A stretch of DNA of 34,463 bases from an uncultured Holophagaceae bacterium (GTDB taxonomy: Bacteria > Acidobacteriota > Holophagae > Holophagales > Holophagaceae). Shown one piece after another: positions 1 through 34,463 of this stretch. A program made the translations under genes and the position numbers. The number at the start of each line of letters is the position of its first letter. The first letter of the stretch is position 1. The stretch is from NCBI GenBank assembly GCA_903880675.1, contig CAIRQL010000148.1:1-34463 (forward strand), given 5' to 3'. The notes under the pieces were generated by a model, which worked only from the letters and a program-made list of their open reading frames with translations, was not told the DNA's origin and searched no databases.

Positions 1-73
1 AGTCTTTTGAGGCTGAGGCTGGCCGATAACCAGGAAGACCAAAACAGGCCATTTCCACGCCCTTTCTTGATCA

Positions 74-121
74 GCTTTTAATCGGTGTTCATCGGTGTTC
101 ATCGGTGGCTAAATATTTTTT
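74..121 (+). repeat. Dispersed intergenic repeat core, copy 0
   Basis: Three tandem 10-base units occupy 81-110: ATCGGTGTTC twice, then ATCGGTGGCT, followed by AAAT and a T-run. The same core layout (ATC..CGT.CATC....GGCTAA) recurs near 1385-1420 on this strand and inverted near 27753-27790. No gene is visible in bases 1-190, so this stretch is intergenic repeat plus the leader of the downstream oxidase. The copy boundaries are approximate. Confidence 0.55.
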
Positions 122-190
122 TGCCCTTCCATCCCCACTGATGAGCGGACGCAGATGCAGGCCCGATGCGGCTTAGCGTAGGATGGAAGC

Positions 191-1252
191 ATGACGGAAA
201 CGGTGGAACTGGCGATCATCGGCGGCGGCGTGGCCGGGCTAAGCCTTGCCTTGCACCTGGCCCAGTCCGGTCAGCGGGGCCTCGTCCTCCTGGACCGGGA
301 GGATCAGCCGGGCACCTATGCCAGCGGCCACAACGCTGCCATCGCCCGCTGCCTCACGGGCCGCGACGAGCACACCGCCCTGGCGGTGGAGGGTCGCCGT
401 CGCCTGGCCGAGGCAGGCCTGCTGGAGGCCTGCGGGGGGCTCCTGCTGGGCACGACCGTGGGCGCCCTGGCGGACCACGCGGCCGAAGCCCGCCGCCATG
501 GCGTGGCCGTCCAGTTGGGCCCCGGCTGCCCTCTCCCCGGCCTGCGGGCCGCCGAGCACCTGCGCGTCCCCGAGGACGGCGTCATCGACATCGCGCGCCT
601 CCTGGCCAGCTGCGCCGAGGGCGCCCGGGCGGGTGGGGCGGACCTGCGCTTCGGCTGCGCCGTCACGGCCCTGCAGCCCACCGCCGAGGGCTTCCGCCTG
701 GAGACCGATCGCGGTCCCCTGCAGGCCCGCACCGTGGCCATCGCCGCCGGTGCCTGGGCCGGTGAGCTGGGCGCCCAGGCCGGGTCGCAGCTTGCCCTCA
801 CGCCCCTGCGCCGCAGCCTGGTGTGGAGCGCCGCACCCCACCCCCAGGACGAGCCCTGGGCCTGGTGGGTGGACCGGCCCTTCTACCTGCGCCCCGAAAG
901 CGGCGGCCTGCTCATGTGCCCCTGCGAGGAGGTGGCGGTGCCCCTGCCCCCCCGGGGCCGCCAGCCCGACACGGACGCCGCCGTGCTGGAGGGCCTCTCC
1001 GCCAGCCTGCGGGAGCTGGCACCCGACCTGCTGGAGCGCCCCGTCACCCGCTACTGGACCGGCCTGCGCACCTTCGCCCCGGACCGCCGCTTCGTCCTCG
1101 GCTGGGATCCCTGGAACCCCCGCCTCTTCTGGTCCGCCGGCCTCGGCGGCCACGGCATGACCACCGGCCTCGCCGTCGGTGCCCTCGCCGCCCAAGCCTA
1201 CCTCCGCAAGGCCACCACAGGCGTGTTGGATCCGTCGCGGTTCAAAGACTGA
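191..1252 (+). CDS. FAD-dependent oxidoreductase, DAO family (D-amino-acid/glycine oxidase-like)
   Basis: The 353-residue protein starts with a Rossmann dinucleotide-binding fingerprint GGGVAG at residues 11-16, followed by the acidic end of strand 2 (LVLLD). The C-terminus carries the FAD-clamping stretch GLGGHGMTTGLAVGALAA, preceded by a GWDP segment; both are typical of DAO-family enzymes. The FYLRPESGGLL stretch resembles the substrate-side strand of D-arginine dehydrogenase-type proteins. The family oxidises an amine or amino acid and passes electrons to O2 or quinone. The substrate cannot be read from sequence. There is no signal peptide, so it is probably cytoplasmic or peripherally membrane-bound. 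The ATG at 191 has a purine-rich GGATGGAAG leader. It stands alone between two repeat copies. Confidence 0.85.
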   Translation: MTETVELAIIGGGVAGLSLALHLAQSGQRGLVLLDREDQPGTYASGHNAAIARCLTGRDEHTALAVEGRRRLAEAGLLEACGGLLLGTTVGALADHAAEARRHGVAVQLGPGCPLPGLRAAEHLRVPEDGVIDIARLLASCAEGARAGGADLRFGCAVTALQPTAEGFRLETDRGPLQARTVAIAAGAWAGELGAQAGSQLALTPLRRSLVWSAAPHPQDEPWAWWVDRPFYLRPESGGLLMCPCEEVAVPLPPRGRQPDTDAAVLEGLSASLRELAPDLLERPVTRYWTGLRTFAPDRRFVLGWDPWNPRLFWSAGLGGHGMTTGLAVGALAAQAYLRKATTGVLDPSRFKD

Positions 1253-1287
1253 GAAATCTTGGTTCATCCGGGAATTCCGGGGGGAAA

Positions 1288-1590
1288 GAACCGCCAACCG
1301 CAGAGAGCGCAGAGGCGCGCCGACCCAAGCTGCATGGGCCCGCCGGGATGGTGCCCATGCGCCGTGCAGCACGGCCCCAAGTGCTTTATCCCGCTCCTCC
1401 CCGTCCATCCCCGGCTAAGAAGCTTTTCCGACCCAAGCACCCAGGCCGTTCTCCGCTCTCCTCAGCTCCTCGGTTTTCCTCCGCGTTCCTTCCTTGCTTT
1501 TCAGCCACCCCTTGCCTGTTTTCCTCGGCGTGCTCTGCGTTCTCTGCGATGAGACTTCCTTCCCTGCAATCCCGGAAGATCCCTAATTTC
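1288..1590 (+). repeat. Dispersed intergenic repeat, copy A
   Basis: This 340-base gene-free gap is filled by a repeat. Its ends are inverted: CCGCAGAGAGCGCAGAG at 1298-1314 matches the reverse complement of CTCTGCGTTCTCTGCG at 1533-1548 at 15 of 16 positions. The interior contains GCATGGGCCCGCCG (1332-1345) and CATCCCCGGCTAA (1406-1418). Both occur exactly, in reverse orientation, in copy B at 27911-27924 and 27753-27765. No convincing reading frame exists. The structure resembles non-autonomous intergenic repeats; mobility is inferred, not shown. Confidence 0.7.
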
Positions 1591-1592
1591 CT

Positions 1593-2603
1593 CTAGTCCC
1601 CCTGCCCTCTCTGCAGCTTGTCCACGGCCTCCTTCAGGAGGCTGTTGGGGGCGAAGTCGAAGTAGCGGGCCAGGTTGATGGAGATGATGGCCTGGTCAAC
1701 CTTCTGGCCGTCGCTGCGGCGGCTGTGGCGGTAGCCGAACTTGAAGTCCCGGTAGGACGCGATCAGACCCAGACCGTTGCTGCGCTCACCCTCGGCCCGC
1801 AGGGTGGCCAGCACGCCGAGGCCCCAGGTGGGCTTGTACCCTGCCCCGGGGTCGTACCACTGGAGGCCCAGGACCTCTGCGCCGGTGATGGGGCTCCCGC
1901 TGGAAGACTGGCGGCCCTGGAAGGCCACCACGCCGCTCACGGGATGGAGAATCTTCACCTGCCGGGTGGGGATGTCCGTGATGGCCCGCTTCACGTCAAA
2001 CCACCCATTGGCCAGGGACTCCCAGGGGTACTCCTGCAGGGTGACGTGCTCGTAGAAAGCCTTCCACTGCGAAGCCAGCTTCTGTATCTGGGCGTCCTTT
2101 TCGATGATGAAGACCCGAGCACTGGGCTGGGTGATCTCCCCGAAGACCTGGGCCTGGATCTTGAGCACAGCCTGGACGGTCTTGGCGTCCGCTGGATTCA
2201 GCTGCAGGTTGAAGAGCCAGCGCTCCCCACGGGTCTGGCGGTCCACCTCCCAGACCGGATTCAATTCTGCGACGGCCCGGGCCGCCTCCGGCAGCGGCGC
2301 AGGGGCGGCCTCAGGCCTGGCACTGGCAAAGGATTCCAGGGCCGGGGCCGGGAGGCCAGGGATGGCCAGCACCCGCTGCCGCAGCAGGCCCAGGTTGCGG
2401 GCCGTCTCGTCCCGGAGGCGCTGGACGCTCGGGGCCTGGGGATCGCTGGCGAAGGCGGCGTCGAGATCGGCCAGGCTCTGGTCGATGATCGCCAAGGCTC
2501 GCCCTTGAATCGGGATGGTCGCCACACCGGCGGCGGCCGGCGGCGCGGCGCAGAGGGGCAGCGGAAGGCAGAGACAAATCAGCAGGGCGAGTACGGTTCG
2601 CAT
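1593..2603 (-). CDS. Exported protein of unknown function (third gene of patatin operon)
   Basis: The 336-residue product has a clear Sec signal peptide (hydrophobic run up to residue 19, cleavage probably after CAA). An alanine/proline-rich helical segment follows to about residue 110. The C-terminal 120 residues have alternating glycine/aromatic strands (GLGVLATLRAEGERSNG, GLGLIASYRDFKFGYR) that could form a beta-barrel or beta-sandwich. No named family was recognised. The ATG at 2603 follows the upstream hydrolase stop by 7 bases and has a GGTGAGG ribosome-binding site, so it is the last gene of a three-gene operon. An outer-membrane or periplasmic partner of the lipase and hydrolase is a guess from position. 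Confidence 0.75.
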   Translation of the reverse strand: MRTVLALLICLCLPLPLCAAPPAAAGVATIPIQGRALAIIDQSLADLDAAFASDPQAPSVQRLRDETARNLGLLRQRVLAIPGLPAPALESFASARPEAAPAPLPEAARAVAELNPVWEVDRQTRGERWLFNLQLNPADAKTVQAVLKIQAQVFGEITQPSARVFIIEKDAQIQKLASQWKAFYEHVTLQEYPWESLANGWFDVKRAITDIPTRQVKILHPVSGVVAFQGRQSSSGSPITGAEVLGLQWYDPGAGYKPTWGLGVLATLRAEGERSNGLGLIASYRDFKFGYRHSRRSDGQKVDQAIISINLARYFDFAPNSLLKEAVDKLQRGQGD

Positions 2604-2610
2604 GGCAGCC

Positions 2611-3594
2611 TCACCAGAGCTTCTGGTTGGTCATGGACTGGACGACCTGCATGAAGTCCTGGAGCCCAGTCTTGTCGGCGAAGCGCTGCGCGAGGTCCTG
2701 GAAGGCCCCCTGGCGACCCAGCGAGGACGCGGCCGTTGGGCTTGTGGCGGCGAGCTCCTGGAGCTCGCGTTCGGGGGTGTAGGTGGCTTCATCCAGGGTG
2801 ATGCTCCACAGCAGCTGCATGTACACCTCGGGCGCCTGCACGTAGGTGAAGATGTCGTGGGGCTGCACCCCGGCTCCCCAGGCCTTGAACACCCTGTTCT
2901 GGAACAGGCGGCTGGACCACTCAGGGCGGAAGGCGTCCACCATGGGGATGGGGTCAAACGCATTGCGGTAGCTGTAGTAGCGCTGCAGGGCACCCTTGTC
3001 GACGGGATCCATGGTCCAGGGCCGGCAGAGGCTGGGCTGCGGCGGGTTGTAGGCCGGGAGCTCCGGGCGCTCCAGGACCTTGGCCACATTGGCCAGCATG
3101 TGGACGGCGGGGAGTTTCTTGTAGTCCGTCACCCCCTGATCCGCCAGGAGATGAATCACGTCCGTGGCGACGGCCGTGCCCAGGCTGTGGGCGATGACCA
3201 CCAGCTGCCGGTCTGCCCCTTCCGTCAGAGCCACGAGCAGCGGCGACAGGGCTGCGGCCAGCTTGGTGATGATCGTTGCGCGGGCCTGCGGGTGGAAGCG
3301 CCAGATCAGCACGTCGAGGACATGGGTATAGAGGAAGGAATCCGACGACTGGAGGTCACTGAGCGCACCCAGGACGCCCGTGTCCTGGAGGAAGGGCTGG
3401 AGGTCCGCTAGGGAGCCCGCCTGCCGCAGGGAGGCAAAGATGTCGTCGTATACGAAGGGAATGGCCTTGGCCTTCAGGGGCTGGCCGGACAGGCTCTCGT
3501 GCTTCTGCTGCAGGAAGGCCCAGGCCGCCTCGTGGAAGGTGGCGTCGTGCTTGCCCATGCCGTGCAGGAAGACAACCGTGGTCTCAGTGCTCAT
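2611..3594 (-). CDS. Alpha/beta-hydrolase, serine-lipase fold
   Basis: This 327-residue protein opens with a beta-strand and HGMGK (residues 11-15, an oxyanion-hole type HG motif). It carries the nucleophile elbow AHSLGTA with Ser137 (GxSxG-like), typical of alpha/beta hydrolases. No signal peptide is present, so it is likely cytoplasmic. The start is set at ATG 3594 rather than 21 codons upstream, because it overlaps the patatin stop as ATGA and the upstream extension is not protein-like. Translational coupling to the patatin gene suggests the two act on related acyl or ester substrates. The substrate is unknown, and the Asp/His triad partners were not assigned with certainty. Confidence 0.82.
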   Translation of the reverse strand: MSTETTVVFLHGMGKHDATFHEAAWAFLQQKHESLSGQPLKAKAIPFVYDDIFASLRQAGSLADLQPFLQDTGVLGALSDLQSSDSFLYTHVLDVLIWRFHPQARATIITKLAAALSPLLVALTEGADRQLVVIAHSLGTAVATDVIHLLADQGVTDYKKLPAVHMLANVAKVLERPELPAYNPPQPSLCRPWTMDPVDKGALQRYYSYRNAFDPIPMVDAFRPEWSSRLFQNRVFKAWGAGVQPHDIFTYVQAPEVYMQLLWSITLDEATYTPERELQELAATSPTAASSLGRQGAFQDLAQRFADKTGLQDFMQVVQSMTNQKLW

Positions 3595-6443
3595 GTTGGG
3601 TGTCCTTGAAAGACCGAGTCCACGGAGTGTTCGCCCAGCTTGCGGTAGGCCTCCCACTGGGCCTCGTCAAAGAACTGATCCGCCGTGGACTCGTGGGGGA
3701 AGTCGGGGTGGGTCGCATGGTAGTAGCGCAGGTCCATGGGCTCGTCCCCCACCAGAGCGGGCTTGAGCACCAGCAGGAAGGACTGCGCCGGGTGTTCCTC
3801 GGGTCCGCAGGGATAGGTGATCTTCGCCAGCGCGGCATGGGCGCGGGAGAGGCCCTGGGTCGAAGGCTTGGCCAGGACGGCACCGCCCTCACCCGGCACC
3901 CAGTCGCCGCGGCGCAGGGCCTCCAGGGTGCCCAGGCCCGCTCCTGCGCCCTGCCCTGCCGGCAGCCCAAGGCCCTGCTCCAGCTCCTGCCATGCCGCTG
4001 CCAGCTCCGAGGCCGCCAGGAACCGCAGCTCTGCGCCGAAGTCGTTGCGCAGCTTGAGGGTCAGGTTGCCCAGGTCGTCGAAGACATAGTCCGCATCACC
4101 TCCGGCATCGCACAGGATGATGAAGGGAACCCGCCGTCGGGCCAGCTCATAGACCCCCGAGTTTTCGAAGTGCCCGCCATCGCTGAGGTACCAGTGGCGC
4201 CGGGCGGTCCCCTGGAAGCGGGCCAGCCACTCGTCGAGCAGGTGGGCCTGCACGGGCAGGGACGTGGAGAAGCGGTGCCAGAGACCGGACTGACCCGCAG
4301 CCTTGTCGGTGCGCTCCGAGGAATCGACGCCACTCTCCCACCAGTAGCCGGTGCGGATGTTGAAGAAGCCGCAGAGGAAGCTCAGTCCGAAGCTGGTGCG
4401 GGCACCCATGCCCGTGCTGACGGCCGCACCGGAGATGCCCACCCACTGGCCGAGGGTCAGGGGCTGGGGGGCCAGGGCCTGGCCTTGGCTGGAGAAGAAG
4501 ACGGGCCAGGGATTGCCGGCGGCAGCCGCTTCAGGCACGAGCAGGCAGGGAGCCTCCTTTGCCCACAGCGCATGGTGGCGCACCCCCACGCTGAGGCCCA
4601 CCGGACCTGCCGCCAGGATCAGGCCCTTGCGGTCTTGGTTCTGGATCTGGGTGGAGCCGTCCAGGGTCTCGTTGATGGTCACGTTCACGAAGTGGAGGGG
4701 GCCTCCCTGCTGCCAGGGCTGGTAGGTCTCGAAGGGCAGATCATCGCCGGGCGCATTGTCGCGGGGGCTCGTGCTGCGGGACCGGCGCTCGGGGTTGCTG
4801 GCCCCCAGGAAGGTGCGGGTCAGGCGCTGCTGGTAGAAGGCGCTCATGGCGCTGAGGTTGAGGAAGGCGAGGTTGCGCCCAAAGGCGAAGAGGCTGAGGG
4901 CGGCAGCGACCAGGAGCGCGCCCAGCCACACCCGCTTGGCAAAGGGCGCACCGGGGGCCGTAACGGTCGGCGGCGGCAGGGCGGTGGCCACCGCCGCCGC
5001 ACCGTCGGGGGAGTGCGCTGGGCTGGCTGCGGGGCGGGCCGTTGACGGCGGCTGCACCAGCAGGGCCCCCACAGAGCCGGTGGGCTGGGCTGCCTGCAGG
5101 GGCCAGCCCACGGGCTTGAAGCCCCAGGCCAGGCCGGTGGCCAGGGCCGCATACCCCACCATGAGGACGGCCAGGAGGAGGGCGGCGACGGCCCCGGCAA
5201 TCAGGTTGACGGGGGGGGTCACCCCCTCCTTCTTGTCCGGCAGCAGGGTGGCCAGCTTGTGCCCCCACACGGACAGGGCGCCGGCCACCGAGGCGAAGCC
5301 CGCCGCCCAGAGAGCCACCCCGTGCCGGCCCTGATCGGCCCAGATGGCATAGGCGGACTGGCCCAGGGTGTCTGCCCCGGCAAACAGGAGCACCAGGAGG
5401 GTGAGCATGAGGCCCGCGTTGAGCAGGTGGGAGAGGCGCCAGCGCAGCCAGGAGGCGCGCTCCGCCGGCAGGGGTTCGTAGGATGCACTCTGGCGCAGGC
5501 CTGCCGCCCGGGCAAAGCGCCGCTCCAGGAGGCCCAGCCAGGCCACGGCCTGCAGACCTTCCAGGGCCGCACCGAAGCCCAGCCAGGTCACCCAGGAGAG
5601 GCCGAACCAGGGCCGGGTCGCCTCCCGGAGGGACGGTGCCCAGAGGCCGAGGGAGCCCACCCCAGCGAACAGCAGGACGGTCCCTGCGGCCACCCGCACC
5701 GGCGAAAACAGCCGAGACTTGCGGTCCTCGCCCCGGGCCTCCACCAGCCAGTAGGCCCAGGCTGGCGGCACCACCACCACCAGGACGAGGAGGCCCGCCA
5801 GCGCGCCCCAGGGACTCAGCCAGAGGCTGGAGCCAGGCTGCGCCGTCCAGGCGAGAAAGGAGCCCGGAATGGGCAGGGCCCAGACCCCCTTCAGAGCCAG
5901 CAGGACACCGAGAAAGAAGGTCCCCAGGACCACCTGCACGGCCACCCAGTTGCGCAGCAGGATCGTGGCGATGAGCAGCAGGTCCCCGCTGCCGCTCGGG
6001 GCCAGGTAGCGGCCGTTGTTCCGCAGCCAGCGGATGGGCGAGGCACCTCTGGGGGGGACCGTCTGCGCGCCCTTCCCGCCGCTCCCCGGCACGGGGGGCG
6101 GATCCTGCTCCAGGCAGGCCAGCGCGCCAGCCAGGCCGTCCCGCTGGATGAGGGCACCCAGGAAGCTCCCGGCGTACCCGCCGCCCGAGACCGTGCTCAG
6201 GAAATCCACTTTCGCCAGGATGCCCTTGCGCGCCAAGCCCCGGAGCACCCCCAGACAGAAGGTGGCGCTGCGGATGCCCCCACCCGAGAGGGCCAAGCCA
6301 ACGGGGCCGGTGCCCGTCATGGGCTGGCCCAGCGCCTGCTCGGCCCGGGCCCGCCGCGCCTGCACCCGAACCGACTCCGCCTGGGCGAGGCCTTCCGGGT
6401 ACTCGGACCCGCGTGCTGGAAGCGTGTATGGGGCCTGGGACAT
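3591..6443 (-). CDS. Patatin-like phospholipase with large membrane insertion
   Basis: The 950-residue protein has a patatin N-terminal catalytic half: oxyanion glycines GGGIRSA (about residues 54-60) and nucleophile region STVSGGGYAG with Ser86. The catalytic Asp of the dyad is best placed in SDGGHFENSG (Asp755), followed by a FIILCDAGGD strand. About eight hydrophobic segments lie between these halves (roughly residues 150-525), so the catalytic fold appears interrupted by a membrane domain. The family hydrolyses acyl chains of glycerolipids using a Ser-Asp dyad. The start is placed at ATG 6443 (GGAGG four bases upstream). A TTG at 6551 would add 36 residues but has a weak ribosome site. 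First gene of an operon; its stop overlaps the hydrolase start. Confidence 0.83.
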   Translation of the reverse strand: MSQAPYTLPARGSEYPEGLAQAESVRVQARRARAEQALGQPMTGTGPVGLALSGGGIRSATFCLGVLRGLARKGILAKVDFLSTVSGGGYAGSFLGALIQRDGLAGALACLEQDPPPVPGSGGKGAQTVPPRGASPIRWLRNNGRYLAPSGSGDLLLIATILLRNWVAVQVVLGTFFLGVLLALKGVWALPIPGSFLAWTAQPGSSLWLSPWGALAGLLVLVVVVPPAWAYWLVEARGEDRKSRLFSPVRVAAGTVLLFAGVGSLGLWAPSLREATRPWFGLSWVTWLGFGAALEGLQAVAWLGLLERRFARAAGLRQSASYEPLPAERASWLRWRLSHLLNAGLMLTLLVLLFAGADTLGQSAYAIWADQGRHGVALWAAGFASVAGALSVWGHKLATLLPDKKEGVTPPVNLIAGAVAALLLAVLMVGYAALATGLAWGFKPVGWPLQAAQPTGSVGALLVQPPSTARPAASPAHSPDGAAAVATALPPPTVTAPGAPFAKRVWLGALLVAAALSLFAFGRNLAFLNLSAMSAFYQQRLTRTFLGASNPERRSRSTSPRDNAPGDDLPFETYQPWQQGGPLHFVNVTINETLDGSTQIQNQDRKGLILAAGPVGLSVGVRHHALWAKEAPCLLVPEAAAAGNPWPVFFSSQGQALAPQPLTLGQWVGISGAAVSTGMGARTSFGLSFLCGFFNIRTGYWWESGVDSSERTDKAAGQSGLWHRFSTSLPVQAHLLDEWLARFQGTARRHWYLSDGGHFENSGVYELARRRVPFIILCDAGGDADYVFDDLGNLTLKLRNDFGAELRFLAASELAAAWQELEQGLGLPAGQGAGAGLGTLEALRRGDWVPGEGGAVLAKPSTQGLSRAHAALAKITYPCGPEEHPAQSFLLVLKPALVGDEPMDLRYYHATHPDFPHESTADQFFDEAQWEAYRKLGEHSVDSVFQGHPT

Positions 6444-6635
6444 GCCGCCTCCGGGGGAACCGCACGGAGAATCGAGACCAACGCAGGTCGGCTCGCTCGA
6501 GAATGCATTGAAATCAGATTCGTAGTATTTATCGCCCCGAATCGTTGTCAACCGTTCTTTTCTTAGTCAATTCGTTACAACAGAGATCAATTACTGGACA
6601 TGGCATGGCCTAGCCAAACCCAGGAACCCGACTGC

Positions 6636-7295
6636 CTAAGGCTCGAGGAGACCCTTCGAGACGGCGTAGGTGGTCAGGGCCGCAACGGAATGGAGGCCCA
6701 GGCGCTTCATCAGGTTTGCGCGATGTCGCTCCACGGTCTTGGGGCTGATGCCGAGGTGGGTGGCGATGTCCTTGCTGCGCCTGCCTTCGGCCACCAGCTT
6801 GAGGACCTCCCGTTCCCGCACGGAGAGGACATCGTACATGGATACCTCTGGCGGGACCTCCTTCACGAGGTAGCGGGCGACGACCTTGGTGGCGATGGCC
6901 GGGCTAAGGACGCGCTCTCCGGCCAGCACACTGAACAGGGCCGTCCGTAGCTCATCGGAGTCCGAATCCTTCAGGAAATACCCATCGGCGCCGGCCGTCA
7001 GCGCCGCAAAGAGGTGCTCCTCATCCTTGTGGGCCGTCACCACCAGCACCCGGCTCCCATCACTGACCCGCTTGATCTCCCTGAGGGCCTCGATGCCATT
7101 GGTGCCTGGCATCGAGAGATCCAGCAGGACCACGTCCGGCTGTAGTGCCTGGGCGCTGCGGATGCCCTCCTGGCCGTCGGAAGCCTCTCCCACAACCGTA
7201 AAGTTGGGCCAGGACTCCAGGAGCGAGCGCAGGCCCTCCCTCATGAGGGCGTGGTCCTCCACGATGAGCACACTGTATTTCCTTTTCTGATTCAT
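6636..7295 (-). CDS. NarL/FixJ-family response regulator
   Basis: The 219-residue two-domain regulator has a receiver domain with acidic pocket Glu13-Asp14, phospho-acceptor Asp59 (VVLLDLSMPG), switch Thr in VVTAHKD and Lys in YFLKD. A LuxR-type helix-turn-helix follows at about residues 150-215 (LSVREREVLKLVAEG, then ISPKTVERHRANLMKRL). It should bind DNA when phosphorylated by its partner kinase. Its ATG overlaps the kinase stop as ATGA, so kinase and regulator are translationally coupled and almost certainly cognate. Target genes are unknown; the divergent CheB-CheR-PAS gene is an obvious candidate by position only. Confidence 0.93.
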   Translation of the reverse strand: MNQKRKYSVLIVEDHALMREGLRSLLESWPNFTVVGEASDGQEGIRSAQALQPDVVLLDLSMPGTNGIEALREIKRVSDGSRVLVVTAHKDEEHLFAALTAGADGYFLKDSDSDELRTALFSVLAGERVLSPAIATKVVARYLVKEVPPEVSMYDVLSVREREVLKLVAEGRRSKDIATHLGISPKTVERHRANLMKRLGLHSVAALTTYAVSKGLLEP

Positions 7296-8995
7296 CTGGC
7301 CCCCCGTTGAGGCGCGGTCTTGTTCGGTGGTGAGGAGCTCGGCCCTTGCGCCTTCGCTTTCGGAGAGGTGGGGCCGAACTCTTTTGCGCGCTGGAGCGGC
7401 GCCCCAAAGGACAGGGGCCAGCGTGCAAGTACCTGGGTGCCGCTGCCCGGGGACGACTCGACCTCGAAGGTCCCGCCGCTGGCTTCGGCCCGCTCCCGCA
7501 TAGAGGAGAGGCCCAGGCCTCCGCCGGTGCTGGCCCGGTCCACGGCGGTGGGATCGAACCCCTGCCCGTTGTCAGCGACCTTCAGGGTCAGGGTCCCCTG
7601 CGCCAAGCCCAGGCTGAGGTCGATCACGCTGCCCTTGCCGTGCTGCTCCGCATTGTGGAAGGCTTCCTGCACGACCCGGTAGAGAGTGATCTTGAGGGCC
7701 TCTGGGATCGCCTCCTCAGCGACCCGAATCCGCTTGTTCACCTGGATCATGGGGTGGCTGGTCTTGAAGCCGCGGAGGAACCAGTTGAGGGTCGGCAGAA
7801 TACCGAGGTCATCCAGCATGGAGGGCCGCAAGTCCATGGAGATGCGCCGAACCTCCTCGATGGCACCACTCAGAATGGTCATCATGGCGGGCGTGCAGGC
7901 CAGATGTCCGCCCTGGCCATCCGCGCGTGCTCCCACCACCCGTCCCCCCATGAGGCGCAGGGCGCTCAGGGTCTGGCCAAGGCTGTCGTGCAGATCCAGG
8001 GCAATCCGCTTGCGCTCGTCATCCTGGGCCGTGAGCAGGCGGGCAGACAGCCGCTCGAGCAGGGTGGTCTGGGCCTGGTGCTGGACTTCCAGGCTCTGGT
8101 TGAGCTTCAGGAGGCTCTCCTCGCGGCGCCGGCGTTCGGTGACATCGATGCAAAACAGGTTGGCGTAGCTGGCCTTGAGCACCGGCGTCACGAAGCAGAG
8201 CCAGTCAGTGCCTCGGTGACTGCTCGCCAACTTGCAGGGGCTGCCCTTGCGAAGAACCCGCTCAACGGTCTCACCGAGCTCCGCTGGCACAGGCTCGCCA
8301 ATGATCAGAGGCCAATCGACCAGGTGCTTCAGTGCACCTTCATTGGCATACAGCAGGTGGCCATCCTGGGAGATTCGCAGGATGGGATTCAGGTTCTCGG
8401 AGGGAAAGCGGGCCAGGTCCCGGAGCGATTCTTCCAGCTGCTTGAGGGGGGTGATGTCTGAGATCGCCAGGAGGTACTCCAGCGGGCCCTTCTCCGCTGG
8501 CAGGACCTTGAGCTCGATCCTCGCCCAGAAGAAGCTGGCCTTGGTCCGCAGCAGACGCAGCTCGAAAGCCGCCGTGCCCTTGGTCTCTCGGGACTTGGGC
8601 CGGTGCCGGTAGAAGATGTCCTGGTCCTCGCGGAGGATGAACGCGGAGAACCGCTGCATGACCAGCTGCCCCCGGGGCGCGGCCAGCAGGGTAGCCAGGG
8701 CGAGGTTGGCCTTCTGGATCAGCCCCTGTTCGCTGAGGGTGCAATAACCCACCGGTGCCAGCTCATACAGGTCGAAGTACCGCGCCAGGGAAGCGTCCAG
8801 CTCCACCTGCACCCTGCGCATTTCCTCGTTCTGGAGCTCCAGCTCGATCTGATGGACCTGGAGCTCATGGATCAGGTGGTGCAGCTCCGCAGGCGAGGCC
8901 TGTCCCATGCTGTCGGCGGACGCCCCCGGGCGGCCTGCAAAGATCCTCTCGGCTTGGCGGCGCAAGTCGCCAGAGGGCTTCGGCGAGTCGATCAT
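7292..8995 (-). CDS. Cytoplasmic PAS-containing histidine kinase, HisKA_3 type
   Basis: The 567-residue kinase has an N-terminal helical segment (HELQVHQIELELQNEEM, about 35-55). A PAS domain follows (about 65-185, ending in the typical ISDITPLKQLEE linker), then a second PAS-like domain (about 195-300, ending DVTERRRREES). The dimerisation/phosphoacceptor helix is ERKRIALDLHDSLGQTLSAL with His336. The HATPase_c domain shows N-box EAFHNAEQHG, G1 box DNGQGFD and G2 box GGLGLSSM. No membrane segment is seen, so the signal is probably intracellular or reaches it through PAS ligands. It is the NarX/LiaS-like subtype that pairs with NarL regulators, as here. The ATG at 8995 has only a weak GGAAT-like ribosome site. 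Confidence 0.93.
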   Translation of the reverse strand: MIDSPKPSGDLRRQAERIFAGRPGASADSMGQASPAELHHLIHELQVHQIELELQNEEMRRVQVELDASLARYFDLYELAPVGYCTLSEQGLIQKANLALATLLAAPRGQLVMQRFSAFILREDQDIFYRHRPKSRETKGTAAFELRLLRTKASFFWARIELKVLPAEKGPLEYLLAISDITPLKQLEESLRDLARFPSENLNPILRISQDGHLLYANEGALKHLVDWPLIIGEPVPAELGETVERVLRKGSPCKLASSHRGTDWLCFVTPVLKASYANLFCIDVTERRRREESLLKLNQSLEVQHQAQTTLLERLSARLLTAQDDERKRIALDLHDSLGQTLSALRLMGGRVVGARADGQGGHLACTPAMMTILSGAIEEVRRISMDLRPSMLDDLGILPTLNWFLRGFKTSHPMIQVNKRIRVAEEAIPEALKITLYRVVQEAFHNAEQHGKGSVIDLSLGLAQGTLTLKVADNGQGFDPTAVDRASTGGGLGLSSMRERAEASGGTFEVESSPGSGTQVLARWPLSFGAPLQRAKEFGPTSPKAKAQGPSSSPPNKTAPQRGAR

Positions 8996-9367
8996 GGCAG
9001 ACCATTCCGGGCGATCGTCATCCGTGGCGGCAGAGCCCGAGGGCCGAAAGGAGGCCGGAGGGCTGCCGGCGCACCCTGGCCCTGCCGGGGCCAGCAGGCT
9101 TTTACCGCCAGGTTCTGAAGGCCCTTTGTCGTTCCCAGCATGGGGTCACCCGCCAGATGAATCATGCGCCGAATTCCCTGACTCATGGGGTGATAGGTTG
9201 CGTTCCGTGCAGGTGGGCGAAGCCCCGCTTTTGCGCTGCCCACGGCGCACTGCGCAAATCCTGATAAATTATTATTTAAATAAAACGACAAAGGCCTGCT
9301 CCGCCGATGCATTTGGCCCCGTGGGCCCACCGAATCAAGCGCATGATTCCCAAAGCAGAGGTGTGCC
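8996..9367. promoter_or_regulatory. Divergent intergenic region between kinase and CheB-CheR genes
   Basis: This 372-base gap separates two divergently transcribed signalling genes and must hold promoters for both. An AT-rich patch at 9264-9286 contains the perfect 12-base palindrome TTATTTAAATAA (9272-9283). On the minus strand, TTGTCG followed after 17 bases by TTTATC is a weak sigma-70-like pair facing the kinase. GTGGGC and GCCCAC (around 9212-9235) form a GC-rich inverted repeat. No operator family was recognised. Confidence 0.4.
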
Positions 9368-12300
9368 ATGGCCCGAAAGATTGAAGCCAAACCAAAACGG
9401 ACACCCAAGACCCTCGCACCCTCCCCCCCTGCGCTCCCCGACGCCCCCGTACGGCAGCCAGCGAACCCGTTTCCCATCGTGGGCATCGGCGCCTCGGCGG
9501 GCGGGCTGGGTGCTTTTGAAGCCTTCTTCTCGGGCATGCCCGCCAAGGCGGATCCCGGCATGGCCTTTGTACTGGTCCAGCACCTGGCCCCCAATCACAA
9601 GAGCCTCCTGACGGAGCTCATCCGGCGCTACACCCGCATGGATGTCTTCGAAGTGAGGGATGGGATGGTGGTCCAGCCCAACTGCGCCTACATCATCCCG
9701 CCGGGCCGGGACATGGCCTTCCTGAACGGCACCCTGCAGCTGCTGGAGCCGGCAGCACCGCGCGGTCAGCGTCTCCCCATCGACTTCTTCTTCCGCTCCC
9801 TGGCCCAGGACCAGCGGGAACGGGCCATCGGCATCGTGCTCTCGGGCACCGGGAGTGATGGCACCCTGGGCCTGCGGGCCATCAAGGGCGAAGGCGGCAT
9901 GGCCATGGCCCAGACCCCGGAGTCCACCGAGTTCGCCGGCATGCCCCAGAGCGCCCTCGCCACAGGGCTGGTGGACTTCGTGCTGCCGCCTGCCGAGATG
10001 GCCGCCCAGCTCATGGCCTATGCGGCCCACGCCTTCGGCCAGCCCTTCACCCGGTCGACGAGCATCCCCTCGCCCAAGCTGGAAAATGCCCTGAAGAAGG
10101 TCTTCATCCTGCTGCGGTCCCAGACGGGCCACGACTTCTCCCAGTACAAGCCGAGCACCATCCACCGCCGCATCGAGCGCCGCATGGCCGTGCATCAGAT
10201 CGATGCCGTCGAGACCTATGTCAGCTACCTGCAGCAGGCGCCGGTGGAGGTGGAAGCGCTCTTCCGGGACCTGCTCATTGGCGTCACCAACTTTTTCCGG
10301 GACCCAGCGGCGTTCCAGGCCCTGGAAGACCTGGCCCTCCCCAGCCTCTTCGCCGACCGCCCCGTAGGCTCAGTGATCCGGGTCTGGTGCGCGGGCTGCT
10401 CCACCGGCGAGGAGGCCTACTCCCTCGCCATCCTGCTGCAGGAGCGCATGGAGGCCATGAAGCAGCGGTTCACCCTGCAGGTGTTCGCCACGGATATCGA
10501 CAGCCGGGCGGTGGCTGCGGCCCGGGCGGGCCTCTATCCGGCCAGCATCGCCGTCGATCTCTCACCGGAACGGCTGGCCCGGTTTTTCGTGCCCGAGCCC
10601 GGCGGCGGGGGCTACCGGATCCACAAGGGCATCCGGGACACGGTGGTCTTTTCCGAGCAGAACGTGATCAAGGATCCGCCCTTCTCCAGGCTCGATCTCG
10701 TCTGCTGCCGGAACCTCATGATCTACCTGGGCAGCGACCTGCAGAAGAAGCTGCTCCCGCTGTTCCACTACGCCCTGAACCCCGGTGGCATGCTCTTCCT
10801 GGGCACCTCGGAGACCGTGGGCGAGCATACGGACCTCTTTGGCGTGGTGGATCGCCAGGCCAAGCTCTACCAGCGCAAGGAGGACGCCCGCAGCAGCCGA
10901 CGGGCGGCCTTCGGCCCCTTCAGCCCGCCCATGACGGCGATCCACGCCTCCCTGCCCCAAGCAGCCGGCAAGACGGCCTACCCCGTGAGAAACCAGCTGC
11001 GCGACCTGACGGAGCACGCCCTCCTGCAGAAGGCCACCCCGCCGGGTGCCCTCGTCAACAGCCAGGGCGACATCCTGTACCTGCACGGCCGCACGGGGAC
11101 CTTCCTGGAGCTGGCCGCCGGCGAGGTCGGCCTCCCCAACATCCTGAAGATGGCTCGGGAGGGCCTGCGCCGCGAGCTGGTCACAGCTCTCCACACGGCC
11201 GCAGGGACCAGCGAGCCGGTGAGCTGCCCGGCCCTTCAGGTCAGGACCAATGGTCACTTCACGCGGGTCAACCTGAGCATCCATCCCCTGGCGGGCCGAG
11301 GGAGCAAGCTGGCTCCAGGATCCCTGGAGGCAGACCTCTTCCTGATCGTCCTGAAGGAGACTGGCGCCCCGGTCTTGGCCGGACCCGAGCCAGCGCCAGG
11401 AACCCCGGATCCAGCTTCGCTCTCCGGGGGGGACATCACGGCGCTCAAACAGGAGCTGCGCATCAAGGAGGAGTACCTCCAGACGGCCAATGAGCAGCTG
11501 GAGACCTCCAACGAGGAGCTCAAGTCCTCCAACGAGGAGATGCAGTCGGTGAACGAGGAGCTGCAGTCCACCAACGAGGAGCTGGAGACCTCCAAGGAAG
11601 AGCTGCAGTCGGTGAACGAGGAGCTGGCCACCGTCAACGGGGAGCTGCAGACCAAGGTGGTGGATCTGTCCCGGGCCAGCAACGACATGAACAACCTGCT
11701 GGCGGGCACGGGCATCGGCACGGTCTTTGTGGACCTGCACCTGCGCATCCTCCGCTTTACCCCCACGGCCAGCGCCATCATCAACCTGATTCCCAACGAT
11801 GTGGGGCGCCCCGTGGCCCATCTGGTATCCAACCTGGTGGGCTGCGACCACATGATCACGGATGCGCAAGCGGTCCTGGATTCGTTGATCCCCAGGGAAG
11901 CGGAAGTGCAGACCAAGGACGGCAGGTGGTTCACCATGCGGATCCAGCCCTATCGCACCCTGGATAATGTCATCGAAGGCGCCGTGATCACCTTCGTGGA
12001 CATCACTGAGCGGAGGCAGGCCCGGGAAGAACTGCAGAAGGCCAATCAAAAAATTCAAACCATGGTTGAGAGCATCACCGATGGCCTGCTGGTCCTGGAC
12101 CACGCCTGGGTCTACACCTACTTCAGCGAGATGGGTGCGAAGATCCTCGGGATGCGCCGCGAGGAGCTCATCGGGAAATGTGTCTGGGACCTGTTCCCCT
12201 TGGCCAAAGACTCCAAGTTCAGCGAAAACTTTCGCCAGGCTGTGCAGACAGGGCTACCGAATCACTTTGAGGAGTACTACCCGGGACCCCTCAACAAGTG

Positions 12301-12766
12301 GTTGGAGTGCCGCTGCTATCCCTCTGCGGACGGGCTGTCGGTGTACTTCCACGACATCACCGAGCGCAAGCGCACCGAGGAAGCCCTAAAGGAAGCCAAT
12401 GACTTGCTCCGCCTGGCGGTGGTCGTCCGGGATGCCCACGATGCCATCACGGTCCAGGACCTGGAGGGCCGCACCCTGGCCTGGAACCCCGGGGCGGAGC
12501 GGCTGTATGGCTGGACGGAAGCCGAGGCCCTGGCCATGAATGTCCGGGACCGGATTCCGAAGGAGCTCCAGAAAGGGGCCCTGGCCACCCTCGCCCAGCT
12601 CAGTCGGGCCGAGATTCTGGCGCCGTACCTGACCCAGCGGCTCACCAAGGATGGCGCCAGCCTGGCCGTCTCGATCATCTCCACAGCCCTGCTCAGGGAA
12701 TCCGGAGAGCTGTACGCCATCGCCACCACCGAGCGACCCGCGCCATCAGCCGCACCGACCCCCTGA
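9368..12766 (+). CDS. CheB-CheR hybrid with coiled coil and three PAS domains
   Basis: This 1132-residue fusion begins with a CheB methylesterase domain (about 35-220; GASAGG with Ser43, QHLAPNH with His72, GTGSDGT with Asp164). A CheR methyltransferase domain follows (about 235-505; RRIERRM, SAM-binding WCAGCSTGEEAYS, VFATDID, CCRNLMIYL). Next is a long heptad coiled coil (about 693-768) of eight near-identical seven-residue units of the type NEELQST. Three PAS domains (about 775-890, 895-1010, 1012-1125) end the protein. CheB and CheR normally remove and add methyl groups on chemoreceptor glutamates. No receiver, kinase or GGDEF follows the last PAS. ATG 9368 is preceded by AGAGGTG. It probably adapts a receptor or signalling complex in response to PAS inputs. 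Confidence 0.93.
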   Translation: MARKIEAKPKRTPKTLAPSPPALPDAPVRQPANPFPIVGIGASAGGLGAFEAFFSGMPAKADPGMAFVLVQHLAPNHKSLLTELIRRYTRMDVFEVRDGMVVQPNCAYIIPPGRDMAFLNGTLQLLEPAAPRGQRLPIDFFFRSLAQDQRERAIGIVLSGTGSDGTLGLRAIKGEGGMAMAQTPESTEFAGMPQSALATGLVDFVLPPAEMAAQLMAYAAHAFGQPFTRSTSIPSPKLENALKKVFILLRSQTGHDFSQYKPSTIHRRIERRMAVHQIDAVETYVSYLQQAPVEVEALFRDLLIGVTNFFRDPAAFQALEDLALPSLFADRPVGSVIRVWCAGCSTGEEAYSLAILLQERMEAMKQRFTLQVFATDIDSRAVAAARAGLYPASIAVDLSPERLARFFVPEPGGGGYRIHKGIRDTVVFSEQNVIKDPPFSRLDLVCCRNLMIYLGSDLQKKLLPLFHYALNPGGMLFLGTSETVGEHTDLFGVVDRQAKLYQRKEDARSSRRAAFGPFSPPMTAIHASLPQAAGKTAYPVRNQLRDLTEHALLQKATPPGALVNSQGDILYLHGRTGTFLELAAGEVGLPNILKMAREGLRRELVTALHTAAGTSEPVSCPALQVRTNGHFTRVNLSIHPLAGRGSKLAPGSLEADLFLIVLKETGAPVLAGPEPAPGTPDPASLSGGDITALKQELRIKEEYLQTANEQLETSNEELKSSNEEMQSVNEELQSTNEELETSKEELQSVNEELATVNGELQTKVVDLSRASNDMNNLLAGTGIGTVFVDLHLRILRFTPTASAIINLIPNDVGRPVAHLVSNLVGCDHMITDAQAVLDSLIPREAEVQTKDGRWFTMRIQPYRTLDNVIEGAVITFVDITERRQAREELQKANQKIQTMVESITDGLLVLDHAWVYTYFSEMGAKILGMRREELIGKCVWDLFPLAKDSKFSENFRQAVQTGLPNHFEEYYPGPLNKWLECRCYPSADGLSVYFHDITERKRTEEALKEANDLLRLAVVVRDAHDAITVQDLEGRTLAWNPGAERLYGWTEAEALAMNVRDRIPKELQKGALATLAQLSRAEILAPYLTQRLTKDGASLAVSIISTALLRESGELYAIATTERPAPSAAPTP

Positions 12767-12850
12767 ACGGAAAGCACTGACGGCCTGCGTTCCGATCATT
12801 CCCATGGACAGGAGGGCGGCCCGGGCGCAGGCTCACGCTGCACCACGGGC

Positions 12851-13051
12851 GTGGTGACTGCGGGGTGGCGTGTGGGCACGGAAGATGAAGGCGCCATCCT
12901 GCGGGTGCTGGCGGAGCGCTACCCCACCCTCAAGGAGCTGCGGAAGGCCAACCCCCCGGAGGCCGCAAGCTTCCTGAAGGGCACCCAGAAGCAGTCCGAG
13001 AGCTGGCCAGTGGATGCGCTCATCGACGGGTATCTGGATAACCAGCCCTAG
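12851..13051 (+). CDS. Small hypothetical protein, start uncertain
   Basis: A 66-codon frame starts at GTG and has strongly coding-like third positions and an amphipathic helical sequence (AILRVLAERYPTLKELRKA). No family was recognised. There is no convincing ribosome site before GTG 12851. A 17-codon ATG frame (12804-12857) ends across this GTG, so coupling is conceivable. The frame is the same as that of the CheB-CheR gene and is open back to that gene's stop at 12766, so it could also be a detached 3' remnant. It is convergent with the cytochrome fusion gene; their stop codons share CTAG at 13048-13051. Confidence 0.4.
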   Translation: MVTAGWRVGTEDEGAILRVLAERYPTLKELRKANPPEAASFLKGTQKQSESWPVDALIDGYLDNQP

Positions 13052-14787
13052 GGGCGCAATGACTCCGGGTGGATGATCCACTCGCTGCGGCGGAGCAGCT
13101 GGGGATCGGGGCCGGGGCTGAGCTGCATGATGTAGCAGCCCTTGGCGGCATAGCGCTGGCCGGGACCAAAGCTGAGCCGAAGGTAATCCGGGAGCGCCTG
13201 TTCCGCCTGCATCCCGATGCGGTCCAGGAGGTTGTCCCGGTAGAAGTTGAGGTACATCTCGGCGAGGCCTTGGCGGAGCACCTGGATCATGGAGTAAACA
13301 CGGGTGGCAATGCGCGACTCGGGGTTCCTCGGCGTCAGCCCGGCCATCAGCGTAGCGGCATACTTCGAGACCTCGGGTTCGTGCTTGGGGTCCCGGTAGG
13401 GATAGGTGATGCGGGTGAAGGCCCTCGCCCCCTCGGGCAGCTCCGACACTGTGGGGCCCAGCAGGCGCGAGGAGAGAAACACCTGCTCGGGGTGCCTGGC
13501 GGACTCCGCCAGCTCGCCCAGGGCCGCGAAGGAGCCGGGACCGGTCCAGAGGAGGAGCGCCGCCGGCCGCTCCTTGCGCAGCAGGGCATGGAGCCGGGCG
13601 CCAGAGACCTGGGTCTCGCCCTGGCCGAGGCGGACTTCCTTCAGGCCGCGCCGTCCCAGCTCCCGCCAGGTCTCCCGGAAACCGGCAGCGAGGGCCTGAC
13701 CCGCCGGGCCCTCCTGGGTGATCTGCAGGACCCGTCCGCCCGGGGGCAGGCTGGCCAGGTAGCGGGCGGCGGCCTGCCCTTCCTGATAGAACCCCTTGGA
13801 GAAGTACAGCGTGTACCAGTCGGTGTTGGAGAGCACCGGCAGGTCGGTGATGGGCAGCAGGCAGGGCAGCCGGTGGGTCTCGCAGAAGGTGTGGATGGGC
13901 CGCCAGTCCCCGTAGGAAATGCCCCCCAGCAGGGCAAAGACGGGCTCCTCTGCCAGATAGGCCTCCAGCTGTCGCCCCCAAGTCTCGGGGGCGCCCTTGA
14001 GGCGCCAGACGGAGAGGGCCAGCTTGCGGTAGCTGCCGTTCATCTCACTGCCACCGGCGCTCTGGTACATCCGGTTGTCGAAGCCGTCCGAGTAGCGGTT
14101 GTGCCGCGCCAGGTAGTTGTTCATGGGCACCAGCATCGCCCGCTCGTCCTCGAGGCTGACCTCCTCGGTGACGACGGTGGCAAAGCGGATGGTGGTGGCG
14201 TCCACGCCCGGGGACACGGTGGCCGAGAGGGAGCGCAGGTAGTGGATCAGGATGGCCATGTTCGGGTCGGACAGCTGGAACCGGGGCATGGCGGGATGCA
14301 GCTCATGACCCGTGGGGTCCACACCGGTGCGGAGGACCCGGGCCAGGGTCGCGTCGGTGTAGGCGGGTCGCGCCTCCGGCGTGATGGCGAGGATGTCCTT
14401 CCGGGCCTCGGGCGAGAGGTTTGGGAGCTTCCAGTAGCGGGGCTGGAACAACCGGGCGGCGTTGGCGGGGAGCGTGACGACACCCCCCTCGATGGAGCCG
14501 ACGCCGCTCCTCAGGTGACAGCTCAGACAGGTGAAGGTGCTGCCCGGTACGGGCACACCCTCGCTCACCTGGGTCCCCAGGGGGGCACCGGAGGGCAGGA
14601 GGCCCTGGCGGTACATGCGCTCGCCCAGGGCCAGTGCCCGGTCGGGAGAAAGCCCTGCCACAGCCCCGGAGGAGGAGGCTGGGGCAGGGTCCCGGGTCCC
14701 CGCACAGAGGGCCCCGGAAAGAACCAGGACGCCCAGCACCCAGCCAAGGGTCCTGGACACCTGGGCGCAGAGTCCACGCCCCCTCAT
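13048..14787 (-). CDS. Cytochrome c fused to type-1 periplasmic binding protein
   Basis: The 579-residue exported protein has a signal peptide (LGWVLGVLVLSGALCAG, cut near residue 27). A mono-heme cytochrome c domain carries CLSCH at Cys87-Cys90-His91 and a Met-containing HPAMPRF segment as possible sixth ligand. From about residue 195 to the end it matches the leucine/amide-binding type-1 periplasmic binding fold (VFALLGGISYGDW, LPVLSNTDWYTLYFSKGFYQEG, ending AAKGCYIMQLS). The start is ATG 14787, since upstream codons in this frame give non-protein-like sequence. The fusion implies a periplasmic redox protein whose electron transfer may depend on ligand binding. No transporter genes adjoin it, so import is unlikely to be its role. 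It lies 94 bases after the propeller gene and is possibly cotranscribed. Confidence 0.85.
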   Translation of the reverse strand: MRGRGLCAQVSRTLGWVLGVLVLSGALCAGTRDPAPASSSGAVAGLSPDRALALGERMYRQGLLPSGAPLGTQVSEGVPVPGSTFTCLSCHLRSGVGSIEGGVVTLPANAARLFQPRYWKLPNLSPEARKDILAITPEARPAYTDATLARVLRTGVDPTGHELHPAMPRFQLSDPNMAILIHYLRSLSATVSPGVDATTIRFATVVTEEVSLEDERAMLVPMNNYLARHNRYSDGFDNRMYQSAGGSEMNGSYRKLALSVWRLKGAPETWGRQLEAYLAEEPVFALLGGISYGDWRPIHTFCETHRLPCLLPITDLPVLSNTDWYTLYFSKGFYQEGQAAARYLASLPPGGRVLQITQEGPAGQALAAGFRETWRELGRRGLKEVRLGQGETQVSGARLHALLRKERPAALLLWTGPGSFAALGELAESARHPEQVFLSSRLLGPTVSELPEGARAFTRITYPYRDPKHEPEVSKYAATLMAGLTPRNPESRIATRVYSMIQVLRQGLAEMYLNFYRDNLLDRIGMQAEQALPDYLRLSFGPGQRYAAKGCYIMQLSPGPDPQLLRRSEWIIHPESLRP

Positions 14788-14881
14788 GGGGACTCTGCCA
14801 GATGGCGAAACGGGGTGGTGGGCTGCATGTCCCCTCCTCCGATGGGCAAACGGCCGGGTGAACGTTCCTTGCTGGCGAGCG

Positions 14882-17266
14882 TCAGGGAATGGTCCCCACC
14901 ACGGTGATGGAAACAGGGGCGGTGCCAGTCGGGTAGAAGGTGGGCTCCAGGAGGACACCGGTGACGGGATCCACGGAACAGAGGGCGATCTGGTTGCCGT
15001 GGTAGTCGGCGAGGAAGCCCCACTTCCCACTGCGGCTGACCACCAGGCAGTCCGACCCGGCGGCCTCGAACAGGTCATAGTCATCGTCCATGATGGGCGT
15101 GAGCGCACCGGAGATCAGGTCCAGGGCATAGGCGGCGAAGTCGTTGTCCGAGTTCACCAGCGTGATGTAGATCACGGCCTGCGTGGGATTCGCAGCGACG
15201 CCGTGATAGGCGTCACTGTTGTTCAGCCCCGTGTCCATGGGTGCCAGGTCCGTCAGGCCACCCGTGGCAACGTCCACGTGGTACCCATAGACGAGGCAGG
15301 CCTGGGCGGCACCACCGGCGCGGCCCTCACTCTTGGTGTAGAGGTACTCCCCCGTGTGGCTGAGGGCCAGGGCCAGGGGCCCGGTGCTGGCGGGCAGGTT
15401 GCGGGTGGCGTTCGGTGTGAGGGCTCCGGTGGCCGGGTTCAGGGTGAAAACCTGAAGGGTGTCCGAGGTTCGGCCCGCGGTGAACAGGTACAGCCCGGAG
15501 CCGTGGATGAGCACATCCCCGGTGCCGCCGGCGGTGGCGATGCTGGGCGTGGCCAGCGGCAGGAGGGCACCGGTGGTGGCGTTGAGTGCGTAGGCCGAGA
15601 GGGACCCCTCGCAGCGCACATAGACGAACTTGCCACCGGGATCCACGGCGGCGGACCAGGGCCCGGTGCCGGTCGCATAAGCAGCCACTCGGGTCAGGGC
15701 GCCGGTGGCGGCGTTGATGCTGTAGACCGTGAGGGTGTTGACCTTCACCACGCCATTCCCGTTCACCACAAACAGGAACTTGCCGGCGGGATCGGAGGTG
15801 ACATGGAGGGCCGTGGTGGCGACGTCGTAGGGCGACTGGGCCAGTGCCCGCAGGGCCCCGGTGGCCTCATTGAGGGAGAACCCGCTGATGCCTCCGCCGG
15901 CATTGGCCACGTAGACGAACTTGCTCGTGAAGGTGCGCACCGCCACGGTGAGAGCCTGCTGGGTGGCCTGCCCCACTGAGTTGGTGGTCGTGAGGGTGTA
16001 GGTGGTTCCCACGGTGGGCAGCACGGCGATCTGGCTGCCGCTCGTGATCGTTCCCACGCCCTGGTCAATGCTGCCGTCCCCGGTGAAGGTGAATGTCAGC
16101 AGGGTGCCCTGCCCCGTCGTGATGGCGGCGGGGTTGGCCCTGAAGGCCGTGATGGTGGCGGGGTCCGGTACCGAGACCGTGACCGAGTCGTAGGTGTAGT
16201 CCCCGGCCAGGTTCGTTACCCGCAGGGTGTAGGTGGTGGTGACCGTGGGCTTCACTTCCCGGGTGGCTCCGCTGGTGACAGTGCCGATCGCGTGGTCGAC
16301 CACACCGGTCCCCCCGCTGAAGGCAAAGCCCAGAAGGGTGGCGGTGCCGGAGGCGACCTCGGTCTCACTGACGTAGAGCTGTTCGATGGTCGGGAAAGCC
16401 ACGATGAGGCTGCTGGCACTGGCCGCCGCGGAAGGGGTTCCCGCCGCGTTGGTGACCTGGCAGCCGAGGACGACGGACCCGGTACTTCCGGGGGCGAAGG
16501 TGATGCTGGCGGTGCCCGCCCCGGTTACCAGGGTGCCGCCACTGAGGGTCCAGGTGTAGGTGGAGTCAGCCTGGGCGGGCACCGAGGCGCGGTAGCCGGT
16601 TTCGCCTGCGGAGACATGGGTCGGCGCAGTGATGACCGGCGTGCTGGGGGCCGCCACGATGGTCGCCGTGGCGAGGCCAGCGCTGGAGGGGGTGCTGGCC
16701 GCATTGGTGGCCACGCAGCTCAGGCTGACGGAGCCCGTGGTGCCGGCCGTGAAGGTGACGCTGGCGCCGCTGGCGGCGGAGCTAAGCGTGCCGTTGGTGA
16801 TGGTCCAGGCCAGGGTCATGCCGGGTTGGGCAGGGGCCGAGGCGGTGTAGCCGCCCAGGCCTGCCGTGACCTTGGTGAGTGCCGTGATGACGGGCACGCT
16901 GGGCGCTGGCGCCAAGGCCACCGCCGTGGTGGAGACGGTGGCGACACTGGCCGAGTTGGTCACCGTCAAGGTGTAGGTGGTATCCGCCGTGGGGGCCACC
17001 GTGACCGGGGTGCCGCTGGTGATGGTTCCGACGCCCTTGTCGATGACCCCGGTGCCGTTGGAGAACACGGCGGTCAGCGTGGTGGTGGTGCCGGTGGTGA
17101 TGGGAGTCTTGGCCGCGCCGAAGCTGGTGATCACCGGCGTTGGCGGGGGAACGGCGGCAGAGCCGCCCCCACCGCAGGCGAGCGAGGCCAGCAGACCCAG
17201 CACGCCAACCCCGAGGAACACAATGGCTTTACGAAAGATGCTGGGCCAAACCAGGACCGAGGACAT
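14882..17266 (-). CDS. Secreted Ig-like repeat / lactonase-type beta-propeller protein
   Basis: The 794-residue protein has a signal peptide ending LASLACGGGGS. The Cys followed by a Gly/Ser tether looks like a lipoprotein attachment site, although the lipobox is not canonical. Residues about 38-440 are several Ig-like repeats with recurring ITSFGA...TITTG...GVGTITSG...TTYTLTVTN pattern. Residues about 445-790 form a propeller of the 6-phosphogluconolactonase/YncE type, with blades of the form KFVYVAN...FSLNEATGAL. Such propellers often act as binding scaffolds rather than enzymes. ATG 17266 has GGGAG upstream. It follows the multicopper oxidase on the same strand but a strong terminator lies between, so it needs its own promoter. 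Confidence 0.85.
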   Translation of the reverse strand: MSSVLVWPSIFRKAIVFLGVGVLGLLASLACGGGGSAAVPPPTPVITSFGAAKTPITTGTTTTLTAVFSNGTGVIDKGVGTITSGTPVTVAPTADTTYTLTVTNSASVATVSTTAVALAPAPSVPVITALTKVTAGLGGYTASAPAQPGMTLAWTITNGTLSSAASGASVTFTAGTTGSVSLSCVATNAASTPSSAGLATATIVAAPSTPVITAPTHVSAGETGYRASVPAQADSTYTWTLSGGTLVTGAGTASITFAPGSTGSVVLGCQVTNAAGTPSAAASASSLIVAFPTIEQLYVSETEVASGTATLLGFAFSGGTGVVDHAIGTVTSGATREVKPTVTTTYTLRVTNLAGDYTYDSVTVSVPDPATITAFRANPAAITTGQGTLLTFTFTGDGSIDQGVGTITSGSQIAVLPTVGTTYTLTTTNSVGQATQQALTVAVRTFTSKFVYVANAGGGISGFSLNEATGALRALAQSPYDVATTALHVTSDPAGKFLFVVNGNGVVKVNTLTVYSINAATGALTRVAAYATGTGPWSAAVDPGGKFVYVRCEGSLSAYALNATTGALLPLATPSIATAGGTGDVLIHGSGLYLFTAGRTSDTLQVFTLNPATGALTPNATRNLPASTGPLALALSHTGEYLYTKSEGRAGGAAQACLVYGYHVDVATGGLTDLAPMDTGLNNSDAYHGVAANPTQAVIYITLVNSDNDFAAYALDLISGALTPIMDDDYDLFEAAGSDCLVVSRSGKWGFLADYHGNQIALCSVDPVTGVLLEPTFYPTGTAPVSITVVGTIP

Positions 17267-17398
17267 GGAGGACTCCCTGAGGATGGGCCTGAAACGCTGG
17301 ACAAGGCGTACGGGTCGGGCGGTTTTCGCACGAAGGAGGAGGGTGGGATCCCTCCCCCATCGCAGGACTGCGAGCGGACTGCACGATAGGGGGCAGCC

Positions 17399-17434
17399 AA
17401 AAACGGTCCCCGGGCGGATCGCTCCGCCCGGGGG
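17399..17434 (-). terminator. Rho-independent terminator of the multicopper oxidase gene
   Basis: On the minus strand an 11-base-pair perfect stem CCCCGGGCGGA / TCCGCCCGGGG closes a GCGA tetraloop (17409-17434). Four bases later comes a run of six T (17404-17399). It begins 10 bases past the oxidase stop and separates that gene from the propeller gene. Confidence 0.85.
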
Positions 17435-17443
17435 GGGTCAGGC

Positions 17444-20400
17444 CTAAATTCCGCTGAACCGGATGCCAGCGACGTTCGCCCTCAGGTTGGTGTAGATGAA
17501 GCTGACGGGAGTCCAGGTGTGCCTCGGGGTGAGATTGGTATCCGAAGCGCTGATGTTGCCGGTCCAGCCCGTGGGAACGGTGACTGTGAAGGTGCCGTTG
17601 GCAGCCGAGGTGACGGTGCCTCCGGTGCTGAGGGTGATGGTCACGCCGGCGAGGCCGACATTCGCACCGCCCACGCGGGTGGAGGCAACGCCAGCGATGG
17701 TCTGGGCAGTCACGAAGTTCTGCACCAGGTTGCCAGCGAGCGGAGTGGTCACGGTGACCACGGCCGGCAGGAAGATCCGTCCGGTCAAGGTCGGGGTGAT
17801 GGTTCCGGTCCACCCCTTCACAAGCGTCTGCGTGTAGGTTCCGGCGGCGGTGGTGGTGGCAAACACGCCGGCATTGTTACTGAAGGTCACTCGCACACCC
17901 GCCAACGGCAGGCCATTGGAGGTGATGGTGCCCGTCACGGTAAAGAGCTGGGCGCCGGTGAAGTTCTGACTGGCAGGGGCAGCCGTGACATTGGTCAGGT
18001 TGCGGGAGATGGGCGTGAACATCCAGCCAGCCAGGGCGGGCGTCACGGAGCCACTGTAGCGGGTGGGCACATAGCGGGTGTAGAGGCCACTGGCATCCGT
18101 GACCGCCGTACCAACCCCATTCGAGAAGGTGACCGTCACACCCGGCAGAGGCACGGCGGGCACAGCGTTGGTGGTGATGAGGCCAGAGACCGCCACGCCA
18201 ACGACGGCGGTGAAGTTCTGGTTCGCCTGGTTGGTGGTCCTGGCTGCGAAGGTGATGCCAACGGGCGTGAGGTAATAGCCTGCCTTGAAGGCCGTGGCGG
18301 TGCCTGTGTAGGGTGCGGGCACGCTCACGGAGTAGGCCCCGGTGGCGTCGGTGTTCACGACATGGGTGACCGTCGCGCCCGTCATGAAGGTGATGGTGGT
18401 ATCGGCCAGCCCGGTGCCGCCCAGCAGCGCCCGCCCCGAGATGGTGATCAGGGGTGAAGCCACGTAGTTTTGGGCGGTCTGGTCAACGGAGACAGCTGTG
18501 TAGGCCCGGCTGGTCGGGGCGAAGACATAGCCCGTCAGGCTGGGTGTGATCATCCCGCTGAAGGGAGCCGGCAGGATGAGGGTATAGGCGCCACTGGCAT
18601 TGGTGACGGCCGTCTGCCCACTGCTGGCCGTCAGGGTGACACCGGCTTGCACACCGGCACCTCTGCTCACGGTTCCCGAAATGGAGACGACGTTGGCAGC
18701 GGTGAAGTTCTGCCCGGTCGGGCTGGACAGGAGGTTGGCGTAGCTGAGGCTGGCCGGGGTGAAGGTCAGGCCCAACAGCGCCGGGATGATGCTCCCCGTG
18801 AAGTGCGGGGGCAGGCTGAAGCTGTAGTTGCCACTGGCATCCGTGACGGTGCTCTCGCCCGTCGTGGTCGTGAGGATCACACCCGCTACAGGCACGAGGC
18901 CTGCGGGGGTGGACTTGCTGACATTGCCAGACACGCCGGCGGCCTGGTTGAAGTAGGCCGTGTTGGAAGCGGCGGCATTGCCCGCCTGGTTATAGGCGAT
19001 GACCTGATAGTCGTAGGTCGCACCGGTAACGATGTTGAGATCCTTGTAGGTCCGCACGTTCGGCACCAGGGTGGCGATGGTCACCCAGGGATCGGCGATG
19101 ACGGTCCAGCCATTGCGGCGCTGGACCGTGATGCCGGTCTCATCGGTGGCGTTGTCCGTCCAGGCCAGGTCGGCCCGTCCAGGGGAAGCTGGCAGGGCGG
19201 TGGCGGTGAGCAGGGTCGCCGCCGCAGGCACGGTGGTGGCGACGGTGAGCACCACGGGGCGCATGAAGTCATTCTCTTCGTGGCCCAGGATGTGGCAGTG
19301 CCACGCGTACTCCCACTCAAAGTCGTGAACCCCATTGGGGGCCGTCACGGGGTTGCCGGTTGCGACGTCGGTCTGGGTGACAACATCGGTGGCCATGCGC
19401 GTCACCAGGGGCGAGCGCAGGCTGTGGGGTAGCACAAAGGGCAGGCGCGGGGAGAGGGGCCGGAAGGCGACAATGATGTCTTCCAGGGGGCTCATCCGCA
19501 CGGTTTCCTTCCAGCCGATCTCGTTGGCGAAGGGCAGGCGCACGGCGCCGTCCCAGCCCACCCGGTTCACGACCTGCACATCAAAGAGATGGAAGTGCAC
19601 GGGGTGGGTGTCCACGCCGTTGTGGGTGATCTTCCAGTACTGGGTGGTGCCATCCGTCAGGAACTCGGTGGGGGGATCGTCATAGACGAGAGGAATGGTG
19701 GTCTGGATGTTGAAGTTCGTGAGGGGCAGCTCCACACCGAGGGTGGCGTTCATGCGGCCGTAGTCCAGCTCGAACAGCTCCTGGATGGCCTTCGGCTGCA
19801 GGGGTGGCTGGATGAGGTCGCCGTTCTCCGTGGCGGGGAAGGGGAAGGCGGACTGGTTGTCCTGGATGCGGAAGTAGACGTTGTTGGTAAAGGCGATCGG
19901 CGCGACCGTGGACGGCGTGCTGTTCATGGCACTGCGGTAGGCGAGCTGCGGCACGATGGGCGGCTGCTGGGACTCGGCGAAGGCGCCGACAAAGGTGGGC
20001 GTGGACTGGAAGGCCGTGTTCAGGGCGGCCAGATTGAAGGCCGGGGCGGGCGTGGTGGCGGCCACCTCGAAGAGCATCACGGTCCGGGTGTTGGGGCCGT
20101 AGCCAGCCTGGGTACTCGGGGCGCCGCCCGTGCTGGTCAGATCGACGTCGCCGGTGTAGAAGTCGTAGCGGGGATCGAAGGCCGGCCAGGGGGTGGGGGC
20201 ATCGTTGTAGAGGATGATCTTCTTGCCCGCGAACCCGGAGAAATCAACGATGACATCCGCCCGCTCGGCGGCCCCCAGGGCCAGGCCCTGGTCAATCACG
20301 TTGAGCACCACGATGTTGCGGCGGTTGTAGTCATAGTTGACGGCCTGGGGCACGATCACGGTGGGGGTGGCCAGGAAGCCGCTCTCGTTGCCAATCTGGA

Positions 20401-22186
20401 TGAAGGAAGGACCGGCGGTGGCGGGATCGGGCACGCCGCCATCCCGGCCATCCTTGGGCCAGGTGGAGGGCCAGAGTGGGTTGCTGTTCGCAGGGACCAT
20501 GCTGACATCCGTACCCGTGGCATCCGCCACGAAGAAGGACAGGCTCCAGTAGCGGTCGTTGGAGGCATTTAGCATGCGGAAGCGATAGGCCCTAGGCTCG
20601 ACAGCCAGCTTGGGATAGGCCGCACCGTTGACCACCGGGGTATCCATGAAGGCTTCCGGCGTGAGCGAGGGATTGGGCGTGCCGGGGTACTCGGTGCCGT
20701 TGGGGTCATTGGGAACGGGTTCGGCGCCATGGACCAGGTTGCCGCCGTTGGCGACGGTGGTCATGGGGGGCCAGAACCAGGCGCCGTAGTCCCAGCGGCC
20801 CATGGCCGTGGAACCGGACATGTCGGCGGGATTCTGGTTGGGCATGTAGACATGGGGGTACCACAGACTGCCGTCACCGCCCCACTTGGCCACGGACCAG
20901 GTGGGGTCCGTGCCACCCATCACGCCGAGGGTGCCCAGGGTGCTGGTATCCACGAAGGTCTTGTCCTGCAGGACGAGGGGGATGCCGTAGCGGTAGACGC
21001 CCGTGGGATCGCCGTTGTCCGGCAGGATGCCGGCGGTGATGAGCTTCTCCTCCACAGGATCCGTAAGCAGGTAGCCAGCGGCCAGACCGGCGTACACATT
21101 GAGGCGGGTGAGCGCGAAGGTGTGGTCGTGGTACCACAGGAGGCGACTGCTCTGCTGGTTCGGGTAGTAGTAGGTGGCGATGCCATCGCCGGGGGTGCCG
21201 GCGCCCATGTCGGGCACATTCTGGAAGGTGGCACCCTTGGGATAGCTGGTGATCTCGCCCTGGGGCGTGATCCACTGGTGGGGCGTGCCGTCGCTGATCC
21301 AGGGGTTCAGGCCACCATGGAGATGGACCCCCGTGCGGTTCTGCTTGTAGACCTCCGGGGCCAGGGCGGTGCCGTTGCCGATGCCCAGGGGGCCCATGCC
21401 GGCACCCACCATGGTGGTGTCCACCGGGAGGAAGAGGTCGCCCGCAGCGCCCGTGGGCAGCAGGTTGGTCATCTTCACCCGCACCGGCTTGTCCTTTTTG
21501 GCGAAGATGAAGGGCCCCAGGTAGTTGGAGCTGTTGGTGGCACCGTTGGCGGTGACTTCCGCATTGGCACTGATGTCCTGGTAGCCGCGCAGGCGGGTGG
21601 GGGCCAGCTCCGAGTGTAGCTGCTGGGTATACTCCACTTCAGCCAGCTCGTAGTAGTCGGAGCCGTCGGCGTACACGCCGGCCACGGGCTTGGCCACGGG
21701 GATGAAGTTGCCCAGGTTGTTCTTGTGGGCGGCGCTCAGGCCCGGCAGGGTGTCCACGAACTTGCGGATGGGCTTGGTGTAGTGGTAGTTGCCGGCGGTG
21801 CCGAACATGTAGTCGGGCTGCTCGACCTGGAAGCCGGGTCCGGGGACGGCGAGCCCCAGGAGGTGGCCGTCGCCTGGCTTCACGGTGGAAGCAGCGTTGG
21901 GTCCGCCTTTGATGGCATTGAGGTCGTAGGCGGGATTCCGCCCGAACAGCTTGGGGTCAACCTTCCCCCCCTTGGCTTTGAGGGCGGCCTGCTGACGCAC
22001 GGCCGCCGCCTGGCGAGCCTGGGCCATGGCGCGCTTGCGCATGACCCGCTCGCCAACGGCAACCTTGTCGCCACTGACCGCGGGGGGTCCGGTGCGGCTG
22101 GGCACCACCGGGTCCACCGCCTGCAGGTTGGGCCCTCCCAGGATGATGGCGAAAAGTGCCATCAGACGCATTGATGGCTTCAGCAT
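17444..22186 (-). CDS. Large secreted multicopper oxidase (CotA/OmpB-like) with FN3 and repeat domains
   Basis: The 1580-residue protein has a signal peptide (cleavage near LQA at 24). All four copper motifs are present: GVHLHGG (His288/290), LLWYHDH (His353/355), HPVHFH (His861/864/866) and HCHILGHEENDFM (His963-Cys964-His965, His969). The surrounding YHDHTFALTRLNVYAGL closely resembles spore-coat laccase CotA. A fibronectin III domain (about 990-1075) follows, then six carboxypeptidase-regulatory-like repeats of about 80 residues, most ending in QNF-type motifs. OmpB of Geobacter sulfurreducens, an outer-membrane multicopper protein needed for Fe(III)-oxide reduction, combines copper motifs and FN3 similarly. 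The position matching the type-1 axial Met of CotA is Phe974. ATG 22186 has AGGAGG six bases upstream; a TTG 18 codons earlier is rejected. Confidence 0.9.
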   Translation of the reverse strand: MLKPSMRLMALFAIILGGPNLQAVDPVVPSRTGPPAVSGDKVAVGERVMRKRAMAQARQAAAVRQQAALKAKGGKVDPKLFGRNPAYDLNAIKGGPNAASTVKPGDGHLLGLAVPGPGFQVEQPDYMFGTAGNYHYTKPIRKFVDTLPGLSAAHKNNLGNFIPVAKPVAGVYADGSDYYELAEVEYTQQLHSELAPTRLRGYQDISANAEVTANGATNSSNYLGPFIFAKKDKPVRVKMTNLLPTGAAGDLFLPVDTTMVGAGMGPLGIGNGTALAPEVYKQNRTGVHLHGGLNPWISDGTPHQWITPQGEITSYPKGATFQNVPDMGAGTPGDGIATYYYPNQQSSRLLWYHDHTFALTRLNVYAGLAAGYLLTDPVEEKLITAGILPDNGDPTGVYRYGIPLVLQDKTFVDTSTLGTLGVMGGTDPTWSVAKWGGDGSLWYPHVYMPNQNPADMSGSTAMGRWDYGAWFWPPMTTVANGGNLVHGAEPVPNDPNGTEYPGTPNPSLTPEAFMDTPVVNGAAYPKLAVEPRAYRFRMLNASNDRYWSLSFFVADATGTDVSMVPANSNPLWPSTWPKDGRDGGVPDPATAGPSFIQIGNESGFLATPTVIVPQAVNYDYNRRNIVVLNVIDQGLALGAAERADVIVDFSGFAGKKIILYNDAPTPWPAFDPRYDFYTGDVDLTSTGGAPSTQAGYGPNTRTVMLFEVAATTPAPAFNLAALNTAFQSTPTFVGAFAESQQPPIVPQLAYRSAMNSTPSTVAPIAFTNNVYFRIQDNQSAFPFPATENGDLIQPPLQPKAIQELFELDYGRMNATLGVELPLTNFNIQTTIPLVYDDPPTEFLTDGTTQYWKITHNGVDTHPVHFHLFDVQVVNRVGWDGAVRLPFANEIGWKETVRMSPLEDIIVAFRPLSPRLPFVLPHSLRSPLVTRMATDVVTQTDVATGNPVTAPNGVHDFEWEYAWHCHILGHEENDFMRPVVLTVATTVPAAATLLTATALPASPGRADLAWTDNATDETGITVQRRNGWTVIADPWVTIATLVPNVRTYKDLNIVTGATYDYQVIAYNQAGNAAASNTAYFNQAAGVSGNVSKSTPAGLVPVAGVILTTTTGESTVTDASGNYSFSLPPHFTGSIIPALLGLTFTPASLSYANLLSSPTGQNFTAANVVSISGTVSRGAGVQAGVTLTASSGQTAVTNASGAYTLILPAPFSGMITPSLTGYVFAPTSRAYTAVSVDQTAQNYVASPLITISGRALLGGTGLADTTITFMTGATVTHVVNTDATGAYSVSVPAPYTGTATAFKAGYYLTPVGITFAARTTNQANQNFTAVVGVAVSGLITTNAVPAVPLPGVTVTFSNGVGTAVTDASGLYTRYVPTRYSGSVTPALAGWMFTPISRNLTNVTAAPASQNFTGAQLFTVTGTITSNGLPLAGVRVTFSNNAGVFATTTAAGTYTQTLVKGWTGTITPTLTGRIFLPAVVTVTTPLAGNLVQNFVTAQTIAGVASTRVGGANVGLAGVTITLSTGGTVTSAANGTFTVTVPTGWTGNISASDTNLTPRHTWTPVSFIYTNLRANVAGIRFSGI

Positions 22187-22528
22187 GAGGTACCTCCTGG
22201 TGGTAAAACATTTATAATTTTTTATAGGCGATCTAACCAATCATATGAACGGTAGTATATTTGACATATCTATTGATATTAAGTAAGCTAACAACTAATT
22301 AATTGCGTTTATAATGTGTATTTGTTGATTAATTTAACTTTTCTTTTTTCTTATTAATTTCGTTTTTTATTTTAGCCATAGAAACCCCTTAATAGTGTCC
22401 AGACCAAGAATGGAAGATCTCCATGGATTAGCTATACGGATAATTACTTAGACAAATTGATAATTTATTCATAAATTTTTTTATTTCTTCTTTTACAATT
22501 ACTTGATTTTATAAAATGCACGTTTTCC
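22187..22528 (-). promoter_or_regulatory. AT-rich leader and promoter region of the multicopper oxidase gene
   Basis: About 340 bases of markedly AT-rich DNA lie upstream of the oxidase, in sharp contrast to the GC-rich surroundings. On the minus strand TTGTTA and AGATAT, 17 bases apart, near 22292-22264 form a plausible sigma-70-like pair. A perfect palindrome ATTTTATAAAAT lies at about 22506-22517. The region probably holds the promoter and a long 5' leader. No riboswitch family was recognised. Confidence 0.45.
22329..22379 (-). CDS. Possible leader peptide (16 residues)
   Basis: In the AT-rich leader of the oxidase a minute frame reads MAKIKNEINKKKEKLN. Its ATG at 22379 lies five bases after AAGGGG, a good ribosome site, and it ends at TAA 143 bases before the oxidase start. 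It is Lys/Asn-rich, as expected for AT-rich DNA, so composition alone does not prove translation. It could be a regulatory leader or chance. Confidence 0.25.
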   Translation of the reverse strand: MAKIKNEINKKKEKLN

Positions 22529-22564
22529 TTGTAGCGAATGGGTGTTTTCACTCACTCGCTACAA
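22529..22564. promoter_or_regulatory. Long 36-base inverted repeat between ABC operon and oxidase gene
   Basis: Arms TTGTAGCGAATGGGTG and CACTCACTCGCTACAA pair over 16 positions with two imperfect pairs (the outer nine are perfect) around a TTTT loop. It lies 100 bases downstream of the ABC ATPase stop and at the upstream edge of the oxidase leader. There is no adjoining T-run on either strand, so a Rho-independent terminator is not clear. It could be a transcript 3' end, an operator for the oxidase, or a small repeat. Confidence 0.55.
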
Positions 22565-22664
22565 ACGTATTCAATCCGCAGTTCGCCCTGGACGCCCCCG
22601 GAGGAGGCCCTGCCCCCCCAGCCGCAAGGCCGAGCGGACCATCCATGGGCGAGGCAGCTCCCCC

Positions 22665-23360
22665 CTAGGCGTCCAGGATCTGCCCGTCCCGCATCTCGAT
22701 GCGTCGGGTGCCGAGGCTCGCCAGGGCCGGGTTGTGGGTCACCATGACGATGGTGAGGCCCGCCCGGGCACTGAGCTCCTGCAGGATCTCGCCGATCTCC
22801 TGGGTCCGCTGGGTGTCCAGGCTGCCGGTGGGTTCATCCGCCAGGAGCAGCGCCGGTTTGTTCACCAGGGCCCGGGCGATGGCCACCCGCTGCATCTCCC
22901 CGCCGGAGATCTGCCCCGGCAGGTGGTTGCGTCGGTGTTCCATCCCCAGCAAGGCCAGCAGCCGGTCCACTTCCCCCTCCACCCCGGGCTTGCGGTAGAA
23001 GGCCAGGGGCAGGGCCACGTTCTCAGCCACGGTGAGGGTGGGGATCAGGTAGAAGTTCTGGAAGATGTAGCCGAAGATCTCCCGCCGGATCCGAGTGAGG
23101 TCCCGCTCGCCCAGGGGGGCCCCCCCGCCGAAGATGCGCCGACCCGCCACGTCCAGCTCACCGGCGGAGGGGTTGTCCAGGCAGCCCAGGAGGTTCACCA
23201 GGGTGGTCTTCCCGGAGCCGGAGGGCCCGGTGAAGGAGATGAAGTCGCCCCGCTGGATCTGCAGCGACACGCCATTGAGGGCCTGGACCTGCTCGCTGCC
23301 CCGGCCGTAGAGCCGCGTCAGGCCCCGGGCCTCCAGGATGATTTCCGAACCGGGTGTCAT
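22665..23360 (-). CDS. ABC transporter ATPase, MacB/LolD type
   Basis: The 231-residue nucleotide-binding subunit has Walker A GPSGSGKT (45-52), Q-loop Gln101, signature ISGGEMQR (151-158), Walker B LLLADEP (171-177) with Glu176, D-loop GSLD and H-loop His209. The sequence QNFYLIPTLTVAENVALPL is characteristic of the MacB/LolD/FtsE branch, which works by mechanotransmission rather than classical import. The start is ATG 23360, overlapping the permease stop as ATGA; a longer frame is not protein-like. It powers the adjacent FtsX-like permease. Last gene of a four-gene operon. Confidence 0.93.
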   Translation of the reverse strand: MTPGSEIILEARGLTRLYGRGSEQVQALNGVSLQIQRGDFISFTGPSGSGKTTLVNLLGCLDNPSAGELDVAGRRIFGGGAPLGERDLTRIRREIFGYIFQNFYLIPTLTVAENVALPLAFYRKPGVEGEVDRLLALLGMEHRRNHLPGQISGGEMQRVAIARALVNKPALLLADEPTGSLDTQRTQEIGEILQELSARAGLTIVMVTHNPALASLGTRRIEMRDGQILDA

Positions 23361-24541
23361 AGCCCCCCCCGGATGGAGTCCAGCGGGCGCACCCGCCCGG
23401 CCTTCCAGGCGGGATACACGCCGCTCAGCAGACCCACTGCCACGATGATCACCAGGGTGAGGGCGCACAGCTTCAGGTCGATGGCCACCAGCTCCCCGCC
23501 CGGGGCATAGGGCAGGACCCGCCGCACCAGGAGGTCGGAGAGCCGGGCGAAGGCCAGCGCCAGCCCGATGCCCAGCACCCCGCCGCTGGTGCAGAGGATG
23601 AGGGTCTCGGTCCAGACCAGGCGGAAGATATCCCCCGGCATGGCCCCCATGGTCTTCAGGATGCCGATCTCGTGCTGGCGCTCCATCACCGACATGAGCA
23701 CGGTGTTCACCACGCCGACCATGGCGATGAGCAGGGCGATGACCGCGATGGACAGCACCATCACCCGGGCCGTGGCGATGAGCTTCATGATGGTCTGCTT
23801 GACCTGGCTGAAGCTCACCACCTGCATGTCCGGCAGCTGGTAGAGCGCGGCTTCGAGCTTCGCGATATCGGCATCCTTCTTCACCTTGATGCCGATGGTG
23901 GTGATCTTGTCGAGGCCCGCCACCCGCTGGAGGGTCTTGAGGGGGACGAAGATGGTGCCGTCATCCTGGGTGCCGGTCCGCTCCAGGATGCCCACCACCT
24001 TCAGCTCGACATTCTTCTCCGGCACGAGGATGGAGTCCCCCACCTCGCGCTGCTCCAGCTCGGCGGCCTCGAAGCCCATGACGGCCTCGGCGGCTTCGCT
24101 GCCCTGGGGCCACCCGCCCCGCTGGAAGCGCAGGAAGGGCTTCATGGCCGGGAAGGTCTGCATGTCCACGCCGTAGTACCCGGCGATGCCGCCCCCATCG
24201 CCCTTGTTGGGATCGAAGAAGGCCTGCATGAGGATGGGGGTCACCCCCGCCACTTCGGGCCGAGTCTCGATCCCCTTGGCCACGTCCTCCTCGATGTACC
24301 GGAGGCCTGCCCCGCCCTGCAGCATCATGGTGGCGGCCTCGTAGGGACAGCCCTTGGCCATGACCATGATCTGGTAGCCCATGTTGTCGATGTCGCGGTT
24401 GAGGGCCGCCTCGTAGCCCCGGTTGAAGCCCAGCAGGCTCACCAGCACCCAGGAGGACAGGACGATGCCCACCAGCGTCAGGAAGGTGCGCGCCTTCTTC
24501 CGCAGCAGGTTCTTGAAGGCGATCTGGTGCCGGCTGATCAT
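23357..24541 (-). CDS. MacB-type FtsX-like ABC permease
   Basis: The 394-residue protein has one N-terminal membrane helix (about 18-38). A large extracytoplasmic MacB-periplasmic-core-like domain spans about 45-260. Three C-terminal helices (about 265-292, 312-340, 358-380) form an FtsX domain; VVNTVLMSVMERQHEIGILKTMGA is the family hallmark. The ATG overlaps the preceding gene's stop as ATGA and its own stop overlaps the ATPase start, so production is tightly coupled. The transported or released substrate is not evident. The two upstream exported proteins of the operon are likely partners. Confidence 0.9.
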   Translation of the reverse strand: MISRHQIAFKNLLRKKARTFLTLVGIVLSSWVLVSLLGFNRGYEAALNRDIDNMGYQIMVMAKGCPYEAATMMLQGGAGLRYIEEDVAKGIETRPEVAGVTPILMQAFFDPNKGDGGGIAGYYGVDMQTFPAMKPFLRFQRGGWPQGSEAAEAVMGFEAAELEQREVGDSILVPEKNVELKVVGILERTGTQDDGTIFVPLKTLQRVAGLDKITTIGIKVKKDADIAKLEAALYQLPDMQVVSFSQVKQTIMKLIATARVMVLSIAVIALLIAMVGVVNTVLMSVMERQHEIGILKTMGAMPGDIFRLVWTETLILCTSGGVLGIGLALAFARLSDLLVRRVLPYAPGGELVAIDLKLCALTLVIIVAVGLLSGVYPAWKAGRVRPLDSIRGGL

Positions 24542-25200
24542 GGGACGACCGGCGTGGGGGCCAAAAAGAATGCATCCATGAGGACGAGGTTCTTGTTCAC
24601 GGCCCGCAGCAGGCCGAAGAAATCAGTCGCCGCCTCCGGGGCCGGATTGACCATGGCCGCCACCCTGCCCCGGCCCTTGCCCGTCAGCAGGTTGTACTGG
24701 TCGAAGTCCCGCAGGGTCAGGCCCACGAACGGGGCGCCGAACTTGCTGGCGGTGAACTTGCTCGCCCACTGGCCGGCGATCCGCTGCAGGTAGAAGGCCT
24801 TGATCCGGCCTTCCAGATCCAGGGACACGAAGACCTCCAGGACGCCGAACTGCCCCTTCTGGTTCACGCCGTGGACATAGCCGATCTTCTTGGTCCCCTT
24901 GTAGACCTCGTAGAGCACATAGGGCACATCCAGCGGGGCGTAGAGCGCAGGCACCCCGCCGAGGCGGGCTTCCACCTTCCGCAAAAGGGGTGGACCCCCG
25001 TGCCCGGCGAAGGAGAAGTAGATCGTCTTGAACCCAGTGGAACCTGGGAACAGGCGGGCCACATCACTGGCGGGAAAGTTCAGCTCGCAGCTGATAGCCG
25101 CCGACAGGGGGGTGGCCAGGGGGCAGAGACACAGGATGGCCGGCACGAGGAGGCCCTTCCCCGTGGGAAAAGACAGCCTGGTCCCGAAGCCTGTGTGCAT
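24538..25200 (-). CDS. Exported protein, weakly FMN_bind-like
   Basis: The 220-residue product has a signal peptide (LLVPAILCLCPLATPLSA, cleavage near residue 34). Its core, YKGTKKIGYVHGV...GVLEVFVSLDLEGRIKAFYLQ, resembles FMN_bind domains of RnfG/NqrC type. The usual flavin-attachment SGAT motif is not present; the matching region reads NPAPEAATD, so covalent flavin binding is doubtful. The ATG at 25200 has a GGGAG ribosome site, and its stop overlaps the permease start. It probably works on the outer face with the ABC permease. The family assignment is tentative. Confidence 0.6.
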   Translation of the reverse strand: MHTGFGTRLSFPTGKGLLVPAILCLCPLATPLSAAISCELNFPASDVARLFPGSTGFKTIYFSFAGHGGPPLLRKVEARLGGVPALYAPLDVPYVLYEVYKGTKKIGYVHGVNQKGQFGVLEVFVSLDLEGRIKAFYLQRIAGQWASKFTASKFGAPFVGLTLRDFDQYNLLTGKGRGRVAAMVNPAPEAATDFFGLLRAVNKNLVLMDAFFLAPTPVVP

Positions 25201-25214
25201 GGTGGCCCCGCTCC

Positions 25215-25688
25215 CTAGAGGTCGAACAGATAGGCGCCGTGGAACCCTGCAAAGCCCTTTTTCTCAAAGGTGAAACGCAGCTCCCAGTCCCCAGGCATGA
25301 CCAGCGAGACCGGCAGGAGGTAGACGCCCTGCTTGGAGCAGGCGAAGGGCCTATCCCCGGAGCTGTGGGCGCCCCTCATGGACGGCATGTCCAGGTCGCC
25401 CTTGATCGTGTAGGAGGTGTCACGCTCGCCCCCCTTGCGAAAGACCTCGACGCGCATGACGGCCATGCCCAGCTTGGGCTGCTTGGTGAACCCGTAGATG
25501 AAGTAGGTGTCCGGATCGAGGGCGACCTTCTGGCCGGGCTTGGGCAGGGTGGTGTACACCTTGCGGGCCGCTTCCGGCGGCGGACTGCCCTCAAGGCGCC
25601 CCTCCCAAAAGCCTCCCGCCAGGATGAGCGCCAGCGCCCCAGCAAGGATCCGCTGGGCAGTCTCCGAAGCAGGCTTGAAGCGAAGCAT
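25215..25688 (-). CDS. YtkA/FixH-like exported or anchored protein
   Basis: The 157-residue protein has one N-terminal hydrophobic segment (ILAGALALILAGGFW), serving as signal or anchor. The C-terminal 100 residues match the YtkA/FixH pattern: a Pro-Lys core strand, the hallmark DLDMPSM, then GVYLLPVSLVMPGDWELRFTF. FixH- and YtkA-type domains occur in copper/heme-oxidase maturation and cation handling. ATG 25688 is preferred because GGGGTGG precedes it; a GTG two codons earlier is possible. First gene of the four-gene ABC operon, 14 bases before the FMN_bind-like gene. Confidence 0.7.
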   Translation of the reverse strand: MLRFKPASETAQRILAGALALILAGGFWEGRLEGSPPPEAARKVYTTLPKPGQKVALDPDTYFIYGFTKQPKLGMAVMRVEVFRKGGERDTSYTIKGDLDMPSMRGAHSSGDRPFACSKQGVYLLPVSLVMPGDWELRFTFEKKGFAGFHGAYLFDL

Positions 25689-26062
25689 ATCCACCCCAAT
25701 TTACAGTTCTATTTTGCGCCAATTTTTGCCTGTCAATTTTATATTTTATCACATGTTGTTGATTTTTTTTGAACAAAAAAAATAGAACTATATTTTTATC
25801 AACACTTTAAAGATATTAAATAAACTATAACAGACTAATATTATAGGACATCCCGGCCCCATGTCCATCCCAAGATTTGGGTTAAATCCATTGAATACCA
25901 GTCAAAATTCAAGGTTTTTTCTGTTATCCCGAAATCCCGTTTCGATGGTTCCTCTTCCAGGCCCTCGCCAGCCGTCCTGCCCCCCAGGGGTAATTGCGTT
26001 CTTGCCCACCCAACCAGCCGTCTCTCGCCTCCCCCTCCACCCGTCCCCATGAAGGGGGTCCT
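25689..26062. promoter_or_regulatory. Divergent AT-rich regulatory region
   Basis: This 374-base gap lies between the ABC operon (leftward) and a chemoreceptor gene (rightward). It holds an 11-base perfect inverted repeat, AGTTCTATTTT at 25705-25715 and AAAATAGAACT at 25779-25789, and a second pair TGTTGAT at 25757-25763 with ATCAACA at 25798-25804. These look like operator half-sites around promoters. The right part (25850-26050) is of ordinary composition with no gene visible. Confidence 0.5.
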
Positions 26063-27604
26063 GTGACCGCCATGAACCTCCGCCGCTCCCTCGGAGCCAA
26101 GGTGCTGACCCTGGCTTCGGTCATCATCGTCCTGGTCTTCAGCTTGATCCTTGGGGTCAATGCCATCGCCCAGCGCCGGGATGCCACGGAGCGGATCTCC
26201 CAGGGGGGCCGGAATGTGGCCGGAATGTTGACCCTGGCCATGGACGGCACCATGCTCCGGGGTGATGTGGACGAGATGCGGGCGGTCTTTCAGAAGGCCC
26301 GTGACCTCAACCCGAACCTGACCCTGCACCTCACCGATGCGACCGGCAAGGTGAAGTTCACCACAAGGGATGCCCTCCTGGGCTCGAGCCTGACCGCCAC
26401 AGCGGCTCAGACGGACCTGCGGGAGATGGTGGCTGAGGCCATCCAGAAGCAGGCTGAGCCCCAGCGACTGGTGGACCTGGACGGACGACGCAGCCTCCTA
26501 CAGGTGCGGACCATTGTCAACGAGCCCCGGTGCCATGGCTGTCACGACCCGGCCGTGGCCATCTCCGGGAGCATGGTGACCATCCAGGATGTGAGCGCCG
26601 ACTGGCGGGCCATGAATGCCCAAAACGGTCTGGCAGCGGGCCTCTCCCTGGCGGGCCTGCTCATCCTGATGACCGGCCTTGGCTGGGTGGTCCATACCCA
26701 GGTGTCCCTGCCCCTGAAAGCCGTGGGGGCAGTGATCGAGACCGTGGCCCAGGGGGACCTGACCCGCCGGGTGGAGCTCCAGTCCAGGGATGAGCTGGGC
26801 GAGCTGGGCCGGGTGCTCAATGAGTCGAATGAGGGCCTGCGGCAGATGGTGGTCCGGATCCAGGAGAGCGCCGAGGCCATCGCCACGGCGGCCGGCGAGA
26901 TCTCCATGGGCAACAACGACCTCAGCCGCCGCACGGAGGAACAGGCCGCCAGCCTGGAGGAGACCGCCAGCAGCATGGAGCAGATCACCAGCAACGTGAC
27001 CCAGACCGCCAACAACGCCCACTCGGCCAACGCCGAGTCCGGCAAAGCCCGCCAGGTGGCCCAGGATGGCGGCGCCGCCGTCACCCAGGTCATCGCCGCC
27101 ATGGAGTCCATCAACGCCTCCTCCGCCAAGATCAACGAGATCATCGGCGTGGTGGATGAGATCGCCTTCCAGACCAACCTGCTGGCCCTCAACGCCGCCG
27201 TGGAAGCCGCCCGGGCCGGTGAGCAGGGTCGTGGCTTCGCCGTGGTGGCCGCCGAGGTGCGCAACCTCGCCAAGCGCAGCGCCGAGGCCGCCAAGGAGAT
27301 CAAGGGCCTGATCCGCGAGAGCGTGGCCAAGTCCGAGGATGGCAACAAGGTGGCCGCCCATGCCGGGTCGACCATCCGGGCGGTGGTCAGCAATGTGCAG
27401 CGGGTGACCAGCCTGGTCAGCGAGATCGCCAACGCCACCCAGGAGCAGAGCACGGGCCTCAACGAGGTCAACAAGGCCGTGGTGCAGATGGACGAAGTCA
27501 CCCAGCAGAATGCCGCCCTGGTGGAGCAGGCCGCCGCCGCCGCCGAGTCCCTGGACGGCCAGGCCCGCACCCTCACAGAGATCGTCGCGCGGTTCAGGAC
27601 CTGA
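26063..27604 (+). CDS. Methyl-accepting chemotaxis protein with CHGCH heme-type sensor
   Basis: The 513-residue receptor has TM1 about 12-32, a periplasmic sensor (about 33-190), TM2 about 193-215, a HAMP domain to about 275 and a cytoplasmic methyl-accepting hairpin. The hairpin tip reads [20 protein letters not shown]. The sensor contains CHGCH (Cys157-Cys160-His161), a c-type heme attachment motif; heme-c sensor domains are known in Geobacter chemoreceptors. It may therefore sense redox state or a gas. GTG 26063 is chosen because AAGGGGG lies just upstream; ATG 26072 is the alternative. The C-terminus lacks a WxxF tether. The signalling half is nearly identical in DNA to that of the receptor at 30653-32371. 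Confidence 0.92.
26730..27600 (+). repeat. Inverted duplicate of chemoreceptor signalling region, arm 1
   Basis: This stretch and the reverse complement of 30838-31712 encode the HAMP-to-tip half of two chemoreceptors. They are almost identical at nucleotide level, with exact runs longer than 60 bases (for example starting at 27061). That is far more than protein conservation requires and suggests recent duplication or gene conversion. The arms are in opposite orientation about 3.2 kb apart, so recombination between them could invert the interval. Confidence 0.8.
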
Positions 27605-27649
27605 GGGTTTGCTGGTTGGCAGCCGGACAACGAAGGCCCACTCGTTAGT

Positions 27650-28015
27650 CTAGGGAAAGAAGGAACGCCAACCGCGGAGAACGCCTAGAGCGCAGAGGAA
27701 AGCGGCGCGCCAGGGGTTCTTCCGGGCATGGTGAAACTCGCGAGAAAGTTCTTTAGCCGGGGATGCACGGTGATGGACGGTGATAAAGCGTCCATGGTTG
27801 GGGGGGCACGTGGGCCATGGGCTCCATCCCGGGGGCGCCGCTGCCGCACCTTTTGGGGGGCGCGGCCGTGGCACCCCGGGATGACTTCCGGCCTCGGCGG
27901 AAGCCGCCTGCGGCGGGCCCATGCAGGGTGGGTCGGCGCAACGAATGGGCCTTCGTGGCCCTTCGAGGCAGTTCTTCGTGTCCTTAGTGGAGGTCCTTGA
28001 CGCTCCGAGGAAACG
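27650..28015 (-). repeat. Dispersed intergenic repeat, copy B
   Basis: The approximately 440-base gap after the first chemoreceptor gene contains no credible gene. It holds an inverted copy of the repeat at 1288-1590: shared 14-mer CGGCGGGCCCATGC (27911-27924) and 13-mer TTAGCCGGGGATG (27753-27765). One end has CGCGGAG/CGCAGAG units (27671-27698). The other end has CTTCGTG-type units (27951-27980). The copy carries an additional GC-rich internal segment (about 27800-27910) absent from copy A. Confidence 0.65.
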
Positions 28016-28050
28016 AAGCATGGCCGATTGTTGGGAACGGCTTCAGCGGG

Positions 28051-28305
28051 TCAGGCCGGCAGCCGGAAGGACACCGCTTCCAGTCGGGGCGGGACCGGCC
28101 AATGGCTGCGCCGCCCCACCGCCAGGATCGCCTCGGCCAGGTCCTGGGGGTCGAAGTAGGTCACCCCCCGGTACTCCCACTCCCACAGGTCCTCGGTGTA
28201 GAAGACGGTGAACACAGCGTCCCCGACCCGGCACTGGCCCCCGCTGGGGGTCTGGTGGGTGAGGGCGCAGATCTGGTTCTCGAGGAAGGCCTTGTAGGAG
28301 AACAT
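28051..28305 (-). CDS. Small hypothetical protein, 84 residues
   Basis: The frame from ATG 28305 has a textbook ribosome site (AGGAGG, five bases upstream). It reads as a compact soluble protein with no signal or membrane segment: an N-terminal helix (MFSYKAFLENQICALTHQ), then strands rich in aromatic residues (AVFTVFYTEDLWEWEYRGVTYF), and a helical DLAEAILAVG segment. Upstream in-frame codons to 28506 are low-complexity Arg/Pro sequence and are excluded. No family was recognised. It is isolated on its strand between copy B of the repeat and a leader region. Confidence 0.7.
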   Translation of the reverse strand: MFSYKAFLENQICALTHQTPSGGQCRVGDAVFTVFYTEDLWEWEYRGVTYFDPQDLAEAILAVGRRSHWPVPPRLEAVSFRLPA

Positions 28306-28539
28306 GCGTCCCTCCTTCACGGTTTCCGGACAAGTTCGCCGGGGTGCCCACAAGGGCCCCGGAAGGGACGCTGGCGCTGAGCGTGCGGGTGACGCTGGGC
28401 GCAGCACTGGCAGAGGCCCCCGGACACGGGGCCCGGGCTTGCGCTGGCCGCCAGCCAGGGGTGGGGTCCCGGCAACCAAGCCACAGCCACCTTCACGGCA
28501 CCGCACCCGGCGCAGCGGACAATGGGGCTAGGAGGTGGC

Positions 28540-28626
28540 ATGCCCGACTCCAGGAACTGCACATGGCGACGAATCGTAGCGCCCGGTACAGAAGAATCAG
28601 AATGTCGTTTCAACCACTGTTTTTAG
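28540..28626 (+). CDS. Possible Cys-containing leader peptide (28 residues)
   Basis: An ATG at 28540 lies four bases after AGGAGG and opens a 28-codon frame with three Cys codons, ending CRFNHCF just before TAG at 28624-28626. It is 265 bases upstream of a PLP enzyme of sulfur amino-acid metabolism on the same strand. Its 3' end overlaps a hairpin (28613-28634). The arrangement resembles an attenuation leader, but translation is unproven. Confidence 0.3.
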   Translation: MPDSRNCTWRRIVAPGTEESECRFNHCF

Positions 28627-28660
28627 CAAGTGGTGATTCTCTTTTTATTTCAAATCACCA
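28613..28660 (+). promoter_or_regulatory. Two mutually exclusive hairpins upstream of the PLP enzyme
   Basis: ACCACT (28613-28618) pairs with AGTGGT (28629-28634), with the stop codon of the small upstream frame in the loop. TGGTGATT (28631-28638) pairs with AATCACCA (28653-28660). The second arm of the first hairpin overlaps the first arm of the second, so only one can form at a time. There is no U-run after either. The rest of the gap (28661-28891) shows only one further hairpin. Confidence 0.35.
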
Positions 28661-28824
28661 TTAAGTCCTTTGATGCACCAGGGGCCCGCCTCCCCTGCCC
28701 TGCAAGCCACCCGCCCTCCGAAACCAGCCATTGAGCCATGTGGATCTTCTGTCCACCCTGACAAACCGTAAAAGCACCAGCCGCCTGCAGCGAGAATAAG
28801 GCTCTCTAGCTCTAATCTCTTGCC

Positions 28825-28840
28825 GGGACCCAGAGGTCCC
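28825..28840 (+). promoter_or_regulatory. Short leader hairpin
   Basis: GGGACC and GGTCCC form a perfect six-pair stem closing a CAGA tetraloop, 51 bases before the PLP enzyme start. It is followed by TTAA, too few T for a clear terminator. It could be a weak attenuator or an mRNA-stabilising structure. Confidence 0.3.
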
Positions 28841-28891
28841 TTAACACTTGGCTCCAGGGTTGCCCCCTTGCGGCGCCCTTGGAGCCTTGCC

Positions 28892-30082
28892 ATGGACACT
28901 CGATCCTGCGGATTCAACACCAAGCTGGTCCACGCAGGCATCCCCGACGATGCCCATGGCAGTGTGGTGACGCCCATCTACCAGACCTCCACCTTCGCCT
29001 TCCGGGACGCCCAGCAAGGGGCCAACCGCTTTGCGGGCACCGAGGGCGGCTACATCTACACGCGCATCGGCAACCCCACCACCGTGGCCCTGGAAGAGAA
29101 CGTCGCCCAGCTGGAGAACGGCTTCGGCGCCACGGCCATGGCCAGCGGCATGGGTGCTGTCAGCACGGTCTACCTGGCCCTGCTCAGTGCGGGGGACCAC
29201 ATCGTGAGCACCGACTCGGTGTACGGTCCCAGCCGGGGCCTCATGGAGAAGCACATGAGCCGCTTCGGCGTGGCCTCCAGCTATGTGGATACCTCGGACC
29301 TGGCCAACCTGCGGGCGGCCATGCGGCCCAACACCAAGCTGGTCTACATCGAGACGCCGTCGAACCCCGCCATGTCCGTCACGGACATCGCCGCCGCTGC
29401 CGAGATCGCCCATGCTGCCGGGGCCCTGCTGGTGGTGGACAACACCTTCGCCAGCCCGCACCTGCAGAAGCCCCTGGACCTGGGTGCTGACCTGGTGCTC
29501 CACTCCGTCACCAAGTTCATCAACGGCCATGCGGATGTGGTGGGCGGCATCGTGGTCTCCAAGACCGAGGCCCTGCACAAGCAGATCCGGGCCATGCTCA
29601 TCAACCTGGGGGCCAACATGGACCCCCACCAGGCCTACCTGGTGAGCCGGGGCCTCAAGACCCTCGCCCTGCGGGTGGAGCGGGCTGAGCAGAGCGCCCG
29701 CCTGGTGGCCCCCTGGCTGGAGGCCCGACCCGAGGTGGCCTGGGTCCGCTACATCGGCCTGCCCAGCCATCCCCAGCACGCCCTGGCCGGACGGCAGATG
29801 ACGGGCTACGGGTCCATGATCGCCTTCGAGCTGAAGGGTGGCACGGAGGCCGGCCGCATCGTCATGGACAGCGTGAAGCTGGCGGGCCTCGCCGTGTCCC
29901 TTGGCGGCGTCGAGACGCTCATCAGCCACCCCGCCTCCATGACCCATGCGGGCATGGCCCGGGAGAACCGCCTGGCCGCCGGCATCACGGATGGCCTGGT
30001 GCGCCTCTCCATCGGCATCGAAGACGTGGAAGACATCCTGGCCGACCTGGACCAGGCCCTCCGCCGCACCGTCGGCGCCTGA
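28892..30082 (+). CDS. PLP-dependent trans-sulfuration enzyme (Cys/Met metabolism family)
   Basis: The 396-residue protein belongs to the cystathionine gamma-synthase/gamma-lyase/methionine gamma-lyase family. It shows HAG..DD...VVTPIYQTSTF at the N-terminus, YTRIGNPT (60s), SGMGAVS, DNTFASP (183-189) and the Schiff-base Lys208 in HSVTKFINGH. Near the C-terminus are SLGGVETLISHPASMTH and VRLSIGIED. It cleaves or forms C-S bonds of cysteine, homocysteine or methionine in the cytoplasm. The active-site Cys diagnostic of classical methionine gamma-lyase is Pro113 here (YGPS), so a gamma-lyase/synthase or sulfhydrylase role is as likely. ATG 28892 has GGAG seven bases upstream; a longer frame is rejected. 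A possible leader peptide lies upstream. Confidence 0.9.
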   Translation: MDTRSCGFNTKLVHAGIPDDAHGSVVTPIYQTSTFAFRDAQQGANRFAGTEGGYIYTRIGNPTTVALEENVAQLENGFGATAMASGMGAVSTVYLALLSAGDHIVSTDSVYGPSRGLMEKHMSRFGVASSYVDTSDLANLRAAMRPNTKLVYIETPSNPAMSVTDIAAAAEIAHAAGALLVVDNTFASPHLQKPLDLGADLVLHSVTKFINGHADVVGGIVVSKTEALHKQIRAMLINLGANMDPHQAYLVSRGLKTLALRVERAEQSARLVAPWLEARPEVAWVRYIGLPSHPQHALAGRQMTGYGSMIAFELKGGTEAGRIVMDSVKLAGLAVSLGGVETLISHPASMTHAGMARENRLAAGITDGLVRLSIGIEDVEDILADLDQALRRTVGA

Positions 30083-30096
30083 GCGGCAATCGCCGC
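30083..30096. terminator. Small hairpin in convergent gap, possible weak terminator
   Basis: GCGGC and GCCGC pair around AATC directly after the PLP enzyme stop, in the 59-base gap between this gene and the convergent cheW. No T-run follows, so termination here is only suggested by position. Confidence 0.25.
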
Positions 30097-30141
30097 AAAG
30101 GCGCTCTTTGAAGGCGCGAGTTGGCGGAGTCAGGCCGATAA

Positions 30142-30642
30142 TCAGGCGCTGGCGCTCTCCATGGCGCTGAGCTCCCCATCGGACAGCAGGCGGTCCAGGT
30201 CCAGCAGGATCAGCATGGTGTCGGTCCCTGTCGCTCCGGGCAGGCTGGCCAGACCCGAGATGAACTCCCGGCCCAGGGCGCTTTGGGTGCCCAGCTCCGG
30301 AGCGGGCCGGATGGCGCTGGCCTCCAGGTCCAGCACATCGGAGACCGAGTCCACGCGCAGGCCCACGGTGCGCCCCTGGACCTCCACGATGACGATGACG
30401 GGGCGGGTCTCCTCCGGTGCTGCCCCCAGGGAGAACCGCTCCCTGAGCTCGAGGATGGGGACGATGGCCCCCCGGAGGTTGATGACGCCAGGCATGCAGG
30501 GCGGCGCACTGGGGATACGGGTGAGGGTGGCCTGGGCCTGGATCTCCCGGACCTTGAGGATGGGCAGGGCGTAGGCTTCCCCGCCCAGGGCAAAGCAGAG
30601 GACCTGCTGGAGGGCCTGAGAGGTGGTTCCAAGGGTGGCCAT
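30142..30642 (-). CDS. cheW: CheW chemotaxis coupling protein
   Basis: The 166-residue single-domain CheW has QQVLCFALGGEAYALPILKVREI at the start. PGVINLRGAIVPILELRERF, the CheW hallmark, follows, then VIVIVEVQGRTVGLRVDSVSDVLDL, and it ends with FISGLASLPG...MLILLDLDRLL. It links chemoreceptors to the CheA kinase; no cheA is in this window. ATG 30642 has AAGGAG six bases upstream, and the chemoreceptor stop is 10 bases before it, so the two are cotranscribed. Extra upstream codons to 30693 overlap the receptor gene and are excluded. Confidence 0.93.
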   Translation of the reverse strand: MATLGTTSQALQQVLCFALGGEAYALPILKVREIQAQATLTRIPSAPPCMPGVINLRGAIVPILELRERFSLGAAPEETRPVIVIVEVQGRTVGLRVDSVSDVLDLEASAIRPAPELGTQSALGREFISGLASLPGATGTDTMLILLDLDRLLSDGELSAMESASA

Positions 30643-30652
30643 GGGGGTCTCC

Positions 30653-32371
30653 TTAGAAGGCCTGCCAGCTGGCGTCGTCGTCCTGGACCGCAACTGGGAC
30701 GGAGGAACGGCCCTGACTCAGCTCAGGCCGTCCCGAAGGTTGCCGAAGGGCGGCGCGGGCCGCCGGACGAGGGGAGGCACTGCGAGGGGCTGCGGCCCTG
30801 GCCCGGGTGGCCTGGGGGCGACGCACCTCCACGCCGGTCTTGAAGCGGGCCACGATCTCCGTGAGCGCCTGGGCCTGGGCATCCATGGACTCGGCGGCGG
30901 CGGCGGATTCCTCCACCAGCGCGGCATTCTGCTGGGTGACCTCGTCCATCTGCACCACGGCCTTGTTGATCTCATTCAGGCCGGTGCTCTGCTCCTGGGT
31001 GGCGTTGGCGATTTCACTGACCAGGCTGGTCACCCGCTGCACATTGGTGACCACTTCCTGGATGGTGGCCCCGGCATGGGCGGCCACCTTGTTGCCATCC
31101 TCGGACTTGGCCACGCTCTCGCGGATCAGGCCCTTGATCTCCTTGGCGGCGTCGGCACTGCGCTTGGCCAGGTTGCGGACCTCGGCGGCCACCACAGCAA
31201 AGCCGCGGCCCTGCTCTCCGGCCCGAGCGGCTTCCACCGCGGCGTTGAGCGCCAGCAGGTTGGTCTGGAAGGCGATCTCATCCACCACGCCGATGATCTC
31301 GTTGATCTTCGCGGAGGAGGCGTTGATGGACTCCATGGCGGCGATGACCTGGGTGACGGCGGCGCCGCCATCCTGGGCCACCTGCCGGGCCTTGCTGGAC
31401 TGGGTGTTGGCCGAGCGCGCATTGTCGGCGGTCTGGTTCACGTTGGCGGTGATCTGCTCCATGCTGCTGGCGGTCTCCTCCAGGCTGGCGGCCTGCTCCT
31501 CCGTGCGGCGGCTCAGGTCCGTGTTGCCCATGGAGATCTCACCCGAGGCCGTGGAGATGGCCAGGGCGCTCTCCTGGATCTGCAGCACCATCTCGCGCAG
31601 CCCCTCGTTGGTGGTGTTCAGGATGCCGCCCAACACCCCCAGCTCATCCTTGGAGTTGATCTCAAGCCGCTGAGTGAGGTCGCCCTGGGCCACCGTCTCG
31701 ATGACCACGCCCATGGCCGCCAGGGGCCGCGTGACACTGCGCGTGATGGTGAGGGAGATGACCACGCCGATGACCAGCGCCAGCGCCGCCAGGGACACCG
31801 AGAAGATCACCGCACTGCGATGGCTCGCCTGGGCCTGCTCATAGCGCTTCTGGATGCCGGCCTTGCAGTGGTCCTGGAGCTTGGCGAGGCTGTCCTGGAA
31901 GCCCTTCTCCGTGGGCCGAACTTCATCAAACAGGATGCGGATGGACTCCTTGTCACGGCCCTCTGCGAGGGTATCCAGGGCCCTCCCATTCGCCGCCCGG
32001 TACTTCAGCAGGTTGGCCTGGATGGTGGCGAACTCGGCCTTGGAGGCCTCGCTGCTCAGCGTGCCTTCCAGCTCCTTGCCCTTGGCGTCATAGACCTCAC
32101 GGGCCTTGGTGATGCGGACCAGGTTCTCCTTGCGATCCGCCGGGTTCTCCATGATGTACATGGTCCGCACCATGCGGGTGATGAGGAAGACCTGCTCGGA
32201 CATGTCGTTGGTCAGAGCCAGCTGCCGGTTGTAGTGGGTGACGATGCTCTCCGTGTCCCCAGCAATGGCCCCCATGCGGTTGAGACCCACCCCAGCGATG
32301 AGCAGGAGCAGGGCGAGGATGAGGCCAAACCCGAGCCCAAGTCGGGTTCCAATTCGCAGGTTGTTCAGCAT
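30653..32371 (-). CDS. Methyl-accepting chemotaxis protein, four-helix-bundle sensor, C-terminal tether
   Basis: The 572-residue receptor has TM1 about 10-32, a helical periplasmic sensor of 4HB_MCP type (about 33-180), TM2 about 183-208, HAMP, a methyl-accepting hairpin (tip [20 protein letters not shown]) and a flexible Arg/Ala/Pro-rich tail of about 50 residues. The tail ends DDDASWQAF. The terminal WxxF fits the CheR/CheB-binding pentapeptide known from enteric receptors (NWETF). The start is ATG 32371, five bases after GGGGG; a GTG seven codons earlier is less likely. It is followed by cheW 10 bases on. The ligand is unknown. Confidence 0.93.
   Translation of the reverse strand: MLNNLRIGTRLGLGFGLILALLLLIAGVGLNRMGAIAGDTESIVTHYNRQLALTNDMSEQVFLITRMVRTMYIMENPADRKENLVRITKAREVYDAKGKELEGTLSSEASKAEFATIQANLLKYRAANGRALDTLAEGRDKESIRILFDEVRPTEKGFQDSLAKLQDHCKAGIQKRYEQAQASHRSAVIFSVSLAALALVIGVVISLTITRSVTRPLAAMGVVIETVAQGDLTQRLEINSKDELGVLGGILNTTNEGLREMVLQIQESALAISTASGEISMGNTDLSRRTEEQAASLEETASSMEQITANVNQTADNARSANTQSSKARQVAQDGGAAVTQVIAAMESINASSAKINEIIGVVDEIAFQTNLLALNAAVEAARAGEQGRGFAVVAAEVRNLAKRSADAAKEIKGLIRESVAKSEDGNKVAAHAGATIQEVVTNVQRVTSLVSEIANATQEQSTGLNEINKAVVQMDEVTQQNAALVEESAAAAESMDAQAQALTEIVARFKTGVEVRRPQATRARAAAPRSASPRPAARAALRQPSGRPELSQGRSSVPVAVQDDDASWQAF
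30838..31712 (-). repeat. Inverted duplicate of chemoreceptor signalling region, arm 2
   Basis: Reverse-complement partner of 26730-27600; see that entry. Differences are mostly synonymous third-position changes, with a more divergent HAMP end. The N-terminal sensor regions of the two receptors are unrelated, so only the signalling half is shared. Confidence 0.8.
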
Positions 32372-32439
32372 CTCTGCCCCCGGTGCGAACACCTCTCGGT
32401 CGAGCAGAAGCCGCTCCGAGGGAGTGCGCGTTCGATCAG

Positions 32440-32467
32440 GTATCGGACCCTGGCCCAGCGACCTTTA
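32440..32467 (-). promoter_or_regulatory. Possible sigma-28 (FliA)-type promoter of the receptor-cheW operon
   Basis: On the minus strand TAAA (32467-32464) is followed after 17 bases by CCGATA (32446-32441), about 70 bases before the receptor start. Chemotaxis genes often use sigma-28 promoters with TAAA and GCCGATAA. The spacing here is one base longer than in the enteric consensus and the GCCGATAA match is partial, so the call is tentative. Confidence 0.35.
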
Positions 32468-32596
32468 ATAAAATGATGAACAGGTAATCTATCGTTGCAT
32501 TCTGCAAATGTTGACTTAGGGTAGCTTCAAGTGAAGGCCCTCGGGCAATCCCACCACTCGAGTGGAGGCTTATGCCAAAACACCACGAGCCTATCC

Positions 32597-32652
32597 TGGA
32601 ATTTCGGGACGAGAGATCGGCTCAGCGCAGGGAGCTCCCTCCCGAAATTCCC
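32597..32652. terminator. Inverted repeat downstream of pentaheme cytochrome gene
   Basis: Perfect 12-base arms GGAATTTCGGGA (32598-32609) and TCCCGAAATTCC (32640-32651) extend imperfectly to about 20 bases. The 30-base spacer ends in the palindrome AGGGAGCTCCCT (32629-32640). It lies 43 bases after the cytochrome stop, where a terminator is expected, but no T-run adjoins it. The motif resembles the CCGGGAATTCCGG next to repeat copy A, so a repeat origin is possible. Confidence 0.4.
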
Positions 32653-32694
32653 GGATGTGAGGCTAGACCCGGAGGGTTCCCCAGCCAGGGTGGG

Positions 32695-33171
32695 CTACTT
32701 CTTCCCCGGCATCTTTTGAAGGTCCATGCGGGTGGCGCGCTTGGTGAGGGCCGTGTGCAGCTTGTCCAGGTGGGCCTTGTCGTGGCACTTGCCGCAGGTG
32801 GCATCCATGTTCTGGCGGGCCACCCGGGAGCCGGGGTCCTTGCGGGACAGCAGCTCGTGGGCGTGGCCGTGGCAGGTCATGCAGGTGGGGGCGTGGTCCT
32901 TCCCCTTCTTGCGGGCCATGCCGTGCACGCTGTTGGCGTACTCCTGGCCCTGGTGGTCATGGCAGCGCACGCAGTTGGGCGGGGACATCTTGTCGGGGTG
33001 GGGCAGCTTCTTCGTGGCCGTGTGGCAGGCGAAGCACTGGAGTCCCCCATGGGCCCGGGTGCGGAACACGTCCAGCTTGATGGTGTCGTGGCAAGCCACA
33101 CAGTCATCGGCATCCGGAGGTGGGGCTGCAGCGAGGGCCGTGGCCAGCAGGGCAGCGAACAACAAGCGCAT
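32695..33171 (-). CDS. Exported pentaheme c-type cytochrome
   Basis: The 158-residue protein has a short signal peptide (cleavage after about residue 16). Five CxxCH sites sit at Cys24, Cys46, Cys67, Cys97 and Cys126 (CVACH, CFACH, CVRCH, CMTCH, CGKCH). Further histidines (such as 41, 58, 73, 83, 93, 103, 105, 134, 139) could give bis-His ligation, as in low-potential c3/c7-like cytochromes. It is Lys- and His-rich and has no membrane anchor, so it is probably a soluble periplasmic electron carrier. ATG 33171 has AGGAG upstream. It lies 58 bases after the TauE-type permease on the same strand, possibly in one operon. Confidence 0.9.
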   Translation of the reverse strand: MRLLFAALLATALAAAPPPDADDCVACHDTIKLDVFRTRAHGGLQCFACHTATKKLPHPDKMSPPNCVRCHDHQGQEYANSVHGMARKKGKDHAPTCMTCHGHAHELLSRKDPGSRVARQNMDATCGKCHDKAHLDKLHTALTKRATRMDLQKMPGKK

Positions 33172-33229
33172 GGGGTCTCCTGAGAGGGCTGGGGACCAAC
33201 CTAGCACAACTCAAGCGCTTGTCTTTACA

Positions 33230-34018
33230 TCAAAGGGCGTAGGTCTTGTAGAAATACCAAGCGGCCAAAACAAAGCCGATGCTGATGACGCCGTAGCGAA
33301 CGGTGGTGCGCCCCACCCGGTGGGCCATGTGCGACCCGAAGAGCCCACCCAGACCCGCTGCGATGGCCATGAACCCGGCGATGGCCCACTGGACATTGCC
33401 GGGGTGCCGCAGGTACTCCATGCCCAGGAAGGCGAAGACGGCGATGCCATTCATGCACAGGGCCAGCAGGTTCTTCAGGCCATTCATCTGGTGGATGTCC
33501 GTGAGGCCCAGCAGGCTCAGGGCCGCCAGCATGAGGATGCCGATGCCGGCACCGAAGTAGCCGCCGTAGATGCCCACGATGAACTGGAAGACCATGGCAC
33601 CGATCCACCACCCGGTGGTGCGCTCGTGGTTGCCCATCTTCTTCAGCAGCTTGCCCACGGGGTCGTTGGCCGCCAGCAGCACCGTGGCCGCCAGGATGAG
33701 CCAAGGCACCAGCTGATCGAAGAGCTTCTGGGGCGTGACCAGCATGGCCCAGGCGCCCAGCACGCCGCCCACAAGGGACACGGGGATCAGGCGCTTGGCG
33801 AAGGCCTTGGTGCCCGCCAGGTCATCCCGGTGGCCCCAGAAGCCGCCGAAGGAGCCCGGCAGCAGGGCCAGGGTGCTGGTGACGTTGGCCTGCTGGCCCG
33901 TCAGCCCGATACCAAGCAAAGCGGGGAACGACACCAAGGTGCCGCCCCCCGCGATGGAGTTGATGGCGCCGGCAACAAAGGCCGCAGCCATGACTGTGAG
34001 AATGGACCCAATGTGCAT
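33230..34018 (-). CDS. TauE/SafE-family membrane permease
   Basis: The 262-residue integral membrane protein has about seven or eight hydrophobic helices. The family hallmark GAINSIAGGGTLVSFPALL lies near the N-terminus and the internal repeat GIYGGYFGAGIGILMLAAL in the second half. TauE/SafE proteins export sulfite, sulfoacetate or related anions, or move other organosulfur compounds; the substrate cannot be assigned. ATG 34018 is preferred although its ribosome site (GAGG almost abutting) is poorly spaced. It lies between a binding-protein gene and the pentaheme cytochrome gene, all on the minus strand. Confidence 0.9.
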   Translation of the reverse strand: MHIGSILTVMAAAFVAGAINSIAGGGTLVSFPALLGIGLTGQQANVTSTLALLPGSFGGFWGHRDDLAGTKAFAKRLIPVSLVGGVLGAWAMLVTPQKLFDQLVPWLILAATVLLAANDPVGKLLKKMGNHERTTGWWIGAMVFQFIVGIYGGYFGAGIGILMLAALSLLGLTDIHQMNGLKNLLALCMNGIAVFAFLGMEYLRHPGNVQWAIAGFMAIAAGLGGLFGSHMAHRVGRTTVRYGVISIGFVLAAWYFYKTYAL

Positions 34019-34059
34019 GCCTCATAAGATGACATGTCGAGCGGGTGTTCAGAAACCCA

Positions 34060-34463
34060 TTACTTCCACTTGAAGGGGAAGATGGGCTTTTTGGACGAGT
34101 AGGCGGTTGGCCAGACGGTCTCGTGCTTGCCGTTCTGGATCTGCTCCACCAGCATCTGGTGCTTGTTCTGGTTGGTGTAGCCGCTGAAGTCCACGAAGGC
34201 CACCTCGCCCATGATGCCGTCCCACTTGCCGTTGCGGAGGGCGTCCCGGAGGCGCTCGCGGTTGCCGCCCACCTTGGCAGCGGTCTCGGCCATCACCATC
34301 ATCGAGGCATAGGCATTGGCGGCGTGGTAGGGCACTTCCTCCTTGCCGAACTTGGCCTTGTAGCGCTTGCCGAAGTCCTTGGCACCGGGCCAGTTCACGT
34401 CGGTGGTCCACTGGGTGCTGGAGAACACGCCGTGGGAGATGGCCTGCTCCCGGGCGAACTCGG
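34060..34463 (-). CDS. Type-1 periplasmic binding protein (branched-chain amino-acid type), truncated by window edge
   Basis: Only the C-terminal 133 residues or so are present; the frame is open through base 34463. The fragment shows the end of a Peripla_BP_6/LivJ-like fold: FGKRYKAKFGKEEVPYHAANAYASMMVMAETAAKVGG, then RERLRDALRNGKWDGIMGEVAFVDFSGYTNQNKHQMLVEQIQNGK. Such proteins deliver amino acids, amides or short-chain acids to ABC importers. Transporter subunits, if any, would lie beyond the window. The stop is 41 bases before the permease gene. Confidence 0.85.
   Translation of the reverse strand, partial: EFAREQAISHGVFSSTQWTTDVNWPGAKDFGKRYKAKFGKEEVPYHAANAYASMMVMAETAAKVGGNRERLRDALRNGKWDGIMGEVAFVDFSGYTNQNKHQMLVEQIQNGKHETVWPTAYSSKKPIFPFKWK

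Follow-up and report, generated by a model that had tools for sequence, protein, structure and literature searches.

A MofC-like fusion of cytochrome c and a type-1 periplasmic binding protein, and its linkage to copper-delivery genes

In the 34,463-nucleotide contig of an uncultured Holophagaceae bacterium analysed here (the window), one gene encodes an exported chain in which a cytochrome c is joined to a type-1 periplasmic binding protein (PBP). This fusion most likely aids cuproenzymes in receiving copper or electrons rather than nutrient import. Across its relatives it tracks copper-delivery genes more closely than it tracks an oxidase, which suggests a concrete role for it, in cuproenzyme maturation or electron supply. 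The proposal is based on the architecture, the heme ligands, the PBP fold, the conservation of the N-lobe and the linkage to copper genes.

Architecture, kinship and distribution of the fusion

The preliminary description of the gene, as a cytochrome c fused to a full type-1 binding fold in one exported chain, was borne out by invariant heme ligands, Pfam and the predicted fold (Table 1). The protein carries a Sec-type signal peptide and is probably periplasmic; no copper-binding motif was evident in it. C87, C90, H91 and M167 were invariant across all 64 aligned homologues, and a chance CxxCH motif can therefore be dismissed. A class I cytochrome c with His/Met ligation needs such a conserved set of two Cys, a His and a Met. 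The heme part is a monoheme cytochrome c, with Met167 as the likely sixth ligand, and its Cytochrom_C match (residues 86-188, E = 0.005) lies below the Pfam cut-off. For the second half, Pfam gave Peripla_BP_6 (PF13458) at residues 255-511 with E = 2.4e-15. An AlphaFold model built with the homologue alignment reached a pLDDT of 88.7 and a pTM of 0.89, and in fold comparison the PBP half of this predicted model matched 4n03 with a Z of 26.8 (rmsd 5.2 over 359 residues) and LivJ (2liv) with a Z of 25.3. A sequence-profile search of the PDB with the fusion returned no PBP at E <= 0.01, only a dehydrogenase cytochrome; the grounds for the PBP assignment are Pfam and the fold. Homologue matches spanned both domains in nearly all relatives, with a few fragmented or ending early. 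Separate coding of the two domains, raised earlier as a possible objection, is thus not what the relatives show, and full-length relatives across several phyla ruled out a fusion artefact. A leader ORF of 14 codons, MQPTTPFRHLAESP, lies at 14784-14828, preceded by a GGAGGAGG ribosome site; it ends in an ATGA that overlaps the start codon of the fusion, which suggests translational coupling.

Table 1 Features of the fusion gene and of the genes upstream of it in the window
Feature	Position	Strand	Remarks
Cytochrome c / type-1 PBP fusion, MofC-like	13048..14787	-	579 aa (P0001); start ATG 14787, stop 13048; Pfam, alignment, AlphaFold
Heme domain, residues 50-193	14209..14640	-	CLSCH and invariant Met167
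CLSCH, residues 87-91	14515-14529	-	
Met167 codon	14287-14289	-	
Complete type-1 PBP fold, residues 198-573	13069..14196	-	Pfam, AlphaFold, fold comparison
Exported beta-propeller protein with Ig-like N-terminal repeats	14882..17266	-	PF10282 Lactonase, E = 1.2e-23
Giant OmpB/MofA-type multicopper oxidase, 1598 aa	17444..22186	-	ORF open from 22240, ATG 22186
ABC transporter ATPase	22665..23468	-	True start probably downstream of 23468
MacB/FtsX-type ABC permease	23357..24541	-	
Exported protein, predicted FMN-binding-domain fold (RnfG/NqrC type)	24538..25200	-	Conserved; without Pfam match
YtkA-like exported protein	25215..25694	-	Weak Pfam match, below cut-off

MofC-like proteins adjoining OmpB/MofA have been described as carrying a cytochrome c and a periplasmic binding domain; OmpB is required in Geobacter sulfurreducens for the reduction of insoluble iron oxide, MofA is a putative manganese oxidase, and OmpB/MofA homologues are predicted to be extracellular (He et al. 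2017, PMC5566968). MofC of Leptothrix mofABC and GSU1397 of the Geobacter ompB cluster combine both domains in one chain, as the window fusion does, and likewise lie beside an OmpB/MofA-type multicopper oxidase. At a mofBCA-like locus (L147), genes for FKBP, the fusion and a MofA-type oxidase are consecutive; its fusion is 29% identical to that of the window over 567 aligned columns (E = 3e-75), and its oxidase is 45% identical to the window oxidase, FN3-like region included. On the strength of the published description and the likeness of L147, the window gene was filed as MofC-type, with MofC and GSU1397 matched by description and L147 serving as the sequence proxy. The MofC-type architecture beside OmpB/MofA is already published, and the window gene adds another example; the preliminary account of the gene's context had passed over this precedent as well as the multicopper oxidase and the ABC operon. 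SCO and FKBP-type PPIase (MofB) genes occur in relatives of the MofC/GSU1397 kind, whereas neither is adjacent to the fusion in the window. Unlike the MofC and GSU1397 clusters, the window has an Ig/lactonase-type propeller between fusion and oxidase, and a YtkA/FMN-fold/MacB-type operon that precedes the oxidase.

Among genome contigs, the fusion was encoded at 13 loci, in Holophagaceae, Geobacter, Trichlorobacter, Pelobacter, Desulfobulbaceae, Sedimenticola and others. It was present in 51 of 117 genomes of Geobacterales (the order of Trichlorobacter), in 11 of 297 genomes of the window's phylum and in 9 of 399 genomes of an order taken, from gene content, as Burkholderiales (the order of G781); a single-sequence search found it in 3 of 398 Pseudomonadota. 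The family is patchy beyond Geobacterales and Holophagaceae.

Copper genes near the fusion

Upstream of the fusion in the window, on the same strand, lie the propeller gene, the oxidase gene (two genes up) and then the YtkA/FMN-fold/MacB-type ABC operon. The oxidase has all four copper motifs (HLHG at 306, HDH at 371, HPVHFH at 879 and HCHILGH at 981) and matches CotA laccase with E = 5.8e-40, and its core is followed by an FN3-like region and repeats. Phe occupies the usual axial Met position of its type-1 copper (HCHILGHEENDFM), as it does in 15 of 41 motif copies of the family set, nearly all others having Met; this residue could give a higher-potential copper site. Around the fusion, genes for the FMN-fold protein keep company with those for YtkA, FtsX and the ATPase, and inspection by eye did not reveal the usual SGAT flavinylation motif in the window copy. 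SCO, NosL and FKBP genes were not found beside the fusion in the window, and a NosL-like motif was absent from the whole window; three SCO-family matches lie on other contigs. The earlier statement that no transporter is nearby does not hold: the MacB-type ABC transporter at 22665-24541 shares the strand of the fusion gene and lies 8 kb upstream of it. This transporter does not belong to the LIV-type importers.

A search for the same architecture and its neighbours, as proposed in the preliminary description, yielded 74 loci. Genes for SCO were found near the fusion in 53 of these, multicopper oxidase in 42, FtsX in 24, FKBP in 21, a NosL-motif gene in 17, and YtkA and the FMN-fold protein in 11 each, whereas the same profiles detected none of these seven kinds in any of 40 control segments. 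The controls were 19 kb segments from 13 of the same genomes; the p-values of the comparison are indicative, because segment lengths were similar to those of the loci but not identical and the controls came from fewer genomes. SCO lay directly upstream of the fusion on the same strand at 45 loci, and an oxidase within 4.5 kb on the same strand at 41. A copper-chaperone-type gene (SCO, NosL or YtkA) was near the fusion at 64 of the 74 loci; 27 loci had such a gene without a multicopper oxidase, and the reverse was seen at 5, an imbalance that speaks for delivery or maturation more than for catalysis alone. Five relatives (L077, L085, L113, L148 and L149) had no copper gene in the flanking DNA examined. 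Within Geobacterales, an oxidase was encoded in 45 of the 51 genomes with the fusion versus 25 of the 66 without it (n = 117; Fisher p = 1.9e-8, uncorrected for phylogeny).

Two arrangements recurred: SCO, fusion, FKBP or kelch propeller, and oxidase (type A), and YtkA, fusion, FMN-fold protein, FtsX and ATPase, often with NosL (type B). The window and three further loci (L086, L102 and L105) combine the two. Where type-B loci had no local oxidase, one was encoded elsewhere in the genome (G303, G315, G317, G359, G376 and G384).

Proposed role and competing readings

On balance we favour the fusion as an electron-carrying partner in the copper loading or electron supply of cuproenzymes, with the PBP half docking the client or a ligand. 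Because the fusion follows copper-delivery genes even without a nearby oxidase, electron supply together with client holding is the best-supported role. The fusion would work with an OmpB/MofA-type multicopper oxidase, presumably its main client, or with another cuproenzyme. Its PBP half would hold the apo-cuproenzyme or a copper chaperone of the SCO, NosL or YtkA class, and the heme would meanwhile exchange electrons one at a time with copper or thiols. The outcome would be insertion of copper, its maintenance in the Cu(I) state, or electron exchange by the mature oxidase. What we infer in this scheme is contact with a partner, which way electrons flow and what the cleft contains. A narrower version, offered tentatively, is a redox-active maturation chaperone for the OmpB/MofA-type oxidases of metal-reducing bacteria, in which the PBP fold may clasp the apo-cuproenzyme or copper chaperone and the tethered heme may set the redox state of copper or thiols during metal loading.

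The cytochrome might instead act as a catalytic carrier only, exchanging electrons with the mature oxidase at the surface while metal is oxidised or reduced, with the PBP half as a docking scaffold. Such a role was proposed for MofC with MofA by Brouwers et al. 2000, as cited in He et al. 2017 (PMC5566968), and the closeness of a same-strand oxidase at 41 of the 74 loci agrees with it. We nevertheless consider it rather unlikely, given the 27 loci with copper-chaperone-type genes but no nearby oxidase and the predicted extracellular location of OmpB/MofA homologues (PMC5566968), as against a soluble exported cytochrome that is probably periplasmic.

Three roles had been offered at the outset, and of these a redox enzyme subunit fits best, given the synteny of the fusion gene with genes for a multicopper oxidase and for copper delivery. 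A ligand-gated electron carrier or sensor, in which closure of the PBP cleft by a small molecule alters heme access or signalling, fits less well, as nothing was found that points to a ligand for the fusion. Strong conservation of the N-lobe side of the cleft leaves this reading a small share of probability. The type-1 fold is complete, and the cleft, whose possible degeneracy had been named as a point to check, is not degenerate: loops 283-303 and 306-330 rank with the most conserved parts of the PBP half across the 64 homologues (0.77 versus 0.48 for the C-lobe), and W295, P312, P317, Y328 and E336 are invariant. By an approximate alignment these loops are the counterparts of the N-lobe ligand loops of LivK. 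The alignment to LivK is weak (hhalign with a single sequence, probability 40), so the mapping of the cleft and of the amino-acid contact residues is approximate. So mapped, the LivK contacts appear mostly replaced: S79 corresponds to S291, kept in 43 of 64 homologues, T102 to Asp315 and E226 to the variable position 441. The conserved neighbours, moreover, belong to copper handling and not to catabolism or uptake, and the one-lobe conservation would fit a protein-docking face as well as a pocket for some ligand. We judge a ligand-gated carrier or sensor improbable.

That the fusion is an ordinary substrate-binding protein of an ABC importer which happens to bear heme is very improbable: the fold and Pfam family are LivJ-type and the run of same-strand genes includes an ABC transporter, but this transporter is of the MacB/FtsX type and an FtsX-type permease is near the fusion at just 24 of 74 loci, and with the LivK ligand positions mostly replaced in the approximate mapping a LIV-type importer binding protein was rejected.

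The favoured role, as electron-carrying partner of cuproenzymes, has its nearest functional analogue in the XoxG/XoxJ fusion of Methylacidiphilum, by analogy rather than shared membership. That protein also unites a cytochrome c and a periplasmic binding protein in the service of a periplasmic metalloenzyme, and XoxJ is proposed to assist cofactor insertion into apo-XoxF (PMC8170126, PMC12997753). Its enzyme is a PQQ methanol dehydrogenase, whereas that of the window fusion would be a multicopper oxidase. XoxJ/PedG-type proteins are annotated as amino-acid (PAAT) type binding proteins, and membership in the XoxG/J group was rejected since Pfam assigns the window PBP to Peripla_BP_6 (type 1) and not to the SBP_bac_3 (type-2) class. 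If our proposal is right, the fusion would follow XoxG/J as a second, independent instance of a periplasmic metalloenzyme served by a cytochrome joined to a binding protein. The type-B loci also resemble the genes for nitrous oxide reductase maturation (NosL, FMN-domain NosR and NosDFY) in that NosL occurs around the fusion together with an ABC transporter and a protein of FMN-domain fold, but their permease is FtsX/MacB-type. To our knowledge, nos clusters have no counterpart of the fusion. In PedA1A2BC, too, a periplasmic redox enzyme is accompanied by a propeller, an ABC transporter and a binding protein, the last of the TIGR03863 family. Kinship of the fusion to PedA1/TIGR03863 was tested because of the shared propeller and transporter; it was rejected, with no match at E <= 1, none by phmmer and an hhalign probability of 2.9.

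On the plus strand of the window, a CheB-CheR-PAS fusion of 1132 aa (9368-12766) is flanked by the cytochrome-PBP fusion gene on one side and by a histidine kinase/LuxR-type regulator pair (6636-8995) on the other. A methyl-accepting chemotaxis protein (25994-27604) contains a CxxCH motif (CHGCH) and is possibly a heme sensor, and a small multiheme c-type cytochrome with Cytochrome_C7/c3 Pfam matches is encoded at 32695-33207.
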